A stretch of DNA of 64,000 nucleotides from Planctomycetia bacterium (GTDB lineage: Bacteria; Planctomycetota; Phycisphaerae; UBA1845; UTPLA1). The notes beneath the pieces were generated by a model, which had not been told where the DNA came from, searched no databases, and saw only the letters and a list, made by a program, of their open reading frames with translations. A program made the position numbers and the translations under genes. Positions 1 to 64,000 of the stretch are shown here, piece after piece (the first letter of the stretch is position 1; each line of letters starts with the position of its first letter). The stretch lies in assembly GCA_015200345.1 (NCBI GenBank), contig CP054187.1, positions 1,410,470-1,474,469 of the forward strand, given 5' to 3'.

Positions 1-104
1 GGCGCCAGCCACGCCACCGGCCACGGCGAACCATCGGCCCGCAACATGAGAGCCCCCGCCAGCCCAACAAAGAGGAACGCCGCAAACGGTCGGCCCAAGG
101 GGGG

Positions 105-123
105 GGTGACAATCTCTGTCACC
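105..123. promoter_or_regulatory. Candidate operator: perfect inverted repeat GGTGACA-N5-TGTCACC
   Basis: Two perfect 7-bp arms (GGTGACA and TGTCACC) are separated by ATCTC. The site lies about 165 bp upstream of the XRE–S24 regulator gene, and a TTGACA that could serve as a -35 lies at 184–189, although no convincing -10 follows it. A near copy with the same 5-bp spacing occurs at 5862–5880. Dyads of this size are typical XRE-type operators, so autoregulation is the likely role; this is inference. Confidence 0.5.
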
Positions 124-269
124 GTCGAACCCGGTTTTGAATGCTCTCGCGGCATTTGGGCAGACTATCGCTCTGCTCGGCGCTTGACAATGAGCAACGA
201 GGCGATTGTATGGAGGTGGATGCGGCGGGCATCGTATCGGGGGCCCCATCAATACAGTTGAGCGGAATC

Positions 270-935
270 ATGGCTGGCACTCGCACACGCACGGACTCGA
301 ACTCACATCGTAACAGCGTCGGTGCGCGCATCCGCAGCCAACGACTGCAACAGGGAATCTCCCAGTGCGGCCTTGCCCAGCGCGCCAACGTCAACCAGGG
401 CTATCTCTCCTCCATTGAACGCGGCGACCGCAACCCGCGACCCGACACCCTCCGCGCCATCGCCGTCGCGCTCGGCGTGCCCGAATCCGTCCTCCTCGGC
501 GACGGCGACGGCCACGACGCACCGCAGCAACTCGACACCCGCGGCCTGCCGCTCTTCGGCACCATTCCCAATGGCGCCCCGACCGACACGCAGGAGCAGC
601 TCGAAATCTTCCCCGTCCTGCGACACCTCTGGCGGCCCGACCGTTACTGCCTCCGCTGCGAATTCGACTCCATGGAGCCGACCCTCAAACGCGGCGACAT
701 CATCCTCGTCGACTACCGCCCCGGCGTCGATCCCGAGTTCGTGCAGGGACGCATCTGCGCCTGCCTCGTCGACGGCCGCTCCACGCTGAAGCGCGTCAGC
801 GTCGAGCTACAGACTCGCCAGCGCGTCGTGATCCTCCGGGGTGACAATCCGGCGACGCCGCCCATGCTGATCGACGACTCGCGCGAGTTCGCCATCCAGG
901 GCGTGGCGGTGTGCCTCGTCAGCCGGGAGTTGTAG
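270..935 (+). CDS. XRE-family repressor with LexA-like S24 domain
   Basis: A 221-residue transcription factor of the phage-repressor type. Residues about 15–70 form a helix-turn-helix of the XRE class (GARIRSQRLQQGIS, then the recognition-helix region NQGYLSSIERG). Residues about 92–220 resemble the S24 peptidase fold, with a candidate catalytic Ser134 in DSMEPTL and Lys174 in STLKRV. The position where LexA and CI are cut (Ala-Gly or Cys-Gly) reads Asn-Gly (101–102), so self-cleavage is doubtful although the dyad residues are present. The chosen ATG follows a GAGCGGA stretch. An in-frame ATG at 210, with GAGG upstream, would add 20 residues. A palindromic candidate operator lies at 105–123. 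It may control itself and, given the matching palindrome, the ABC–acetyltransferase gene at 5964. Confidence 0.85.
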   Translation: MAGTRTRTDSNSHRNSVGARIRSQRLQQGISQCGLAQRANVNQGYLSSIERGDRNPRPDTLRAIAVALGVPESVLLGDGDGHDAPQQLDTRGLPLFGTIPNGAPTDTQEQLEIFPVLRHLWRPDRYCLRCEFDSMEPTLKRGDIILVDYRPGVDPEFVQGRICACLVDGRSTLKRVSVELQTRQRVVILRGDNPATPPMLIDDSREFAIQGVAVCLVSREL

Positions 936-1056
936 AAGCGATCCTGCTCTGTTGAAACCCACATCGAACCGGCCGATCCTAGCCCCGAGCGCAAGCGAGC
1001 GGGCACCATTCGGTTGCCCACCGGGGCGCGCAGCGTCGCAAAGCCCCGTAGGCTTG

Positions 1057-1740
1057 CCACCGCCCACCAACACACGCCGCGCGACTGCAACACCTCTCCC
1101 CCTTGGGGGAGAGGCCGGGTGAGGGGGAGAACTCGGAAGTGAAGATCATCTACCCTCACCCCAACCCTCTCCCTGAAAAGGAGAGGGTGTTTTGAATCAG
1201 CGCGTAACCTGGCCACCGCCCACCAACACTCGCCGCGCGACTGCAACACCTCTCCCCCTTGGGGGAGAGGCCGGGTGAGGGGAGAACTCGGAGTGAAGAT
1301 CATCTACCACTCACAACCTCTCCCTGAAAAGGAGGGTGTTTTGAATCAGCCGTAACCGCCACCGCCCACCAACACTCGCCGCGCGATCAGCACCTCTCCC
1401 TGGGGAGAGGCCGGTGAGGGGAGAACTCGGAAGTGAAGATCATCTACCCTCACCCCAACCCTCTCCCTGAAAAGGAGAGGGTGTTTTGAATCAGCGCGTA
1501 ACCTGGCCACCGCCCACCAACACTCGCCGCGCGACTGCAACACCTCTCCCCCTTGGGGGAGAGGCCGGGTGAGGGGGAGAACTCGGAAGTGAAGATCATC
1601 TACCCTCACCCCAACCCTCTCCCTGAAAAGGAGAGGGTGTTTTGAATCAGCGCGTAACCTGGCCACCGCCCACCAACACTCGCCGCGCGACTGCAACACC
1701 TCTCCCCCTTGGAGGAGAGGCCGGGTGAGGGGGGAGTCCC
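1057..1740. repeat. 156-bp tandem repeat array, five copies (last partial)
   Basis: Copies begin at about 1057, 1213, 1359, 1507 and 1663. Each holds CCACCGCCCACCAACAC, a hairpin CTCTCCCCC-TT-GGGGGAGAG, the phrase CCCTCACCCCAACCCTCTCC and a second hairpin around TCTCCCTGAAAAGGAGA. Copies 1 and 4 are almost identical with a period of 156. Copies 2 and 3 are 146 and 148 bp long because of scattered one- and two-base deletions, mainly in homopolymers. The fifth copy stops at the second half and runs into another short repeat. The whole 936–1939 interval contains no believable gene; the open frames across it are translations of the repeats. Related hairpins recur at 30.55–30.74 kb. Confidence 0.9.
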
Positions 1741-1770
1741 GTAGGATGGGCACCGCCCACCACGATAGAG

Positions 1771-1800
1771 GTAGGGTGGGTCGGCCGTCTCAACCCGCCG
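1771..1800 (+). repeat. Left arm of a 30-bp inverted repeat flanking the restriction island
   Basis: The sequence starts GTAGGGTGGGTCGGCCG and ends CCCGCCG. Its reverse complement, with three mismatches in 30, lies at 5708–5737. Each arm contains its own small GGGT…ACCC dyad. The two arms sit just outside the methyltransferase fragment and the DUF262–HNH gene. A shorter relative, GTAGGATGGGCACCGCCCACC, lies at 1741–1761. Confidence 0.75.
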
Positions 1801-1939
1801 GCTCAATGCGTGGCACAGCCGACCAGCAGGTGCCAGCCGTTTGGTGGTTTGCCATCCCCGCCGGGCCTTGCTTAAACTCCGCCGCCATGGCACGAAGACG
1901 CGCTGAAAAAAAGCAGATGCCGCGAGCCGCCGAACCAGC

Positions 1940-2503
1940 ATGGCCCGCGTGACACCGAAGAAAGCAATGCCGACGCAAGCTCGAGTTGTGCAGAGTAAGC
2001 CGCTCAACCGCTCCCTCAGCGCCGCCAAGGCCGCCAAGCAGGACGAGTTCTACACCCAGTACGTCGACATCCAGAAGGAAGTCGAAGCCTACCTCGAGTT
2101 CGATCCCAACACCTTCCGCGGCAAAATCGTCTACTGCAACTGCGACGACCCCTTCGAGAGCAACTTCTTCAAGTACTTCGCCGCCAACTTCAACAAGCTC
2201 GGGCTGAAGAAACTCATCTGCACCAGCTACGACGGCTCGCCCGTCGCCGGGCAGATGACGCTCTTTGACGAATACAACGGCGGTGAGATTGGGGGCGACG
2301 GCCACCGCAAGAAGCCCAAGGCCATCGCCGTCATCGTCGACCACGTGAAGGATGAAAACAACGACGGCGCGGCCGACATCGAAGACGTCAAACTCTTCCG
2401 CAAGAAGAACAAGGCCAACCGCATCGCCCTCAAGGGCAACGACCAATACCCCGGCGGCGACTTCCGCAGCCCCGAGTGCGTCGAGTTCCTCAATCGCGTA
2501 TAA
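1940..2503 (+). pseudogene. EcoRI-family adenine-specific DNA methyltransferase, N-terminal fragment
   Basis: A 187-residue product that matches the start of EcoRI-type N6-adenine methyltransferases: LNRSLSAAKAAKQDEFYTQY, then VYCNCDDPFESNFFKYF and LGLKKLICTSYDGSP, then GGDFRSPECVEFLNRV. Family members continue for roughly 150 more residues, and the catalytic NPPF motif normally follows within about 15 residues of this point. Here the frame ends at TAA (2501–2503), nine bases before the ATG of the next methyltransferase. The SAM-binding and catalytic half is therefore missing and no remnant of it is present downstream. I read this as the left stump of an older methyltransferase/DUF262–HNH operon interrupted by the pair at 2512–4549. 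An alternative start is ATG 1967. It could still be translated, but should not methylate DNA. Confidence 0.8.
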
Positions 2504-2504
2504 T
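2499..2504 (+). promoter_or_regulatory. Consensus -10 box directly before the Dam-like methyltransferase
   Basis: A perfect TATAAT ends 7 bases before the ATG at 2512, so transcription would begin at about the start codon and give a leaderless mRNA. No good -35 is visible at 16–18 bp spacing and there is no Shine-Dalgarno sequence before that ATG, which fits leaderless expression. The box overlaps the stop codon of the truncated methyltransferase, right at the presumed graft junction. Whether it works as a promoter is not shown. Confidence 0.45.
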
Positions 2505-2511
2505 CGACTCG

Positions 2512-3441
2512 ATGAGTCTTGCAGAGAACGAATCCTCGACACGAACACGTAAGGCGAGGCCGCCTGCTGTCACGACCTTACAGCGCCCAAAGGTCATCCC
2601 TTTCGGATGGTATGGCGGGAAGTATTCGCACCTTGACTGGCTGCTCCCCCTGCTCCCAAAGTGCCACCACTACTGCGAACCATACGCGGGATCAGGCGCG
2701 GTACTATTGAACCGTCGTCCGTCACCGGTCGAGACCTACAACGATCTTGACGGCGAAGTCGTCAATTTCTTTCGCGTGCTACGTGATGAAGGAGATAAGC
2801 TCGTCCGAGCGATCGGTCTCACCCCGTTCTCTCGCGAAGAGTTTGCTAAGGCCTGTAAGCTAGACCCAGAGTTAGACGCTTTTGAACGCGCGAGGAGATT
2901 CTACGTTCGCGCCCGGCAAGTGCGGATTGGATTGGCTCAGACTGCGACGATCGGACGCTGGGCAAACTGCAAGGACACAAGCCGCGCGGGGATGAGCGGT
3001 GTTATAAGCCGTTGGCTTGGTGGAGTAGAAGACTTGGGGATAATCGCTGAGCGGTTACTGCGCGTGCAGATTGAGAACCGACCGGCAATCCAAGCGATCG
3101 AACTCTACGACTCTCCTGGCACCTTGTTTTACTGCGATCCACCCTATATCCACGAGACGCGCGGCGACTCGAAAGCATACGGCCACGAAATGACAAACCG
3201 TCAGCACGAGGAGCTTGCGGAAGTCCTCAACAAGGTAAAAGGGTTGGTGGCGATTTCGAACTATCCTTGCGAGCTGATGGACAAGCTCTATCCCGCGCCT
3301 CGGTGGTTCAAGACCATAACAGAGGAGCGCACCAATCACGCCACCAAGGGCAAGCGTATCGAGGGCCTTTGGACGAATTACGATCCGAAGCTAGCTACCG
3401 GAAAAGAGAATGGGAATGGACACTTGTTCGGCGACGCTTGA
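2512..3441 (+). CDS. D12-class N6-adenine DNA methyltransferase (Dam-like)
   Basis: A 309-residue methyltransferase of the alpha (Dam/DpnM) group. It has the N-terminal FGWYGGK motif (residues 31–37), the SAM-binding motif CEPYAGSGAV (55–64), YNDLDGEVVNFF (76–87), and the catalytic DPPY at 209–212. The middle (about 95–195) would be the target-recognition region. It should methylate adenine in the site cut by the endonuclease encoded next. The gene overlaps that endonuclease by 32 bases, a usual sign of a coupled type II system. Codon use (ATA, TTA, GTA, GGA, CTT) is visibly less GC-rich than in flanking genes, pointing to recent transfer. An in-frame GTG at 2476 would extend it by 12 residues into the upstream fragment; I prefer the ATG. 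Confidence 0.9.
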   Translation: MSLAENESSTRTRKARPPAVTTLQRPKVIPFGWYGGKYSHLDWLLPLLPKCHHYCEPYAGSGAVLLNRRPSPVETYNDLDGEVVNFFRVLRDEGDKLVRAIGLTPFSREEFAKACKLDPELDAFERARRFYVRARQVRIGLAQTATIGRWANCKDTSRAGMSGVISRWLGGVEDLGIIAERLLRVQIENRPAIQAIELYDSPGTLFYCDPPYIHETRGDSKAYGHEMTNRQHEELAEVLNKVKGLVAISNYPCELMDKLYPAPRWFKTITEERTNHATKGKRIEGLWTNYDPKLATGKENGNGHLFGDA

Positions 3442-4549
3442 AAGGGCATACAAGGATGCTGAGGCACAGTTGCTCAAGCCCTTCGTAACCAACAAAGAGA
3501 TTGCGGAGCGCATCAAGTTCGCCGCGATGTGCCCGAGCAATCGCGCGGGCGCACGGTTCCTATTAGCTGCCACTCTCGCGAAGGTCACGCAACCCAACGT
3601 AGATATCCGTAAGCCGTTCATTCAAGCGTATCCTGACGATCAGAAGGCAGACGCTTATCCAGGTCGCAACTACGATGAGCAATACGTCTTCGAGTTTATC
3701 ACGCGGCACAAGCTCCCATGCAGTTCTACGACTGCCTTCCTGACTCCCGGCTTCCGAACGAAGAACATTGTGCTCGACTTGACCCAGAAGCTGCGCGGGA
3801 GACCCCCGGAGCTTTACGAGTTTATCCTTGAGATTCTCGATGCCATTCAATCGGGGAAGATCAAGGCTGACGTGGTGATGAGAGAGACAATCCGTCTACT
3901 CATCGTCCAGCGTGAGGCGCGCGCCCTGAAGCTCCAGAAGCTGAAAAAGGATTTGCAAGAGCAGGCGGGCGAGCTACCCCTGTCGTCGGAGGACACAGTC
4001 AAGCTCATTGAACAGCATCTCGCACTGAAGTACGCCGCGCGGTTGCCCGTGCTGGTTGTTGCCGCGGCCTATACCGCGGCGTCGGCTAAGCTTGGCGAAC
4101 GCGTGCTAAGCCTAAACGCACACAATGCCGCCGACAAACAAACCGGGGCACTTGGCGACGTCGAGATCACCCTTGCCGATGACGACAACGTCGTGACCGC
4201 GTACGAAATGAAGGATAAAGCGGTCACCATTGGCGATATCAATATCGCGATCCAGAAGATCGCCGACGGAGCGGACATACAAAACTACATCTTCGTCACC
4301 ACCGACCGCATCGACGCGGAGGTGAGAGAATACGCCGCCAAACAGTACAAGGAACTTGGAGGGGTCGAGATTGCGATTCTCGACTGCATCGGATTTCTGC
4401 GCCACTTTCTGCATTTGTTTCATCGGCTCCGCACCGACTTCCTTGACGCGTATCAGGAACTCGTCCTCGCCCAACCCGAGAGCGGCGTAAATCAAGCGCT
4501 GAAAGAAGCGTTTCTCGCGCTGCGCAAAGCTGCGCAGGCCGAGGGTTGA
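3410..4549 (+). CDS. Type II restriction endonuclease, SacI family
   Basis: A 379-residue product resembling SacI-type endonucleases. The likely nuclease centre is Asp250 in ALGDVEI followed by Glu266 and Lys268 in AYEMK, giving the D–(15)–E-x-K arrangement of PD-(D/E)XK enzymes. The adjacent stretches TGALGDVEITLADD and NYIFVTTDRID, and the C-terminal CIGFLRHFLHLFHRLR, are what I recall as family hallmarks. SacI itself cuts GAGCTC, but specificity here cannot be read from sequence. The ORF starts inside the methyltransferase gene; ATG 3416 is an alternative. It ends at TGA 4547–4549 and the same reading frame continues directly into the headless DUF262–HNH coding sequence. Codon use resembles the methyltransferase, not the host. 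Confidence 0.75.
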   Translation: MGMDTCSATLERAYKDAEAQLLKPFVTNKEIAERIKFAAMCPSNRAGARFLLAATLAKVTQPNVDIRKPFIQAYPDDQKADAYPGRNYDEQYVFEFITRHKLPCSSTTAFLTPGFRTKNIVLDLTQKLRGRPPELYEFILEILDAIQSGKIKADVVMRETIRLLIVQREARALKLQKLKKDLQEQAGELPLSSEDTVKLIEQHLALKYAARLPVLVVAAAYTAASAKLGERVLSLNAHNAADKQTGALGDVEITLADDDNVVTAYEMKDKAVTIGDINIAIQKIADGADIQNYIFVTTDRIDAEVREYAAKQYKELGGVEIAILDCIGFLRHFLHLFHRLRTDFLDAYQELVLAQPESGVNQALKEAFLALRKAAQAEG

Positions 4550-5701
4550 AGCAGAAGAGAAGCAGCAAGCGCGCACAGGGACGGGTTTGTTTACAACCAG
4601 CTTGAAGGCAAGGGGCTGTTCGGGCTGGGCGGGAAGCTCACGATTCAGCCGGAGTATCAGCGGAACTACATCTATGCCGAGGGCGGCGGGAAGCGCGAGC
4701 AGGCGGTCATTCAATCGCTGCTCAAGGGGTATCCGCTCGGGCTGATCTACTTCAACAAGGTCGCGAAGGACAAGTTCGAGGTGCTCGACGGGCAGCAGCG
4801 CATCACCAGCATCGGGCGGTTCGTCACCGACAGGTTCGCGTTCATGGAGAACGGCAACCCGCGGATATTCACCAGCCTGCCCAGGGACCAGCAGAAGAAG
4901 ATCAACGAATCGAAACTACTGATCTTCGAGTGCGAGGGGACGGAGACGGAGATCAAGCAGTGGTTCCAGACGGTGAATATCGCCGGCGTGCCGCTAAACG
5001 ATCAGGAACTGCTCAACGCCGTCTACTCCGGCCCGTTCGTCACCAGGGCCAAGGAAGAGTTCAGCAACAGCCTGAACACGAACATCCAGAAGTGGAGCGC
5101 CTACATCAAGGGCAGCGCGAACCGGCAGGATTTTCTGGCGACGGCATTGGATTGGGTGAGCAAGGGGGACATCGGCTCTTACATGAGCGCTCACCGTGGT
5201 GATGAGAACATCACCGAGCTAAAAAACTACTTCGATGCCGTGATCGACTGGGTTTCGACGGTGTTCGAGGACGTTTACCCGGAGATGAAGGGGCTGGAAT
5301 GGGGGCGGCTGTACGAGGAATACCACGACAAAAGCTACAACCAGGCGAAGATGAAAGAGGCCGTGGAAAAGCTGATGGCGGATGAGTACGTCACCAACCG
5401 CAAGGGCATCTTCGAGTATGTGCTGGGCGGCTTAACCGACAAGAAGCTGCTGGCCGTGCGGGTGTTCGACGAGAAGACGAAGAAGGTCGCGTACGCCAAG
5501 CAGACGCAGGCGGTGAAGGGCAAGAACAAATCCAACTGCCCGCTGTGCGCGGTCGGCGACAACGCGAACAAGGCGCGCATCTACGATTTCGACGAAATGG
5601 ACGCCGACCACGTGGCCGCGTGGAGCAAGGGCGGCGACTCGTCAGCCAATAACTGCCAAATGCTCTGCACGACCCACAATCGGGCCAAGGGCAATCGATA
5701 G
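4550..5701 (+). pseudogene. DUF262–HNH (GmrSD-like) protein, 5'-truncated
   Basis: From the codon after the endonuclease stop the frame is open for 383 codons. It encodes a near-complete DUF262 protein: [19 protein letters not shown] at 27–45, [12 protein letters not shown] at 57–68 and VLDGQQR at 78–84, the DGQQR motif of ParB/Srx-fold nucleotidases. A C-terminal HNH nuclease domain follows, with CPLC at 330–333, DADH ending at His354, and [17 protein letters not shown]. No ATG, GTG or TTG occurs before GTG 4781, which lies inside the DGQQR motif. The natural start and perhaps 10–25 residues have therefore been lost at the junction. Such proteins cut or hydrolyse modified DNA or nucleotides in defence and are often found beside EcoRI-family methyltransferases. 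Expression would need a non-standard start or read-through; I call it a broken gene. Confidence 0.75.
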
Positions 5702-5707
5702 TGCGCT

Positions 5708-5737
5708 CGGCGGGTCGATGCGGCCGACCCACCCTAC
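5708..5737 (-). repeat. Right arm of the 30-bp inverted repeat
   Basis: Reverse complement of 1771–1800 with three mismatches. It begins seven bases after the DUF262–HNH stop codon. No short target duplication is evident just outside the arms. Confidence 0.75.
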
Positions 5738-5861
5738 ACAATCTGCCGCGTCCTCCGCGCGAAGCCGACTTTCAAATAATCCCCCTCTTCCCCGCCCCCA
5801 TTGCCCAAACCGCCGGGACACGCCGTTCCTAATTCCCCACCGGGCATGAGATTGCAATCGC

Positions 5862-5880
5862 GATGACACTTCCTGTCACC
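5862..5880. promoter_or_regulatory. Candidate operator: GATGACA-N5-TGTCACC
   Basis: Inverted repeat with the core TGACA-N5-TGTCA, spaced exactly as at 105–123, but with a different spacer (CTTCC) and no homology outside the arms. It lies 83 bp before the ATG of the ABC–acetyltransferase gene, next to an AT-rich stretch (5882–5900). The shared dyad suggests both genes are controlled by one dimeric regulator, most simply the XRE–S24 protein. Confidence 0.5.
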
Positions 5881-5963
5881 CGATTATTGCAAATTATTGA
5901 CTCCGCGCAATGGCTTCGCTACGCTCGGTTCGGTTTATGTTAGGGAACCTGGGAGGGCCACAC

Positions 5964-7442
5964 ATGCACGAAAAAACCGATTCCGCCGCCGAACTGCACC
6001 TGCGCGTCATCCGCGAGCCGGCCGTCACGCCGCTATCGCCGCGGAAGCGGGCCATCTGCTGGGATTTCGGCATTCCGCCGCACGAAGGCTCGCACGTCGT
6101 CGCCGACAACCTGCGGCTCGCGGCGCGGCCGGGCACGATCACGGCGCTGATCGGACCGAGCGGCTCGGGCAAGAGCAGCATCCTCCAGGCCATCGCCGAT
6201 CAGGTCGGGCAGGCCGTCTGGGTCGGCCGCGAGAAACTCGACAAGCGTAGTTCCATCATCGATCTCGTCGCCCCGCGGCGTCCGCTCGCGACGGTGATGC
6301 GCATCCTCACGGCCTGCGGCCTGGGCGAGCCGCGCCTGTGGGTGCGCTCGCCGGAAGACCTCTCCGACGGCGAGCGCTTTCGCGCGGCGCTGGCCCGCGC
6401 CATCGGCCGCGCCGTCGGCTTCCCGGTGCCCGCGCCGATCTTCTGCGACGAGTTCACCGCGGTCCTGCATCGCCGCCTCGCCCGGGCGATGGCCCACAAC
6501 CTGCGCAAGCTGGTCGGCCGCGCCGGCCTGACGCTCTTTGTCGCGTCGTCACAGGATGACTTTCTCGACGACTTGCAGCCCGATCAGCTCGTGCGGCTCG
6601 GCGGGCCGGCGCCGCGCGTCGATGCCTTTGTTCCCCGGTCGCGGCGATTCTCCCTGCATCGGCGGCTGGTCGTCGAACCCGGCTCGGTTTGCGACTACAG
6701 TCTCTTTTCCGCCATGCACTATCGCCATCGCGACGGTCTGGGCTTCGTCGACAAGGTTTTCCTCCTGCGGGAACAGCCCGGCGGTGAGCCTCTCGGCATC
6801 CTCGTCTTTGCCCACGGATCGATGGAGCTGGCCCTGCGCAACCGCGCCACCGGCGGGCGATTCGTCCGAAACCTCCGCCGGCTCAACCGTGAGCTGCGCG
6901 TCCTGCGCCGGCTGGTCATGCACCCCGACGTGCGCGGCTGCGGACTGGGGCACGTGTTCGTGCGGCGCACGCTGCCGCTGGTCGGCGTGCGATTCATTGA
7001 GTGCCTCGCCGCGATGGGCACCGTCAACCCGGTGTTCGAGCGTGCCGGAATGCACCGGATCGGCCAATGCGCCCTGCCGCGCGGGCGGCTGGCGATCCTC
7101 GAACGCATGCGCCAACTGAAGCTGGACCCCTTCAGCGACGGCTTCTCAAGCCAGATAGCAAAATATCCCCGCGTGCGAAGGCTCGTCGTCGAGACCCTTC
7201 TCGGCTGGTCGCAGGTCACCCACAGCGCCAAGGGCTTCCGCCTGCGAGGCCGAAGCCCCGACGAGCTGGGGCAGACGTTTCGCCAGGTGCTGGGCGAGCC
7301 GCCGGTTTATTACCTCTGGGACCGCGAAGGTGAGTACCCTCGCGCGGATCTGCGTCCCGATGCGCAGCCTCGCCTGGCAAACCATTCGCCACCGCGACCG
7401 CGCGCCACCGCGACAAGCCGAAAACTCGATCCGCGCGGTTGA
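5964..7442 (+). CDS. ABC-type ATPase fused to a predicted acetyltransferase (COG2401-like)
   Basis: A 492-residue protein with no membrane segment. Residues about 35–210 are an ABC ATPase: Walker A GPSGSGKSS at 64–72, the signature LSDGE at 133–137, and Walker B IFCDEF at 159–164. The second half resembles a GNAT acetyltransferase, with the acyl-CoA-binding RGCGLG near residues 325–330. The combination corresponds to a family annotated only as an ABC ATPase fused to a predicted acetyltransferase domain; no function is established. The ATG was chosen because GGGAGG lies about 10 bases upstream; an in-frame ATG at 5910 is weaker. A palindrome identical in core to that upstream of the XRE–S24 regulator precedes it. 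With no permease gene nearby, a role in DNA or RNA transactions is more likely than transport. Confidence 0.75.
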   Translation: MHEKTDSAAELHLRVIREPAVTPLSPRKRAICWDFGIPPHEGSHVVADNLRLAARPGTITALIGPSGSGKSSILQAIADQVGQAVWVGREKLDKRSSIIDLVAPRRPLATVMRILTACGLGEPRLWVRSPEDLSDGERFRAALARAIGRAVGFPVPAPIFCDEFTAVLHRRLARAMAHNLRKLVGRAGLTLFVASSQDDFLDDLQPDQLVRLGGPAPRVDAFVPRSRRFSLHRRLVVEPGSVCDYSLFSAMHYRHRDGLGFVDKVFLLREQPGGEPLGILVFAHGSMELALRNRATGGRFVRNLRRLNRELRVLRRLVMHPDVRGCGLGHVFVRRTLPLVGVRFIECLAAMGTVNPVFERAGMHRIGQCALPRGRLAILERMRQLKLDPFSDGFSSQIAKYPRVRRLVVETLLGWSQVTHSAKGFRLRGRSPDELGQTFRQVLGEPPVYYLWDREGEYPRADLRPDAQPRLANHSPPRPRATATSRKLDPRG

Positions 7443-7526
7443 GTGTCCCCCGGCCGGCCTGCTCGTGGAACCGTCATCGTTGACCGGTTCGCGGAGAAAA
7501 AACCGGAGCGATGGACGCCTTCCGAA

Positions 7527-7556
7527 TTGCAGAAGCCGGGCCGGACTTGGTACAAT
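7527..7556 (+). promoter_or_regulatory. Sigma-70-type promoter for the large protease gene
   Basis: TTGCAG (7527–7532) and TACAAT (7551–7556) are separated by 18 bp. The predicted start of transcription, around 7563, leaves a leader of roughly 115 bases before ATG 7680. Confidence 0.5.
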
Positions 7557-7679
7557 ATTTTTCCGTGAAGTGGGTAAGCCGCACGGTCTCACCCTTCCCC
7601 CGCCGCGCGACCGGCCCATCGCGAAACGCTGTTGAAAGGCGTCGCGTTGATTAATTTGTCTCTATTAAGGAACCCGACC

Positions 7680-10600
7680 ATGACCCGCTATCGCCGAGTC
7701 CGCGCGCGCTGGTGCGCCGCCGTGCTGATCCTTCCGGCCTTCGCCGCGATCGCATCGGCGCAGAATCGAATCGCCCCCTGGCCTCTGCCCGGCACGTACC
7801 GGCCCACCGTCGAGGAACGCAGCACGCTCCCGGCCGACATCGTGCAACAGGTTCGGCAGCCCGCGCTCGATCTGAACGCCATCCTTGCCGAAGACGACAA
7901 ACTCGCCGAGGAAGGCGGCGCACCGCGCTACGCCATCCCCCGGCCGGTCCAGCTCTCTCCCCGAACCGACGGCCTGTGGGAACAACTGGATGCCGACACG
8001 CTGCTCTGGCGGCTGCGCATCACGGTTGAGGATGCCGTCTCGATCAATCTCGGCTTCTCGCGCTTCGTGATGCCCGAGGGCGGGCGATTGATGCTGTATT
8101 CGTTCGACATGCGTCACGTGCTGCGCCCCTACACGCACGAAGACAACGCCGACCACGGTGAGCTGTGGACGCCCCCGGTCGCCGGCGGCGATCTCATGCT
8201 CGAAGTCACCGTGCCAGCCTCGCTCGCGACGCTGCTCGAGCTGGAATTGACGTCTGTCAACGTCGGCTATCGGCCGTTCATGATCCCGCCGGAGCTACAG
8301 GACCTGGGCGCGCCGCGCTCGGGCGCCTGCAACGTGGACGTGATGTGCCCGGAGGGCGATCCCTGGCGCGATCAGATTCAGGCCGTCGGAGTCATTTCCA
8401 CCGGCGGCAGCCGCTTCTGCACCGGTTTCATGGTCAACAACACGTCAAACAACCTCGTGCCGTACTTCATGACGGCCAACCACTGCGGGATCAACTCCGG
8501 CAACGCCGCCTCGCTGGTCGTCTTCTGGAATTACCAAAACTCCTTCTGCCGGCCGCCGGGCAGCCCCGCCAGCGGCCAGCCGGGCGACGGCGTCCTCACG
8601 ATGAACCAAAGCGGCTCGACCTTCCGGGCCGCGGCGTCGGTCTCGGATTTTACGCTGGTGCAGCTCACCGCCAACCCGAACCCGGCCTGGAACGTCGGTT
8701 TCGCCGGATGGGATCGGCAGGATCGCTTCCCGCCCAGCGGTTCGTGCATCCACCATCCCAATACAGACGAAAAGCGAATTACGCTTTATGACATCGCCGT
8801 GCGGCCCGATCGGCCGACGCATGGTTCCAGCTGGGGATGTTCACCTTTCCCCGGCCCCGGCGACGGCACGCACATCAAGGTCTACTGGTCGCTCGCCGTC
8901 ACCGAGCCCGGCTCGTCCGGTTCGCCCCTGTTCGACGAGTTCAAACGCGTCATCGGCCAGTTGCATGGCGGCGCTTCGGCCTGCGGCCAGACCGGCGACA
9001 ACCTCTCCGACTGCTACGGTCGAATCTGGCGTTCGTGGACCGGCAACGGCACCGCGGCCACGCGCCTTTCCGACTGGCTCGACGCGACCAACACCGGCGC
9101 GCTCAACACCGACACGCTGCTTAGCGGCGGCTTGAGCGTTTCGCCGACCACCGGCACGACGCACATCGGCATCGTCGGCGGGCCGTTCACCAACAACCCG
9201 ACGAACTACTCGATCAACAACCAGACGGCCAACGCCGCGAATTACTCGGTGAGCATCGTCGGCGGCGGTACCGCGCCGCTGTTGCTCAACGGGGGTCCCG
9301 GCCCGCTCAATGGAACCGTGCCCGCGGGCGGCCCGTCTGCTGGCGTCGCGGTCTCGCTGGATGCGTCGGCGGCGTCTCTGCCGGCTGGCATCTACACGAC
9401 GACCGTGCGCTTCCAGGACACAACCAACAACCTCACGATGGACCGCATCCACACCCTGGAGGTCGGCCAGACCGGTTTCAACACCACGCCGGCCAACGGC
9501 CTCTCCGCGGGCGGACCGGTCGGCGGCCCGTTCACTGCCACACAAGTCTATACTCTGACCAGCACGCAGCCGACGCCCGTGACGATCCAGATCGCCGCCA
9601 ACCAGCCGTGGATCTCGATCAACGGCGGCACCGGTCCGGTCAACCTCAACCTGAACGGCACCGGTGACAACGCGGCCGTCACAATCGGCTACTCCGCGGC
9701 GGCGAACAGCCTCGCGGCGGGCCTGTACAACGGCCAGGTCAGCTTCACCAACCTGTCGGGCAGCAACAACGGCAACACGACGCGCGCGGTGCAGCTCGAC
9801 GTGGGACGCTACACTTACACAGCCACCGACGTGCCGCAGAACATCAACGACAACGCGACCATCACCAGCGTGGTCAACGTCACCGACGCCTACTGCATCG
9901 GTGACGTCAACGTGCAGGTGGACATCACCCACACGTACATCGGCGATCTGATCGTCGAAGTCATCTCGCCGGCCGGCACGATCGTGCGGCTGCACAATCG
10001 CACGGGCGGCAGCGCCGACGATATCCATCGTCTCTATGACGACGGCGTGACCAACCCCGATGGTCCCGGCACGCTGGCCGATTTCATCGGTGAAAATGTG
10101 CAGGGCAACTGGACGTTGCGCGTGTCGGACAACGCCGGACAGGACGTCGGAACGCTGGACGGCTGGCAGTTGAAGATCGCCGCGAGCGGCGGCAACTGCG
10201 CCCCGCCTCAACTGGTCTACAGCTGGCCGCTCGATACCGATCCGGGCTGGTCGGCCGACGCCGGTCCCGGCGGCAGCGGACCCAACGGCAACGGCTGGGC
10301 CTGGGGTGTGCCGGACAACAGCGGCGGCACCTGCGGCACCGGTCGACTCAACCCGACGAGCGGGTTCACCGGCTCGAACGTGTACGGCTACAACCTGATC
10401 GGCTGTTACACGAACAACCTGTCGCCGACGCGCTGGCTCACGACGACCGCCATTGATTGCACCGGGCTGTCGAACGTGAAGCTGAAGTTCCGCCGGTGGC
10501 TGGGCATCGAATCGGCGACGTTCGACAAGGCCTACATCGAGATGTCGACCAACGGCACGACGTGGACGCCGGTCTGGACGCACGCCGGCGGGTCGTTCAG

Positions 10601-10952
10601 CGAGCAGGCCTGGACCCAGCAGTCCTACAACCTGATCGGCGCTGACAATCAGCCGACTGTCTATATTCGATGGGGCATCGGTCCGACCGATAGCTCGGTC
10701 ACGTACCAGGGCTGGAACATCGACGACATCGAAATCTGGGCGATCGTTCCGGACACCTGCGCGGGCGTGACCGTCGGCGATGTCAACGATGACGGCGACG
10801 TGAACGGCGAAGACCTCGCCGGGTTCACGGCGACCGTGCTCAACCCCGGCGGCGCGACGCAGCACGCCCTGTGCGCCAGCGACGCATCGGGCGGCGGCGG
10901 CGTTACGCTCGATGACGTTCAGCCGTTCGTCGATATTCTGCTGGCCCCGTAA
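7680..10952 (+). CDS. Secreted trypsin-like serine protease with P-domain and dockerin-like tail
   Basis: A 1,090-residue exported protein. An N-terminal signal peptide (hydrophobic stretch AAVLILPAFAAIA, cleavage near ASAQ) is followed by a lysyl-endopeptidase-like S1 protease with a complete triad: His268 in TANHC, Asp323 in DFTLVQL and Ser415 in GSSGSPLF. After about residue 500 there are repeated all-beta Asn/Gly/Thr-rich modules, then a proprotein-convertase P-domain (about 720–840, THTYIGDLIVEVISPAG). A further beta-sandwich region and a C-terminal dockerin-like segment follow, with the calcium loop DVNDDGDVNGEDL. The start follows AAGGAA; a longer frame from 7632 lacks a good ribosome site. 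Such dockerin-like tails are common in planctomycete exoproteins and may anchor or assemble them. The family role is extracellular protein digestion. Confidence 0.88.
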   Translation: MTRYRRVRARWCAAVLILPAFAAIASAQNRIAPWPLPGTYRPTVEERSTLPADIVQQVRQPALDLNAILAEDDKLAEEGGAPRYAIPRPVQLSPRTDGLWEQLDADTLLWRLRITVEDAVSINLGFSRFVMPEGGRLMLYSFDMRHVLRPYTHEDNADHGELWTPPVAGGDLMLEVTVPASLATLLELELTSVNVGYRPFMIPPELQDLGAPRSGACNVDVMCPEGDPWRDQIQAVGVISTGGSRFCTGFMVNNTSNNLVPYFMTANHCGINSGNAASLVVFWNYQNSFCRPPGSPASGQPGDGVLTMNQSGSTFRAAASVSDFTLVQLTANPNPAWNVGFAGWDRQDRFPPSGSCIHHPNTDEKRITLYDIAVRPDRPTHGSSWGCSPFPGPGDGTHIKVYWSLAVTEPGSSGSPLFDEFKRVIGQLHGGASACGQTGDNLSDCYGRIWRSWTGNGTAATRLSDWLDATNTGALNTDTLLSGGLSVSPTTGTTHIGIVGGPFTNNPTNYSINNQTANAANYSVSIVGGGTAPLLLNGGPGPLNGTVPAGGPSAGVAVSLDASAASLPAGIYTTTVRFQDTTNNLTMDRIHTLEVGQTGFNTTPANGLSAGGPVGGPFTATQVYTLTSTQPTPVTIQIAANQPWISINGGTGPVNLNLNGTGDNAAVTIGYSAAANSLAAGLYNGQVSFTNLSGSNNGNTTRAVQLDVGRYTYTATDVPQNINDNATITSVVNVTDAYCIGDVNVQVDITHTYIGDLIVEVISPAGTIVRLHNRTGGSADDIHRLYDDGVTNPDGPGTLADFIGENVQGNWTLRVSDNAGQDVGTLDGWQLKIAASGGNCAPPQLVYSWPLDTDPGWSADAGPGGSGPNGNGWAWGVPDNSGGTCGTGRLNPTSGFTGSNVYGYNLIGCYTNNLSPTRWLTTTAIDCTGLSNVKLKFRRWLGIESATFDKAYIEMSTNGTTWTPVWTHAGGSFSEQAWTQQSYNLIGADNQPTVYIRWGIGPTDSSVTYQGWNIDDIEIWAIVPDTCAGVTVGDVNDDGDVNGEDLAGFTATVLNPGGATQHALCASDASGGGGVTLDDVQPFVDILLAP

Positions 10953-10985
10953 CACAGGCCATCGGATTCCGCGTTCACGCAACGC

Positions 10986-11016
10986 AAAAGCCCCGGGCCG
11001 GTGCCCGGGGCTTTTT
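10986..11016. terminator. Strong intrinsic terminator, possibly bidirectional
   Basis: A perfect 13-bp stem (AAAAGCCCCGGGC with GCCCGGGGCTTTT) encloses a CGGT loop and is followed by a T-run. The A-run on the other side lets it serve the converging lipoprotein gene at 11044 as well. Confidence 0.9.
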
Positions 11017-11043
11017 GTTGAACGGAATCAAAACCGATCCGGG

Positions 11044-11667
11044 TTACTCGCTTAGGATGCGACGGAGAATGCGATCTTCCATCGCGCCGTCGCGATAGAG
11101 GAACGTCCAGTCGCGCGGGGCCTGCTCCCCGCCGAGGTAGGTGCCCTCGGTCGTCGGCAGCACGCCGCTGAAGGCCTGAATCGCGGACGACGCCGTGGTG
11201 ATCTGCGACTCGGGCGCGTTCAGCCGATAAACGTCGACCTGCACGTCCACGCGCCACGTCCCCTCGCGAACAAATCGCACCGTGACCTGCCGCCGAATCG
11301 TATGCAACGACGCCTGCGCCAGCTCGTAGCCGCCCTTCACGTCCTGACGCCACGGCTCATGCCACTGCTTGCTGGTCATGGGCAACGTCGTGATGACGCC
11401 CTGCGCGCGATCCTGCCGATCAGGCTGGAACTCCATCTTCCGCAGCACGCTCAAGGTCGCATCCCACAGGTACTCGCGTTCGGCTTCGTTGATCTCGCTT
11501 GCCGTCGCTGCCTCGGGCGGGACCGGTCGCGAACAACCTGCCTGCCCGATCGCGGCAATCAATCCGGCCGCGCAAACCGCCAGGGCGCAAACACGTTTCG
11601 TGAAGAAACGAACTGGCTGGGAATTGCTTGAAGGAGCCGCAGCGATGCAATCGCGTGGAAGACGCAT
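11044..11667 (-). CDS. Lipoprotein of unknown function
   Basis: About 207 residues. A basic FTKR segment and a hydrophobic stretch lead to the lipobox QAGC, so the mature protein should be lipid-anchored in the cell envelope. The rest is soluble, with alternating beta-like segments (VTVRFVREGTWRVDVQVDVYR) and no family I recognise. The ATG at 11667 is used here; a GTG at 11679 is in frame. The region before the signal peptide is unusually long (about 20 residues), so the true start might be internal, but no better start codon is available. It converges on the protease gene across a shared terminator. Confidence 0.65.
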   Translation of the reverse strand: MRLPRDCIAAAPSSNSQPVRFFTKRVCALAVCAAGLIAAIGQAGCSRPVPPEAATASEINEAEREYLWDATLSVLRKMEFQPDRQDRAQGVITTLPMTSKQWHEPWRQDVKGGYELAQASLHTIRRQVTVRFVREGTWRVDVQVDVYRLNAPESQITTASSAIQAFSGVLPTTEGTYLGGEQAPRDWTFLYRDGAMEDRILRRILSE

Positions 11668-11814
11668 GACGCGGGCCACTTTAGCGGGCCTCGGCGCGGC
11701 GTCAAGTCTCGCCGACGTACGCGAGAAGCCTGCCGTCGCGGCTCGTTATACTCTCCAATCGGTTTGTGTAAGCAGGCCGTGCCCGGCACGGCGGAAAGGG
11801 ATGGTTCGATCCGC

Positions 11815-13344
11815 ATGAGCATTCAACGCCTGTTCGCGGCATGGTTGTGTCTGGCGCCCACGGCGCTGCTGACCTGTTCGAAGCCGCAGTCCAGCACGCC
11901 GCCGCGATCGGAGGACGAATGGTACACCGTCGAAATGCAGGGCCAGCGATGCGGCCACATGCACTCGACACAGCAGCAGGTCGGCGATGAGATGCACACG
12001 CGGACGGCCATGACGGTGGAGATCGTGCGCGGCCCGGCGAAGATCAAGATCACCATGGACCAGCGCTACCGGGAAACGATGGATGGCAAGCCGCTCGGCT
12101 TCGAGAGCGAAATGCTGATGGGCCAGATGCCGGTGAAGCAGAAGGGGACGGTGGCCGACGTCAAGATCACGCTCGTGACCGATCAGATGGGCGCGTCGCA
12201 TACGAATACGTACGACTTCGACCCGGAGTGCAAGTTCGCGTGGGGCCTGCTGCTCGAGCAGCGCGCGCGGGGAATCAAGCCGGGGATGAAGTTCACGGTG
12301 AAGACGTATGAGCCGTCGGTCCGCGCGGACGGGCCGGTGGAGGTGACGTTCAACGTCGAGGACAAGGAAAAAGTTGACGTGCGGGGGACGAAGCGCGAGT
12401 TGTACCGCGTGACCAGCACGCTCCAGATGCAGGTGCCGGTGCAAACAACGATGTGGGTGGACGAAGAGGCCAAACCGATCGTTTCCAACATGAACCTCGG
12501 GTTCATGGAGGTGCGAATCGTTCAATCAACGAAGGAAGAGGCCCTGAAGACGGACGGCGTGAAAGGACCGGAGATGTTCTTCAGCACGTTTGTGTCGTCC
12601 GACAAGAAGATCCCCGCGAAAGCCAAGTCGGTGGTGCTGAAGCTGACGGTGCCCAAAGACGGCGATCCGCTGCCCGACATGCCGGACACGGGGATGCAGT
12701 CGTTCAAGCGGGTGAACGACCATGAAGCGACGCTGACGATCCGCCGGCTGGATTGGAAAAAGCTTCGCGAGATCGCCGCAAGCGAGGATGGCAGGGCCTC
12801 CGCCGAAAAGGAGATGAGCGAGTTTCTCCAGGCTTCGGCGATGGTGAACACGGGCGACGCGCGGATCAAGCGATTGGCGAAACGCGCGGTGAAGGATGCG
12901 AAGACCCCGGCGGAGCAAGCCGACGCGCTGCGCGAATATGTGACAACCTATGTGAAGAACAAGGGCCTCGACGTCGGATTCGCCACGGCGAGCGAAGTGG
13001 CGAAAACGCGGGCGGGTGATTGCAGCGAACACGCCGTGCTGCTGGCGGCGCTGGCGCGGGCGGCGGGCCTGCCGTCGCGCGGGGTGAGCGGAATCGTGCA
13101 GATTCCGTGGAGCGAAATGCCCAACGGAGCCGAGAGCGCGTTCGGCTATCACATGTGGACGCAAGTCTTCATCGGCGGACAATGGGTGGACATCGATGCG
13201 GCGATGCGTCAGACCGATTGCGACCCGACGCACATCGCTCTGTCGCTGATGCCGCTGAACGACGAGGCCCTGGGGCAGTCGGTGATGTCACTGCTGCCGC
13301 TGATGGGCCGGCTGAAGATCGAAGTCGTCAAGATCGAGGAATAG
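11815..13344 (+). CDS. Transglutaminase-like domain protein, probably secreted
   Basis: A 509-residue protein. The N-terminus (MSIQRLFAAWLCLAPTALLTC) looks like a signal peptide and might be a lipoprotein signal, although Thr rather than Gly or Ala precedes the Cys. Residues about 30–330 are a beta-rich region without a family I can name. The C-terminal third is a transglutaminase-like cysteine protease fold with a complete triad: Cys403 in AGDCSEHA, His446 in GYHMWTQ and Asp459 in WVDIDAAM. Such bacterial proteins are generally peptidases or peptide-crosslinking enzymes of the envelope; the substrate is unknown. It is followed within five bases by the epimerase gene, so the two are probably co-transcribed. 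Confidence 0.8.
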   Translation: MSIQRLFAAWLCLAPTALLTCSKPQSSTPPRSEDEWYTVEMQGQRCGHMHSTQQQVGDEMHTRTAMTVEIVRGPAKIKITMDQRYRETMDGKPLGFESEMLMGQMPVKQKGTVADVKITLVTDQMGASHTNTYDFDPECKFAWGLLLEQRARGIKPGMKFTVKTYEPSVRADGPVEVTFNVEDKEKVDVRGTKRELYRVTSTLQMQVPVQTTMWVDEEAKPIVSNMNLGFMEVRIVQSTKEEALKTDGVKGPEMFFSTFVSSDKKIPAKAKSVVLKLTVPKDGDPLPDMPDTGMQSFKRVNDHEATLTIRRLDWKKLREIAASEDGRASAEKEMSEFLQASAMVNTGDARIKRLAKRAVKDAKTPAEQADALREYVTTYVKNKGLDVGFATASEVAKTRAGDCSEHAVLLAALARAAGLPSRGVSGIVQIPWSEMPNGAESAFGYHMWTQVFIGGQWVDIDAAMRQTDCDPTHIALSLMPLNDEALGQSVMSLLPLMGRLKIEVVKIEE

Positions 13345-13348
13345 CGTG

Positions 13349-14275
13349 ATGCGCATCGCCCTCACCGGCGCGACGGGCTTTCTCGGCCGTTACATCGTTC
13401 AACGCCTGGCCGCATCGGGCCACGCGCTTCGCTGCTGGCGACGTGCGGAGTCGGACGCAAGCGGACTGGGCAACGCGGTCGGCGCGATCGAATGGGTCGC
13501 CGGCGGACTGGGCGAACCCGACGGATTCGTCGATTACTGCCGCGGTGCCGATGCCGTCGTCCATGGCGCGCTGGCACGGGCCGCGGGCACGGGCTTTCGC
13601 GCGGCGGCCGACGCGGGATTCGAGGAGTTCATTCGCCTCAACCTGCTTGGCTCGCTCATGCTGATGCGCGCAGCGCGGGCGGCGGGTGTGCCGCGATTTG
13701 TCTTCATCTCGACCTGCGCCGTGCACGAAGTCATCCTCGCCGATCGACCGCTCGACGAGGCGCACCCGCTCTGGGCGACTTCGCATTACGGCGCGCACAA
13801 AGCCGCGATTGAAAAATTCGTGCATAGTTTCGGACTGGGCGAAGGCTGGCCGATCTGTGCCGTGCGGCCGACGGGGATTTACGGCGTCGCACATCCTCCG
13901 CAGCGAAGCAAATGGTACGATCTGGTGCAGCGGGTCGTGCGAGGCGAGTCCGTCCACTGCGAGCGCGGCGGCAAGGAAGTCCACGCGGCCGACGTCGCGA
14001 AAGCCGTGGAGATTCTGCTGGTCGCGCCCGAGGAGTCGATTCGCGGCCAGGCTTTCAATTGCTATGACCAGTACGTGGCGGACTACACGGTGGCGAAGCT
14101 GGCGGCGCAATCGAGCGGCAGCCGCTCGACAATCACCGGCTGCGCCCCGTTGCCGAAGAATCAAATCGCTGTCGACAAGCTCATGAAGCTGGGCATGTCT
14201 TTCGGCGGCGATGCCCGGCTGCGTGAAACGGTAAACCAATTGGTGAATCATGCACGGATCGATTCGTCCGCGTGA
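13349..14275 (+). CDS. NAD-dependent epimerase/dehydratase (extended SDR)
   Basis: A 308-residue Rossmann-fold enzyme. The nucleotide-binding GATGFLG is at residues 7–13 and the catalytic pair in YGAHK is Tyr147 and Lys151; a STCAVHE segment supplies the usual Ser/Thr. Extended SDRs of this kind act on nucleotide sugars or dihydroflavonol-like substrates; the sequence does not fix which. It begins five bases after the transglutaminase gene. GTG 13346 is an equally close alternative start. Confidence 0.85.
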   Translation: MRIALTGATGFLGRYIVQRLAASGHALRCWRRAESDASGLGNAVGAIEWVAGGLGEPDGFVDYCRGADAVVHGALARAAGTGFRAAADAGFEEFIRLNLLGSLMLMRAARAAGVPRFVFISTCAVHEVILADRPLDEAHPLWATSHYGAHKAAIEKFVHSFGLGEGWPICAVRPTGIYGVAHPPQRSKWYDLVQRVVRGESVHCERGGKEVHAADVAKAVEILLVAPEESIRGQAFNCYDQYVADYTVAKLAAQSSGSRSTITGCAPLPKNQIAVDKLMKLGMSFGGDARLRETVNQLVNHARIDSSA

Positions 14276-14279
14276 TTCA

Positions 14280-14624
14280 TTACAACCGATCCACCAGTTG
14301 AATCGTCCCGCGAACGCGCACCGTACGTAGAAACAGTTGCCTCGCCGGCATCGACTCCGTCTCGCGCACCGCAACTTCGATCAACGCCAACCGCCACGGC
14401 CCCTGCAACGAATCGCCGATCTCCACCCATCGCTCGCATTCGATGTCGTCGATGTCTCGCCCCTCGTAGAGCGCCGCCGCCGCGACGTGATCCATCAGCG
14501 GCAGGCACCGCGCCCGCGCCCGCCGCGCGTCAAACGGCTCGATCGCCGCATCCTGGGCCAACTCGAACGCGATCGTCTCGCCGATCCGTTCGTATCGCTC
14601 GAATCCCGCCGACGGGTGACCCAT
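14280..14624 (-). CDS. Small conserved-looking protein of unknown function
   Basis: A 114-residue soluble protein ending five bases from the converging epimerase gene. Its amino-acid pattern (GETIAFELAQDAAIEP, WRLALIEVAVRETES, FLRTVRVRGTIQLVDRL) alternates like real beta strands and uses typical host codons on this strand. I do not recognise a family. No signal peptide or membrane segment is seen. Confidence 0.5.
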   Translation of the reverse strand: MGHPSAGFERYERIGETIAFELAQDAAIEPFDARRARARCLPLMDHVAAAALYEGRDIDDIECERWVEIGDSLQGPWRLALIEVAVRETESMPARQLFLRTVRVRGTIQLVDRL

Positions 14625-14667
14625 CTCAACCGACTCCGACCGACTTTACTCCATCCGTCAAACCGCG

Positions 14668-16365
14668 ATGATGCCGCACATGATCGTCGCCGAATCACAC
14701 GACGTTGTCACCGCATCCCCCGCCCCGCGCGATCGACGGCTCGCCGCCATCCTGCTCACGTTGGGATTTTGCCTCACGGTCGTCTGCGGGCGCGTCCATC
14801 CCGACGGCCTTGTTCACTTCGACGATCTCACGCACTACCTCTTCGCGCGATGGGCCTGGACCTGGCCGACTTATCTGCTCAACGACTGGGGGCGACCGGG
14901 TTTCACGATTCCGTACTTCCTGCCTGCGGCGCTGGGCTGGCCCGCCTGCAAAGTACTCTCGGCGATCGTGCATGCTGCGGCCGCGTGGCTGGCGTACGGC
15001 ATCGCCGGCAGACTGGGTATTCGATACGCCTGGGCCGTCATTCCGCTGTGCTATGCGCAGCCGCTCTTTTTCAATCTCGCCCAGACGACGCTGACCGAAT
15101 CGCCGATGGCGCTGTACGTCACGGCGTCGGTCTACCTGGCGCTGCGCGCGCGCTGGGGCGGGTCCGCCGCTGTCATGTCGCTGGCATTCATCACGCGGCA
15201 CGAGGCCGTGATCCTCGCCCTCCCGTGGGCCTGGTGCGCCTGGCGCGCGGGCGTGCCGCTGCGCCGATCGTGGCCGCTCCTCTGGGCGCCGGCGGCCGTC
15301 AACCTCGCCGCCATCGCGGCCGGCGTTCAACCGGCAATTGAATTGCTCTTCGCGCCGCGCGCGTCCACGCAATACGGGCGCGGCGGCTGGCTGACTTTTC
15401 TCTGTCGATCGCTGGAAGCGTTCGGCCCCGGTGTCATGGTCCTGGCCATCGCCGGGCTTGCACCGCTCTGGCGAAACCGGGCGGCGCGATTAACGCTCGG
15501 CGTCGCGTTAACCTACTTCCTCGCGCACACCGCGATTCGGGCGCTGGGCTTGTACGCCTCCGGCGGTTACGCGCGGTTTCTCGTGCCGATCGCGCCGCTC
15601 GTCGCCATCGCCGCCCTGGCCGGATGGAATCGCCTGTTCGACGCCGACGCGGCCGAACGCCGCCGGTGCGCGGTCGCCCTCGTCGCTGGCATGATCATCT
15701 TGGATGCCTCGCTCGAACGACAATTCGAAATCCACGAACGCCTGCACGACATCCTCGCCGAGTATCCCCAGGTCGACCAGGCGCGGACGGCGATGCGCTG
15801 GGCGACCGGTTTGTTTCTCGCTGCTTGCGCGACCGCGGTGATCGTCGATCGAAAGGCCCACCATGCGGAACCGCGCGTTTCCGGGGGCGGCCCACGCGCG
15901 GGCTTCGCGGTCCGCGCTCCGGCACTCCTCGTCATCGCCCTGATCGCGCTCACCGCGTGGAAACTCGCCGGGCCGATTCGACCGCCGCCCGAAGCGCCGA
16001 TCGTCCGAGACACGCTCGCATGGCTGCGCGAGGCGGGCCACGGCGAGCGCGAGATTATTTCGGCAAACGTCTGGATCGACTACGTCACCCGGCGAAACCT
16101 CCCGCCGGATCGCCCCTCGGTGCGCGAAGCCCTGGCCGCCGCGCCGATCGGCGCCCTGTTCGCGTGGGAAAATCAGTTCGCCGCCAGCGAGGATCATCGA
16201 CTGCCCCTGTCTGATTTCGTCGATCACCCGTCGTGGCGGCTGATCCACCAGTCCGCACCACGCCCCGGTGCAAAGGCGCCGTATCTGCTGATTTTCCAGA
16301 AAATAAGCGTGTGGCCGCAGCCCACGCCCGCTACGTCCGTTGCCCCCGCTCAACCCCGGCCTTAA
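14668..16365 (+). CDS. Multipass membrane protein, GT-C glycosyltransferase-like
   Basis: A 565-residue integral membrane protein with about ten hydrophobic helices between residues 28 and 440 and a soluble C-terminal domain. An acidic loop after the first helix (HFDDLTHYLF) matches the position of the catalytic Asp in GT-C enzymes such as ArnT and PMT, which transfer sugars from polyprenyl-phosphate donors on the outer face of the membrane. The same topology, plus TLTES and ITRHEAVIL in later loops, supports this. The sugar and acceptor are unknown. It is transcribed away from the 114-residue gene and precedes the phosphodiesterase with about 90 bases between them. Confidence 0.65.
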   Translation: MMPHMIVAESHDVVTASPAPRDRRLAAILLTLGFCLTVVCGRVHPDGLVHFDDLTHYLFARWAWTWPTYLLNDWGRPGFTIPYFLPAALGWPACKVLSAIVHAAAAWLAYGIAGRLGIRYAWAVIPLCYAQPLFFNLAQTTLTESPMALYVTASVYLALRARWGGSAAVMSLAFITRHEAVILALPWAWCAWRAGVPLRRSWPLLWAPAAVNLAAIAAGVQPAIELLFAPRASTQYGRGGWLTFLCRSLEAFGPGVMVLAIAGLAPLWRNRAARLTLGVALTYFLAHTAIRALGLYASGGYARFLVPIAPLVAIAALAGWNRLFDADAAERRRCAVALVAGMIILDASLERQFEIHERLHDILAEYPQVDQARTAMRWATGLFLAACATAVIVDRKAHHAEPRVSGGGPRAGFAVRAPALLVIALIALTAWKLAGPIRPPPEAPIVRDTLAWLREAGHGEREIISANVWIDYVTRRNLPPDRPSVREALAAAPIGALFAWENQFAASEDHRLPLSDFVDHPSWRLIHQSAPRPGAKAPYLLIFQKISVWPQPTPATSVAPAQPRP

Positions 16366-16455
16366 GATTTCCACCTGCCGCGAGCATGCGTCAGAATGCG
16401 CCGACGGGGCGCGTCAGACGGGCCTTATGCTGCGGCCGGAGCGGTCAGCGACTTC

Positions 16456-18096
16456 ATGTCCGGTGCAAACACGACCAACGGTGACGGCGCCTGTTTCAAA
16501 CGGGTGCTCCTGATCGGCCTCGACGGCGCGACCTTCGACGTGCTCGGCCCGCTCATGGATCAGGGCATCATGCCGCATCTGAAGGCGCTCACGGCCGGCG
16601 GGGTCTGGGGCGAGTTGGAATCGACCCGCCCGCCGATCACGCCCGCCGCCTGGACGACCTTCATGACCGGCAAAGGCCCGGGCAAGCACGGCATTATCGA
16701 CTTTCTTCGATATGATGTGGAGGCCAACCGGCTCGTTTTCAACAACAATCAGCGCATCAGCCAGAAGACCATCTGGAGCATCTTGAGCGACAAGAACTAC
16801 CGCGTCGGCTCGATCAACGTGCCGATGACCTTCCCCCCCGAGGAGGTCAACGGGTTCATGATCTCCGGCTTCGACACACCGACCGGGCAGGACTTTACCT
16901 ACCCGAAGGAACTCCAGGCCGAAATCCTCTCGCGCTACCCCGACTACACCCACGAGAAAAAATGGGAGCGCAAGGCCCTCGGCGGCGACAAGGTCTTCGC
17001 CCAGAATCTCCGCTACATTTGCGACAGCTTCGAACGCGGCTACGAGCTCTCCCGCTTCTGCGGCGACAAGTACGGCTGGGACGTGCTCATGGTCCTGTTC
17101 AAGCTGGTCGACAACCTCCAGCACAAGGCCTGGCGCTACCTCGACCCGCGCACGCGCCACCTCGACCCGAAACGAACGCAGCTCACGATCGACTGCTTCG
17201 CCGCGCTGGATCGCGTCCTGGGCAAGCTCCGCACGTTGGCCGACGAACACGGCGCGACCATCCTCATCATGTCCGACCACGGGCACGGCAGCCTCGACGG
17301 CAAGGCCCAACCCAACCTGCTGCTCGCCAAATGGGGCTACCTCGCCCTGCGCAACGGTGCGGCCAAGGCCCAGACCCGCGCCGGCATCTGGTGGAAGCGG
17401 CTTGTCGGTTCGCGCAACGGCGCCGGCAAAGGCAGCAAGCTCGATCACGATCTTGCTTTTGATGCCTCGCGCACCCGCGCTTGCGTCCTGCACGCCGGCA
17501 TCTACGGTTTTCTCTACATCAATCTCAAAGGACGCCAGCCAGACGGCATCGTCGAACCGCGTGACTACGAAGCGCTGCGGCGCGAAATCCGCGACAAGCT
17601 CCTCGCCGCGACCTGCAAGGATCGCGACGGCAAGACCATGAACATCTTTACCGATGTCTTCGTCACCGAGGAACTCTACGGCTGCAATCGGCAGGATCAC
17701 CCGTGGATGCCGGACCTGCTTCTCGCCCCCGCCGACGGACTCGCGGTTATCAAGAAGATCCGCGGCTCGTCGCCCGTGCGATGGGTGCCGCTCGACCGGC
17801 TCGAGGGCACGCACCGCCTCGACGGCATCTTTGTCGCCAACGGCCCGGGCGTCCGAGGCGGGCGAAAAATTCGCGCGCACATCGCCGACATCGCTCCGAC
17901 CCTCATCGCCGGACTCGGCGAGCGTGTCCCGAACGACATGGAAGGCCACGTCATTCAGGAACTGTTCGACAAGCCCGTTCACGTCCGCTACGAGCCGCCT
18001 CGCGAACGCCGCATCGACGAAACCGCCCCCGTCCTTAGTAAGTCCCAGCTCGAAGAAGTCGCCAGCCGCCTCGGAGACCTCGGCTACCTCGATTGA
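16456..18096 (+). CDS. Type I phosphodiesterase/nucleotide pyrophosphatase-family protein
   Basis: A 546-residue member of the alkaline phosphatase superfamily. The metal-binding GLDGATFDVL starts at about residue 19, the nucleophile region PAAWTTFMTGKGPGKHGI follows, and a second metal site is at IMSDHGHG. A C-terminal GVRGGRKIRAHIADIAPTLIAGLG is typical of this group. No clear signal peptide is present, so it is either cytosolic or exported by another route. Such enzymes hydrolyse phosphodiesters or transfer phospho-alcohol groups; in planctomycetes they are numerous and mostly uncharacterised. The ATG at 16456 removes a poorly supported 20-residue extension. Confidence 0.8.
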   Translation: MSGANTTNGDGACFKRVLLIGLDGATFDVLGPLMDQGIMPHLKALTAGGVWGELESTRPPITPAAWTTFMTGKGPGKHGIIDFLRYDVEANRLVFNNNQRISQKTIWSILSDKNYRVGSINVPMTFPPEEVNGFMISGFDTPTGQDFTYPKELQAEILSRYPDYTHEKKWERKALGGDKVFAQNLRYICDSFERGYELSRFCGDKYGWDVLMVLFKLVDNLQHKAWRYLDPRTRHLDPKRTQLTIDCFAALDRVLGKLRTLADEHGATILIMSDHGHGSLDGKAQPNLLLAKWGYLALRNGAAKAQTRAGIWWKRLVGSRNGAGKGSKLDHDLAFDASRTRACVLHAGIYGFLYINLKGRQPDGIVEPRDYEALRREIRDKLLAATCKDRDGKTMNIFTDVFVTEELYGCNRQDHPWMPDLLLAPADGLAVIKKIRGSSPVRWVPLDRLEGTHRLDGIFVANGPGVRGGRKIRAHIADIAPTLIAGLGERVPNDMEGHVIQELFDKPVHVRYEPPRERRIDETAPVLSKSQLEEVASRLGDLGYLD

Positions 18097-18320
18097 TCCA
18101 TCGCATGGGCTTATTGCCCAGTCCACCGATTCAGTCGGGCACTATTGCATTGATTCACCTGAATCGAACCCATGCTCCGGCCAGCCTGCCGAATACCAAC
18201 GCTTGCACGTTCAAGTCACCCGACCTTATAATCCGATGACTCGCACGGACACATGGAGGCACTCATGCCGCGCCTTCGTCCGAGTCCCCGCCCGATGGCT
18301 CCTCGCGAAAGGAAACATCA

Positions 18321-20326
18321 TGATGTCACTCCCGCTTGATCTCTGCGCCCGCCTCGCTTCTCTCATTCGCCCCGTTCGGTTCGGCGTGCCCGCGCTGGCC
18401 TGCGCGTTACTACTGGCCGGCGCGGCCTGCGACACCGTGCGCCTGACCGGCTCCGGAAACATCGCCCCCAGCCAGTTCGGCTTCGGGAACGACGCCGCGC
18501 CCGCATCGGCCGAGGCCGCCCAGACCGAATCCGTCGCCCGCGACATCGAAGAGGCCGACGTGGTCAAGGTCGTCGGCAATCGGGTCTATGTGCTGAATCG
18601 CTACAAAGGACTTATTATCATCGACGTCTCCGATGCCGATCACCCGGCGGTGCTCGGCACGTTTGACCTGCGCGGCCGCGGCGTCGAGATGTACGTCGTC
18701 GGCTCGCGCGTCTTTGCCCTGCTTAGCGCCGACTTCTTCTTCTACGCCAACGTGCTCCCCGCCCTGGGCGGCGCCGAGCCGGGCGTCGCCGTCGGCCCCC
18801 CGCTCGTGCCCCAGAGCCGACAGCCCGACTTTGAAGGCAGCCAGCTCGCCATCGTCGATGTCAGCGATCCGACCCAGCCGGAGTCCGAAGGCAAGATCAA
18901 CCTCGTCGGCTACGCCAGCCAGAGCCGACGCGTCGGCGACGTGATCTACGTCGTCGGCACCAGCCTCGCCGCCGGGCAGTCCGATGGCGACACCCCCTCG
19001 TCGCAGGATGCCGCGTTCGTCGTCTCGACCAATGCCTTTGTCGCCTCGGTCAACGTCGCCGACCCGTCCAACCCCGTGCCTGTGCAACGCGAGACCTTCG
19101 AGGGCGACAACGCCGTCATTCACGTCTCCACCACGACCATCTTCGCGGGCAGCAGCGAGTACGACTTCGACACCGGCGACGTCTCCACGCGCATCACCGC
19201 GATCGACATCTCCGATCCCGCCGGCGCGATCAACGTCCGCGGCGACGTGCTCGTCCCCGGCATGATCCGCAACCGCTTCTACATGGACGAATTCGACGGC
19301 GTGCTGCGCGTCGTCACGCAATCCACCGGCTTCGGGTTCCGCGACGTGACGCTCTATACCTACGACGTGACCGACCTCGATGACATCCTCCCCCTCGGCA
19401 GCGTCGACATCATCCAGAACGAATCGCTTGAAGCCGTGCGCTTCGACGGACCGCGCGGCTACGCCGTCACCTTCTTCCGCGTCGATCCGCTCTTTGTCCT
19501 CGATCTCTCCGACCCCGCCAATCCCGCCGTCACCGGCGAACTCGAAGTACCCGGCTGGTCCACGCACATCGAGCCGCGCGGCGATCGACTCATCGCCGTC
19601 GGCATCGACGACACCGACGGGCAGCGACCGGCCGTCGCCTACTACGACGTGTCCGACCCGAGCAGCCCGCAGCAACTCGCGCGCGTCATCCTCGGCCCGC
19701 CGGGTTCGTACACCGAATCCGAAGCCACCTACGACGAGAAGGCCTTCAAGGTCGTGGACGAGTTGAACCTCATCGCGATTCCCTTCCGCCACGTCGAGTA
19801 CCCCGCCGGGCCGACCCCGGTTCCGGGCGGTCCGACGCCGTTCAACGATTCGCCTCCTGGCGCGGGCGAAGGCTCCGATTCATCAAGCCCCGGCTCGGCA
19901 GCGGAGATCAACCAACCTATCTGCCAGAACGCCGTGCAACTGGTCGACTTCTCCGACACGGCCCTTGTCCAGCGCGGCCTGTTCGAGCATCGCGGCCGCG
20001 TCGAACGCGTCGGCGTCATTGACGGTCGCGTCTTCGCGCTGTCGCAGGCCTCTTTCCAGACGGTGAACATCGCCGACCGCGATGCGCCCACGTCCGCCGG
20101 AGTGGCCGACTTCTTCACCGGCGAAGAGATGCCCTACTACGCCGACGACTGTGGGTACCTCTACTATGGCGGCATCGACGAAGAATTCGGCCAGGGCGGT
20201 ACGCTTGCGCAACTGCTCGCGTCGCTGTTGAACAATTGCGGCGCGACCGGCGTCTTGCCGCTGGCGGGCCTCGTCGCGGGATTTGTCGGGATGACCCGCG
20301 CACGACGGCGACGTATTCAGCGATAA
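18321..20326 (+). CDS. Secreted beta-propeller protein with C-terminal sorting tail
   Basis: A 668-residue exported protein. After a signal peptide ending at GAAC (possibly a lipoprotein signal) come repeated units with VSDADHPAV, VSDPTQPES, VADPSNPVPV, LSDPANPAV and VSDPSSPQQ, the blades of a beta-propeller of the secreted, S-layer-associated type. The C-terminus has three parts: NNCGATG, a hydrophobic helix LPLAGLVAGFVGM, and TRARRRRIQR. This is the general plan of the PEP-CTERM and MYXO-CTERM sorting tags, though it does not match either motif exactly. The start is fixed by AAAGGAA about five bases upstream; the frame is open further upstream only because it crosses the phosphodiesterase gene. 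It is probably a surface-displayed binding protein. Confidence 0.8.
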
Positions 20327-20369
20327 GCGCCCGCGGCGCGCCGACATCGCTTTCGTTTCTTCTCCCCTC

Positions 20370-20402
20370 GAAGCCGACGGATTGCAATCCGTCGGCTTCT
20401 TG
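20370..20402 (+). terminator. Intrinsic terminator after the beta-propeller gene
   Basis: A perfect 30-base palindrome (GAAGCCGACGGATT and AATCCGTCGGCTTC around GC) lies 44 bases after the stop codon. Only a short, weak T-run follows. Confidence 0.65.
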
Positions 20403-20495
20403 ATTGCGCCGGATACGCCCACAGGCAACACGTCTTTTCGATGCCCGTCGGCGCGGTATCATTCGCACGTCGCCGACGATTCGGAACCGCCGCGA

Positions 20496-21374
20496 ATGAA
20501 CACGCCTCCCGCACCTTCACACGCCTCGCTCCCCACTGCACAGGGTTTGAGCGATCTGCCGCGCGACGAATTAGTGCGCTACGGTCGACAACTGGGTCTC
20601 GAACTTGATCCCGACCTGCCCACCGGATCGCTCGTGGCTTCCATTCGCACTCGCCAGGAATTGCTGATCGAACTCGAACGCGACGCGCTGCTGGATATTG
20701 TCGTCTGGGCGCGCCGGCCCGTGCGGCGCTCCGCGAGCAAGGAGGAACTGGCACGCGAAATCGCCCGCATCGAGCGAACAAACTACAACAGTCTGCCTCT
20801 TCGCGGCCTCGTGGCCCTCGCACGCTTGCGCGGCCTGCCCGCCTCGCCGAACGAGAATGCCCACGACGTTATCGACCGCCTCAAGAAAGCCGAAGGACTC
20901 CTGAAACGCTTCATCCGCAAGCGCCGCCAATGGGTCACCTCGCTCATGACGAAGCTGATCGCCGGAGCAGAAGAACCCGATGAAGGCGACTACCAGTTCC
21001 TGCCCGAAGAAGGAAGCGAGCTGACGCGCGTCACCCTCAAACAGCAGATCGAACAGCACGGCATCGTCGGAGGCATCGCCAGCCGGCTGCGCGGCGCCGC
21101 CGACGATTACATCAAAGTAAAGCTCGACGAAATCGAGCAGCGCATCGACGCGAAGCTGTTGGAGATCGACCAGCGCCTCGCCGAATGGCGAGACCGCGAA
21201 GTCGCCAACCGCCTCAAGATTCTGCGCATCACGCTGGTGTTTTCGGCGCTTGTCGCCGCCATCTCGCTCGGCTATAAATGGCTCGCGGATCGCACGCTGC
21301 CCGGGCCGATCAAGGATTCCCCGCCCGCAGCCGTCGCACCGAACTCCGCCGAATCGACGCCGACGAACCGCTGA
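20496..21374 (+). CDS. Single-pass membrane protein with helical N-terminal domain
   Basis: A 292-residue protein. The first half (LSDLPRDELVRYGRQLGLEL, then SKEELAREIARI, then LPLRGLVALARLRGLP) looks like two or three SAP/Rho-N-type helix-extended-loop-helix units, small folds often used to bind nucleic acids. A charged coiled-coil region (KLDEIEQRIDAKLLEIDQRL) leads to one membrane helix (ITLVFSALVAAISLGY) near residue 260 and a short Pro-rich tail. I cannot assign a family. It lies 17 bases upstream of the Clp N-domain gene, so the two are likely one transcript. Confidence 0.7.
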   Translation: MNTPPAPSHASLPTAQGLSDLPRDELVRYGRQLGLELDPDLPTGSLVASIRTRQELLIELERDALLDIVVWARRPVRRSASKEELAREIARIERTNYNSLPLRGLVALARLRGLPASPNENAHDVIDRLKKAEGLLKRFIRKRRQWVTSLMTKLIAGAEEPDEGDYQFLPEEGSELTRVTLKQQIEQHGIVGGIASRLRGAADDYIKVKLDEIEQRIDAKLLEIDQRLAEWRDREVANRLKILRITLVFSALVAAISLGYKWLADRTLPGPIKDSPPAAVAPNSAESTPTNR

Positions 21375-21391
21375 TACGACTCAGGGACACC

Positions 21392-21832
21392 ATGCACGAG
21401 AAACTCTCCAGCCGAATGGAGGCCATCATCCGACTCTCGCAGCGAATCGCTCGCGACTACGAGCAGGATTACGTCGGAACCGAGCACCTGCTGCTGGCCG
21501 TCCTCGAAGAAGGCACCGGCGTCGGCGCGGAAATCCTCAAGGAACTCGGCATTGACCTCCCCAAGGCCAAGGCCGCCGTCGATCGACTCATCAAAGCCAG
21601 CCTCGAAGACACCTGGGTCTTCGGCCGGCTGCCCGGCACGCCGCATTTTCGAAATGTCATGGCCGTCGCGATTGAAGAAGCTCGACACCTTGCCAGCAAG
21701 GTCGTTTGCAGCGAGCACCTGCTGCTCGCCCTCGCGCGGGAAGACGGCAGCGTCGCCCAGGCGGCTTTGCATGATCTGGGCGTCCGGGTGGACTCACTTC
21801 GCGCGGCGATTCAGAAACGCCTCGGGCAATAA
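21392..21832 (+). CDS. Stand-alone Clp N-terminal (R) domain protein
   Basis: A 146-residue protein consisting only of the double Clp-N repeat that forms the N-domain of ClpA and ClpC: DYVGTEHLLLAVLEE around residues 28–42 and the matching VVCSEHLLLALARE around 105–118. No ATPase module follows. In full-length Clp chaperones this domain receives adaptors and substrates, so a free copy could act as an adaptor, decoy or regulator of ClpCP. A GGGA stretch precedes the ATG. It follows the single-pass membrane protein gene directly. Confidence 0.85.
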   Translation: MHEKLSSRMEAIIRLSQRIARDYEQDYVGTEHLLLAVLEEGTGVGAEILKELGIDLPKAKAAVDRLIKASLEDTWVFGRLPGTPHFRNVMAVAIEEARHLASKVVCSEHLLLALAREDGSVAQAALHDLGVRVDSLRAAIQKRLGQ

Positions 21833-21890
21833 GACGCGAACCCCGACCCCGAGTCATGATTCGCCCGACACGTGACCGATTCCACCCCGA

Positions 21891-22439
21891 TTAACTCAAT
21901 CCAATCACACCCGCCGAGTGCGGACCGCGCTGCTCCCAGTTCTTGCGCACCAGGCCCAGCCCGTACACGCAATATTCAAACTGCTCGCTCAGCGCTCGCA
22001 ACACGCCAGCCGGCGGCCGCGTCTCACTCGTGCTCAACCGCGATGCGATGTCGTATGAACGCTTGCCCTGCTCAAAGTAAGAAATGAGATCGTCGCGCGT
22101 GCGACGCCGATGCAGCCGCCGCAGGTTCTCCGGATAAACACCAGTCCAGAATAGCGTGTAGTCACCGATCTGCCGGTGAATCAACCGTTGACGCGCTTCG
22201 CCCGCCGGCGCGGCGCTCGCCAGCGACGCCTCCAGCATCTCCGCCAGATCAGCCACCCGCTGACCGCTGCCGTCCTCCAGCGTCGTGATCCGCTCGATGT
22301 GAATGTACTGCGTCAACAGATCAGAGAGATAGTCCAGCACACCGGGGTCGCATAGCCCCAGTTCCGTCTGGAAACACTCTTCCACCAGGCCGGCGAACCA
22401 TCGCCGAATCGCGCTTTCGTGTGTCGGTTGTTCCATCAT
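21891..22439 (-). CDS. Conserved-looking soluble protein of unknown function
   Basis: A 182-residue, mainly helical, Arg/Glu-rich protein without signal peptide or membrane helix. Noteworthy stretches are LCDPGVLDYLSDLLTQYIHIE, IGDYTLFWTGVYPENLRR and LSEQFEYCVYGLGLVRKNW. No catalytic motif stands out and I do not recognise a family. Two adjacent ATG codons (22439 and 22436) are possible starts. It converges on the Clp N-domain gene and lies back to back with queA. Confidence 0.65.
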   Translation of the reverse strand: MMEQPTHESAIRRWFAGLVEECFQTELGLCDPGVLDYLSDLLTQYIHIERITTLEDGSGQRVADLAEMLEASLASAAPAGEARQRLIHRQIGDYTLFWTGVYPENLRRLHRRRTRDDLISYFEQGKRSYDIASRLSTSETRPPAGVLRALSEQFEYCVYGLGLVRKNWEQRGPHSAGVIGLS

Positions 22440-22606
22440 CGGCGCTGCTCCTCGCATGCACGCCCGTCACAGTGCGACTGCCGCCCTTCACGGCTGCCCG
22501 CACCGCGACGCTTATTTCATCGTAGGATTCGGACGCCCCGCGGTAAAGGTTTTTTCCGACCGAATCCCTCCAGTATCATTATCGGCCGACTCATCACGGT
22601 GCTCCG

Positions 22607-23713
22607 ATACGTACCCAACTCCTCCAGTTTGACCTGCCCCCCGACCGAATCGCCCAGGCCCCGTGCCACCCACGCGACGCCGCACGACTCATGGTCCTCG
22701 ACCGCGCCACCGGGGAAATCCAGCACCGCATCTTCCGTGACCTGACGGAATTCCTACGGCCCGCTGATCTCCTGGTTCGAAACGTCTCCCGCGTCCTCCC
22801 GGCTCGTTTCACCGCGCGCCGCGCCACCGGAGCGAGCCTCGATGCACTCTTGGTCCGCGCCGACGCACCCGATCAGTGGACCATCCTCCTGACCGGCGCC
22901 GGCCGACTTCGACCGGGCGAATCACTCGAACTCGTCGGCTCCGACGCGCGCATCACGCTCCTGGAACGACTCGAACGCGGACTGTGCCAAGTCGCCCTGT
23001 CACCCCCGCAGGAAGCCGAACCGCTTCTGGCACGAATCGGCCGCGCGCCGCTGCCGCCCTACATCCGCCGAGCCAAGGCCGCCGCCGACCCGCGCGACGC
23101 GTCCGATCGCGATGACTATCAAACCGTCTACGCCCGCGAGACCGGCTCCGTCGCTGCACCCACCGCCGGCATGCATTTCACGCCCGATCTCTTGGATCGC
23201 CTTCGGGCCGCTGGCGTTAACACCGCCGATCTCATTCTCCATGTCGGCCTCGGCACCTTCGCACCCGTCGAAGTCGACGATCTCGATCACCACCCCATGC
23301 ACACCGAATCGTACGATCTCCCTGATTCGACCGTCCGCGCCGTCGACGCCGCCCGGCGCGCCGGGGGTCGCGTCTTCGCCGTCGGAACGACGACCGTCCG
23401 CGTGCTGGAAACCGTCGCCGCGCACGTCGCCGCCTCCTCGAACCAAGGGGACCCTTCTCGCGAGCCTGCGCAAGGAAGCGAGCAACTTGCGACGCTGCGC
23501 CCGATGGCAGGGACGACAAACATTCTGATTCAGCCCCCATGGAACTTCCGCGCCGTCGACGCCCTGATCACAAACTTCCACCTCCCCGGAAGCACCTTGC
23601 TCGCCCTTGTCGCCGCGTTTGCCGGTCTGGACCGCATCCTCAACGCCTATCGCATTGCCATCGATAACGATTACCGCTTCTTCAGCTATGGCGACGCGAT
23701 GTTGATTATCTGA
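22607..23713 (+). CDS. queA: S-adenosylmethionine:tRNA ribosyltransferase-isomerase QueA
   Basis: QueA transfers and isomerises the ribosyl group of SAM onto 7-aminomethyl-7-deazaguanine in tRNA, giving epoxyqueuosine. The product ends with the family signatures TNFHLPGSTLLALVAAF and FFSYGDAMLII, and has SVAAPTAGMHFT and HVGLGTF in the middle. The first ATG (22691) would remove about 28 conserved residues. In-frame coding continues upstream as LQFDLPPDRIAQAP…RDAARLMVLDR, which aligns with the normal QueA N-terminus. The codon where other QueA proteins have Met is ATA (22607), followed by Arg-Thr. There is no ATG, GTG or TTG between the upstream stop (22544) and 22691. I therefore annotate an ATA start. 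An extra stretch of about 15 residues sits before the PMAGTTNIL segment. Confidence 0.85.
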   Translation: MRTQLLQFDLPPDRIAQAPCHPRDAARLMVLDRATGEIQHRIFRDLTEFLRPADLLVRNVSRVLPARFTARRATGASLDALLVRADAPDQWTILLTGAGRLRPGESLELVGSDARITLLERLERGLCQVALSPPQEAEPLLARIGRAPLPPYIRRAKAAADPRDASDRDDYQTVYARETGSVAAPTAGMHFTPDLLDRLRAAGVNTADLILHVGLGTFAPVEVDDLDHHPMHTESYDLPDSTVRAVDAARRAGGRVFAVGTTTVRVLETVAAHVAASSNQGDPSREPAQGSEQLATLRPMAGTTNILIQPPWNFRAVDALITNFHLPGSTLLALVAAFAGLDRILNAYRIAIDNDYRFFSYGDAMLII

Positions 23714-23869
23714 CTGCGGCGCGGAAGTCGATTCTCCCTCGCCCTTGCACGCATCCTGCACGTTGGTGAAAATGGCCAATTGCGATTCGCGATTGTCGAA
23801 ATGCTGCAAGACCTCGCCATTTCGATTTTTCGTTTTTCTTAACGTTTCGACGTTTCTCGGGAGCCTCCC

Positions 23870-24199
23870 ATGTCCGACCTCGCCAATCAGCAATGCGTCC
23901 CCTGCAAAGGCGGCGTGCCTCCCATGCAGCCCGATGCCGTCCGCGCCATGCTCTCCCAGCTCGACGGCTGGGCCGCGGAGAACAACCACCACCTTGTGAG
24001 GTCGTTTCCCTTTCCGAACTTCGTCACCGCCCTTGCATTCGTCAATCGCGTTGGCGAGCTCGCGGAACAGCAAGGCCACCACCCCGACATCCACCTCGCA
24101 TGGGGCATGGTCCGTATCACCATCTGGACCCACAAGATCGACGGCCTCACCGAGAGCGACTTCATCCTCGCCGCAAAGATCGACAAACTGCCCCGATAA
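23870..24199 (+). CDS. phhB: 4a-hydroxytetrahydrobiopterin dehydratase (pterin-4a-carbinolamine dehydratase)
   Basis: A 109-residue cytosolic enzyme that dehydrates 4a-hydroxy-tetrahydropterin, recycling the cofactor of aromatic amino-acid hydroxylases. Family features are FPFPNFVTALAFVNRVGELAE, the catalytic GHHPDIHLAWG and VRITIWTHKIDGLTESDF near the C-terminus. The length is normal. A 6-pyruvoyl-tetrahydropterin-synthase-like gene lies 7 kb away (30828), so the organism may make as well as recycle a tetrahydropterin. No hydroxylase gene is in the window. Confidence 0.92.
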   Translation: MSDLANQQCVPCKGGVPPMQPDAVRAMLSQLDGWAAENNHHLVRSFPFPNFVTALAFVNRVGELAEQQGHHPDIHLAWGMVRITIWTHKIDGLTESDFILAAKIDKLPR

Positions 24200-24212
24200 C
24201 GCCCCAAAGAGC

Positions 24213-24230
24213 CGATTGCGCAAGCAATCG
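24213..24230 (+). terminator. Hairpin with GCAA tetraloop after phhB
   Basis: A 7-bp stem CGATTGC/GCAATCG closed by GCAA lies 13 bases after the phhB stop. There is no T-run, so it may stabilise the mRNA end rather than terminate transcription. Confidence 0.3.
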
Positions 24231-24260
24231 AAGCCTCCAGTAACCCACTTCAGAACCCGA

Positions 24261-24269
24261 TGCTATAGT
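24261..24269 (+). promoter_or_regulatory. Extended -10 promoter element
   Basis: TGCTATAGT matches the extended -10 pattern TGnTATAnT. It lies about 48 bases before the GTG start of the small lipoprotein gene. No clear -35 is seen, as is usual for extended -10 promoters. Confidence 0.4.
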
Positions 24270-24316
24270 AATCTGATGACCAGGCCTTATCGGTCATACC
24301 CATCGGGAGGCGTACC

Positions 24317-24697
24317 GTGTCAACATTCGAGCTAGCCAACGCGCTACGCAGCTTCACCATCATTATCATTCGCAGCGCGCGAAAGGCCGGCTGCGCCGCC
24401 ACGCTATTACTTGTCGCTGCCCTTTCCGGCTGCGGCACGCTCGACGGCTTTGCCGGGTTCGGATACGCCTCCCCCGCCGGCTCCATCAACTTCGCCCAGG
24501 CCCCGCGCGCACCGGGCAGCGCTGACCCGTTCCTGAACACCACCGGATCAGGCAATTCGCAAAATCCCATCTTCTTCCCCGGCACCGGCAACACCTTCAA
24601 CAATCCGACCAACTCCCCGCCCACCAACGAACCCACCGATGCCAATTCCGGCAACGCCAACACCGGCGCCGGCGGCTCCGGTAGCGGCGGCGGCTGA
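24317..24697 (+). CDS. Small low-complexity lipoprotein
   Basis: A 126-residue protein. A hydrophobic stretch (AATLLLVAALSGC) ends in a good lipobox LSGC, so the mature chain should be lipid-anchored. The remainder is rich in Asn, Pro, Gly, Thr and Ser, without predicted secondary structure, and ends in a Gly/Ser run. The GTG start follows GGGAGG by six bases and an extended -10 promoter lies upstream. It is probably a surface or periplasmic filler protein of unknown role. Confidence 0.65.
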   Translation: MSTFELANALRSFTIIIIRSARKAGCAATLLLVAALSGCGTLDGFAGFGYASPAGSINFAQAPRAPGSADPFLNTTGSGNSQNPIFFPGTGNTFNNPTNSPPTNEPTDANSGNANTGAGGSGSGGG

Positions 24698-24900
24698 TCG
24701 CTTGCGATTTTGCCATCCGCGCACTCCGCGACTTCTTCCTCTACAATCCATCCACCCTTGCACGCTGCGTCGCGTGTTCGGCCGTTAACGGCCGGCATCG
24801 CCGCAAACGTGAGATGCGCGGCGCCGCCGAACAGTTTCAAGATGGCAGGCCGCAACGTTCGCTGCCATCCTCTTCAACGGATTGGATCAACACACCAACC

Positions 24901-25899
24901 ATGCCACGCGAACGCATTCAAAAAATTCTCGCCGCCGCCGGATTCGGTTCTCGCCGAAGCTGCGAGCAACTCGTCCTCGACGGCCGCGTCAGCATCAACG
25001 GGCAGACGCTCCACGAACTACCCGCCCTGGCGGACCTGGCCACCGATCGCATCGCCGTGGATGGCAAGCTCGTTCAAGCCGAGCAAACCGTCTATTACCT
25101 CCTGAACAAGCCGCCCGGCGTCCTCTGCACCAACAACGATCCATCCGGCCGCACCCGCGCCTGCGACCTGTTGCGCGGCGTGCGCGAGCGCATCTTCCCC
25201 GTCGGCCGGCTCGATGCCGATTCGATGGGGCTGCTCATCATGACTAATGACGGAGCGCTGGCACAAAAACTGACCCACCCGCGCTACGGCGTGCCAAAAA
25301 CCTACCGCGCCGAAATCGCCGGCGTCCCGACCGACGCCGACCTCGCCAGGCTGCGCTCCGGCGTCTGGCTCTCCGAGGGCAAGACCGCGCCCGCACAGGT
25401 CCGCATGGTTCACCGCCAGCGCGATCACGCCATCCTCGAAATCACACTCCGCGAGGGACGCAATCGCGAAATCCGACGAATGCTCGCCAAGCTCGGCCAC
25501 AACGTCCGCCGACTCGTCCGCATCAGCGTCGGCAAGCTGTCCATTCACAAGCTCGGCGTCGGCGCCTACCGCAAACTCACGCCCGACGAAATCAAGTACC
25601 TTCGCGCCCTGGCGGACAAAGTCCCCGATCACGCCGCCCACGAACGAATCGCCCCCCGCCGCAGCCCTTCACGCGCCCCGCGCACCGGCCCCTTGCGCCA
25701 TTCAAAGGCCGCTCCGACGCGCGCCACGCGTTCCGACGCGCCGCGCGACCCGCGCAAGTCGTCGCGCAATGCCTCGGCTGATACTTACCCGCGACGAGGT
25801 GCCGGCCACCGTTCGGCCGCGAATCAAGGCACCTCGCGCCGCGATACGCCGAAGCCGCGATCCACCCCACGCAAACGCCGCATCATCGGCCCTTCCTGA
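24901..25899 (+). CDS. rRNA pseudouridine synthase, RsuA/RluB/RluE family
   Basis: A 332-residue enzyme that isomerises a uridine in rRNA. Residues 1–60 form an S4 RNA-binding domain (ERIQKILAAAGFGSRRSCEQL). Residues about 65–230 are the catalytic domain with YYLLNKPPGVLCT, the catalytic Asp in GRLDADSMGLLIMTNDG, and LREGRNREIRRMLAKLGH. The last 90 residues are an Arg/Ser/Pro/Thr-rich basic tail, longer than in most family members and probably an unstructured RNA-contacting extension. The ATG was chosen because the S4 domain begins there. The exact target uridine cannot be inferred. Confidence 0.9.
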   Translation: MPRERIQKILAAAGFGSRRSCEQLVLDGRVSINGQTLHELPALADLATDRIAVDGKLVQAEQTVYYLLNKPPGVLCTNNDPSGRTRACDLLRGVRERIFPVGRLDADSMGLLIMTNDGALAQKLTHPRYGVPKTYRAEIAGVPTDADLARLRSGVWLSEGKTAPAQVRMVHRQRDHAILEITLREGRNREIRRMLAKLGHNVRRLVRISVGKLSIHKLGVGAYRKLTPDEIKYLRALADKVPDHAAHERIAPRRSPSRAPRTGPLRHSKAAPTRATRSDAPRDPRKSSRNASADTYPRRGAGHRSAANQGTSRRDTPKPRSTPRKRRIIGPS

Positions 25900-26019
25900 C
25901 CGCTCGTTCCTCTGATCGTATCATGTCCCGCCGCAGCACCGCAGCCAGGTCCTGTGACGCCGCCTCTCCGCTTCGTGCCCCTGCGCCCCGGTGCCACGGA
26001 CCCGACATTTAGACATTTC

Positions 26020-26994
26020 TCAACCTGCCGTCGCCACCGTTCCATCCTCGCCGGGGCGGATCAATTGACCCGTCAGCTCTCCCACGCTCGACAACCCTCG
26101 ACGCGCCAGGTACGCGCGCAATCCCTCCGCGATCTTCAACGGCGTCGTCGGATCAACATACAGCGCCGTCCCGATCGCCACCGCCGTCGCACCCGCCAGC
26201 AAAAACTCCACCGCGTCCTCCCATCGACTGATCCCACCCAGCCCGATGATCGGAACGCCCCGCTCCCGCGCCACCTCCCGATACACCCGATGCACCAGAT
26301 GCACCGCCAGCGGCTTGATCGCCGGACCCGACAGCCCGCCCGATCCGTTCGCCAGCTTCGGCCGCCACGAATCGATGTCCACCGACATTCCTACAAATGT
26401 ATTCACCAGCGACAGCGCGTCCGCTCCGCCCTCCACCGCGGCCCGCGCCGTCGAGGCGATGTCCGTCACATTCGGCGACAGCTTCACCACCAGCGACCCG
26501 CGCGTCACCACCGGCCGCACCGCGCTCACCAGCTCGCGCAACAACCCCGCATCCGTCCCGAACAGCAACCCGTCCGACACATTCGGGCACGACACGTTCA
26601 ATTCAAAGCCCGCCAGCGCCGGCTCCCCGTCCAGCCGCCGGCAGATCGTCACGTACTCCTCGATGCTGTGACCCGCCACATTCACAAACACCGCCGTTCC
26701 CATCGTCGCGATGTACGGCAGCTTGTCACGAACAAACGCCTCCAGCCCCACGTTGGCCAGCCCGATCGCGTTCAGCATCCCACCGCTCGTCTCCGCGATG
26801 CGCTGCGGCGCGTTGCCCTTGCGCGCTTGCACCGTCACGCTCTTGGTGATGAACCCCCCCAGCCGCGACAAGTCCATGTACGGTGCGTACTCCTCCCCAT
26901 ACCCGCACGTCCCCGACGCCGTCAGCACCGGGTTCGTCAACTGAACCGCCCCGATTCGCACTGACAAATCTGGCTGTTGCTCTGCGTCCACCAT
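26020..26994 (-). CDS. pyrD: Dihydroorotate dehydrogenase, class 1 catalytic subunit
   Basis: A 324-residue FMN-dependent enzyme of pyrimidine synthesis oxidising dihydroorotate to orotate. Recognisable elements are LTNPVLTASGTCGYGEEY near the N-terminus, GGFITKSVT, the active-site Cys in ELNVSCPNVSDG (class 1B uses Cys, as here), VVKLSPNVTDI, GGLSGPAIKP and the FMN phosphate site GLGGISRWEDAVEFLLAGATAV. Class 1B enzymes normally work with an iron-sulfur/FAD partner, PyrK, which is not encoded nearby. It lies back to back with the methyltransferase gene at 27069. Confidence 0.93.
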   Translation of the reverse strand: MVDAEQQPDLSVRIGAVQLTNPVLTASGTCGYGEEYAPYMDLSRLGGFITKSVTVQARKGNAPQRIAETSGGMLNAIGLANVGLEAFVRDKLPYIATMGTAVFVNVAGHSIEEYVTICRRLDGEPALAGFELNVSCPNVSDGLLFGTDAGLLRELVSAVRPVVTRGSLVVKLSPNVTDIASTARAAVEGGADALSLVNTFVGMSVDIDSWRPKLANGSGGLSGPAIKPLAVHLVHRVYREVARERGVPIIGLGGISRWEDAVEFLLAGATAVAIGTALYVDPTTPLKIAEGLRAYLARRGLSSVGELTGQLIRPGEDGTVATAG

Positions 26995-27068
26995 CATTCG
27001 CCGTTCATCACTTCCCGCGCGGGGTCCTTTCGCCCCGGCGCCCTTCGACGTAGACTACTCTTCCGAAC

Positions 27069-27908
27069 ATGCCTTCGCCATCAACACACGATGTTCTGCA
27101 ATCCCACTACGAGCCGAATCACCGCATCGCCGCCGCCCACGGCTTCCATGCCTACAACTGCGGGTACGCCCCTTTAAACGCTCCCGGCACGTTCACCGAT
27201 TTTCAACGCGAACTCGTCTGGCGACTCCTCGGCAACACAACCATCCCACACGACGCAACCGTCCTCGATGTCGGCTGCGGGATCGGCGGCCCCACGCGAT
27301 GGATCGCACAAAAATTCCCCGCCGCGCGCGTCATCGGCATCGAATTTCTCGCCGACAGCGTCCGACGCGCCCGCGATGCTGCCGATCCCTCCATCGCCTT
27401 CATCCAGGGAGACGCCCAGCGCATCCCGTTCCGCGATGACTCCGTCGATCTCCTTTTCAACCTCGAATCCGCCCTGCACTACCCCGACAAAGCCGCCTTC
27501 CTGCGAGAATGCGCGCGCGTCCTGCGACCCGGCGGAACCCTCTGCCTCGGCGACATCACCGCCGTGCACAAACGATTCCTCGCTCCCATTGCCTGGCTCA
27601 ATCGAGCTGCATCCTCCTTCAACGGCGCCGTGCTGCTCTGGCAGGCCGCCGATTATTTCCATCACCTGCGCGAAACCGGATTTGAAATCCGATCCCACGA
27701 AAACGCCGCGCCGGCCATCGCACGGTCCCTGGCACAGGGTCTCCACGATATCGCCAAGCGAGGCTGGTCCGCCGCACGCGGCTTTCGCGGCCGGTTCTTC
27801 TATCTCGTCGCCCTCGAACGAATGTTGCGATTTGGCCTCCTCGGCTATCACCTCTTTCAGGCCACGCTCCCTCCTTCCCCGGTACGAAATCCACTCGAAT
27901 CACCTTGA
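27069..27908 (+). CDS. Class I SAM-dependent methyltransferase
   Basis: A 279-residue enzyme of the small-molecule methyltransferase type. The SAM-binding motif I is VLDVGCGIGGPTRW around residues 67–80, with GIEFLADSVRRAR (motif II), QGDAQRIPF (motif III) and LFNLESALHY plus RVLRPGGTLCLGD as post-motifs. Overall it resembles the ubiquinone/menaquinone, sterol or glycine-type methyltransferases, but the substrate cannot be fixed. The C-terminus is helical and hydrophobic (FLVALERMLRFGLLGYHLFQ), which would suit a lipid-like substrate. Confidence 0.85.
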   Translation: MPSPSTHDVLQSHYEPNHRIAAAHGFHAYNCGYAPLNAPGTFTDFQRELVWRLLGNTTIPHDATVLDVGCGIGGPTRWIAQKFPAARVIGIEFLADSVRRARDAADPSIAFIQGDAQRIPFRDDSVDLLFNLESALHYPDKAAFLRECARVLRPGGTLCLGDITAVHKRFLAPIAWLNRAASSFNGAVLLWQAADYFHHLRETGFEIRSHENAAPAIARSLAQGLHDIAKRGWSAARGFRGRFFYLVALERMLRFGLLGYHLFQATLPPSPVRNPLESP

Positions 27909-28013
27909 TCCGCTGCGGACCGCGATCCCCATCGTCCCTGCGGCGATTCTTATCTGACCCGCTGCTTTTCAAGCTAAGCCTGACCATTCCCGACGCCGAT
28001 AAGCCCCACCGGA

Positions 28014-30035
28014 GTGTGTCTCCGGGAACATGAGGTGCGCCGCGCCGTGATTTCTCCCCTGGCCATTGACCAATTCTTTCTTGGATGCCGCGATCTCGCC
28101 GCCGACAAGGCCATCGTCGACGCGATGCCGCAAGTCCCCGAATCCCGACAAAGAAACCTGCTGCACATCCTCTTTGAGCACGGCACCGACGAAGGGCTGG
28201 AAGCCGTTCCCACCCTCTTCCACCATCTCGGAATAACCGCGCAGTCCGATGTCATCGCAAACGTCGCGCAACTCTTCGGCGCCCTGCGCGCCACCTCTCG
28301 CCACCCCGAAACACAATCCCGCCTGAACAGCATCCAGATCATTCAACGAAGCCTCAATCCGCGCCTCGCTTACCTCGCCGCCATCGCCCTCAACGACGGC
28401 GCCGTCCAGGTCCGCGCCGAAGCCGCCGCCACCATCCGTGTACTCACGACCCATCACTGGCGAACGCACCATGAAACTCGCAAGGTCCTCCGAGACCTCT
28501 CCTCCGATGCGCCAAGCCACGACGCCGCGGCCGACCGCCACCTCGCCCATGCCATCGTTCAAACCCTTCAGATGATCCGCGACGAACGCGGCCATCTGCT
28601 CGAAGCACTCCGCGACGCCGTCGGCAACTTCGACACGCACCATCGCACCGAGGTCCTTCAGGCTGCCATGCTCCTCGCTGAAGATCTCGAGCAAAGCCTC
28701 TTCCATCCCAACACTCTCAAACGCGGCAAGATCACCCAGGCCATGATGGAGCTGTTCACTGACCAGATCACTCCCGAATTAGCGCCGTTCGTCTACATCG
28801 CCCTCTGCCACCCCGAACCGCGACGCCGCGTCCTCAACGCCCTGGCCGCCACCCGCAACGACGACTTCTTTGTCGGCATGATCCGATGCCACTGGCTCGC
28901 ACGCGAACCTCGCATCCGACGAGGACTCGCCTTCGTTCGCTCGCTCGCCTGGCTCGCCGACCCCATGCGCGCCGCCTTCTCGCTCCCTGCCGATGCCGCC
29001 TCGCTTGCTCCAGACTGGCTCCTCACCCTCGGAATCCCGACCGATCAGAAGATTGCCCTCTTGCGACAGTTCACCCTGATCGACAACCCCGCCGCAAACC
29101 GCGCCGCCCTCTGGGCACTCGTGCAGATCAACGTCCCCGCCTCCACCCTCGCGCTTCGGGAACTCCTCGACCACGAAAACCACGCCTTGCGACGGATCGC
29201 TGAACTCGAACTGAAACATCGCCGCCGTATCGAAGATCGACTCGTCCCAACCCGGCTCAATCGCCCGGAAGGCTGGGCGCGCATGCTCCACCGCGCCGCC
29301 ATCGACGAGGAATTCGAAAGCCTCTGGAATCGATTCGATCAACTCGACCCGCGCGAAGCCGGCGCCGCTGGACCTTGCGCCCTCCGCTACATCTCCGGTT
29401 TTGCCACCCAGGTCCAGGTCCGCCTCGTCAGCAATCAGGCCGCGGACCGCCTCCGCGCCGTGCGGCTCATCATCGCCCTAAACGTCGCTCCCGAATTCGC
29501 TCGCACCCTCTTTAACATGGCAAACGATCCCGACGCCGAAGTCCGCGCCGCCACCCTCGAAGCCGTGGCGCGCGTGCACGACGAAACCGCGCGACGCATC
29601 CTCGAGCGGGCACTCGCCGACGACAACCCCCTCGTGCAAACCGCCGCCATCGACGCCCTCGACTACATCAACGACCGCCGGCGCGCCGAACTCGTCGCAC
29701 CCCATTGCGACAGCCTGCACGCCCCAGTCCGCGCCGCCGCCGTGCGCGTCCTCCTCCGACTGCACAAGCCCGATGGCGCCAACGAACTGCTGAAAATGCT
29801 CAAGGACCCCCGGCCCGATCACCGCTGCCACGCCCTCTGGATCATCGACCTCCTCAAACTCACGCCACTCCACGCCAGAGTGTCTGAAATGTGTCACCAC
29901 GACCCCGACCCTCGAATCGAACGCATCGCCCACCACGTCGCACGCCGATTGCTCAAGGCCTCCAACTCCCCGGAACCGGCCGCTGCGACGCAAACCGCCC
30001 TCGCCACGAACCCGGCCGTGGAGACCGCTTCATGA
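28014..30035 (+). CDS. Large HEAT-repeat protein
   Basis: A 673-residue, entirely helical, soluble protein made of HEAT/armadillo-like repeats. The C-terminal half has clear units such as DPDAEVRAATLEAVARVHD, DNPLVQTAAIDALDYI and HAPVRAAAVRVLLRLHKP. No enzymatic motif is present. Such solenoids act as scaffolds for protein or nucleic-acid partners. A GTG start is used; a second in-frame GTG at 28047 is possible. Its TGA overlaps the ATG of the next gene as ATGA, a sign of translational coupling, so the two proteins probably work together. Confidence 0.8.
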   Translation: MCLREHEVRRAVISPLAIDQFFLGCRDLAADKAIVDAMPQVPESRQRNLLHILFEHGTDEGLEAVPTLFHHLGITAQSDVIANVAQLFGALRATSRHPETQSRLNSIQIIQRSLNPRLAYLAAIALNDGAVQVRAEAAATIRVLTTHHWRTHHETRKVLRDLSSDAPSHDAAADRHLAHAIVQTLQMIRDERGHLLEALRDAVGNFDTHHRTEVLQAAMLLAEDLEQSLFHPNTLKRGKITQAMMELFTDQITPELAPFVYIALCHPEPRRRVLNALAATRNDDFFVGMIRCHWLAREPRIRRGLAFVRSLAWLADPMRAAFSLPADAASLAPDWLLTLGIPTDQKIALLRQFTLIDNPAANRAALWALVQINVPASTLALRELLDHENHALRRIAELELKHRRRIEDRLVPTRLNRPEGWARMLHRAAIDEEFESLWNRFDQLDPREAGAAGPCALRYISGFATQVQVRLVSNQAADRLRAVRLIIALNVAPEFARTLFNMANDPDAEVRAATLEAVARVHDETARRILERALADDNPLVQTAAIDALDYINDRRRAELVAPHCDSLHAPVRAAAVRVLLRLHKPDGANELLKMLKDPRPDHRCHALWIIDLLKLTPLHARVSEMCHHDPDPRIERIAHHVARRLLKASNSPEPAAATQTALATNPAVETAS

Positions 30036-30505
30036 CCCTGACAACACTCCTCAACCTGACCGCCTCCCTCCTCGCACAACGCGCCTACCCCGAGCGCACG
30101 CTCCGCATCCAGGAAGCTTTTCGAAGCTACCACGCGGACCCGAAGGACTCCGCCTTCTCTTCCGTCGGAAATCTACTGCTCATCCTCGGAATCATCTTGG
30201 CTGTCCTCGTGGTCGCCGCCAGGATCGTCAGGCAAAACAACCAGCCCGTCGCCGCACGCAAGCCGCGCCGATTTTTCTCTTACATGTTGAAACAGTTGGG
30301 TGCAACCTACACCGACCGACTCCTCATGCACCAGGCCGCCCATCACGCCCAACTCGCGCAGCCCGCCATGATGTTGCTCTCGCCCGAGCTTTTCCAACGC
30401 TACGCCCTCAACTGGGCCGATCAACTTCGCCTCCGATTCTTCCGACAACGCGTCCGCGCACGCTTCGAAACCATCGCCGCCCGCGCCTTCGCCCCCGCGC
30501 CCTAA
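30032..30505 (+). CDS. Single-pass membrane protein coupled to the HEAT protein
   Basis: A 157-residue protein. A 35–40-residue N-terminal segment precedes one membrane helix (NLLLILGIILAVLVVAARIV), followed by a basic cytoplasmic domain (RKPRRFFSYMLKQLG). I do not recognise a family. The overlap ATGA with the upstream HEAT-repeat gene suggests a fixed stoichiometry; the small protein could anchor the solenoid to the membrane. Confidence 0.7.
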   Translation: MTLTTLLNLTASLLAQRAYPERTLRIQEAFRSYHADPKDSAFSSVGNLLLILGIILAVLVVAARIVRQNNQPVAARKPRRFFSYMLKQLGATYTDRLLMHQAAHHAQLAQPAMMLLSPELFQRYALNWADQLRLRFFRQRVRARFETIAARAFAPAP

Positions 30506-30827
30506 TCCCTCGCCCGCCCCATCCCCCATATTCCTGTTTTCATATCCCTACAAGCTGTTTCAAAACCCCCTCTCCCTTCAAGTCTTCGCGCCATCGCCAG
30601 ATGCCGCCTTCGCCTACAAGCTGTTTCAAAACCCCCTCTCCCTTCAAGGGAGAGGGCTGGGGTGAGGGTAAAACGAAAAGTTTTCTCACGATTTCCCCCT
30701 CACCTAACCTCTCCACCAAGGGGGAGAGGAGTATTGAAACCGGTTTAAATTCCCTGTTCTCTTTTTGACCTTCCGTGCCTACGCGACCGTCTGCCTCCCT
30801 TTCGACTTGTTGACGTTGCGACCTTTC
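30506..30827. repeat. Gene-free 320-base stretch holding REP-like hairpins and a 36-bp direct repeat
   Basis: A perfect 36-base direct repeat occurs at 30547–30582 and 30613–30648, 30 bases apart. The second copy continues into the palindrome CCCTCTCCCTTCAAGGGAGAGGG and the phrase GGGTGAGGGTAAAA. A second hairpin, CTCTCC-ACCAAGG-GGGAGAG, ends at about 30728. These are the same elements as in the 1057–1740 array. Because the genes on both sides converge here, the hairpins may stop transcription. I see no gene. Confidence 0.75.
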
Positions 30828-31694
30828 TCACCCGCCCGAATACTCCGCATACGTCTTCGCCGTCTCATACACCCGCACCCGAAGCAGCCGCGCCGGCTTC
30901 AACGGCTCCTCCAGCAATCCCCAGATCACCCGCGCGATGTTTTCCACCGACGGATTCACACCCGCGAACTCCGCCACATCACTGTTCAAATGCTTGTGAT
31001 CCAGCCGGTCAATCACCTCGCGCTTCACCACCGCTTCAAACTGCGGAACCTCCACCACGGTGCCCCGGTCGGCCGTCAACTCCCCCCCCACCGTCACCCG
31101 CACTTCGTAATTGTGTCCGTGACCGTTGGGATTATTACATTTGCCGAACACTCGCCGATTCGCCTCGTCCGACAACGACGCCACGTGCAGCCGATGCGAC
31201 GCCGAAAACTCAAAACTCTGCGTCAGTTCCACCATGCCCGGTCGCCTCCCGTCGATCCGACTCGACAAATACGGCGTCGCCGCCAGCATCAGCGACTCCA
31301 GCCGACACCCGCCCGGAACCCGACCCGATACATCCGCGTATATCTCCGAAAGCAGCCGCTCGATCGTCAGCGACACGCCGCGAACCGCCAGCGCCCGCGC
31401 CGCCGCCGGGATCGCATACCGCCGCAGCAACTCATCCAGCACCTGAATATTGACAAGATACCCCGTTGTCGCGTCCGGCTCGCCGCTCACCACGATCCGG
31501 AGCTTCAGGTACGGCGCGACCCCCACCGCCGAGGGCCACCCCCCCCACGAATTCGTCACCGGCAACGCGCCCTCAAACCCGCTCGCCCCGTGCGCGGCAC
31601 GCGCCCAGTCGCGATCGATCGAAAACCGAATCTCACGCATCAGGCAAATCGGGCCAGACAGGCGAACCGGATGAAATGATTCGGGCATGGACAT
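30828..31694 (-). CDS. 6-pyruvoyl-tetrahydropterin synthase/QueD-family protein with two domains
   Basis: A 288-residue protein, about twice the usual size. The C-terminal half is a complete pterin synthase: zinc His in SASHRLH, catalytic Cys and zinc His pair in GKCNNPNGHGHNY, and LDHKHLN and ETAKTYAEY near the end. CNNPNGHGHNY is the arrangement found in 6-pyruvoyl-tetrahydropterin synthases rather than the shorter CxxxHGH of QueD. The N-terminal half has a similar strand-helix pattern (APYLKLRIVVSG, VSLTIERLLSEIY, RLESLMLAATP) but none of the metal ligands, suggesting a degenerate duplicated domain. The ATG follows GGAG. It lies downstream of the head-gene cassette on the same strand. Confidence 0.8.
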   Translation of the reverse strand: MSMPESFHPVRLSGPICLMREIRFSIDRDWARAAHGASGFEGALPVTNSWGGWPSAVGVAPYLKLRIVVSGEPDATTGYLVNIQVLDELLRRYAIPAAARALAVRGVSLTIERLLSEIYADVSGRVPGGCRLESLMLAATPYLSSRIDGRRPGMVELTQSFEFSASHRLHVASLSDEANRRVFGKCNNPNGHGHNYEVRVTVGGELTADRGTVVEVPQFEAVVKREVIDRLDHKHLNSDVAEFAGVNPSVENIARVIWGLLEEPLKPARLLRVRVYETAKTYAEYSGG

Positions 31695-31743
31695 CACGCT
31701 CCATTCTATGGACGCCCTTCCCCCGATGCCACCGATCCGCGCT

Positions 31744-32352
31744 TCAACCGCCCCCTTTACCCCGGCGAAGCTCCGACCGTACCTTCATCAGGATCTTGCC
31801 AAGATGGTTTTCTCCCCGGCCCTCACAAACGCCCCAGAACCGATCGCCCCAGTCGTTCCCCTCGACCAGTTCGGCCTCGCCCGTCGCCAGCAGCTTCGCA
31901 CCCAAATCAGCGTGATTCAGAAACTTGTCGCGAACACACTGCTCCATCACACCGAGCTTCACCTGCTCCCAGTCGACGCGCACCCTCAATCCACGCCCGG
32001 CACGCTTGGCCTCCGATGCCGTCGCCAGCCCCGCGATTCGCGCCCGCTCACCAACATCGAGCGTCTTCGCCGCCTGGTACGCATGCTCAACCGACGGATA
32101 CCGCTTCCCCTCATACGTCACGGCCGCCAGCCAAAAATTAGACAAATAACGATACTCACCGGAAAACGAATCAATCGCAGCCGCCCCCACGCCCGCCGAT
32201 CCATCAATCGTCGGAACCCGCGCGGATTGAACACAAGGCCGGGCCACGCAGCCCATGAGGCCGCTGACACCCAGTCCGACCAGCGCTCCCGTAACCCGCC
32301 GCCGGACTGTGAATCCCTGCCAAACCGCTCGCGTGAGTCCCGCGCCGGTCAT
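31744..32352 (-). CDS. NADAR-domain protein with a lipoprotein signal
   Basis: A 202-residue protein. Residues about 67–195 are a NADAR domain: YRYLSNFWLAAV, YPSVEHAYQAAK, VKLGVMEQCVRDKF and GNDWGDRFWGV, the core features of a family that cleaves N-glycosidic bonds and includes enzymes removing ADP-ribose from guanine in DNA, as well as riboflavin-pathway and phage-linked members. Unusually, residues 1–34 form a lipoprotein signal: basic RRR, hydrophobic VTGALVGLGVSGL, then LMG before Cys35. A start at an internal GTG (codon 55) would give a cytosolic form, but has no good ribosome site. Its ATG lies one base after the stop codon of the 56-residue membrane protein, and it ends the run of genes that begins with the Mu-like terminase. 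Confidence 0.8.
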   Translation of the reverse strand: MTGAGLTRAVWQGFTVRRRVTGALVGLGVSGLMGCVARPCVQSARVPTIDGSAGVGAAAIDSFSGEYRYLSNFWLAAVTYEGKRYPSVEHAYQAAKTLDVGERARIAGLATASEAKRAGRGLRVRVDWEQVKLGVMEQCVRDKFLNHADLGAKLLATGEAELVEGNDWGDRFWGVCEGRGENHLGKILMKVRSELRRGKGGG

Positions 32353-32353
32353 C

Positions 32354-32524
32354 TTACTTCTTCGGATAATCCCGCGGGTCCATCCCCTGGCGAATCATTT
32401 CCATCCGTTCGCGATGCTTGTGGCTCATGCTGACGAGTTGACGCACAATTCCGCCCGCCAGAACCACCACCGCGATCCACGCATACCAGGGCATGGCGTT
32501 GAGTAGCTGCTCAATCCCATTCAT
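32354..32524 (-). CDS. 56-residue single-pass membrane protein
   Basis: One membrane helix (WYAWIAVVVLAGGIVRQLV) near the N-terminus is followed by a charged tail KHRERMEMIRQGMDPRDYPKK. The tail motif (E-R-M-x-M-I-x-x-G-M-D-P) is common in small bacterial inner-membrane proteins of unknown function. It lies between the gp37-like gene and the NADAR gene, one base from the latter. A holin-like role is imaginable from its position in a phage-derived run, but the single helix and conserved tail do not favour it. Confidence 0.65.
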   Translation of the reverse strand: MNGIEQLLNAMPWYAWIAVVVLAGGIVRQLVSMSHKHRERMEMIRQGMDPRDYPKK

Positions 32525-32608
32525 GCTCGCACACTCCTCTCGCGGGCGAATCACTCACGCTCCCGACGTATTGTGCGGCCCCCTGCCATTATTTCCACCA
32601 CCGATCCC

Positions 32609-33076
32609 TTACCCCGGAATGGGTGTCGCCTCGAAGAACGGATACACACGATACATCAATTCGTAAATCACCGACCGATCATCCGCGTACTCAAAACTCA
32701 CCGACAGACTGTTCAACTGGCTCAACCCGTCGGGAATGAAATTGTCCAGCGCCACCCGCACATGATCAATCAACGCCAGACCCCCCGGCGTCGAACCATC
32801 CTCCACCCGCGGGTCTGAACCCACCCGTAGCGTCCGCGCCGCCACCAGCACCGAATAAACCGGCCCGATCCGCAGAATGTTCGTCTCCGGAGCCGTCGGC
32901 TCGAACGTGAACCCCACGTACGCCCCCGGCAGCGCCTCGCGAAGCAATGCCTCCCGCAACGCCGGCCGCGCCCCACCGCTCACCCCGCGCACTGTCTTGA
33001 ACACCGACTCGCCGCTGATCTTCAACAACGACAACTGTTCGACGATCGCCGCCTCCCAATCCCCCAACCGCGACAT
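32609..33076 (-). CDS. Mu gp37-like protein (DUF1834)
   Basis: A 155-residue protein corresponding to Mu gp37, a head-region protein of unknown detail. Typical features are the N-terminal DWEAAIVEQLSLL, the central LVAARTLRVG and the C-terminal SVIYELMYRVYPFFEATPIPG. It follows the gp36-like gene by 17 bases, as in Mu. In Mu the next genes would be the tail sheath and tube; here a small membrane protein and NADAR follow instead. Confidence 0.75.
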   Translation of the reverse strand: MSRLGDWEAAIVEQLSLLKISGESVFKTVRGVSGGARPALREALLREALPGAYVGFTFEPTAPETNILRIGPVYSVLVAARTLRVGSDPRVEDGSTPGGLALIDHVRVALDNFIPDGLSQLNSLSVSFEYADDRSVIYELMYRVYPFFEATPIPG

Positions 33077-33093
33077 GCTTCACCCCCCGCCGC

Positions 33094-33537
33094 TCACAGC
33101 CCGTTCAGACTCTCGCGCGTCATCGAGCGATCCGGTCCCGCCGATTCGCCGCCGATTCCCAACGCCGAATTCTCACGCAGCGCCAGACTCGACGGCAACT
33201 GAACCAGCCCCGATGCCACCCGCGCAAACCACGTCACCGCCTCCTCACGACGTCTCACCACATCGCCCGGCACCGGCGGCTTGCGGCTGTGCAACCGGTA
33301 CGCCGCGAGGTCCAGCACAAAGCACCGCAACACCGACCCAACCTCCGGCTCCGAGGTCAGATCAACCGGCACCGCGTACCGCGCCGCCAGGTAACTGTTC
33401 GCCTCGCCCTCCGCGCCCAGCCGCGCCTCGTCCACCCGCGACGTATTCGCCGTACCACTCCCGTCGTCATCGGTCAACTGAACGTACGCCGCCGGCCCGA
33501 TCCACGACTCGATGTCGCCGTTCGTGATGTATGCCAT
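33094..33537 (-). CDS. Mu gp36-like protein (DUF1320)
   Basis: A 147-residue protein matching Mu gp36, a small head or head–tail-joining protein. The start MAYITNGDIESWIG is typical of the family, as are EGEANSYLAARYAVPVD and VLRCFVLDLAAYRLHSRKPPVPGDVVRR. The upstream extension of the open frame is discarded because it runs into non-coding sequence and the family starts at this Met. It lies between the capsid gene and the gp37-like gene. Confidence 0.8.
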   Translation of the reverse strand: MAYITNGDIESWIGPAAYVQLTDDDGSGTANTSRVDEARLGAEGEANSYLAARYAVPVDLTSEPEVGSVLRCFVLDLAAYRLHSRKPPVPGDVVRRREEAVTWFARVASGLVQLPSSLALRENSALGIGGESAGPDRSMTRESLNGL

Positions 33538-33684
33538 CGCCCTTGCTCTCCGTTCCACCCAGCCAATGGGAACGGCCGGTCGGTGACCGATCACTCCGAC
33601 ACCGTACCGGCCGCGCACCGTCGCCGCTCCCCTTCACCGGCGACCCCCTCCTCCGCACGACTTCACTCCCTCAAGCCTCACGGC

Positions 33685-34599
33685 TCAAACAAAATCCGTC
33701 CGCACCGCGTACTGCCAGTACCCGTACGTCATCCGATACCGCGCCCGAACGCCGTACAGAAACTTCTCGCGCCGAAACGCCTCTTCCGAATCCTCCGACA
33801 ACGCGCTGAACTCGATCGGTTCGCGATCCTGAAAGATGAACGGCCGCACCACGCCGTCCGTCTTCAACAGGTACCACTTCGACAGATCCGTCAGCCACGG
33901 CATTGAGACAACCTTCGCGATCCCCGCCAGCGCGTTGCTTGTATTATCTACTACCGTCGAATTGATCGCCTCCGTCGCCGTGAACAGCATCGTCGGCGGC
34001 ACGACGCACACCAGCCCCGTCGTGTCGATCAGCATCGGCTCGCCCTGGTCATCCTTGAACGCCAGCATCGCCCCGATCGCCGCCTTCAACGCCTCCTTGA
34101 ACTCCGCGACCGTCGGAGCATCCTCGTTCTGCGCCGACGCCGTCAGCAGATTGCCCTGGCTGCCCGAATCGCCCGACGCGTGCGCGCCATTGAAAAAGCT
34201 TACCCCGTCGTAGCTGTTGTTCCCGCTCGTCTCTCCCCCGATCAGCAATTGCGCGATCAGGTAATCCTTGTGCGTCGCCGCCCGCTGCGCCAGCTCCGCC
34301 ACCCGCAACCGGATCTGGCCCGTCTGGTCATCCGCGATCTCGTCGCGATCCACCTCGATCGTCGCCTCGTACTTCAGGTTCGACACCGAGTAGCTCTCGC
34401 TTCGCAGCCCCTGCGTCAGCCGACCGCTGCCCCATTCGCGCAATTTCGGAACCGTCCCCAGCCACCGATACGTCTCGTGATCGCTCGTCGACACGATCCG
34501 CGTCGACAGCTCCCCGAAATGCGTCCGCGTCGCGCCGAACCGATTGAAAAACTCGCTCCGCAAACCCTTCGTCAACAACCCCGTATTAATCACCGCCAT
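33685..34599 (-). CDS. Major capsid protein, Mu gpT-like
   Basis: A 304-residue HK97-fold-type capsid protein of the Mu gpT family. Diagnostic stretches are LLTKGLRSEFFNRFG at the N-terminus, YRWLGTVPKLREWGSGR, YEATIEVDRDEIADDQTG and YDGVSFFNGAHASG, then the C-terminal YGVRARYRMTYGYWQYA. Length and segment order are as in gpT. It would form the icosahedral shell. It sits between the decoration-like gene (55 bases upstream) and the gp36-like gene, which is the Mu order. The frame has no interruptions. Confidence 0.87.
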   Translation of the reverse strand: MAVINTGLLTKGLRSEFFNRFGATRTHFGELSTRIVSTSDHETYRWLGTVPKLREWGSGRLTQGLRSESYSVSNLKYEATIEVDRDEIADDQTGQIRLRVAELAQRAATHKDYLIAQLLIGGETSGNNSYDGVSFFNGAHASGDSGSQGNLLTASAQNEDAPTVAEFKEALKAAIGAMLAFKDDQGEPMLIDTTGLVCVVPPTMLFTATEAINSTVVDNTSNALAGIAKVVSMPWLTDLSKWYLLKTDGVVRPFIFQDREPIEFSALSEDSEEAFRREKFLYGVRARYRMTYGYWQYAVRTDFV

Positions 34600-34653
34600 G
34601 GCTCACACCCCGCTTTTTCTTCGTCCCCGTTCCCTGTTCCTTCGTCTCCACGC

Positions 34654-35409
34654 TCACGGCAGCTCAATGAACCGCACCGTCAGCACGCCGCCCACGCCAG
34701 CCGTCGTCGTCGCCTGGCCCACCTTCGCCCAGATCCGCTGATTCTTCGACACGTCGCGCGTCTCCAGCGTCAGCACCGTCGGCGTATTCGCCGACAGCGT
34801 CGTCAGGTTGAACGCGTCGATCACCTCGTCCGGATCGCTGTTGTCCGTGCCCACGTCCAGCACCCCCGCACCCGGCACCGTGTTGAAACTCACCTGCGCC
34901 GTCAGGATGCGAATCGCCCGCTGCGTAATCATCACCGGATTCACCGTCGCGCCGGACAGCGAACTCGCCAGCGGCACGCTGATGAGCTGCTCCACGCGCG
35001 AACCCCCCAGCGGGTCGATCCGCACGATCCCCTTGCCAGACGACACCATCGACACCAGCGCCCCGCAATAGCTCCCGCCCGCCAGCGGGTTCACCGTCGT
35101 CGATTCGTTGTCCTGCGCGTACACCGTCACGCCCGCCAGCGCGGCCGCCACCCCGCTCACCGGCAGCACAAAATCGCCTTGTGTATACACGCGGACCGTC
35201 CGTGCACCGCCCGTGCCGCCGCTGTTGTCCACCTCCTCGTACGACACCCCCGCGAACGAATCCCCTGCCACGAGGTTCCGTACATGCCCCGTCGTCCGGT
35301 CGATTCCCAGCAACGCCCCCTTCCACACATGCGCCGACGCCGCCACCGAATAGCTTCGCAACTCCTGATCCACGTAACGACTCAACTCCCGATTCGCCGT
35401 TATCGCCAT
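34654..35409 (-). CDS. Probable capsid decoration protein (DUF2190-like)
   Basis: A 251-residue beta-rich protein. The first half resembles small phage cement proteins: VAASAHVWKGALLGID, SFAGVSYEEVDNS, VRVYTQGDFVLPVSG and VAAALAGVTVYAQDN. The second half is a further all-beta domain without a family I recognise. Its place between the protease and capsid genes fits a decoration or scaffold-region product; Mu has a smaller gene there. The ATG follows GAGCGAGG. Assignment rests on context and on the DUF2190-like pattern. Confidence 0.6.
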   Translation of the reverse strand: MAITANRELSRYVDQELRSYSVAASAHVWKGALLGIDRTTGHVRNLVAGDSFAGVSYEEVDNSGGTGGARTVRVYTQGDFVLPVSGVAAALAGVTVYAQDNESTTVNPLAGGSYCGALVSMVSSGKGIVRIDPLGGSRVEQLISVPLASSLSGATVNPVMITQRAIRILTAQVSFNTVPGAGVLDVGTDNSDPDEVIDAFNLTTLSANTPTVLTLETRDVSKNQRIWAKVGQATTTAGVGGVLTVRFIELP

Positions 35410-35506
35410 CGTCGCCTCGCTCCCTTCTCACGCTTCTCACGCGCTGAACAAACCACCCTTGCCCGTTGCCGAATTCCCCGGTTCATAAATTATACACTTG
35501 ACTATA

Positions 35507-36487
35507 CTACCCGCCATTCGCACGCCCGACTCGCACCGCCTCCGCCACATACGCCTCCTCGCTGCACAGCCGCTCCAGGAACGACCGATTCGCCCGATAC
35601 TCCGCACGTGCCGACGCCTCGATCGCCGGCGGCCTCGCCTGCGTCGCGCATCCGACTCCCAATCGCGCAGAGGCGAACCGACCCATCGGAACCACCACCG
35701 GCGCTGACTCCGCCCACTTCCTGAACTCCTCCGGATCGCGCAGCGCCAACTCGAACGCCCACGACCGCTGCGACGGAGCGAGCTTCCCGGACGACGACGC
35801 CTCCGCCACCAGCGCCGCCGCCGCGCGACGCGCTTCCACGTCCTCCAACTGGGCGATCCGATCCGCTGCCGCGATCAGCACCACGTCCTGCGTCGCCGAT
35901 TCATCCAGCACCAGCATCCGCCGCAGCCGCTCCCCCGCGGCGCCATCCCCGGCCCCCCCGTTCACCACCGGCTGCATCCCCACGATCGCCGGCTTGTTCG
36001 TCAACGCCGCCGAGTGCAGCCCCACCAGTCGCCGATCGCTCCGCCGCACCAGCGCAACAGGAGACAAATAGCGATATTGCCGGCTCGCCAGCTTCGATGC
36101 CGCTTCCGGCGTCCACTGAACCTCCGCCCACAGGCCGGCCGCGCGCCCGTCGGAAGCCTCCTCGGGACGCACCAGCTTCAGCGCCTTGATCCATCCCGCC
36201 GCCGGCGCCAGGCCGTCCGGCGAGCTGTACGCTCCGCCCAGCGTCTGATGCTCGTAATCGATCGGCACGTCCGTCCCGTGCGCCGCGAATGCCTCGATTG
36301 TGGCACGCGCCGACTCGTCGTCCAGCAAAAAATCCCCCGCCGTGCTCCGGACCCGGCCCCACGGCGCAATCAGCACCTCCCCCGGCGGCTCACCCAGACC
36401 GATCCCCGCCGCCTCCATCACCACTTCGCTCACCTCGCCCCGATCCGCCGCCGCTCCGCTCGCTACTATATCTACACCCGTCGCCAT
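35507..36487 (-). CDS. Head maturation protease/scaffold, Mu gpI-like
   Basis: A 326-residue protein of the Mu I family, which processes the prohead and supplies the scaffold from the same gene. Characteristic are VLIAPWGRVRSTAGDFLLDD, DVPIDYEHQT, PAAGWIKALK, YRYLSPVALV and LHSAALTNKPAI in the protease part, then a helical Ala/Glu/Arg-rich scaffold region and a C-terminal segment. The ATG was chosen for the strong GGAGGG upstream; the open frame extends 21 codons further without support. It lies between the portal and decoration genes. Confidence 0.82.
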   Translation of the reverse strand: MATGVDIVASGAAADRGEVSEVVMEAAGIGLGEPPGEVLIAPWGRVRSTAGDFLLDDESARATIEAFAAHGTDVPIDYEHQTLGGAYSSPDGLAPAAGWIKALKLVRPEEASDGRAAGLWAEVQWTPEAASKLASRQYRYLSPVALVRRSDRRLVGLHSAALTNKPAIVGMQPVVNGGAGDGAAGERLRRMLVLDESATQDVVLIAAADRIAQLEDVEARRAAAALVAEASSSGKLAPSQRSWAFELALRDPEEFRKWAESAPVVVPMGRFASARLGVGCATQARPPAIEASARAEYRANRSFLERLCSEEAYVAEAVRVGRANGG

Positions 36488-36562
36488 CGCTCCGGCCCTC
36501 CTTCTACCTGCCTGTTCGCCGATTCGTTGATCGCACCGCCGTCTCACCAACGCCGGACGCTT

Positions 36563-37906
36563 TCACTCTTGCCCGCTGTTCCCCCCGCCAGACCCCTCGC
36601 CATCCGCCCCGCCGGCCAGCACCGACTCGCCCGCCGACGCCACCGGCACCCCCAACGCCTGGTGCGCCCACGTCGCCGGCACCCGCGCCCCCAGCCGGTT
36701 CACCGCGATGTCCAGCACTTCCGCCAGCCGACGCGCGTCAAGCCGGCCCTCCACCTGCCGCTCGAAATACGGAACCGCCGCACCCGGCCCGAACTGCATT
36801 CGCACCAGCGGCCCCAGCAGATCGCGCCGCAGCGTCTGCGCCTCGCGACGAATGTCGTCATCACGCAGATCACGTCGCACGTGGTCGTGTACTTTCGCCG
36901 CGCCCGCGCTCGCCAGCATCCGCGCCGTGTCCGTCGTCAGCGTCTGGCCCAGCCACGCCTTGCTGATCTCGCGATCAAAATACAGGCACAGATTCTCGAA
37001 CAGATTCACCTCGCCCGGCACGCGCGACTGGATGATCTCCAGTTGAATCGCCTTCGAAAACACGCCCGTTGCATCCGCCCCGAGCTGCTTCAGCATCGCC
37101 AGCATCTCACGCTTCTCTTCCGACGTCGCGCCTGGTTCGTACCGCGCGATCCGAACCGGCATCCCGAATGCCTCCGCGAAGATCAGCCAGTCCTTGATCG
37201 CGAACCGCTTCGCCAGGTACGCCAAACCCGTCACCCGCGCCAGGCCCCCGCGCAGCGGATGACCGCTCGCCGACTGCGGCGCGTGAACGACAAACTTGTT
37301 CGGCGGCAACGCCTCACCCTGATATTTCTCATCTTCCGTCAGCACCCGAAGCTCACCCGAATCGCCCAGCGTCAGCCGATCGAACGGCACCGGCACGATC
37401 TCCACCGGACGCACGCCGCCCCCGTCCGCCTCCCACACAATTTCTGCAACCGCAAGACCGCGACCGGTCGCCAGCGACAGATGCGCGAGCGTCTCTTCAA
37501 ACCCCGGCAGGTCACGAAGCACCGACTCGCAATACGCCGCGGTTTCCTGCGCCGAAGCGCCGCCCCCGACCGGTCGCGTCGCCGCGCCTGCCGCCGGCCG
37601 CGCCAAATCCACCCCCGGCGGCGTCGCCGACACCCGCCACGGCAGCCCCGTCACCGCCAGCCGGCGCGTGGCGGCAACGCTAAATAGATGCGCGTCTTTT
37701 TCCTCCATCTGTTCCGACAGCGCCAGTTGCGCGCCCAGGTCTCCCGCGTCCGCCTCCCGAAAAATCGCCAGCAGCCGCTGCGGCGTCAGACCATCCGCCG
37801 GGTACGCCCGCAATCCCCAATCCCCCCCGCGGCTCACCATCACCCCGCTCGCCGGCCGCCCCGCCGCGCCCCGTACCGCGTTGACAATTCGATCCAAAAA
37901 CCGCAT
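36563..37906 (-). CDS. Portal protein, Mu gp29-like (DUF935)
   Basis: A 447-residue portal, the dodecameric ring through which DNA enters the capsid. Matching features are YPADGLTPQRLLAIFREADAG, LALSEQMEEKDAHLFSVAATR, YCESVLRDLPGFEETLAHL and IVWEADGG, then GGLARVTGLAYLAKRFAIKD and WLIFAEAFGMPVRIARYEPG. GGGAGGGCGAG precedes the ATG. The gene lies 99 bases downstream of the terminase. In Mu a minor head protein (gp30/F) gene comes between portal and protease; none is present here. Confidence 0.88.
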   Translation of the reverse strand: MRFLDRIVNAVRGAAGRPASGVMVSRGGDWGLRAYPADGLTPQRLLAIFREADAGDLGAQLALSEQMEEKDAHLFSVAATRRLAVTGLPWRVSATPPGVDLARPAAGAATRPVGGGASAQETAAYCESVLRDLPGFEETLAHLSLATGRGLAVAEIVWEADGGGVRPVEIVPVPFDRLTLGDSGELRVLTEDEKYQGEALPPNKFVVHAPQSASGHPLRGGLARVTGLAYLAKRFAIKDWLIFAEAFGMPVRIARYEPGATSEEKREMLAMLKQLGADATGVFSKAIQLEIIQSRVPGEVNLFENLCLYFDREISKAWLGQTLTTDTARMLASAGAAKVHDHVRRDLRDDDIRREAQTLRRDLLGPLVRMQFGPGAAVPYFERQVEGRLDARRLAEVLDIAVNRLGARVPATWAHQALGVPVASAGESVLAGGADGEGSGGGNSGQE

Positions 37907-38005
37907 GTCTCGCCCTCCCTTCGTCTGCAAGGATGAGTCGTGAGTCGTTAGTCATTCCGCTTCCCGGTTTCATCCGCGCGGTCGTACCGCCGTTTCGACG
38001 TCTCC

Positions 38006-39391
38006 TCACCAGATCCCCTGCCGCGCGAACCGCGCCGCGCCGCCCGTCAGATACTCCACCTCGCCGGTCCCGACGTGCCGCGCCGCCGCATGCGCCGCCA
38101 GCGCCGCCGCCCAGAATCGGTCCGCGTGTCCGCCCGTCGCCCGATCCGACTCGTATCGTACGTGCCCGCTTTGTGACACGACCCGGGTCAGCGAATGCCA
38201 ATCTCGTTCGATGGCGTCATCCACTGGAATCCGAATCCGGCCCGTCTCCGACAACATCCGCAACCGCCCCGCCAGTTCAGATTTCAACCCCGCCGTAAAC
38301 GTCAATCCCTCCACGCGATAGCTCCCGAACCGCCGCTCCAGCCGTTCCGCCAGGTGCATCCCCAATCCGGTCGCATCGACGCAGCACCGTCTCACGCTCC
38401 GCTGACCCAGCACCTCGCCGATCACCCGCTCCTGCTCTTCGAACGACGCACGCTCCAGCACCAGCACGCCCCGCGTCTCTAGCAACTCGCCGCTGCGCTC
38501 CACGATCCACACCGCCGTGACATCGCGCACACGCCCCACATCCACGCCCACGTACGCATCCGCCCCCGCGCGCTGCAACGCCAACCAATCTACAGTCGTC
38601 GACAATCGAACCTCCTGGCACCGCCGGATCAACTCGTACGGCATGAAGCTCGTCGCCTCGTCCACGAACTCGCAGCACATCTCCTGCCGCCAGATCAGCT
38701 CATCCCCGATCGCCTCGCGCAGCTCCGTCGCGTCCGCCTCCAGCCCCTCCGCGATCGCCTCCTCCAGCGTCACCGTCGTCCGTTCGAACCTCGCGTTGTC
38801 ACGCAGCCGCGCGAACAGGTTCTTCACCCCGCGCGGCGTCGAACACACGTCCAGCTCGCCGCGCCCGCGCAAGATGGACGGATAAAGCGCCGCCCACACG
38901 GCCTCGTCCTCCTGGTGCATCGCGAACTCATCAAGAAACACGTCCCCCGTAAACCCGCGCGCGGTCAGCGGATTGGCCGGCAGCCCGATGATGCGCACCC
39001 CGCCGGGCAGGCGAATCTCCAACTGGCGATAGGAGGTGTTGCGAAAGTAGCCGTCACCGCGAAATTCCGCCGCGATCTTCAGCGCCTGGCAGTGCAGGTA
39101 TGCTTTCTCCATCACTTCGCGGCTTTGCCGCTCGCCGGCGGAAAGAACAATCTGCGTCCGCCGCCGCAGCAAGCCTCGCACCAGGCGCCGCAGGCTGAAG
39201 GTGAAACTCTTGCCCGTCTGCCGCGCCCAGCAGTTCCACGTGAACCGCGACGCACTCTCCACCATCCGCCGCTGGTAGGCCGGCATCGGGAGTGCCGCAA
39301 TGTTGGCATTCCCGGACGGTTCAGGACCATCCGACTGCCGATCGGCCGCCCCACGGATCTGCGAATTCACGTTGTCAGATTCGGCGCCCAT
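38006..39391 (-). CDS. Terminase large subunit, Mu gp28-like
   Basis: A 461-residue DNA-packaging motor. The ATPase domain has a Walker-A-like ARQTGKS followed by FSLRRLVRGLLRR, and a Walker B VFLDEFA. The C-terminal RNase-H-like nuclease keeps acidic residues in VGVDVGR, CCVDATGLG and GHADRFWAAALA, so both activities look intact. The N-terminus has an extra polar stretch of about 30 residues before LPMPAYQRRMVES. ATG 39391 is used; GTG 39400 is an alternative. This is the first gene of the cassette; no small terminase subunit is recognisable upstream. Confidence 0.87.
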   Translation of the reverse strand: MGAESDNVNSQIRGAADRQSDGPEPSGNANIAALPMPAYQRRMVESASRFTWNCWARQTGKSFTFSLRRLVRGLLRRRTQIVLSAGERQSREVMEKAYLHCQALKIAAEFRGDGYFRNTSYRQLEIRLPGGVRIIGLPANPLTARGFTGDVFLDEFAMHQEDEAVWAALYPSILRGRGELDVCSTPRGVKNLFARLRDNARFERTTVTLEEAIAEGLEADATELREAIGDELIWRQEMCCEFVDEATSFMPYELIRRCQEVRLSTTVDWLALQRAGADAYVGVDVGRVRDVTAVWIVERSGELLETRGVLVLERASFEEQERVIGEVLGQRSVRRCCVDATGLGMHLAERLERRFGSYRVEGLTFTAGLKSELAGRLRMLSETGRIRIPVDDAIERDWHSLTRVVSQSGHVRYESDRATGGHADRFWAAALAAHAAARHVGTGEVEYLTGGAARFARQGIW

Positions 39392-39799
39392 TCCAACCAC
39401 CCCGGGAAAATCGAAAAGCCCCGCGAACCGGCCCAGCGGCCGACGCCATCAGAAACTCATTCTTGCCCGGCGATCCGGTCGGACCGATTTCCGCCGCCAC
39501 CCGGTTTCACGACCCGCGCACCGACCAATCCCCCAACCTCGAACGGGTTCCGGCTTCGCCGTTATGGCGCCGCCGGAAATTATTGATTATTGCATAGATA
39601 CGGCTGGGGCTCGTCCCCTTTTCACGATCCTTCGGCCGCCTGCTTTCCGTCGGCTTCGTACGCCATGCCTTGACTGCGATGGCTCCACGACCGCGATGAT
39701 TCACGCTCGCAATTCCATTCGACGGCGGTAACATTCCCCCAAACGACGCACGCGAAGAATCGGTTCTCCGCGTGCAATTGACCTCAATGGAGGATATCC
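39392..39799. other. Intergenic region between the head-gene cassette and the DUF1264 gene
   Basis: About 400 bases between two divergent genes, likely holding the promoters of both. An AT-rich patch (39578–39602) stands out from the surrounding GC-rich sequence, but I could not fit a convincing -35/-10 pair on either strand. GGAGG precedes the ATG at 39800. I see no gene here. Confidence 0.6.
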
Positions 39800-40600
39800 A
39801 TGTCCGCATCGAATCCCGATCGAACCACCGTCGTCGCGCTGTGCAGCCTGGTCTGCGGCGCGTTTCTGTGGGCACTCGTTTCGCCCGCGTTCTTGAGCGC
39901 GCAGCAAAAAGACGAACACGCCGGCCACCATCACGGCGACGCGCCGGCTGGCCACGACCATGGCGCGTCGGCCCGAAACGCCGAGAACTGGGCGCCGGTC
40001 AACAAGATGCACCTGTACCTCTGCGCGTTTCACGTCGCCAAGGAAAAGCCGGACTTCCAGGTCGAGGCGCACCACTACTGCTCGCCGCAGTCCAAGAGCG
40101 GCGATCTGCATCAGTGCGTGATCTACGATTCGCGCGGCCCGAACCCCAAGCTGCTCGGCACCGAGTACATCATCACCGACGAGGCATACCGGAAGCTGCC
40201 CGCCGAGGAGAAACGATTCTGGCACCCGCATGCGTATGAAATCCTTTCCGGCCAGCTCGTCGCGCCCGACATGCCCAAGATGGGCGACGACCTCTTCCCC
40301 GGCCTCATCAACACCTGGGGCAAGACCTGGCACACCTGGCCCGACCCGACGACGGACTATCCCACCGGCGAACCGCTGCTGATGTGGTCGGCCAACGGTG
40401 ACGGACAAATCGACAACAAGCTAATCGCCAAGCGCGATGCGCAATTCAACATCAAGACCGATGAGATTCGCGCCCGGCGGAAGTTCATGGGCTTCGAGGT
40501 GCCACAGATTCCGCCGCCCAAGTCGATGAGCGACCTGGGCCGCCGCTGGACGGCGAGCGGCAAGGACGAGCCGACGAAGCTGAAAGGCGCGGGGGGTTGA
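39800..40600 (+). CDS. Secreted DUF1264 (OBAP-like) protein with His-rich linker
   Basis: A 266-residue exported protein. After a signal peptide (VVALCSLVCGAFLWALVSPAFLSA) comes a His-rich linker (EHAGHHHGDAPAGHDHG) that may bind metal. The DUF1264 domain follows: LCAFHVAKEKPDFQVEAHHY, LHQCVIYDS, EYIITDEAYRKLPAEEKRFW, HPHAYEILSGQLV and WGKTWHTWPDPTTDYPTGEP. Relatives include plant oil-body-associated proteins and bacterial secreted proteins; no activity is established. GGAGG lies before the start. Confidence 0.85.
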   Translation: MSASNPDRTTVVALCSLVCGAFLWALVSPAFLSAQQKDEHAGHHHGDAPAGHDHGASARNAENWAPVNKMHLYLCAFHVAKEKPDFQVEAHHYCSPQSKSGDLHQCVIYDSRGPNPKLLGTEYIITDEAYRKLPAEEKRFWHPHAYEILSGQLVAPDMPKMGDDLFPGLINTWGKTWHTWPDPTTDYPTGEPLLMWSANGDGQIDNKLIAKRDAQFNIKTDEIRARRKFMGFEVPQIPPPKSMSDLGRRWTASGKDEPTKLKGAGG

Positions 40601-40958
40601 GCCGACTTGAATCCTCCTGGGAAGCTATGACGGTCCTGTTGCGAATTCGGGCGATCGGCGCGCCAGCGACGTGCAAATGGCGCGCCGATCGCCCTTTTTA
40701 CCATCAATAACCGCGATTGAGACGGCGAAATCGTTCCAAGCGAATTGTCGCTGGACTTTCCCCCGCACGGCCCTTACAGTACCGGTGGTTGGTTCGACGA
40801 CCGAGCATTTGCGGCTACGTGACGGGTCCTTTCGACTTCTCTCGCTCCTGCACTCCTCTTTCGCCTTTCCGCCTTTCTGGTCCGAAACGCTGGACCCTTT
40901 CACTGTGTCCCTGAAAGTTCACACGGGCCACACAAGGCTATTTCGCAGGAGTTTGCAC

Positions 40959-41276
40959 ATGGCCAAGAAACTGTATGTTGGAAACCTGGGATTTGACGTC
41001 ACCGACGCCGATCTCCAAACCCTGTTCGCCCCGCACGGAAACGTGGTCAGCGCGCAGGTCATCACGGATCGCGACACCGGTCGAAGCAAAGGCTTCGGCT
41101 TTGTCGAGATCGGTTCGGACGGCGAGGCCAAGACGGCCATCGCCGCGCTGGACGGCAAGGAGCACGGCGGTCGCACGCTGAAGGTCAACGAAGCCAAGCC
41201 GAAGGAGAATCGCTCCGGCGGCGGTGGTTACGGCGGCGGCGGCTACGGTGGTGGCGGCGGACGACGCCGGTACTAA
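40959..41276 (+). CDS. Glycine-rich RRM RNA-binding protein
   Basis: A 105-residue protein with one RNA-recognition motif (RNP2 LYVGNL at 5–10; RNP1 KGFGFVEI near 45–52) and a C-terminal Gly/Tyr-rich tail ending in GGGGGRRRY. This is the layout of the small RRM proteins of cyanobacteria, planctomycetes and plants that bind mRNA, often under cold stress. CAGGAG lies about eight bases upstream of the ATG. A rho-independent terminator follows at 41305. The open frame extends 96 codons upstream without family support, so the region 40.65–40.96 kb is treated as its leader. Confidence 0.92.
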   Translation: MAKKLYVGNLGFDVTDADLQTLFAPHGNVVSAQVITDRDTGRSKGFGFVEIGSDGEAKTAIAALDGKEHGGRTLKVNEAKPKENRSGGGGYGGGGYGGGGGRRRY

Positions 41277-41304
41277 CCCAACGGGTTCCGCAGTTTGGAT
41301 TTCG

Positions 41305-41345
41305 CGGGCTTGGTGCGGGCGATTCGCCGGCGCCAAGCCCGTTTT
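41305..41345 (+). terminator. Intrinsic terminator after the RRM gene
   Basis: The arms CGGGCTTGG (41305–41313) and CCAAGCCCG (41333–41341) enclose a GC-rich loop that can itself pair, and are followed by TTTT. Confidence 0.75.
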
Positions 41346-41483
41346 CATTGTACCGGGCGCCCCGCGCAAGGAGCGCGGCGGATGCCACGAACGCCTACTG
41401 AATCCAAGGCTCATCGGTTGATCGCCTGTGCGACAGGGATTTCGAGGCGATCACGTTGCCGAACTCGGGACCATCACGCGGAA

Positions 41484-42263
41484 TCAGTCTCGCGCCCACT
41501 TCGGCGGGCGCTTTTCCATGAACGCCCGCAGGCCCTCGCGGCCTTCCTCGCCGAGAAACGCCTCACCGAACGCCTCGGACTCGCACGACAAGCCCTTCTC
41601 CAGCCAGGCCGATTCCTCGGAGCAGACTACGCGCTTCAGCAATCGAACGGCGCAGGGGCCGTTTGCCAGAATCTGTTTCACCAGATTATCTACAGTTGTC
41701 ATCAATTCGCCCGGCGCGACCGATTCGCTCACCAGACCCGCCGCCACCGCCTCCGGACCGTGCAGCGCCTCACCCGTAAACAGCAGCCGCCGCGCCATCG
41801 CCCCGCCGACCAGGGCGAACGTCCGCTGGGTACCGCCCCAGCCGGGGATCAGCCCGAGCTTGACCTCGGGGAATCCGATCGTTGCGTCGTTCGACATGAT
41901 GCGCAAATCGCACGCCAGCGCCACCTCGCACCCGCCGCCCAGCGCCGGCCCGTTGATCGCCGCGATCGTCACCGCCTGCTCAAACCGCGCCAACCGCGCC
42001 ATGCACCGCTGACCACGCTGGCTGAACGCTCTGCCCGCGTCGCCCGGCGCGGTGTTCATCTCCGCGATGTCGGCCCCGGCCATGAACGTCCGCCCTTCGC
42101 CGGAGAGAATCAATACGCGCACCTGCGGATTGCACGCCACCTCGTCCAGCCGCGCCTCCAGCGCCGCCATCGTCGGCATCGAGAGCAGGTTGATCCCCCC
42201 GCTGGTGTTAAACGTGATTCGCCCGATCGGACCTTCCTGCTGATACAGCACTTCGGTGCTCAT
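41484..42263 (-). CDS. Enoyl-CoA hydratase/isomerase family protein
   Basis: A 259-residue crotonase-fold enzyme. The CoA-binding and oxyanion-hole segments are GRTFMAGADIAEM and AINGPALGGGCEVALACDLRI; the Glu of FPEVKLGLIPGWGGTQR corresponds to the second catalytic Glu of hydratases, and the first may be the Glu of GGGCEVALA. It likely hydrates trans-2-enoyl-CoA. The next gene on the same strand upstream is a 3-hydroxyacyl-CoA dehydrogenase, so the pair could perform two successive beta-oxidation or butanoate steps. Confidence 0.9.
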   Translation of the reverse strand: MSTEVLYQQEGPIGRITFNTSGGINLLSMPTMAALEARLDEVACNPQVRVLILSGEGRTFMAGADIAEMNTAPGDAGRAFSQRGQRCMARLARFEQAVTIAAINGPALGGGCEVALACDLRIMSNDATIGFPEVKLGLIPGWGGTQRTFALVGGAMARRLLFTGEALHGPEAVAAGLVSESVAPGELMTTVDNLVKQILANGPCAVRLLKRVVCSEESAWLEKGLSCESEAFGEAFLGEEGREGLRAFMEKRPPKWARD

Positions 42264-42318
42264 GCCGTTTCATCCTCCAGCGTCAAACGACCTCTCACGC
42301 TCCGATCATCGAGCCTCG

Positions 42319-42470
42319 CAAAGAGCCGCGGGCTTCAGCCCACTCGATCGCTCCTTCAAAGAGCCGCGGGCTTCAGCCCACTCGATCGCTCCTTCAAAGA
42401 GCCGCGGGCTTCAGCCCATTCGATCGCTCCTTCAAAGAGCCGCGGGCTTCAGCCCGCGCGGCCGTCAGAC
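42319..42470. repeat. 38-bp tandem hairpin repeat, four copies
   Basis: Copies start at 42319, 42357, 42395 and 42433. The unit contains AAAGAGCCGCGGGCTTCAGCCCA, whose GGGCT/AGCCC arms form a hairpin, followed by TCGATCGCTCCTTC. The last copy ends differently (GCGCGGCC). It lies between two genes transcribed in the same direction and may modulate or end transcription between them. Confidence 0.9.
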
Positions 42471-42490
42471 GATGCGCGCCGGCTCTGCAA

Positions 42491-43351
42491 TCATTTTGAA
42501 TAATCGTGGAACCCCCGGCCGCTCTTTCGCCCCATTCGCCCGGCGTCGACCATTTTTCGCAGCAGCGGGCAGGGGCGAAACTTCGGATCGCCCAGGTCCC
42601 GGTGCAGCACGTCGAGGATATTAAGACAAACGTCAACGCCGATGAAATCCGCCAGCGTCAGCGGGCCCATCGGGAAATTGCACCCCTGCTTCATAATCTC
42701 GTCGATTGTCTTCGCGTCGGCCACGCCCTCCATCAGCGCGAAGGCCGCCTCGTTGATCATCGGCATCAGCACGCGGTTGCTGACGAAGCCCGGCATGTCG
42801 TTGCAGCGCAGCGGGTTCTTGCCCATGCGCTGGGCCAGGGCCTCGACCGTCTCCACCGTCGCGTCATCGGTTGCCAGCCCGCGGATCACCTCCACCAGGC
42901 TCATCAGCGGCACCGGATTGAAAAAGTGCATGCCGATGAACTTCGCCGGCCGGTCCGTGGCCGCCGCCAGCTTGGTGATGCTGATGCTGCTGGTGTTGCT
43001 GGCGAGAATGGCGTCGGGCTTCAGGTTCGGCTGGATCTGTTTGTACAACGCGACTTTGGCGTCGAACTGTTCGAAAATCGCTTCAATCACGATGCCGACT
43101 TTGGACCAATCGATGTCACCAAGCGCCGCGCAGGTCTTGAGATTCGCCTTGGCCGCCGCGGCCGCATCGGCCGGAAGTTTGCCCTTTTCCACGAGCTTGC
43201 CGAGGCTCTTTTCGATTTCGCCCTTCGCCGCCTCAAGCTGCTTCGCGTTCGCGTCGAAGACCCATGTCTTCAGACCGGCGGTCGCGCAGACCTGCGCGAT
43301 GCCGCGGCCCATCGTTCCCGAACCGATCACCACCGCCGAATCAATCGCCAT
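42491..43351 (-). CDS. 3-hydroxyacyl-CoA (3-hydroxybutyryl-CoA) dehydrogenase
   Basis: A 286-residue NAD-dependent dehydrogenase. The Rossmann motif is [15 protein letters not shown] near the N-terminus. The catalytic His lies in [20 protein letters not shown], and the C-terminal domain has [18 protein letters not shown] and [18 protein letters not shown]. Length and order match 3-hydroxybutyryl-CoA dehydrogenases. It lies upstream of the enoyl-CoA hydratase gene, separated by a repeat array. Confidence 0.93.
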
Positions 43352-43638
43352 GACCCGTCCTAACCGTGTTGAAGAATCACAAGAAGCCGTTGTTCGTCCA
43401 GACATCCTTGAACGTCACGCGATGCGTCGTGCCCACCTGCAAGCGAACGACGAACATGACGCCACCCGGTCGCACGCGGAACCGCCGCGATCGAAACGGA
43501 CATTCTAACGAAACGGAGTGCGTAACGCCAAATCAATGGGAATTGGCATGATGGCGATCGGCGTTCTCACCGAGCGAGGAACATACACGCCGACGACGGC
43601 CTGCGAGACGCAGGCCGCTGCCTTCGTGTGTGCCTACT

Positions 43639-44922
43639 CTAGTTGGCAGCGGGAACAACATCGACGATGCGTGAGCCGCGAACGCGGTAGCTGGTTTTCC
43701 CCCAGCGAACGTGGCCCAGACCACAGGTGACGACCAGCGCCCAGAAAACGATGCCCATGCAGACCACCGCGCCGCGCAGGAACGACCAGAACGACGGCGG
43801 CTGCTCAAGCGTGATGGCGAAGAGCCGGCCGGTGACTTGCTGCATGGCCATCAATTGAACGGTGCAGACGGCCGCGTGGAGCCAGCCGACGGTCAGCTCC
43901 TGCGCGACGCCCAGATAGACCCCAAGCGGGATGAACAACAATGGGGAGCAGATTCCGCCCATGAGCAACTGCGTGCTGACGGCGAGGCGCCAGGGTTGCA
44001 CCAGGCTGCCAACCAGGACGCGTGTCAACGAGTTGCACATCGCGCCGAAGGAATTGTCGCGCGAGGTGACGTACAGGCCTTTGCCCAGCCCGGCCCAGCG
44101 GCGAATCCCCAGCGCCGCGATCTTCTTCGCGAGGATGATGTCCTCGGCCAGCTCGGCACGCACGCCGGCGTGACCACCGACGCGCACGTACGCCGCGCGC
44201 GAAAAGAGCATGAACTGCCCGTTCCCCAGCTCGACCTGCGAATTGCTCGATCCGCGCGCCGAAAGCCACAGGCCCCACAGGCCCAACAGCCAGCTTGCCG
44301 CAGGTGAGACCGATTGCTCCCACGGGCTGACCAGATCCAGTCGGGGCCAGAGCGACACGAACTCCAGCCGTTCGCGCGTGACCTTTTGCATTACGGCCGC
44401 CAGCGCGCCGGGCACAAATCGACAATCGCAATCGGTAAACAGCAGGTACTCGCCGTCGGTCTCTTGAACCCCGCGCGCCAGGGCGTGGGTCTTGCCCGTC
44501 CAGCCCGCCGGCAAATCGGAAACATCGACCAGGCTGACGCGCGGATCCTGGGCCATGACACCCAAGACGCGCTCGCGCGTTCGATCATCACTGCGATCGT
44601 TCACCACCGTGACGCGCAGGTTGCCGTAATTCTGGGCGAGCAGCCGGCGCAGGCATGGCTCAATGCGCTCCTGCTCGTTGTGCGCGGCAATCACAACCGT
44701 CAGCCTCGGACCCGCTTCGTCGGTCTCGCCCGGCTGCGGCGCCAGCGTCATCTCCGAGTCATCGCGCAGTCGGCGGACCCATCCAAGCCCCCATCCCCAC
44801 ATGAAGACAATCACGATCTGGATGGCTAACAACGTCCAGAGTGTGAATTCCAAGCCAAGTCTCCTTTGCGAAGCGCCACGAAAATTTGATTCGCGACCTC
44901 CCGCTTCCTGATTATCGGCCAT
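43639..44922 (-). CDS. Membrane GT2 glycosyltransferase (HpnB/CrtQ-like)
   Basis: A 427-residue processive-type GT2 enzyme. One N-terminal membrane helix (WTLLAIQIVIVFMWGWGLG) precedes the catalytic domain with VIAAHNEQERI, VNDRSDD, GWTGKTHALARGV, the DXD-like TDCDC and the acidic ELAEDI. Three or four C-terminal membrane helices follow (about 300–420). The GWTGKTHAL segment is characteristic of hopene- or carotenoid-associated glycosyltransferases; whether hopanoids are its target is unknown. The ATG at 44922 is used; one at 44961 is also in frame. Confidence 0.82.
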   Translation of the reverse strand: MADNQEAGGRESNFRGASQRRLGLEFTLWTLLAIQIVIVFMWGWGLGWVRRLRDDSEMTLAPQPGETDEAGPRLTVVIAAHNEQERIEPCLRRLLAQNYGNLRVTVVNDRSDDRTRERVLGVMAQDPRVSLVDVSDLPAGWTGKTHALARGVQETDGEYLLFTDCDCRFVPGALAAVMQKVTRERLEFVSLWPRLDLVSPWEQSVSPAASWLLGLWGLWLSARGSSNSQVELGNGQFMLFSRAAYVRVGGHAGVRAELAEDIILAKKIAALGIRRWAGLGKGLYVTSRDNSFGAMCNSLTRVLVGSLVQPWRLAVSTQLLMGGICSPLLFIPLGVYLGVAQELTVGWLHAAVCTVQLMAMQQVTGRLFAITLEQPPSFWSFLRGAVVCMGIVFWALVVTCGLGHVRWGKTSYRVRGSRIVDVVPAAN

Positions 44923-45090
44923 TCTGCCGCCCGACCGCAACTCGCCCGATCCCCCGGTCAACTCTCAACACTTGCCGAACGACCGCGACTCCCGAATACT
45001 GCCGCACGGCAGCGATTCTCGTGCAGCGGCCTTGTTCGTCGGTTCAATCCGTTCGGTGCGTTCCTTGCCGTGGTCATGGTCGGCTTTTCT

Positions 45091-46584
45091 ATGACGACGC
45101 GACAAATTCGGCTTAATCCGTGCGATTATCTTTATTTTGCCCACCATCGGCACATGCGCCGCACCCGCGCCGGCGGGACCGTTGGCTTCCTCGTACTCGA
45201 ATGTGACGGCCATGCACCGCCGGAACAGGTGCGGGCGGCACTTGCGGAGGCCCTCCTGGCGCACCCGATTGCCCTCGCCCAGGCCCGCATCGGCATTGTT
45301 TTGGGCAGACCCTATTGGCAACTGCCAGACCCGGAACATGTCACGCAACTTGCATGCCGCGCGGCCGAGGCGTGTTTTGTCCACGACGACCTGCGCACTG
45401 CCCCCGACCCGACGCGAGCATTTCACGATCTGCTGGAGCACCGGTTCCTTCCGGACTGGGACCTTTCAAACGGACCGCAGGTGCGCTTGGAACAATACAC
45501 GCTCCCCGAAGACAAGACCTGTTTTTGCCTTCGGTTTCCGCACGCCTTCATGGACGCGGGCGGCGGGCAATGGTTTCTCGCTGAACTTGGGCGATATTCG
45601 CCACCCGCCGCTGCGGCCGACGGGAAAACTTCCACCGCCATCGGCGCACTCGCGCCGCGCGAATTGCCGGACGAACTTGCGCCGGATGATCGCCCCCTCG
45701 CACCGCTGCAAGACTATTCACTGTTCGAGCGAATCAAGTTGTGCCGCGCTGGGTTCAAGCTGGGTTCCGAGTTTCGCGGGCTGCGCTTCGCGCCGCTCGC
45801 GCCGATGCCGGCGCCGCCGCTGGCTTCGCAGGGCATCGTGTATCGATCGTGGCCCGCTGCGAACGTGAGACAGATGCGCGTCAACGCGGATCGCTTTGCT
45901 CCGGCGGGACCCGCGCCACATGCTCGTTACCTGGCCGCGTGCGTCATCCGCGCGCTGCACGCGCTGTATACCGAGCGCGGATTGCATGCCGACGCCTATC
46001 CGGTTTCGCTGCCGCTGGGAATCCTTGACGATGCGGACAACGACGAATCCCCAGCAAAGGAGTTCGCCGGTACTGCTCGCCCGCGAAAGGACGCCGTGCC
46101 GGCAGCCGCGCGACCGATGCCGGGCAATTACCTCGTGGCGCCGACGCTCTACGGCCGGCGCGAGCTCGTGCATGATCGGGTCGCACTGGGGCGCGATCTG
46201 CTGAACCAACTGGAGCATTATTACGCGCAGCGCGGCCACCTCGCGCAATGGGCGATGGTGTACTTCGCATCGTGGCTGCGCGTGGGGATGTATGATTTTG
46301 TCTTCAAGCGCGGGATCGGCGTCGAGCCGCTGGCGTCGGGGTTTTCCTATTACGGGCAGATTCCGCGTCCGGTGCGGCGGATCTGCGGGGCGAAAGTGAC
46401 CAATCTCTGGGGGACCGCACCGCTTGGAACGCCGCCGGGCATGAACCCGATCTTCAACAAGCACCAGGGCAAACTGAATCTCGGACTGGCGTTCAATCGC
46501 CCGGCCATCAGCGACGAACTCGCCCGGCGGTTCACCGACTTGATCGAGCGGGAAATCTTCAGCGAGACGGAATCACCCCCTTGA
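45091..46584 (+). CDS. Condensation/acyltransferase-superfamily protein with altered active site
   Basis: A 497-residue protein with the two-lobed chloramphenicol-acetyltransferase-like pattern. The active-site sequence, HHxxxDG in condensation domains and wax-ester synthases, reads PHAFMDAG here: the catalytic second His and the Asp are kept, but the first His is Pro and the Gly is Ala. The C-terminal part (FSYYGQIPRPVRRICGAKVTNLWG) resembles the latch region. It probably transfers acyl groups between a CoA or carrier thioester and an alcohol or amine. The last 26 bases overlap the converging kinase-like gene. ATG 45091 was preferred over a frame starting at 45070. Confidence 0.65.
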   Translation: MTTRQIRLNPCDYLYFAHHRHMRRTRAGGTVGFLVLECDGHAPPEQVRAALAEALLAHPIALAQARIGIVLGRPYWQLPDPEHVTQLACRAAEACFVHDDLRTAPDPTRAFHDLLEHRFLPDWDLSNGPQVRLEQYTLPEDKTCFCLRFPHAFMDAGGGQWFLAELGRYSPPAAAADGKTSTAIGALAPRELPDELAPDDRPLAPLQDYSLFERIKLCRAGFKLGSEFRGLRFAPLAPMPAPPLASQGIVYRSWPAANVRQMRVNADRFAPAGPAPHARYLAACVIRALHALYTERGLHADAYPVSLPLGILDDADNDESPAKEFAGTARPRKDAVPAAARPMPGNYLVAPTLYGRRELVHDRVALGRDLLNQLEHYYAQRGHLAQWAMVYFASWLRVGMYDFVFKRGIGVEPLASGFSYYGQIPRPVRRICGAKVTNLWGTAPLGTPPGMNPIFNKHQGKLNLGLAFNRPAISDELARRFTDLIEREIFSETESPP

Positions 46585-47278
46585 CGCGCGCGGCGGCGAC
46601 GATGAGCTGCGCCAGGCCGTCGACGGTCCATCGCTCGCGATTGAGAACCAGATCGTATCGTTCCGAATCATCGGGGGAGACGTGAAAATGCCGCCGGATC
46701 AGAGCGGCCCGTTCGGACTCCAGCTCGGTGATCCGGGACTTGGCCTCGTTCTCGCTGATCTGGTTCGACTGGGCGAAGCGTTCGAGGCGCCACGCCAGCG
46801 GCGCGATGATCCGTACGCGCAGCCCCAGCGCGCTTGGAAGAATCAGGTCCGCCGCGCGGCCCAGAAAGATGCCGTGGCTCTTGCGCGCCAACGCCAGCAC
46901 CACCTCGACCAGCCGGTGGAAGTAGTCCATCCGCGTCGGACCCTCCGGACCCATCATGCGCACCATTTCCTCCAGCCAGTTCACGTCGCGCTCATCCAGC
47001 GCCTGGTACAGCCGGCGGCGCATCTCATCCTCCCCCGCCATCAGATCCAGAATCTGGCGATCAAACACCGGCCACCCCAGCAGCTCACCGACCCGCTCCG
47101 CGATCTCGTGCCCGCCCGCGCCCACCTGCCGGGATATTGCGACAAACGTCTGAACTTCAGGCTGTTGCGCGTCCGCGGCCGACGGCGGCTTCTGCTGTCG
47201 CGACAACTCCCAGTTCCGCATTTGCCGCTCGGCCAATTTCCAGGCCGCCGATTGGGATGTGGACAGTTTGATGGTCAT
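46559..47278 (-). CDS. Cytidylate kinase-like family protein
   Basis: A 239-residue P-loop-type protein of the cytidylate-kinase-like family. The nucleotide site is ISRQVGAGGHEIAERV, a P-loop variant lacking the usual GKS/GKT ending, followed by GWPVFDRQILDLMA, GIFLGRAADLILP and RLERFAQ…. The role is unproven; relatives are annotated as putative nucleoside or nucleotide kinases. GGGAGG precedes the ATG, and the open frame beyond it (to 47497) lacks support. The first 50 residues are a polar, Gln-rich extension. Confidence 0.78.
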   Translation of the reverse strand: MTIKLSTSQSAAWKLAERQMRNWELSRQQKPPSAADAQQPEVQTFVAISRQVGAGGHEIAERVGELLGWPVFDRQILDLMAGEDEMRRRLYQALDERDVNWLEEMVRMMGPEGPTRMDYFHRLVEVVLALARKSHGIFLGRAADLILPSALGLRVRIIAPLAWRLERFAQSNQISENEAKSRITELESERAALIRRHFHVSPDDSERYDLVLNRERWTVDGLAQLIVAAARVKGVIPSR

Positions 47279-47510
47279 GGTCAGCCTCCCGATGGGCGAC
47301 CTGCCACGGCGCGGTGACGACGCACGACCGGCCCCGACCGGGGCAGGCCCCACTCCTCGTCCAGCAATCGGCGCGCCGATCGCAGCACGCCGCGCGGCGA
47401 GGTTGCTCCCCCATCGCTCCATCGGGAAAATGCCGGGAAGCCGGATTGATCGGAGGACGTTGTGGAATTTTGCTATCGGGCTTGCGCGGGAACCCACCCT
47501 TCGCCGGAGC

Positions 47511-47966
47511 CTAATCGCTGGTCGTGCGATCCTTCACAATCACCCAAGCGCCGTCGATCTGCCGCATCGTGAGGTAGAAATGCCCGGAGGAGCGACCGTC
47601 GACCGCGCGGACTTCCCACCGGCCCGACGCCTCGGCCGCGTCCGGCCCGGTGCGAGAGATGACCAAGTCGCGAAAGCGTAGGGTGCCCATCTGATCGCGC
47701 GTCGCGTAACGCTTCCGGTAGCGCTCGAGCACAGCCTGCCAGCCCTTTGTCACTCCGCCGGTCGTTTCGAACGTGAGATCGTCGCTCTTCCAGTAACCGG
47801 CCATGAAGCCGTCGAGATCGCCGCGGTTCCATGCGGCAATCTGGTCGTCGAGCACGCGAGCGATTTCCGGGTGAGCCTGCCGGGCATTGCAAGCGCCAAC
47901 GAGAGCCATCGCCAGGATGGCCCCCACGCGAACGAATCGATGGCAAACGGATTGGTTCGCGTTCAT
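47511..47966 (-). CDS. NTF2-like (DUF4440/SnoaL-type) lipoprotein
   Basis: A 151-residue protein. The signal GAILAMALVGAC has a lipobox VGAC, so it should be lipid-anchored. The mature part is a single NTF2-like cone fold: DDQIAAWNRGDLDGFMAGYW at the start, TGGVTKGWQAVLERYRKRYA in the middle, and GHFYLTMRQIDGAWVIVKDR at the end. Such domains bind small ligands or act as isomerases; no specific activity can be read. It follows the permease gene by 19 bases on the same strand. Confidence 0.82.
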   Translation of the reverse strand: MNANQSVCHRFVRVGAILAMALVGACNARQAHPEIARVLDDQIAAWNRGDLDGFMAGYWKSDDLTFETTGGVTKGWQAVLERYRKRYATRDQMGTLRFRDLVISRTGPDAAEASGRWEVRAVDGRSSGHFYLTMRQIDGAWVIVKDRTTSD

Positions 47967-47985
47967 GGACGGGCCTGGTGAAGCG

Positions 47986-49203
47986 TCACTCGTAGCGCAG
48001 GGCTTCGATGGGGTCGAGCCGGCTGGCGCGCCACGCGGGATAGAATCCGAAAAAGACGCCCGTAGCAAACGCGAACCCCAGGGCGATGGCCGCGATCCAG
48101 TAAGACACGTACGTTTCGTAGCCCTTCCACGACGTGAGCAGGAGCGAGAAGCCCCAGCCGGCGAACATGCCGATCACTCCGCCCATCGCGCAAAGCACGA
48201 TCGCCTCGATGAGAAACTGCGACAGAATCTCGCCGTTGGACGCGCCGATGGCCATGCGCAGACCGATCTCGCGCGTCCGCTCGGTCACGCTCACCAGCAT
48301 GATGTTCATGATGCCGATGCCGCCCACCACCAGCGACACCGACGCGATCATGCCAAGCAGCCAGCCGAACGATTCGCTCGATTCCTCCTTGACTGCGGCC
48401 GATTCACTCGTGGCGAAAATGCGAAAATCGTCCGGCTCGTTGTCGCGAATGTTGTGCCGCTGGCGAAGCAGCCGGCGGATCTGATCCTCCGCCACGGCCG
48501 GGTCGGCGTCGCGCGCCGCGGCCGCGAGGATCGTGCCCGATATCTCCTCGCCGGCGATCTTGCTGGTAAACGTCGAGAACGGAAAAATGATGATGTCGTC
48601 GTTGTCGCGCTGATCGCTCTTGCCCTTGAAGTCCAGCACGCCCACCACGCGGAATCGCCCGTTCTTGACGGTGATCTCCTCCCCCACCGGATTGATCGAA
48701 CCGAACAACTCGCGCCACGCCGTCTGGCCGATCAGGCAGATCGGGCGCTTCATCAGTTCGTCGGCGTCTTCCATCGACCGGCCGGCGATGACGCCCCATC
48801 GACGGATGTCGTGATAGTTCGGGTACACGCCGATCACGTTCGTCTGATAGTTGCTGTAGCTGCTGCGGACCTGGAGCGTGATGCGGTTCGACGGCGTCGC
48901 CGCGCGCACGGCCGGGCACTCGCGCATGATCGCGTCGGCGTCGTCCTTGGTCTGGAACTTCTTCTTCTCGACGTCGCCCTTGCGCACCCCGCTTCGCGGG
49001 ATGCCCCAGTTGCCGATGAACATCCAGTCGTCGCCCATGCGCGCGATCTCCTCCTCCACGCGCATCTTCGTCGCCTGGGCCATCGCCACCAGCGTGATCA
49101 CCGCCCCCACGCCGATGATGATCCCCAGCATCGACAGGGCCGTTCGCACTTTGTTCTTACCGAGGCTCAATACCGCCTCGGACACCAGCGTGAGGAGATT
49201 CAT
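47986..49203 (-). CDS. MacB-like ABC transporter permease
   Basis: A 405-residue permease of the MacB/FtsX type. A first membrane helix (ALSMLGIIIGVGAVITLVAMAQ) is followed by a large periplasmic domain (about 45–275) and three C-terminal helices (SLVVGGIGIMNIMLVSVTERTREIGLR, then two more). These proteins transmit ATP-driven movement to the periplasm, exporting peptides, toxins or lipoproteins. The ATPase and adaptor genes normally next to it are not in this window. The ATG at 49203 starts the standard N-terminus (MNLLTLVSEAVLSLGKNKV). Confidence 0.92.
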   Translation of the reverse strand: MNLLTLVSEAVLSLGKNKVRTALSMLGIIIGVGAVITLVAMAQATKMRVEEEIARMGDDWMFIGNWGIPRSGVRKGDVEKKKFQTKDDADAIMRECPAVRAATPSNRITLQVRSSYSNYQTNVIGVYPNYHDIRRWGVIAGRSMEDADELMKRPICLIGQTAWRELFGSINPVGEEITVKNGRFRVVGVLDFKGKSDQRDNDDIIIFPFSTFTSKIAGEEISGTILAAAARDADPAVAEDQIRRLLRQRHNIRDNEPDDFRIFATSESAAVKEESSESFGWLLGMIASVSLVVGGIGIMNIMLVSVTERTREIGLRMAIGASNGEILSQFLIEAIVLCAMGGVIGMFAGWGFSLLLTSWKGYETYVSYWIAAIALGFAFATGVFFGFYPAWRASRLDPIEALRYE

Positions 49204-49325
49204 GAAGCGCCTTCCATCCGTTATCGACCGCCGCACTGACGGCCCGTCATTATAGAGCAGCCGCCTCGCCGAATCATCCATGAGGCCATAGCACATCTAA
49301 GTAGAGCCGCAGAATGATTCATCGG

Positions 49326-49378
49326 GTGTGGTACCGGCGTTCCGCCGGTGAATCACAGGCGAGACGCCTGTGCCACAC
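49326..49378. repeat. Double-hairpin dispersed-type repeat
   Basis: The outer arms GTGTGG and CCACAC enclose two perfect hairpins, ACCGGCG-TTC-CGCCGGT (49333–49349) and CACAGGCG-AGA-CGCCTGTG (49354–49372). It sits in the 290-base gap between the divergent permease and VKOR genes, which otherwise shows nothing recognisable. It has the look of a mobile palindromic unit. Confidence 0.75.
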
Positions 49379-49494
49379 GTGAATGAACATTGCGGCACCA
49401 CTTAGGCGCGCGCTGGCTTGCATCACGAAATTGGCGTATCTTGAACAGCTTCGGCGGCGCGAGCCGCTTCGCAAACTCGTGAGGTAAGAATCAC

Positions 49495-51543
49495 ATGCCA
49501 TCCAAGAACCCCCCCGCAGCGGAGAACGCACCAGCCGCTCGATTCGCCGTCGCCATGCCACTGTGGCTGGTCGGGTTCGTCGCGCTGGACCTGGCGGTCG
49601 TGCTGACCGCCCTGCTCACGGCCGAAAGCCTGATCGGCCTGGGTCTGCCGGGCTGCGGGATCAACAGCGCGTGCGCGGCCGCGGCGGCCAGCGTGTATGG
49701 AAAAGTGCCTGGCCTTCAGATGCCGGTGTCGTATGTCGGGCTGGCGTACTTTCTCTCGATGCTGCTGGGCTGGCTGCTGGCGGCGCAGCACGGTGTGACG
49801 AAGGGCTATCGCAACGCGGCGCGGCTGGGCGTCGCGGCGTCGATCTTCTTCGTGGCGATGCTGATCCGCGAGGGGCATCTGTGCTGGTATTGCGTCCTGT
49901 CCCATGCGGCGAACTTTGTCTTCTGGCTGATGGTGGAGATCACCTCGGCGTCGAAGGTCTCCGTGCGCGGCGTCATGAGCAAGGTCGCGGTCGCGTTCGT
50001 CGTGCTGGCGGTCGGCCTGCAAGGCGCGCACACGGTCGTTAAGAAACAAGAGAACCAGAAGCAGGAAGACAAGCTCGCCGAATCCACGGCCGCCATCGCC
50101 GCCGCAAGCAAGGAGAAGGCCGCACAGATCGCGCAGTCACCAACGCCGACGCCGACCGAGCCGCCGGCCGCCACGAACGGCAACGCAGCGATGAACTCAC
50201 CGAACGGCGCACCGGCGCAACCCCCGAAGAAGCCGGACGCCACGCCGCAGCCGCCCGCCGCCAACACGGCATCGGTCCAGCCGAAGGCGGCAGAAAATAC
50301 ACAAAAAGTTACATTCGAGCCAGGGGAGACCGGTGCCGATCGACCGTGGACCGGCGGGTTCACCGGGCGGTGGTTGCGCGGCCCCGAGAAGGCGTCGATC
50401 CGCATCGTGATGCTGTTTGATTACCAGTGCATCGACTGCCAGCGGATCGAGACGACGCAGGTGAAGCAGCTCATGCAGCAGCGCAACGATGTGTCGCTCT
50501 CGGTAAAGCATTTCCCGATGTGCGCCGATTGCAACCCCGGTTTCGCCACGCGCAATCTGCACCCCAACGCCTGCTGGGCCGCGCGCGCCGCCGAGGCCGC
50601 GGGCATCCTCTACGGCAACGAAGGCTTCTGGAAGATGCACGACTGGCTCTTCGAGCGGAAGGGCGCGTTCACCGATCACGATTTGAGCGAGGGGCTGGCG
50701 GCGCTGGGGTTTGCTCGCCCGAAGTTCATCGAGGTAATGAAGAGCGAAGAAACGCTGCGGCGCGTCACGTCGGACATCAACGAGGGCATGTGGCTCGGAT
50801 TGTATTACACGCCGATGATTTTCATCAACGGCGTGGAACTGAAGGGCGTGTTCGCGCACAACGCGGTAACGCGCGCGGTGGAGAGCCTCGCCATGCAGAA
50901 CCTGCCGCCGATGACGTGCGATCAGGATCAGCCGCCGCCGGCGATGGAGAAGGTTCTCGCCGACTGGCGCGAGGGGCCGCCGCGCATGCTCCCGCCCGAT
51001 CCGCAGAGTTGGCCGCGGGGCGACGCGACCGCGCCGCTGCGCGTCGTACTCTGGGGCGACTATCAGGAGCCGTACACGGCGAAGGCCGACGCGCTGATCC
51101 GCAAGATCCTCGCGACGCTGCCGAAGAGTTACTACGAGTTTCGACATTACCCGGTGAACCAGTTGTGCAATCCGGCCGGCAGCACGACCAAGCACCCGCT
51201 GGCCTGTCGGGCCGCCGCGGCGGCGGAGGCCGCGGGCATGCTGGGTGGCGCCGAGGCGTACTGGCACATGCACGACTGGTTGATGACGAGTCAGCAGACG
51301 TTCAACGACGCGGCGCTGCGCGATGCAGCGATGGGCATGGGGCTGGACCCCGACGCGCTCTTTGCACAAATGGAATCGCAGGAGGTCAAGAATGCCATCG
51401 CCGAGGACGCGAAGACGGCCCGCTCGCTCGGGTTGCAAAGCATCCCGTTCATCTTCGTGAACGATCGGCACGTCCAACGATGGATGGTCGGAGACAAGTC
51501 CGTGATCGATCTGATCCTGAACGAAGCCGCCGGAAGAAAGTGA
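49495..51543 (+). CDS. VKOR–DsbA–DsbA fusion; second thioredoxin domain lacks its cysteines
   Basis: A 682-residue membrane protein. Residues about 20–150 form a vitamin K epoxide reductase-like four/five-helix unit with the Cys pair 54 and 60 (PGCGINSAC) and the CXXC CWYC at 130–133, the quinone-reducing centre. One more helix and an Ala/Pro/Gln-rich linker (180–280) lead to a DsbA-type thioredoxin domain with DYQCIDC (Cys312, Cys315) and a cis-Pro segment YTPMIF. A second DsbA-like domain follows (about 500–680) with DYQEPYT at the same place, so both cysteines are replaced; its cis-Pro region is SIPFIF. The enzyme should form disulfides in exported proteins, passing electrons to quinone within one chain. 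Confidence 0.9.
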   Translation: MPSKNPPAAENAPAARFAVAMPLWLVGFVALDLAVVLTALLTAESLIGLGLPGCGINSACAAAAASVYGKVPGLQMPVSYVGLAYFLSMLLGWLLAAQHGVTKGYRNAARLGVAASIFFVAMLIREGHLCWYCVLSHAANFVFWLMVEITSASKVSVRGVMSKVAVAFVVLAVGLQGAHTVVKKQENQKQEDKLAESTAAIAAASKEKAAQIAQSPTPTPTEPPAATNGNAAMNSPNGAPAQPPKKPDATPQPPAANTASVQPKAAENTQKVTFEPGETGADRPWTGGFTGRWLRGPEKASIRIVMLFDYQCIDCQRIETTQVKQLMQQRNDVSLSVKHFPMCADCNPGFATRNLHPNACWAARAAEAAGILYGNEGFWKMHDWLFERKGAFTDHDLSEGLAALGFARPKFIEVMKSEETLRRVTSDINEGMWLGLYYTPMIFINGVELKGVFAHNAVTRAVESLAMQNLPPMTCDQDQPPPAMEKVLADWREGPPRMLPPDPQSWPRGDATAPLRVVLWGDYQEPYTAKADALIRKILATLPKSYYEFRHYPVNQLCNPAGSTTKHPLACRAAAAAEAAGMLGGAEAYWHMHDWLMTSQQTFNDAALRDAAMGMGLDPDALFAQMESQEVKNAIAEDAKTARSLGLQSIPFIFVNDRHVQRWMVGDKSVIDLILNEAAGRK

Positions 51544-51550
51544 CCTGTGT

Positions 51551-52312
51551 TTACAGCGCCAGCGCCCGCGCCAGTTGCTGATAGGTCGGCGCGGGGTCGG
51601 CGTAGCTGTTTTTCGGCGGCAGATTCCATTTCTCGAATAACTTTGCGTTGTCGGCGTCGATGACCGCGAGATCCGCCACCTTGCGCTCGTCGTGAAGCTC
51701 GTCGTGGTGAATCAGCGCCGCACGACATCCCAACACGCGCAAGCCCGCCTCGCGCTGCACTTTGAGCGACAGGTCCGGGTCCCACGCACAAAACCGATAC
51801 CGCTCATCGAGGTACCCCAGCCCCCCCAGCAGGCCCGTCGGAAGCAGACCGAAATTGGCGTACGGCCAGCCACGCACGTTGTAGATGCTGTACGCCGCGC
51901 CCCCGTACACGACGGTGTCGAGTCTGTTCCACGGCCTGCGTTCGTTGTGATAGAACGCCACCATGCCCAGATCGAACAGATCGCTCCGACTGAACATCGC
52001 CAGGGCCGCGTCGATGGCGCCGGGAAGCGGACGGGCGTCGTCGTTGAGCCACATCACGAACGGAGCGGTCGCGGCGCGGAAGCCCTTGTTGTAGGCGCGC
52101 GTGGCGCCCTCCCGCCGTTCCTCGCGAATAAGATGAATGTCTCGCTGTGCCAGGCACCAGTTCGACGTGCCGTCGGGCGAATCGCCATCGACGACGATCA
52201 GCCGGTACGGCGCGGCGACCGTCGCACGGACGGCTTCGATCGCGCGCCGAAGGTGCGGTAGCCGGTTGTAGGAAGCGATCACGATATCGAGAAGCGGAGC
52301 GTGGGTGTTCAT
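51551..52312 (-). CDS. GT2-family glycosyltransferase
   Basis: A 253-residue soluble glycosyltransferase. The GT-A core shows DIVIASYNRLPHLRRAIE, LIVVDGDSPDGTS, RAYNKGFRAATAPFVMWLNDDARP (NDD in the DXD position) and a C-terminal WDPDLSLKVQREAG acidic motif. The donor and acceptor are unknown. It is divergent from the long glycosyltransferase gene at 52406, sharing a 93-base promoter region, and converges with the VKOR gene. It probably belongs to the adjoining surface-glycan locus. Confidence 0.88.
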   Translation of the reverse strand: MNTHAPLLDIVIASYNRLPHLRRAIEAVRATVAAPYRLIVVDGDSPDGTSNWCLAQRDIHLIREERREGATRAYNKGFRAATAPFVMWLNDDARPLPGAIDAALAMFSRSDLFDLGMVAFYHNERRPWNRLDTVVYGGAAYSIYNVRGWPYANFGLLPTGLLGGLGYLDERYRFCAWDPDLSLKVQREAGLRVLGCRAALIHHDELHDERKVADLAVIDADNAKLFEKWNLPPKNSYADPAPTYQQLARALAL

Positions 52313-52405
52313 AATAGCGTTATCGACGCGATGGGGGATTCCGGCGGCGATCGGCAGCCGGGTCGGTCGATAACAGAACGTGAGAATCTCGCGCGGGCGC
52401 AGAAC

Positions 52406-54811
52406 ATGCGCGAATCGACCACCGGAGCCCACCGTGTGACACCGCCGCTTCAAGCTTCTGTGACGGTACGAAGTCAGGAATACGCCCTGCTGAACGAGGC
52501 GCTGGCGGCGCTGCCGGCGCAGCCCGACGCAGTGCATCAGGCAGTGTTATCGTTCGCCCGGATCGGGCTTTACGGCCCGGTCCGCGACCTGATCACCGAC
52601 GCACGATGGGGCTTGTTGCGGCGCGACGAGTATCGCGCCTTGTTGAAGCGGCTCGAACATGCACCGACCGGCCGCATCGAATGGAGCAGCCTGACGCGAC
52701 GGTTTGAGAACAACAGCCGCAGACTTCTGACCGCACGTCCACACCTGGCTGCCTGGGAGCAGAATTGGCGCAAACTACCCGAGCGAGCGGCGTTGTATCG
52801 CTCGCTGGATGGGAATCACCATTTGCTGATGCGCGGCGAAGACGGCGTCCCGCACGGCCGGGCGCCGCTGCTGGACGTGCGCGGGGTGCTGGATGGTTTG
52901 AAACTGCCGCATGGAGCGCACGCGCACACCTGCCCGCCCTATGCGCTGTGTGATGATCGGTTCGGTGCGTTGCTGTCACGCGTTTTCGATCTGACGCGTC
53001 GGATGCTTCACGGGTTCGCGCCGCGCTTGTACGCCCTCGAGCACGACGAGGAGGCGCTGGGCGCCGCGTTGTATCTTCTTGAGGACATCGAGCCGCTTTG
53101 CCACGAACGCGTCGAGCTGCTGATCGGGCCGGATTGCGTCGAGCGATTGCAGGCACTGCTCGACGCCGCGCCCGAGCGTGATCTGCCGCGACACGTCCTG
53201 GGATTTCCCGCGACGGGTGATTTGCAAGCGCGCGTGCTGGCTGCCGTGGAGAATCTCACCGCGCGCCGCGCGGCCGCTGCCACGTCGCACATGGGCGCCG
53301 CGCGACAGTGGTATGCCAACCATACGACACTCTACTGGAGCGAGCGCTTCGCCCGCCCACGGCGTGAGCCGCTGCGCGTCCTGGGCCTGACCAGCCGCTT
53401 CACGACCGTGCTGCAATACGCCATGCGCGATCTCCGCGCGGCCTTCGAGCGCAGGGGGCATCGGTTTCACACCCTCATCGAGCCGACCGATCACGACCTG
53501 CTGACCCCGCTCGAAGTGACGCGAACGATCAATGAATTCCGGCCTGATCTCGTCATCGCCATCGACCATACCCGCGCTGGGCAGAACGGCCTCATCCCGG
53601 ATCGCGTGCCGTTTGTCTGCTGGGTGCAGGATCTGCTGCCGCACTTGATGACGCCGCGCGCCGGTGAATCGATGAACGATCTGGAGTTCTTCATCGCGCC
53701 CGAGTTGCACCAGTTTGTTACGACGTATCGCTATCCGGCGGAGCGCGGCCTGGCCTGGACGCTGGCAACGGATGCGGCGTTGTATTCGGCCGATCCGCTG
53801 CCCGAGATCGATCTCGCTCCGCACCGCTGCGACGTGTCGTATGTGTCCAATCAATCGCAGACGCCGGAGGCGTTTGTCGCCGACTACCTCGCGCGCTCGA
53901 TGAATCACGACAAGGGGCGCGTATTGTGCGAATGGCTGTGGCGGCGTATTGAGTCGCAGGTGCGCGGCGGAGCATCCCCTCCTTCGGCGACGCTCCTGCT
54001 GCCCGAAGCGCGCGAGGCGACGGGAATCGCGCCGAGCGACGCGGCGGCGGCAGATCTGCTGTCGCGCACGTTCATTCATCCGCTAAGCGAACTCATTTTC
54101 CGGCAATCGACGCTCGAGTGGGTCGCGGCGTATTGCGAGCAAACCGGGCGAACGCTGCGTCTGTACGGACTGGGTTGGGAATCCCATCCGCGATTGGGTC
54201 GTTACGCCTGCGGCGTCGCACGGAACGGTGTAATGCTGCGCGCGGTGTACCAGGCATCGCGCGTCAATCTCCAGGTAATCGGCTCCGGCGCGGTGCATCA
54301 GCGTCTGCTCGACGGATTGGCCGCCGGGGGATTCTTCCTGATTCGTTCTTGCCCGCTGGATCACCTGCATGAACCGGTGACGGCGTTGCTCGACGAAGTA
54401 GATCGCCTGGGTCTATCAGGTGATGCAACGTTCTCGCCATCGGATCATCCGGTACTTGCTGCGGCCCTCGCCACAACGCGGTATTTGCGCGGCCTGGCGC
54501 CGCTTCCCCCGGGCGGCGATTCCAAACCGCCGGACGTTATGCGAATCACGTCGGACGAGTTGGCCTACTATCGCGATTTGGCCTCGTCGGGCTACCGCCG
54601 GGTGGCGGGCGCAGTTTTTGCGGATTACGCGTCGGTGAGTTTTTCCAGCCGCGAGGAACTGCGCGCGCGGCTGGATCGCTATCTGGAATGCCCGCAGTCC
54701 CGCGCGCCGGTCGCGGCGCGCATGCGCGAGGTTGTCTTGCAGCGCTTCACCTACGACAGTCTGATTGATGCATTACTAGACAAGCTCGCGCGGCATTTTC
54801 GCACGGATTGA
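52406..54811 (+). CDS. Large CgeB/YkvP-like glycosyltransferase
   Basis: An 801-residue soluble protein. The first 330 residues are helical with no known domain. The C-terminal half resembles GT-B glycosyltransferases of the CgeB type: REPLRVLGLTSRFTTVLQYA, FRPDLVIAIDHTRAG, VPFVCWVQDLLPHL, LYGLGWESHPRLGRY and VNLQVIGSGAVHQRLLDGLA, then AGGFFLIRS, the last resembling the nucleotide-sugar site of the family. It is the first gene of the glycan operon. ATG 52406 is preferred over a frame that starts inside the divergent promoter. Confidence 0.75.
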   Translation: MRESTTGAHRVTPPLQASVTVRSQEYALLNEALAALPAQPDAVHQAVLSFARIGLYGPVRDLITDARWGLLRRDEYRALLKRLEHAPTGRIEWSSLTRRFENNSRRLLTARPHLAAWEQNWRKLPERAALYRSLDGNHHLLMRGEDGVPHGRAPLLDVRGVLDGLKLPHGAHAHTCPPYALCDDRFGALLSRVFDLTRRMLHGFAPRLYALEHDEEALGAALYLLEDIEPLCHERVELLIGPDCVERLQALLDAAPERDLPRHVLGFPATGDLQARVLAAVENLTARRAAAATSHMGAARQWYANHTTLYWSERFARPRREPLRVLGLTSRFTTVLQYAMRDLRAAFERRGHRFHTLIEPTDHDLLTPLEVTRTINEFRPDLVIAIDHTRAGQNGLIPDRVPFVCWVQDLLPHLMTPRAGESMNDLEFFIAPELHQFVTTYRYPAERGLAWTLATDAALYSADPLPEIDLAPHRCDVSYVSNQSQTPEAFVADYLARSMNHDKGRVLCEWLWRRIESQVRGGASPPSATLLLPEAREATGIAPSDAAAADLLSRTFIHPLSELIFRQSTLEWVAAYCEQTGRTLRLYGLGWESHPRLGRYACGVARNGVMLRAVYQASRVNLQVIGSGAVHQRLLDGLAAGGFFLIRSCPLDHLHEPVTALLDEVDRLGLSGDATFSPSDHPVLAAALATTRYLRGLAPLPPGGDSKPPDVMRITSDELAYYRDLASSGYRRVAGAVFADYASVSFSSREELRARLDRYLECPQSRAPVAARMREVVLQRFTYDSLIDALLDKLARHFRTD

Positions 54812-54925
54812 AACCGCTTGAAGCGCTGCTTCCGGTCCATCAAGTCACCCCCATTTTCTCCCGATAACTACAGTGAATTACACACGTTACAGAGGCCGGT
54901 GCAACGTGCGCCGGGGCGAGGTCGG

Positions 54926-55714
54926 ATGATGACGGGAAAAGTTCTGGGGCTGGTGACGGCGCGGGGCGGTTCCAAGGGGCTGATCGACAAGAACATTCGG
55001 CCGCTGGCGGGCAGGCCGCTGATCGCATGGACGCTGGCGGCGGCGCACGAATCGACGGGGAGCGGTCCCGGATGCCTGGACCGCGTCGTCGTTTCCACGG
55101 ACAGCGAGCGGATCGCTGACATCTGTCGTCAACACGGCGCGGAAACGCCGTTCTGCCGACCGGCGGACCTGGCGCGCGACGATTCCCCTCACATCGACGT
55201 CGTGCTGCACGCCCTGGAATGGCTGCGCCGGCACGAGAGTTATGTTCCGGAATGGGTCATGCTGCTTCAGCCCACGTCGCCCTTCCGCACGGCTGCGGAC
55301 ATTCGTGAGTCGATTGAACTCGCGAACTCGCGCGGCGCGCCGGCCGTGGTCAGTGTGTGCGAGACGCATGCGCATCCGTACCTGGCGCGATCGCTGGGAT
55401 CCGACGGGGCGATGACGGCCTTCATTCAGTGCCCGATCGGGTACGCACGGCGACAGGACCTGCCGGCGGCTTATGCCCTCAACGGCGCGATTTACCTCGT
55501 ACGCCGCGAGATACTTTGCAGCAAGAAGACACTCGAACCACCGGGCGCGATCGGTTACGTCATGCCGCCGGATCGGTCGCATCAGATCGATACGGCGTGG
55601 GACCTGCGGATCGCGGAATTCATCGCGCGTGACCGGATGGGAGCCGACGAGGAAGCGTACGTCGGAGCGGGACGCGGCGTGGTCGAACCGCCGCGACGCA
55701 TTTCAGAAAAGTAA
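54926..55714 (+). CDS. Acylneuraminate cytidylyltransferase-family protein (CMP-sugar synthetase)
   Basis: A 262-residue enzyme that activates a nonulosonic acid (sialic, legionaminic or pseudaminic type) or related sugar with CTP. The CTP-binding N-terminus is VTARGGSKGLIDKNIRPLAG, followed by RVVVSTDSERIADICRQHGAE and LLQPTSPFRT. The C-terminal part (SHQIDTAWDLRIAEFI) has the acidic metal-site pattern. No sugar synthase (NeuB/PseI type) is present nearby, so the exact sugar is open. It follows the long glycosyltransferase by 114 bases. Confidence 0.87.
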   Translation: MMTGKVLGLVTARGGSKGLIDKNIRPLAGRPLIAWTLAAAHESTGSGPGCLDRVVVSTDSERIADICRQHGAETPFCRPADLARDDSPHIDVVLHALEWLRRHESYVPEWVMLLQPTSPFRTAADIRESIELANSRGAPAVVSVCETHAHPYLARSLGSDGAMTAFIQCPIGYARRQDLPAAYALNGAIYLVRREILCSKKTLEPPGAIGYVMPPDRSHQIDTAWDLRIAEFIARDRMGADEEAYVGAGRGVVEPPRRISEK

Positions 55715-55768
55715 CGGTCCGGCCCTGCGCGGCGCATGGACCGGGTCGCCTTCAACGGGAACCATGGA

Positions 55769-57451
55769 ATGTCCTTGAACGATCTTCACGCCGTGCGCGA
55801 ACTGCGACGCAGGCAATCCCACGTGTTCGACGCGCCGCCGCCCCGCCTCGCCCAGCCGCGCCGCGTGTTGATTTATTCAATGGATCCGTGGCAGATCGGC
55901 GTCTTCGAGCAATTCCTGCATCTGGCGCTGCACCGCCGCGGCCATCTGCCCGTCAGCGTCTACTACGACGGTCTTCTTCCGCTTTGCGCCTGGGAAAACG
56001 CGCAGGTCGCCGCGCCGGCCGCCGACGTGATCGCTCGCCGATTTGAATTCATGTACGACTGCTTCGGCATCGCCGCGCGCGGAATCCGCCGCTATCTTGA
56101 CGGCGCGATCGCGCGCCGCCGCGCCGAGTCGATTGTCGCCGCGACGTCCGACAATGATCTAGCGAGCCTTGCGCACGAAGGAATCGCCGTGGGCCGGATC
56201 GCCCGGCGCGATCTGACCCAATACACGCTCGGCCTGTTCGATCCACAGTCGTGCGACGATTGGACGCTGCTTCGCCGCCACCTCGTTCACGCGATCATGA
56301 GCGTGGATCTCGCGCGGGCCGTGCTGGCGGCCGAGCGGCCCGACCTCGTCGTGCTGGTGAACGGCAAGAGCGTGATGTACTCGTACCTGTACGAAGTGTG
56401 CCGCGCCGCCGGCGTGCAGGTGACGACGTGGGAGGAAGGCGTCTATTTCAAAACGGGCATCATCCTCGCGAACAACGCGCGGGCGATTGACTTCCCGGTG
56501 GACGATGCCGTCTGGGATGCAGCGCGGCAGCGTCCGCTGTCGCAGGCCGAATCGGACGCCGTGGACGATTACTTCGCGCGCTGGCGCGGTCAGACGGCCA
56601 CGACCTACACTTACTACGACGCCGAGGAGCGCGACTTCGCTCGCATTCGCGCGGCACTGGACCTCTCGCCGTCGGCCGTCCTCACGTCGATCTTCACGAA
56701 CATCGTCTGGGACACCAACGCCCTCGACAAAGACGACGCGTTCAAGAACATGCTGGACTGGGTCTTCGTGACAATCGACCTGATCTCGCGGCAGCCTGGC
56801 GGCGTGCTGATCGTCCGCGCGCATCCCGGCGAGACGCGGCTGCCTTTCCAGACGCGCACGACGGTCCGCGCCCTGATCGAACAGCGCTACGGCGGCGTAC
56901 CCTCACACGTGCGGGTCATCGACGGCGCATCGCAATTCAGCTCCTACGAGATCGCACGGCACAGCCGGCGGTGCGCCGTTTACACGTCCACGCTGGGGAT
57001 TGAATTCGCACTGATGGGGCTGCAACCGCTTGTCTGCGGCCTGCCGTATTACGCGCGCAAGGGATTCACCAACGACGTGACGGACCGCGAACAGTACGCC
57101 CGCTGGCTGCTGACCGATCCCGCGCCGCAGGGCAGTGACCCGGTCCTGCTGCGCCGCTTCATGCACCTGGTGCTGTTCCGGCTCGTGAAGCAGCCGGAGT
57201 TTTTCGACGGCATTCACGGCTCGCCGCAGCAGCCGCGCATTCGGATCGAGTCGTTCGAAGGCTGGCCGGAGTCCATGCCGATCTTCAACCAAATCGTGGA
57301 TGATCTTCTTGCGGGTGGCAGCTTCATTCATCTGGACGACGCCGTCCCCGCGGCGGGCCGCGCGGCGCCGCTTCACCCGATGACGCAGCGTGCGCTCGTG
57401 CCGAATCGCCGAACCTGCCAGATCGCCGAAGGAAGTGTGTTGACGACGTGA
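55769..57451 (+). CDS. Capsule polysaccharide synthesis-like protein (KpsS/LipB-type)
   Basis: A 560-residue GT-B-like protein. Features include RRVLIYSMDPWQIGVFEQFL near the N-terminus, VTTWEEGVYFKTGI, LIVRAHPGETRLP and RVIDGASQFSSYEIA, then CAVYTSTLGIEFALMGLQPL with VCGLPYYARKGFTND, the pattern of Kdo-transferring capsule enzymes, which use CMP-activated sugars. This fits the CMP-sugar synthetase encoded just before. GTGA overlap with the sulfotransferase gene shows coupling. ATG 55769 has GGGA nearby; ATG 55736 would add 11 residues. Confidence 0.78.
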   Translation: MSLNDLHAVRELRRRQSHVFDAPPPRLAQPRRVLIYSMDPWQIGVFEQFLHLALHRRGHLPVSVYYDGLLPLCAWENAQVAAPAADVIARRFEFMYDCFGIAARGIRRYLDGAIARRRAESIVAATSDNDLASLAHEGIAVGRIARRDLTQYTLGLFDPQSCDDWTLLRRHLVHAIMSVDLARAVLAAERPDLVVLVNGKSVMYSYLYEVCRAAGVQVTTWEEGVYFKTGIILANNARAIDFPVDDAVWDAARQRPLSQAESDAVDDYFARWRGQTATTYTYYDAEERDFARIRAALDLSPSAVLTSIFTNIVWDTNALDKDDAFKNMLDWVFVTIDLISRQPGGVLIVRAHPGETRLPFQTRTTVRALIEQRYGGVPSHVRVIDGASQFSSYEIARHSRRCAVYTSTLGIEFALMGLQPLVCGLPYYARKGFTNDVTDREQYARWLLTDPAPQGSDPVLLRRFMHLVLFRLVKQPEFFDGIHGSPQQPRIRIESFEGWPESMPIFNQIVDDLLAGGSFIHLDDAVPAAGRAAPLHPMTQRALVPNRRTCQIAEGSVLTT

Positions 57452-58233
57452 CGACCTACCAACCGATGTTTCGCGATGGCAGCCTGGGACTGGCCGTGCA
57501 GCCCACGATCCTGATCTACGCGCTGTGGCGTTCGGGCACGCACTGGTTGAGCGAGATGGTGTCGGACCTGACCGGTCTGCCGAGCTTCTACCACGCCGGC
57601 GATGGCGCCTCTTACGCCGACGAGACGCTCGCGCAGATCAATCACTATCGCGAGAACACGGTGCTGATTCGCCACCTTTGCACGTCGCCGGATCGGCTGC
57701 TGCGGCACACCGAGGCGCTGGGGATCCCGGTGATCCTGCTTTTTCGCGACCCGCGTGACGTCATTGCGTCACAAGTCAGCATGCGAAAACACCGCGAGGG
57801 CTACCGGCCGGGACTGCCGCCCTTTCCCGACATGCCGCTCGACGCAATTCTAGACTGGGAATTGGCACAACACAGCGACGTGTACCAACGGCTGCTGCCG
57901 CGCTGGGCCAACGCGGCGCATCCGATGCTGCTGACGGTGCGCTATGAAGATCTCCTGCGTGACGTTCTGCGCGAGCTGGCGCGCGTCGCGGTGTTCCTGA
58001 ACATGGAGATTTCACCGAGCGAGATTCGCCGCATCGCCGCGCGGCACGTCCTGCCGGGCCTGATGCCGGCTGCCGCCGACGGCCGCCCCGCTGAATCGGC
58101 TCGCCGCGGCGCAATCGGCGACCATCGACACCAATTTACGCTCGCCCAGCAGCGACGACTGACCCGCTTCCTGTGGGACGCGCTGGTGACGCTTGGTTAC
58201 GAATGCGAGTCCAAGGATCAAGACGCAGGCTGA
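57448..58233 (+). CDS. PAPS-dependent sulfotransferase
   Basis: A 261-residue sulfotransferase. The 5'-phosphosulfate-binding loop is YALWRSGTHWLSEM (about 24–37) and the 3'-phosphate-binding motif is LLFRDPRDVIASQVS (about 97–111), followed by LLTVRYEDLLRD. It transfers sulfate from PAPS to a hydroxyl of a glycan, lipid or small molecule; in this operon a polysaccharide or glycolipid is most likely. The GTG start overlaps the preceding TGA (GTGA). Confidence 0.88.
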   Translation: MTTYQPMFRDGSLGLAVQPTILIYALWRSGTHWLSEMVSDLTGLPSFYHAGDGASYADETLAQINHYRENTVLIRHLCTSPDRLLRHTEALGIPVILLFRDPRDVIASQVSMRKHREGYRPGLPPFPDMPLDAILDWELAQHSDVYQRLLPRWANAAHPMLLTVRYEDLLRDVLRELARVAVFLNMEISPSEIRRIAARHVLPGLMPAAADGRPAESARRGAIGDHRHQFTLAQQRRLTRFLWDALVTLGYECESKDQDAG

Positions 58234-58236
58234 CGC

Positions 58237-59760
58237 ATGTCATTTTCGAAGGTGGCCGCGGAATTGAATCGACTGCGCCGGGCGAGCGTCCCGTCGCCCG
58301 GGCGCGCGTGCGGTCGCACCATGCGGTTTGACAAGCCGCTGCCGCCGGTGGCGACCGATTCCGAATCCAGCGCCGGCAACGACGCAACGCAAGTCGTCCA
58401 TTTCGACGGCCTCACGATCCACTACGCCGACCGGCCCTCACTTGAGACGCAGGTGAAAGACATCCTCGAACAACGAATCTACGACTTCACGCCGCGCCGG
58501 TCCGATCCGTTCATCGTCGACGGCGGCGCGTCGATCGGCGTGGCGGCGCTCACGTGGAAGCGCGCGTTGCCGGCAGCGCGCGTCGTCTGCTTCGAGCCGG
58601 ACCCGCTGGCGCTCGCCCTGCTGCGGCGCAACCTCGCGGCGAACGGCCACGACGATGTCAGGATCGTCGAAGCGGGATTGTCGGATCGCGACGGGACGGC
58701 CGCGTTTCGATCCGATGGCGCCGACGGCGGCCGATTGACGACCGATCCCACGACGCGGCGCTCTGGCACCGCCGCCATCACGACGACGCGTTTAAGCCGG
58801 TTCATCGACGGGCCGGTCGATCTACTCAAGCTGAACGTGGAGGGTCAGGAGTTGCCCGTGCTGCGTGAACTGGAGGCCGCGTCGAAACTGCAATACGTCG
58901 AACGCATTATTCTCGAGTACCACGGCTGGCCCGATTCGCCGCAGGGGCTGGGGCAGATTCTCGACATGCTGGCGCGGCACGGATTCCGTTATTTGGTTCA
59001 CGATTTCGATCGTGCGACCAATCCCGCGTCGAAGCCACCGTTTCGCCTTCGCCGCGCGCCGTGGTTCTGCCTCGTGTACGCCGAGCGAACGAATGAGCCA
59101 TCGCCGCGACGAAGCGTGCAATTCGGCGATCTGCGTCGCGTCACGCCGATCAGCCGGGTCTTCGGACTGGATCGCGGCACGCCGATTGATCGCTGCTACA
59201 TCGAGCGGTTTCTCGCGTCGCAGGCGGGGGACATTCGCGGCTGCGTGCTGGAGGTCGCCGACGACGCCTACACGCGACGCTTCGGCGGCGAGCGCGTCAC
59301 GCAGCGCGAGATTCTCTTCGCGCCGCCGGGACATCGCCGCGCGACGTACATCGCCGATCTCGGCGCGCCGCGCGCGCTGCCGGCCGACGCGTTTGACTGC
59401 ATGATCCTGACGCAGACGCTGCACTGCATCTACGGTATCAAGACCGCCGTCGAGAACTGCCGCCGGGCGCTGCGGCCCGGCGGGGTCCTGCTCGCCACCC
59501 TGCCCGGCATCAGCCAGATCAGCCGCTACGACATGGACCGCTGGGGCGATTTCTGGCGGCTCACCACCGCTTCGGCCCGGCGGCTCTTCGCGGAAGCCTT
59601 CGGCGCATCGCGCGTGCAGCTAGGTGCGTACGGCAATGCCCTTGCGGCGACGGCCTTTCTGCACGGCCTGTGCGCCGAGGAACTCGAGCCGTTTGAACTC
59701 GATCACGTGGATCCAGACTACGAATTGCTGATTACCGTCCGTGCCGAGAAGGGGGCCTGA
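58237..59760 (+). CDS. Two-domain methyltransferase (FkbM plus class I)
   Basis: A 507-residue fusion. Residues about 75–275 are an FkbM-type methyltransferase: IVDGGASIGVAALTW (SAM motif I), VVCFEPDPLALALLRRNL, and the family phrase LLKLNVEGQELPVLREL. Residues about 300–505 form a second methyltransferase-like domain with CVLEVADDAYTRRFG in place of a glycine-rich motif I, DAFDCMILTQTLHCI and NCRRALRPGGVLLATLPG; its SAM site looks altered. It probably O-methylates glycan residues. It starts three bases after the sulfotransferase stop. Confidence 0.87.
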   Translation: MSFSKVAAELNRLRRASVPSPGRACGRTMRFDKPLPPVATDSESSAGNDATQVVHFDGLTIHYADRPSLETQVKDILEQRIYDFTPRRSDPFIVDGGASIGVAALTWKRALPAARVVCFEPDPLALALLRRNLAANGHDDVRIVEAGLSDRDGTAAFRSDGADGGRLTTDPTTRRSGTAAITTTRLSRFIDGPVDLLKLNVEGQELPVLRELEAASKLQYVERIILEYHGWPDSPQGLGQILDMLARHGFRYLVHDFDRATNPASKPPFRLRRAPWFCLVYAERTNEPSPRRSVQFGDLRRVTPISRVFGLDRGTPIDRCYIERFLASQAGDIRGCVLEVADDAYTRRFGGERVTQREILFAPPGHRRATYIADLGAPRALPADAFDCMILTQTLHCIYGIKTAVENCRRALRPGGVLLATLPGISQISRYDMDRWGDFWRLTTASARRLFAEAFGASRVQLGAYGNALAATAFLHGLCAEELEPFELDHVDPDYELLITVRAEKGA

Positions 59761-60848
59761 TGGCCATCGTGCTGCTTTATCACCGGGTGGCGAAGCTGGC
59801 GGTCGATCCGCAACGGCTCGCGGTGACGCCCGAGCGATTTGACGAGCAGTTGACCGCGCTGCGCCGCATCGCGCGAATCGTGCCGCTGGATGAACTGGTT
59901 CGTGGCGTGCGCGATGGAGTCGTTCCGGATCGCGCCGTGGCGATCACGTTCGATGACGGTTATGCCGATAATCTGACACACGCCGCGCCGTTGCTACAAA
60001 AGCACGATGCCCCCGCGACCGTCTTCGTGACCGCGCGCGGAGAGCGGGTGCGGCACGAATTCTGGTGGGACGATCTCGAACGCCTGTTCCTGCATGACGC
60101 GCCGTTGCCGACCGCGCTCTCGCTCCGCGTCGACGGCCACGAACACACCTGGTCTTTGCCCGACATCAATCAATCGCCACGGGTCGATCCGGCGTGGAAT
60201 GTCCTGTGTGACCGCCCGCCGAGACCGCGCGAGGCGATCTATCTGTTCCTGTCGAAGTTGTTGCGACCGCTTTGCGAAGTGCGCCGCCGGGCAGCACTGG
60301 ATTCGCTTGCGGCGTGGGCACATCTGCCCGTCACAGGCCGGCCCAGCCATACCACCCTGACCGATGCCCAACTCAAACAATTGGCCGCGAGCGGCCTCAT
60401 TGAAATCGGCGCGCACACGGTGACGCATCCAGTGCTTGCGAATCGGTCGCGCGATGAGCAACGATTCGAACTGGAAGAAAGTCGCCGGAGACTGGAAGCG
60501 ATCATCGGCCGTCCGGTCACAACGTTCGCCTATCCGTTTGGCTGCCGAGAGGATTTCAACGAGGTGACGGTCGCCTTGTCGCGCGAGGCGGGATACGCCT
60601 GCGCCTGCGCGAACACGGGGCGCGAGCCATCCCCTCGTTCGATCGTCACAGCCTCAAGCGACTTGCATCGGCTGCCGCGTGCCATCGTGCGAAACGTCAG
60701 CGGCGATGAACTCACGCGACAACTGACGCAAGTTTGGGATCTGCCGCCGATCGACTCGGTGCGAAACACAACTCGTTCCGAGGCTCGCACAAGCGCCTTG
60801 CGCGATCGAAAGTCGTCGCGTTTCGAATCACGCTGCGCTGCGCCGTAA
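59760..60848 (+). CDS. Polysaccharide deacetylase (CE4, NodB-like)
   Basis: A 362-residue deacetylase. The catalytic base and metal motif is AITFDDGYADN and the zinc His pair is in GAHTVTHPVL; TFAYPFGCREDF supplies the third motif. A long insertion (about 100–200) lies between motifs 1 and 2. No signal peptide is evident, so it may act on a cytosolic or lipid-linked glycan precursor. Its ATG shares one base with the preceding stop (TGATG). Confidence 0.9.
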   Translation: MAIVLLYHRVAKLAVDPQRLAVTPERFDEQLTALRRIARIVPLDELVRGVRDGVVPDRAVAITFDDGYADNLTHAAPLLQKHDAPATVFVTARGERVRHEFWWDDLERLFLHDAPLPTALSLRVDGHEHTWSLPDINQSPRVDPAWNVLCDRPPRPREAIYLFLSKLLRPLCEVRRRAALDSLAAWAHLPVTGRPSHTTLTDAQLKQLAASGLIEIGAHTVTHPVLANRSRDEQRFELEESRRRLEAIIGRPVTTFAYPFGCREDFNEVTVALSREAGYACACANTGREPSPRSIVTASSDLHRLPRAIVRNVSGDELTRQLTQVWDLPPIDSVRNTTRSEARTSALRDRKSSRFESRCAAP

Positions 60849-60877
60849 ACCAGTCGCCGCAAGCAGGCCATGGAATC

Positions 60878-62359
60878 ATGAACCAACGATCGCGGGATAT
60901 CCTGCAAATCAGCACCGCCGACCGGCTCGGCGGGGCGGAGCGCATCGCGCTGAACCTGCATCGCGCCTATCGAGCGGCGGGTCGCGGCGCGACGCTGGCC
61001 GTTGGGCGGCGATACACCGACGAATCCGGCGTGATGGAAATTCGTCATGATGTCGCCGGTTCGGTGTGGCGACGAACGATGTGGCGGCTTCATCACACGA
61101 TGCAGCCGTACTATGGCCGGTCCCTGATCGCGCGGCGACTCGCGCGCGCGTCGCACCAACTGGCTGCGCCGCAGGGCCGGCGCGACGACGCAACGGGCCT
61201 GGAGAACTTCGATTACCCGGGAATCTGGAATCTGTTGAATCGTCTGCCCGCGCCGCCGGACGTGATTCAATTGCACAACCTGCATGGAGGCTATTTCGAC
61301 CTTCGCGCGCTGCCGATGCTTGCTTCCCGCGCGCCGCTCGTGCTCACGCTGCACGATGCGTGGCTGCTGGCCGGGCATTGCGCGCATTCGCTTGGTTGCG
61401 ATCGCTGGCAGACCGGCTGCGGCGCCTGCCCCGATCTGACGATCTACCCGGCGATCCGGCGCGACGCCACGGCCGACAACTGGCGGCGGAAGCGTGACAT
61501 CTTTTCGCAGTGCAAATTGAATCTTGCAACGCCGTCGCGCTGGTTGATGCGGCAGGTCGAGCGATCGATGCTGTGGCCGGCCATCTCCGAGGCGAGGGTG
61601 ATTCCCAACGGTGTGGATACCGACGTGTTCACACCCGGCGACCGCGCGGCCGCGCGGACGGCGCTAGGCCTGCCGCATGACGCCCACGTGTTGCTCTTTG
61701 CGGGGCTGGGCGCGACGACCAATCGCTTCAAGGATGTCGCGATGCTGCGGGCGGCGGCGGAAAGGCTTGCCGCGATGCGAGCGGCCACCGCGAAGGAGGG
61801 GATCGTTGCGTCCTCGCCGCGGGCGATCCTGTTCATCGTCCTCGGCGAGCGAGGCACACTCAAGCCGATCGCAGGCGCAACGGTTCAGTGCGTCCCACCG
61901 GAGCATGATCCCGGCCGCGTTGCAAAGTGGTATCGCGCGGCGGACTTGTATGTTCACGCCGCGCACGCCGATACGTTTCCAAATACCGTACTGGAGGCGC
62001 AGGCCTGCGGAACGCCGGTTGTCGCGACCGCCGTTGGGGGGATTGTTGAGCAGGTGGAGTCGCTCACGGTTCTGCCGGGCATCGTGGGCAGCCCGGCGGA
62101 GCGCGCGACGGGGCTGCTGACGCCGCCGGGGGATGCTGAAGCAATGGCTCGAGGAATAAAAAAACTGCTAACCGACGACGTGCTTCGCCGCCGGTTAGCA
62201 GCCAATGGTGTGAAACAAGTCGCCTCGCGCTACCGGCTGGTCGACCAAGTCCATCATTACCTGGACTGGTTCGACGCGCTGGCAACCGGGCCATGGCACC
62301 ACGCGACCCGCCCGCTCGGAGCGATCGCGCGTCGGAATCAGGCGAGATCCCCTGCCTGA
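60878..62359 (+). CDS. GT4-family glycosyltransferase
   Basis: A 493-residue GT-B retaining transferase. The N-terminal lobe has ISTADRLGGAERIALNLHRA and VIQLHNLHGGYF; the C-terminal lobe has ARVIPNGVDTDVFTP, LLFAGLGA, ADLYVHAAHADTFPNTVLEA (the EX7E-type site) and CGTPVVATAVGGIVEQV. A Cys cluster near residues 168–188 (HCAHSLGCDRW, GCGACPDL) could bind metal and is typical of a subset of GT4 enzymes that act on surface glycans. It is the last gene of the glycan operon, 29 bases after the deacetylase. Confidence 0.9.
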   Translation: MNQRSRDILQISTADRLGGAERIALNLHRAYRAAGRGATLAVGRRYTDESGVMEIRHDVAGSVWRRTMWRLHHTMQPYYGRSLIARRLARASHQLAAPQGRRDDATGLENFDYPGIWNLLNRLPAPPDVIQLHNLHGGYFDLRALPMLASRAPLVLTLHDAWLLAGHCAHSLGCDRWQTGCGACPDLTIYPAIRRDATADNWRRKRDIFSQCKLNLATPSRWLMRQVERSMLWPAISEARVIPNGVDTDVFTPGDRAAARTALGLPHDAHVLLFAGLGATTNRFKDVAMLRAAAERLAAMRAATAKEGIVASSPRAILFIVLGERGTLKPIAGATVQCVPPEHDPGRVAKWYRAADLYVHAAHADTFPNTVLEAQACGTPVVATAVGGIVEQVESLTVLPGIVGSPAERATGLLTPPGDAEAMARGIKKLLTDDVLRRRLAANGVKQVASRYRLVDQVHHYLDWFDALATGPWHHATRPLGAIARRNQARSPA

Positions 62360-62371
62360 TTGCCAAACCCC

Positions 62372-62716
62372 TTAGCGGGCGGCGCTGCGGACGGTGTTGA
62401 TCATCGCGTTCACGTTGCCGTTGAAGACGCGGGTCAGCATGTCCTTGACGAGCTTCTTGTGGACGACTTCGGGCTTGTCCTTGCACTTGTAGATGAAGGC
62501 CTTGCCGACGGGGCCCTTCTCGCGGGTGACGTAGTTCTTGTGCTCGAGGCGCGTCAGCAGCGTCACAACCGAACCGTGCGCCATCGGGCGATACTTGAGC
62601 ATCATCTGGCGGATCTGGCGCGCCGTCGTCGGACCTTGCTTCCAGATGCAGGCCAGCACGTCCAGCTCGGCAGGCGGCAACGTTCCCTTTGCGTTCGAAG
62701 ATTTCTTCCTAGCCAT
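62372..62716 (-). CDS. BlaI/MecI-family transcriptional repressor
   Basis: A 114-residue winged-helix protein: LPPAELDVLACIWKQGPTTAR, then LKYRPMAHGSVVTLLTRLEHKNYV, which carries the recognition helix, and a wing REKGPVGKAFIYKC. BlaI and MecI bind TACA-type dyads as dimers and are removed by a BlaR/MecR protease; no such sensor gene is adjacent. It converges on the GT4 gene. GAGAGGG lies about ten bases upstream of the ATG. Confidence 0.87.
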   Translation of the reverse strand: MARKKSSNAKGTLPPAELDVLACIWKQGPTTARQIRQMMLKYRPMAHGSVVTLLTRLEHKNYVTREKGPVGKAFIYKCKDKPEVVHKKLVKDMLTRVFNGNVNAMINTVRSAAR

Positions 62717-63056
62717 GTGTTTACTACCCTCTCTGGTTGGTGTGGAACGGAAACACGGGATCGAATTCCTAGGATCCCCGACGGCGCGCCTTTTTGACAC
62801 GCGTCGCTCGAAAGTCCACGTTTTTCTCTTTCGAGCAGGAAAGCATAAGGGATCAAACCAGACAAGGGAAGCGCTTCCGGCAAAAAATTTTTTCCGCGCG
62901 TCACAATCCAGTAAAACTAAGTAAAATCACGTGCGCCCCCCGGACGGAACGGGCTGTTTTGTTCGGGGCAAAATTCCCCATTATTGCCTATTCTGTCTTT
63001 CGTGTAATAATTCAAGCATTCGTCCCACAAGGCTCGTGCGGCGATCACACCCATTC
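62717..63056. other. Divergent regulatory region between the BlaI-like and release-factor-like genes
   Basis: About 340 bases with unusually AT-rich parts. A perfect GGAAGCGCTTCC palindrome is at 62867–62878, followed by the palindromic run AAAAAATTTTTT (62883–62894). Either might be an operator or bent DNA. A promoter for the right-hand gene is listed separately. No gene is seen. Confidence 0.5.
62984..63011 (+). promoter_or_regulatory. Candidate promoter of the GGQ protein gene
   Basis: TTGCCT (62984–62989) and AATAAT (63006–63011) are 16 bp apart, with TG one base before the -10. Transcription from about 63018 leaves a 40-base leader. Confidence 0.45.
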
Positions 63057-63587
63057 ATGACACGATCACACCGAAACGCAATCCTTACGGCGAGCGACGC
63101 ACAATTACTGGCTCAATGCGAGGTCGATACCTATCGCGCCAGCGGACCGGGCGGACAAAAACGCAACAAGACCAGCTCGGCCGTCAGGCTCCGACACCTC
63201 GAAACTGGTCAATTGGTCATCGCCGAGGAAAGCCGCTCCCAGCACGACAATAAAGCTCGTGCATTACGAAGGTTAAGACTCGCACTGGCGCTCCGACTGC
63301 GTTGTGAAATATCGACCGATAACGCGTCGGATCATGTCAAATCGTTCCTGACTGCGGCCGGGCGAATCGAAATCAACCCGCGAAACGATCAATATGCCCT
63401 TGTTGTAGCCGATGTGCTCGATTTCGTAGCAGAAGCCAGCGGCCAGGTGCGCGAAGCAGCCCGGCAACTGGGGATGACAACCAGTCAGTTGTCGCGGTTT
63501 CTGGCCTCGGACGGGAAAATCCTGCACGCGGTGAACGAGCTTCGAAAGAAAGCCGGTCTGTCGCCGCTAAAACCTCCTGCGGATTAA
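63057..63587 (+). CDS. Release-factor-like GGQ protein
   Basis: A 176-residue protein with the peptidyl-tRNA hydrolysis motif [18 protein letters not shown] (GGQ at 32–34), as in class I release factors and ArfB-type ribosome-rescue factors. There is no codon-recognition domain. After the GGQ domain, instead of ArfB's basic tail, there is a mixed domain ([18 protein letters not shown]) and a helix-turn-helix-like segment [18 protein letters not shown]. It could hydrolyse peptidyl-tRNA on stalled ribosomes. The ATG at 63057 gives the standard N-terminus for this subgroup. Confidence 0.82.
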
Positions 63588-63612
63588 TCTCACACGTTGG
63601 CGTTTGCCGGAG

Positions 63613-64000
63613 TCAAAACCCCTCGGGCAGATTGAAATCCGCCAGGAATACCTGGCTGCGCCCGCTCGGGCCGCGCTGGCTCGTCCACATCAGCTTCGAA
63701 CCGTCAGCATTGAAGACCGGCAAGCCGTCAAACCTCGCCCGATACGTCACACGCTGCTGCCGGCCCGTCTCGATATTGAGCAGGTACACCTCGTAATTGC
63801 GATGGCCGTGCAGGCTGGTTGTGAACACGATCGATCGGCCGTTGGGATGCCAGTACGGCGCCCAGTTGACGACGCTGCTGTGCCTGGTGAGTTGCCGCTC
63901 GCCGCTGCCGTCGGCATTGATGACAAAGAGCTGCAAATGATCGTCCTGCAAACGATCAGCGCGGAAGATGACGCGCTGGCCGTCGGGTGAGAAGAACGGT
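63613..64000 (-). CDS. TolB-like WD40/PD40 repeat protein, C-terminal part (cut by window end)
   Basis: The frame is open to the window edge, so the gene begins beyond 64000. At least three PD40 blades are visible: FFSPDGQRVIFRAD, YWHPNGRSIVFTTS and VFNADGSKLMWTSQRG. These six-bladed propellers occur in TolB and in exported peptidase partners and sensors. Nothing can be said about its N-terminus or localisation. Confidence 0.82.
   Translation of the reverse strand, partial: PFFSPDGQRVIFRADRLQDDHLQLFVINADGSGERQLTRHSSVVNWAPYWHPNGRSIVFTTSLHGHRNYEVYLLNIETGRQQRVTYRARFDGLPVFNADGSKLMWTSQRGPSGRSQVFLADFNLPEGF

Follow-up and report, generated by a model that had tools for sequence, protein, structure and literature searches.

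The 64-kb stretch of planctomycete DNA analyzed here (hereafter the window) carries an intact cassette of bacteriophage Mu-type head genes whose products probably constitute a host-owned, phage-derived head-and-packaging machine, that is, a viriform of the gene-transfer-agent (GTA) type. A preliminary description, made from the letters of the window, had read the cassette as an exapted capsid and packaging system. That reading is supported by the presence of the genes throughout a bacterial order, their co-diversification with the host, purifying selection, the splitting of the locus into intact parts, and a removal of the tail shaft that can be reconstructed from relatives.

The cassette and its chromosomal setting

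Within a genome that forms one 3.88-Mb contig, the cassette proper occupies positions 32609–39400 of the window (6.8 kb) on the minus strand. Its seven genes follow the order TerL, portal, protease, decoration protein, gpT capsid, gp36, and gp37, and every frame is intact; the open, Mu-ordered gene set recognized previously is thus all present, now backed by Pfam and PHROG matches. The interval originally assigned to it (31744–39391), through its starting point at 31744, takes in two further genes, encoding a NADAR-domain protein and a 66-aa protein. The cassette and its nearest neighbors are as follows:

30828–31697, minus strand: host PTPS/QueD-type gene (PTPS, 8.7e-36), a conserved downstream landmark in the family
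31744–32352, minus strand: NADAR-domain protein (NADAR, 9.7e-29), a genus-specific neighbor outside the conserved cassette
32354–32554, minus strand: 66-aa protein with a single transmembrane segment (weak DUF6249 match), a genus-specific neighbor outside the cassette
32609–33076, minus strand: gp37, tail-terminator domain only, without the C-terminal Dit-like domain of its relatives (from alignment)
33094–33537, minus strand: gp36 head–tail connector (Phage_Mu_Gp36, 1.9e-20); the listed ORF reaches 33618
33685–34599, minus strand: major capsid protein gpT, 304 aa (Mu-like_gpT, 5.3e-57)
34654–35409, minus strand: decoration or head-stabilizing protein (phrog_1731, 4.3e-17), conserved next to gpT in relatives
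35507–36550, minus strand: head protease/scaffold, Mu I (Mu-like_Pro, 4.8e-50); start likely the ATG near 36487
36563–37930, minus strand: portal, Mu gp29 (Portal_Mu, 1.4e-87); the ATG near 37906 may be the start
38006–39400, minus strand: TerL, Mu gp28-like, ATPase and RNase H-like nuclease (Pfam Terminase_6C, 5e-13, and Terminase_6N, 1e-11; phrog_5909, 6e-43); start uncertain

The Walker A and Walker B motifs and the three nuclease aspartates of TerL, earlier described as kept, are retained in 18–19 of 19 orthologues. Strong ribosome-binding sites, also claimed at the outset, are found in part: the Shine-Dalgarno sequence agaaggagg precedes codon 21 (an ATG) of the protease gene, but some starts lie within the listed ORFs, as for gp36, which likely begins at the ATG at 33537 (the gp36 genes of relatives mostly have 148 codons). 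Codon use is similar to that of the host, as had been stated (r of 0.81 for the pooled cassette), but not distinctively so, with host genes ranging from 0.62 to 0.97. The gp37 of the window alone gives a weak match (phrog_490, E 0.055), and its longer orthologues match both Phage_Mu_Gp37 (6e-8) and phrog_490 (1e-12).

The cassette is flanked on one side by genes for a DUF1264 protein, an RRM protein, an enoyl-CoA hydratase, and a 3-hydroxyacyl-CoA dehydrogenase, and on the other by genes for PTPS, a HEAT-repeat protein, a methyltransferase, dihydroorotate dehydrogenase, and a pseudouridine synthase. Each flanking gene tested is either a host metabolic gene or uncharacterized, in agreement with the earlier placement of host genes at both ends; no integrase or MuA/MuB-type gene was found among the genes tested, and the reported absence of MuA, MuB, and a repressor holds for this neighborhood. 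The 64-kb window contains no tRNA gene, the surroundings of the cassette show no clear att-like repeats (only weak, composition-driven matches), no lysis or control gene was recognized, and neither a small terminase nor a pac element is evident. Among the loci read, the NADAR and 66-aa genes, which lie between the cassette and PTPS, occur only in the window and at locus L034; the latter belongs to a genome of the same genus (G001).

Distribution, inheritance, and selection

The recurrence of the cassette in related genomes, for which a survey had been proposed, was borne out. The gpT gene is present in 53 of 61 genomes, its own included (44 of the 47 good ones), and a class-wide draw recovered full-length gpT in approximately 59 of the 64 good genomes drawn from the order vs. 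approximately 2 of the 183 drawn from other parts of the class, as counted from the listing on the assumption that kin come first in it. The named relatives are nearly all Phycisphaerae or Planctomycetota metagenome-assembled genomes, the titled ones all being uncultured, and one bears the name UBA1845, which we take to be that of the GTDB order. Portal_Mu was detected in 45 of the 47 good genomes, mostly as one intact copy, and a close relative of TerL in 34 of the 47, the absentees falling mainly in one family (f4). Terminase_6C matches are scattered in f4, where no family-wide terminase was established (several frame picks were wrong); this family may use another TerL or none. A few members of the order (G009, G017, and G027) lack gpT, and one of them, G009, has kept TerL and portal without a capsid gene, indicating that the capsid gene is not universally required.

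For 29 genomes, 21 of 26 splits are common to the rpoB tree and a tree of the concatenated protease, decoration protein, gpT, and gp36, where label shuffles reached 3 at most. In the family, 8 of 12 loci have the host PTPS gene on the downstream side of the cassette. In eight genomes of family f5 and in G003, TerL is located among host genes, apart from the protease–capsid block, and the portal gene directly follows it at this separate locus (the gene map of G030 has no portal call beside TerL, yet a profile search matches one there). The TerL–portal and capsid blocks of G045 are approximately 20 kb apart on one contig, and those of most other split genomes are on different contigs. G003 belongs to the window's own family, and f5 is another family. 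Such splitting off of an intact TerL–portal pair is not what a mobile phage would be expected to tolerate. A complete prophage at this site, previously named as a finding that would speak against exaptation, was seen in none of the 40 relative loci read, and the complete relatives (L036, L039, and L250) lie elsewhere. The best explanation is that the cassette was acquired no later than the last common ancestor of the order and has passed down vertically from then on. A recent prophage was considered and rejected as an explanation.

The proposed measurement of dN/dS gave values of 0.04–0.20 across all seven genes (Nei-Gojobori counts, window vs. same-genus G001): 0.041 for gpT, 0.09 for the decoration protein, 0.10 for gp37, 0.14 for TerL, 0.16 for the portal, 0.19 for gp36, and 0.20 for the protease, with 0.11–0.17 for the host neighbors PTPS, HEAT, pyrD, and rluB. 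All seven genes are under purifying selection.

Origin of the cassette and loss of the tail

In its longest form, found in relatives, the system reads TerL-portal-protease-decoration-gpT-gp36-gp37-c9-c10-c8-(gp37b)-c7-c11-c15, with gp37 at approximately 277 aa and c9 at approximately 700 aa. For the products of c9 to c15, Pfam searches were negative and PHROG searches uninformative. AlphaFold gave a low-confidence model for c9 (pLDDT 56), but baseplate hubs, among them Mu gp44 and T4 gp27, make up most of the best PDB matches of this candidate hub-type protein. The long gp37 is modeled at a pLDDT of 84 with a fold that matches the Mu tail terminator (9khy) and, over alignments of approximately 130 columns, Dit-type distal-tail proteins; based on the alignment lengths, the domain order, and a PHROG match in the N-terminal half, we infer that the N-terminal half is a terminator and the C-terminal half is Dit-like. 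Genome searches located the Dit-like domain in 21 of the 61 genomes, for the most part within ORFs of approximately 280 codons adjoining gpT, and in part of family f8 alternative distal genes (c24–c26) stand in for the usual ones.

Related IMG/VR phage contigs, with gpT 49–69% identical, carry the terminator, the Dit-like protein, and the hub as separate genes, and the gpT proteins of L213, L214, L218, L036, and L039 are about 40–62% identical to that of the window. Phage contig L213 encodes, in order, gp36, a terminator (phrog_490, 1e-7), a 313-aa protein of tube size, a 505-aa protein of tape-measure size, a 146-aa ORF that matches the C-terminal domain of gp37 (5.8e-11), and a hub; L218 has the same layout together with a PHROG tape-measure match. 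Prophage L250, in genome G043, encodes a separate 139-aa Dit-like relative ahead of its hub, and both L214 and L218 have a gene of Dit-like size and position without a significant match. The long-form cassettes hold terminator and Dit-like domain in one ORF, followed by the hub. The host version has thus lost tube and tape measure, and its terminator has become joined to the Dit-like domain. The ancestor was a phage that combined a Mu-type head with a tape-measured tail; since the nearest free relatives have tape-measure-type tails and no sheath match, they look siphovirus-like.

The reported lack of a tail sheath extends to the whole of the window's own genome, in which Phage_sheath_1 (PF04984) is absent; 1 of the 61 genomes was positive, as were 3 of 14 controls. 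The tape-measure profile phrog_167 is unspecific and matches all 14 controls. Tail genes elsewhere in the genome had been named as a second finding that would argue against exaptation, and no match to the hub, c8, or the Dit-like domain was found anywhere in this genome; with the sheath included among the parts searched, no delivery part is known in the window lineage. The hub tree shares 6 of 7 splits with the rpoB tree (0 of 5000 shuffles were as good), and the hub was therefore most likely ancestral in the domesticated form. Parsimony on the rpoB tree requires at least seven changes for the hub and at least six for the Dit-like domain; the hub has been lost several times, and the window's genus retains the terminator domain only. 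The most surprising point is that the head genes are still under purifying selection in this stripped lineage.

Proposed function and alternative explanations

According to the proposed model, the protease/scaffold, gpT, and the decoration protein would assemble a procapsid on the portal, and TerL would pump DNA into it, most likely host DNA taken up without sequence choice, given that neither a small terminase nor a pac element can be recognized; the neck would then be closed by gp36 together with the gp37 terminator, and release and any delivery would follow. The ancestral domesticated form, having lost tube and tape measure and carrying the terminator–Dit-like fusion with the hub next to it, would have yielded particles with a stub tail, able to dock to a cell and hand over DNA. 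With both the Dit-like domain and the hub gone, the particle of the window's genus would be tail-less. We suggest, tentatively, that the system may represent a new class of viriform: the order would have domesticated a Mu-headed, siphovirus-like phage whose shaft was cut out and whose terminator was joined to the distal-tail domain, and several lineages, the present one among them, would later have dropped the delivery tip, with tail-less DNA packaging itself being the selected trait; the uses of such particles would be release for competence uptake, protection or storage of DNA, or self-sacrifice, and not injection.

A domesticated system with a purely intracellular role, serving as a compartment, a DNA store, or a decoy that poisons the assembly of related infecting phages, seems rather unlikely. 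It would fit the persistence of the head genes through repeated loss of the hub and the Dit-like domain, and the same genomes do contain phages with related head genes (L036 and L039), but a simple shell or decoy would have no need of a portal, a TerL with intact ATPase and nuclease residues, a connector, and a terminator, all of which are under purifying selection. We also consider it unlikely that the cassette belongs to a full-function GTA with tail parts elsewhere in the genome that are too diverged to recognize. GTA genes commonly occupy more than one locus (PMC9662315), and the present system is itself split in f5 and G003 and has the distal genes c24–c26 in part of f8; against this, nothing matching a sheath, the hub, c8, or the Dit-like domain was found in the window's own genome, and the step common to the order is that the tail shaft was removed, not relocated.

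There is very little probability that the cassette is a satellite of the type of the capsid-forming PICIs, which make their own heads and borrow tails from helper phages. Like these elements, it has its own head and packaging genes and no tail, and helper-like prophages exist in relatives; PICIs, however, are mobile satellites, whereas the cassette is a fixed chromosomal trait. Mobility signals are missing: the flanking genes tested include no integrase, and neither clear att-like repeats nor a tRNA were found. Together with the host-matching trees, the conserved downstream context, and the division of the genes between loci in f5, this largely refutes the satellite explanation. A decaying prophage remnant retained by chance, to which the vanished distal genes of the window's genus and the capsid-less TerL and portal of G009 might point, is the least credible of all, being refuted by purifying selection over the depth of the order, with frames intact across tens of genera, low dN/dS, and order-wide co-diversification.

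Comparison with known systems

The cassette resembles the head module of bacteriophage Mu (gp28-gp29-I-gpT-gp36-gp37) in gene order and families, but lacks gp30 and the transposase, repressor, lysis, sheath, tube, and baseplate genes. Related head genes are found in L213, L214, L218, L036, and L039 and a related hub in L213, L214, L218, and L250; unlike the cassette, these phage contigs and prophages have kept tube- and tape-measure-type genes, and L213 and L250 demonstrably carry a gene of its own for the Dit-like protein. Encapsulins likewise represent an HK97-type shell protein taken up by cells, but they package enzymes (PMC8346489); assignment of the cassette to this group was rejected since TerL, portal, protease, and the connector and other neck genes are present and conserved.

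Six features of GTAs have been listed: proteins derived from caudoviricetes; full endogenization, often at multiple loci; vertical inheritance with co-diversification; packaging of mostly random host DNA; own genes that are not all packageable; and delivery of DNA (PMC9662315). Judged on the genes, three of the six are found here: the head genes match caudoviricete families in Pfam and PHROG, the system is endogenized (host-flanked, with TerL–portal standing apart in f5 and G003), and it is inherited vertically with its host (the shared splits with rpoB). We thus class it as GTA-like rather than as a proven GTA. With regard to the packaging of its own genes, the loci of f5 lie apart, and the 6.8-kb cassette of the window could fit a Mu-size head. 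Endogenized head and packaging genes, host-congruent trees, purifying selection, the absence of any mobility genes seen, and, in part of the order, genes split over loci are all shared with GTAs such as RcGTA (PMC9662315). The system differs from them in its Mu-type head, its occurrence in a new host order in the Planctomycetota, the removed shaft, the fusion of the terminator to a Dit-like domain, and the frequent loss of the hub.

Implications

The GTAs listed to date come from alphaproteobacteria, a deltaproteobacterium, a spirochete, and a methanogen (PMC9662315), and no description of a planctomycete or Phycisphaerae gene-transfer agent was found in the open-access literature searched; as far as that literature shows, the presence throughout the order, the fused ORF, and the recurrent loss of the tip are undescribed. 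An order-wide candidate from the Planctomycetota with a traceable structural history would represent an independent domestication. Because the head and packaging genes are still under purifying selection despite several losses of the delivery parts, whether packaging or delivery is the selected trait of a GTA becomes testable, and gpT, the portal, and the fused gp37 offer markers for such particles in viral-fraction metagenomes. The genes suggest that these bacteria have co-opted a viral head for purposes of their own, perhaps the movement or protection of DNA.

Variation of the head and distal genes among relatives

33685-34599 (-), gpT capsid gene

Compared with its Pfam model, the gpT capsid protein is matched in permuted segments (4-143, 223-289, 155-215), an arrangement that recurs in most families of the order, while the match in family f4 is collinear. 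The permutation possibly reflects either a rearrangement of the capsid or an artefact of the model. Four f4 loci (L066, L069, L070, and L071) contain a head cassette with an additional gene of 186-249 aa located 3' of the portal gene, and this gene groups with the portal family. Genome-wide match searches found no close TerL in most f4 genomes, and some f4 members encode an unrelated terminase elsewhere in the genome.

In relative G009, locus L237 retains TerL and the portal, adjoining a duplicated C-terminal piece of the portal, and gpT had no match anywhere in the genome; this locus is possibly in late decay. An in-frame TAG shortens the distal gene c8 to approximately 154 codons in two species (L048 in G023; L054 in G043), and TerL of G023 is split into two pieces. 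In part of family f8 (L050, L057, L058, and L061), other distal genes (c24, c25, and c26) follow gp36 in place of gp37 and the hub, and may constitute a substitute terminator and tip.

The host marker RpoB is approximately 100 residues longer in the window's family (L190-L202) than in other families, and its profile match is interrupted near position 391.

Sequences beside the cassette

30547-30648, two identical 36-nt direct repeats (period 66 nt), in the gap between the HEAT gene and PTPS
31744-32352, NADAR-domain gene, downstream of the cassette

Among the loci read, the NADAR-domain gene is confined to the window's genus. Between the window and its congener G001, it shows 65% identity and a dN/dS of 0.27, evolving more quickly than neighboring genes, and it is possibly tied to phage counter-defence.
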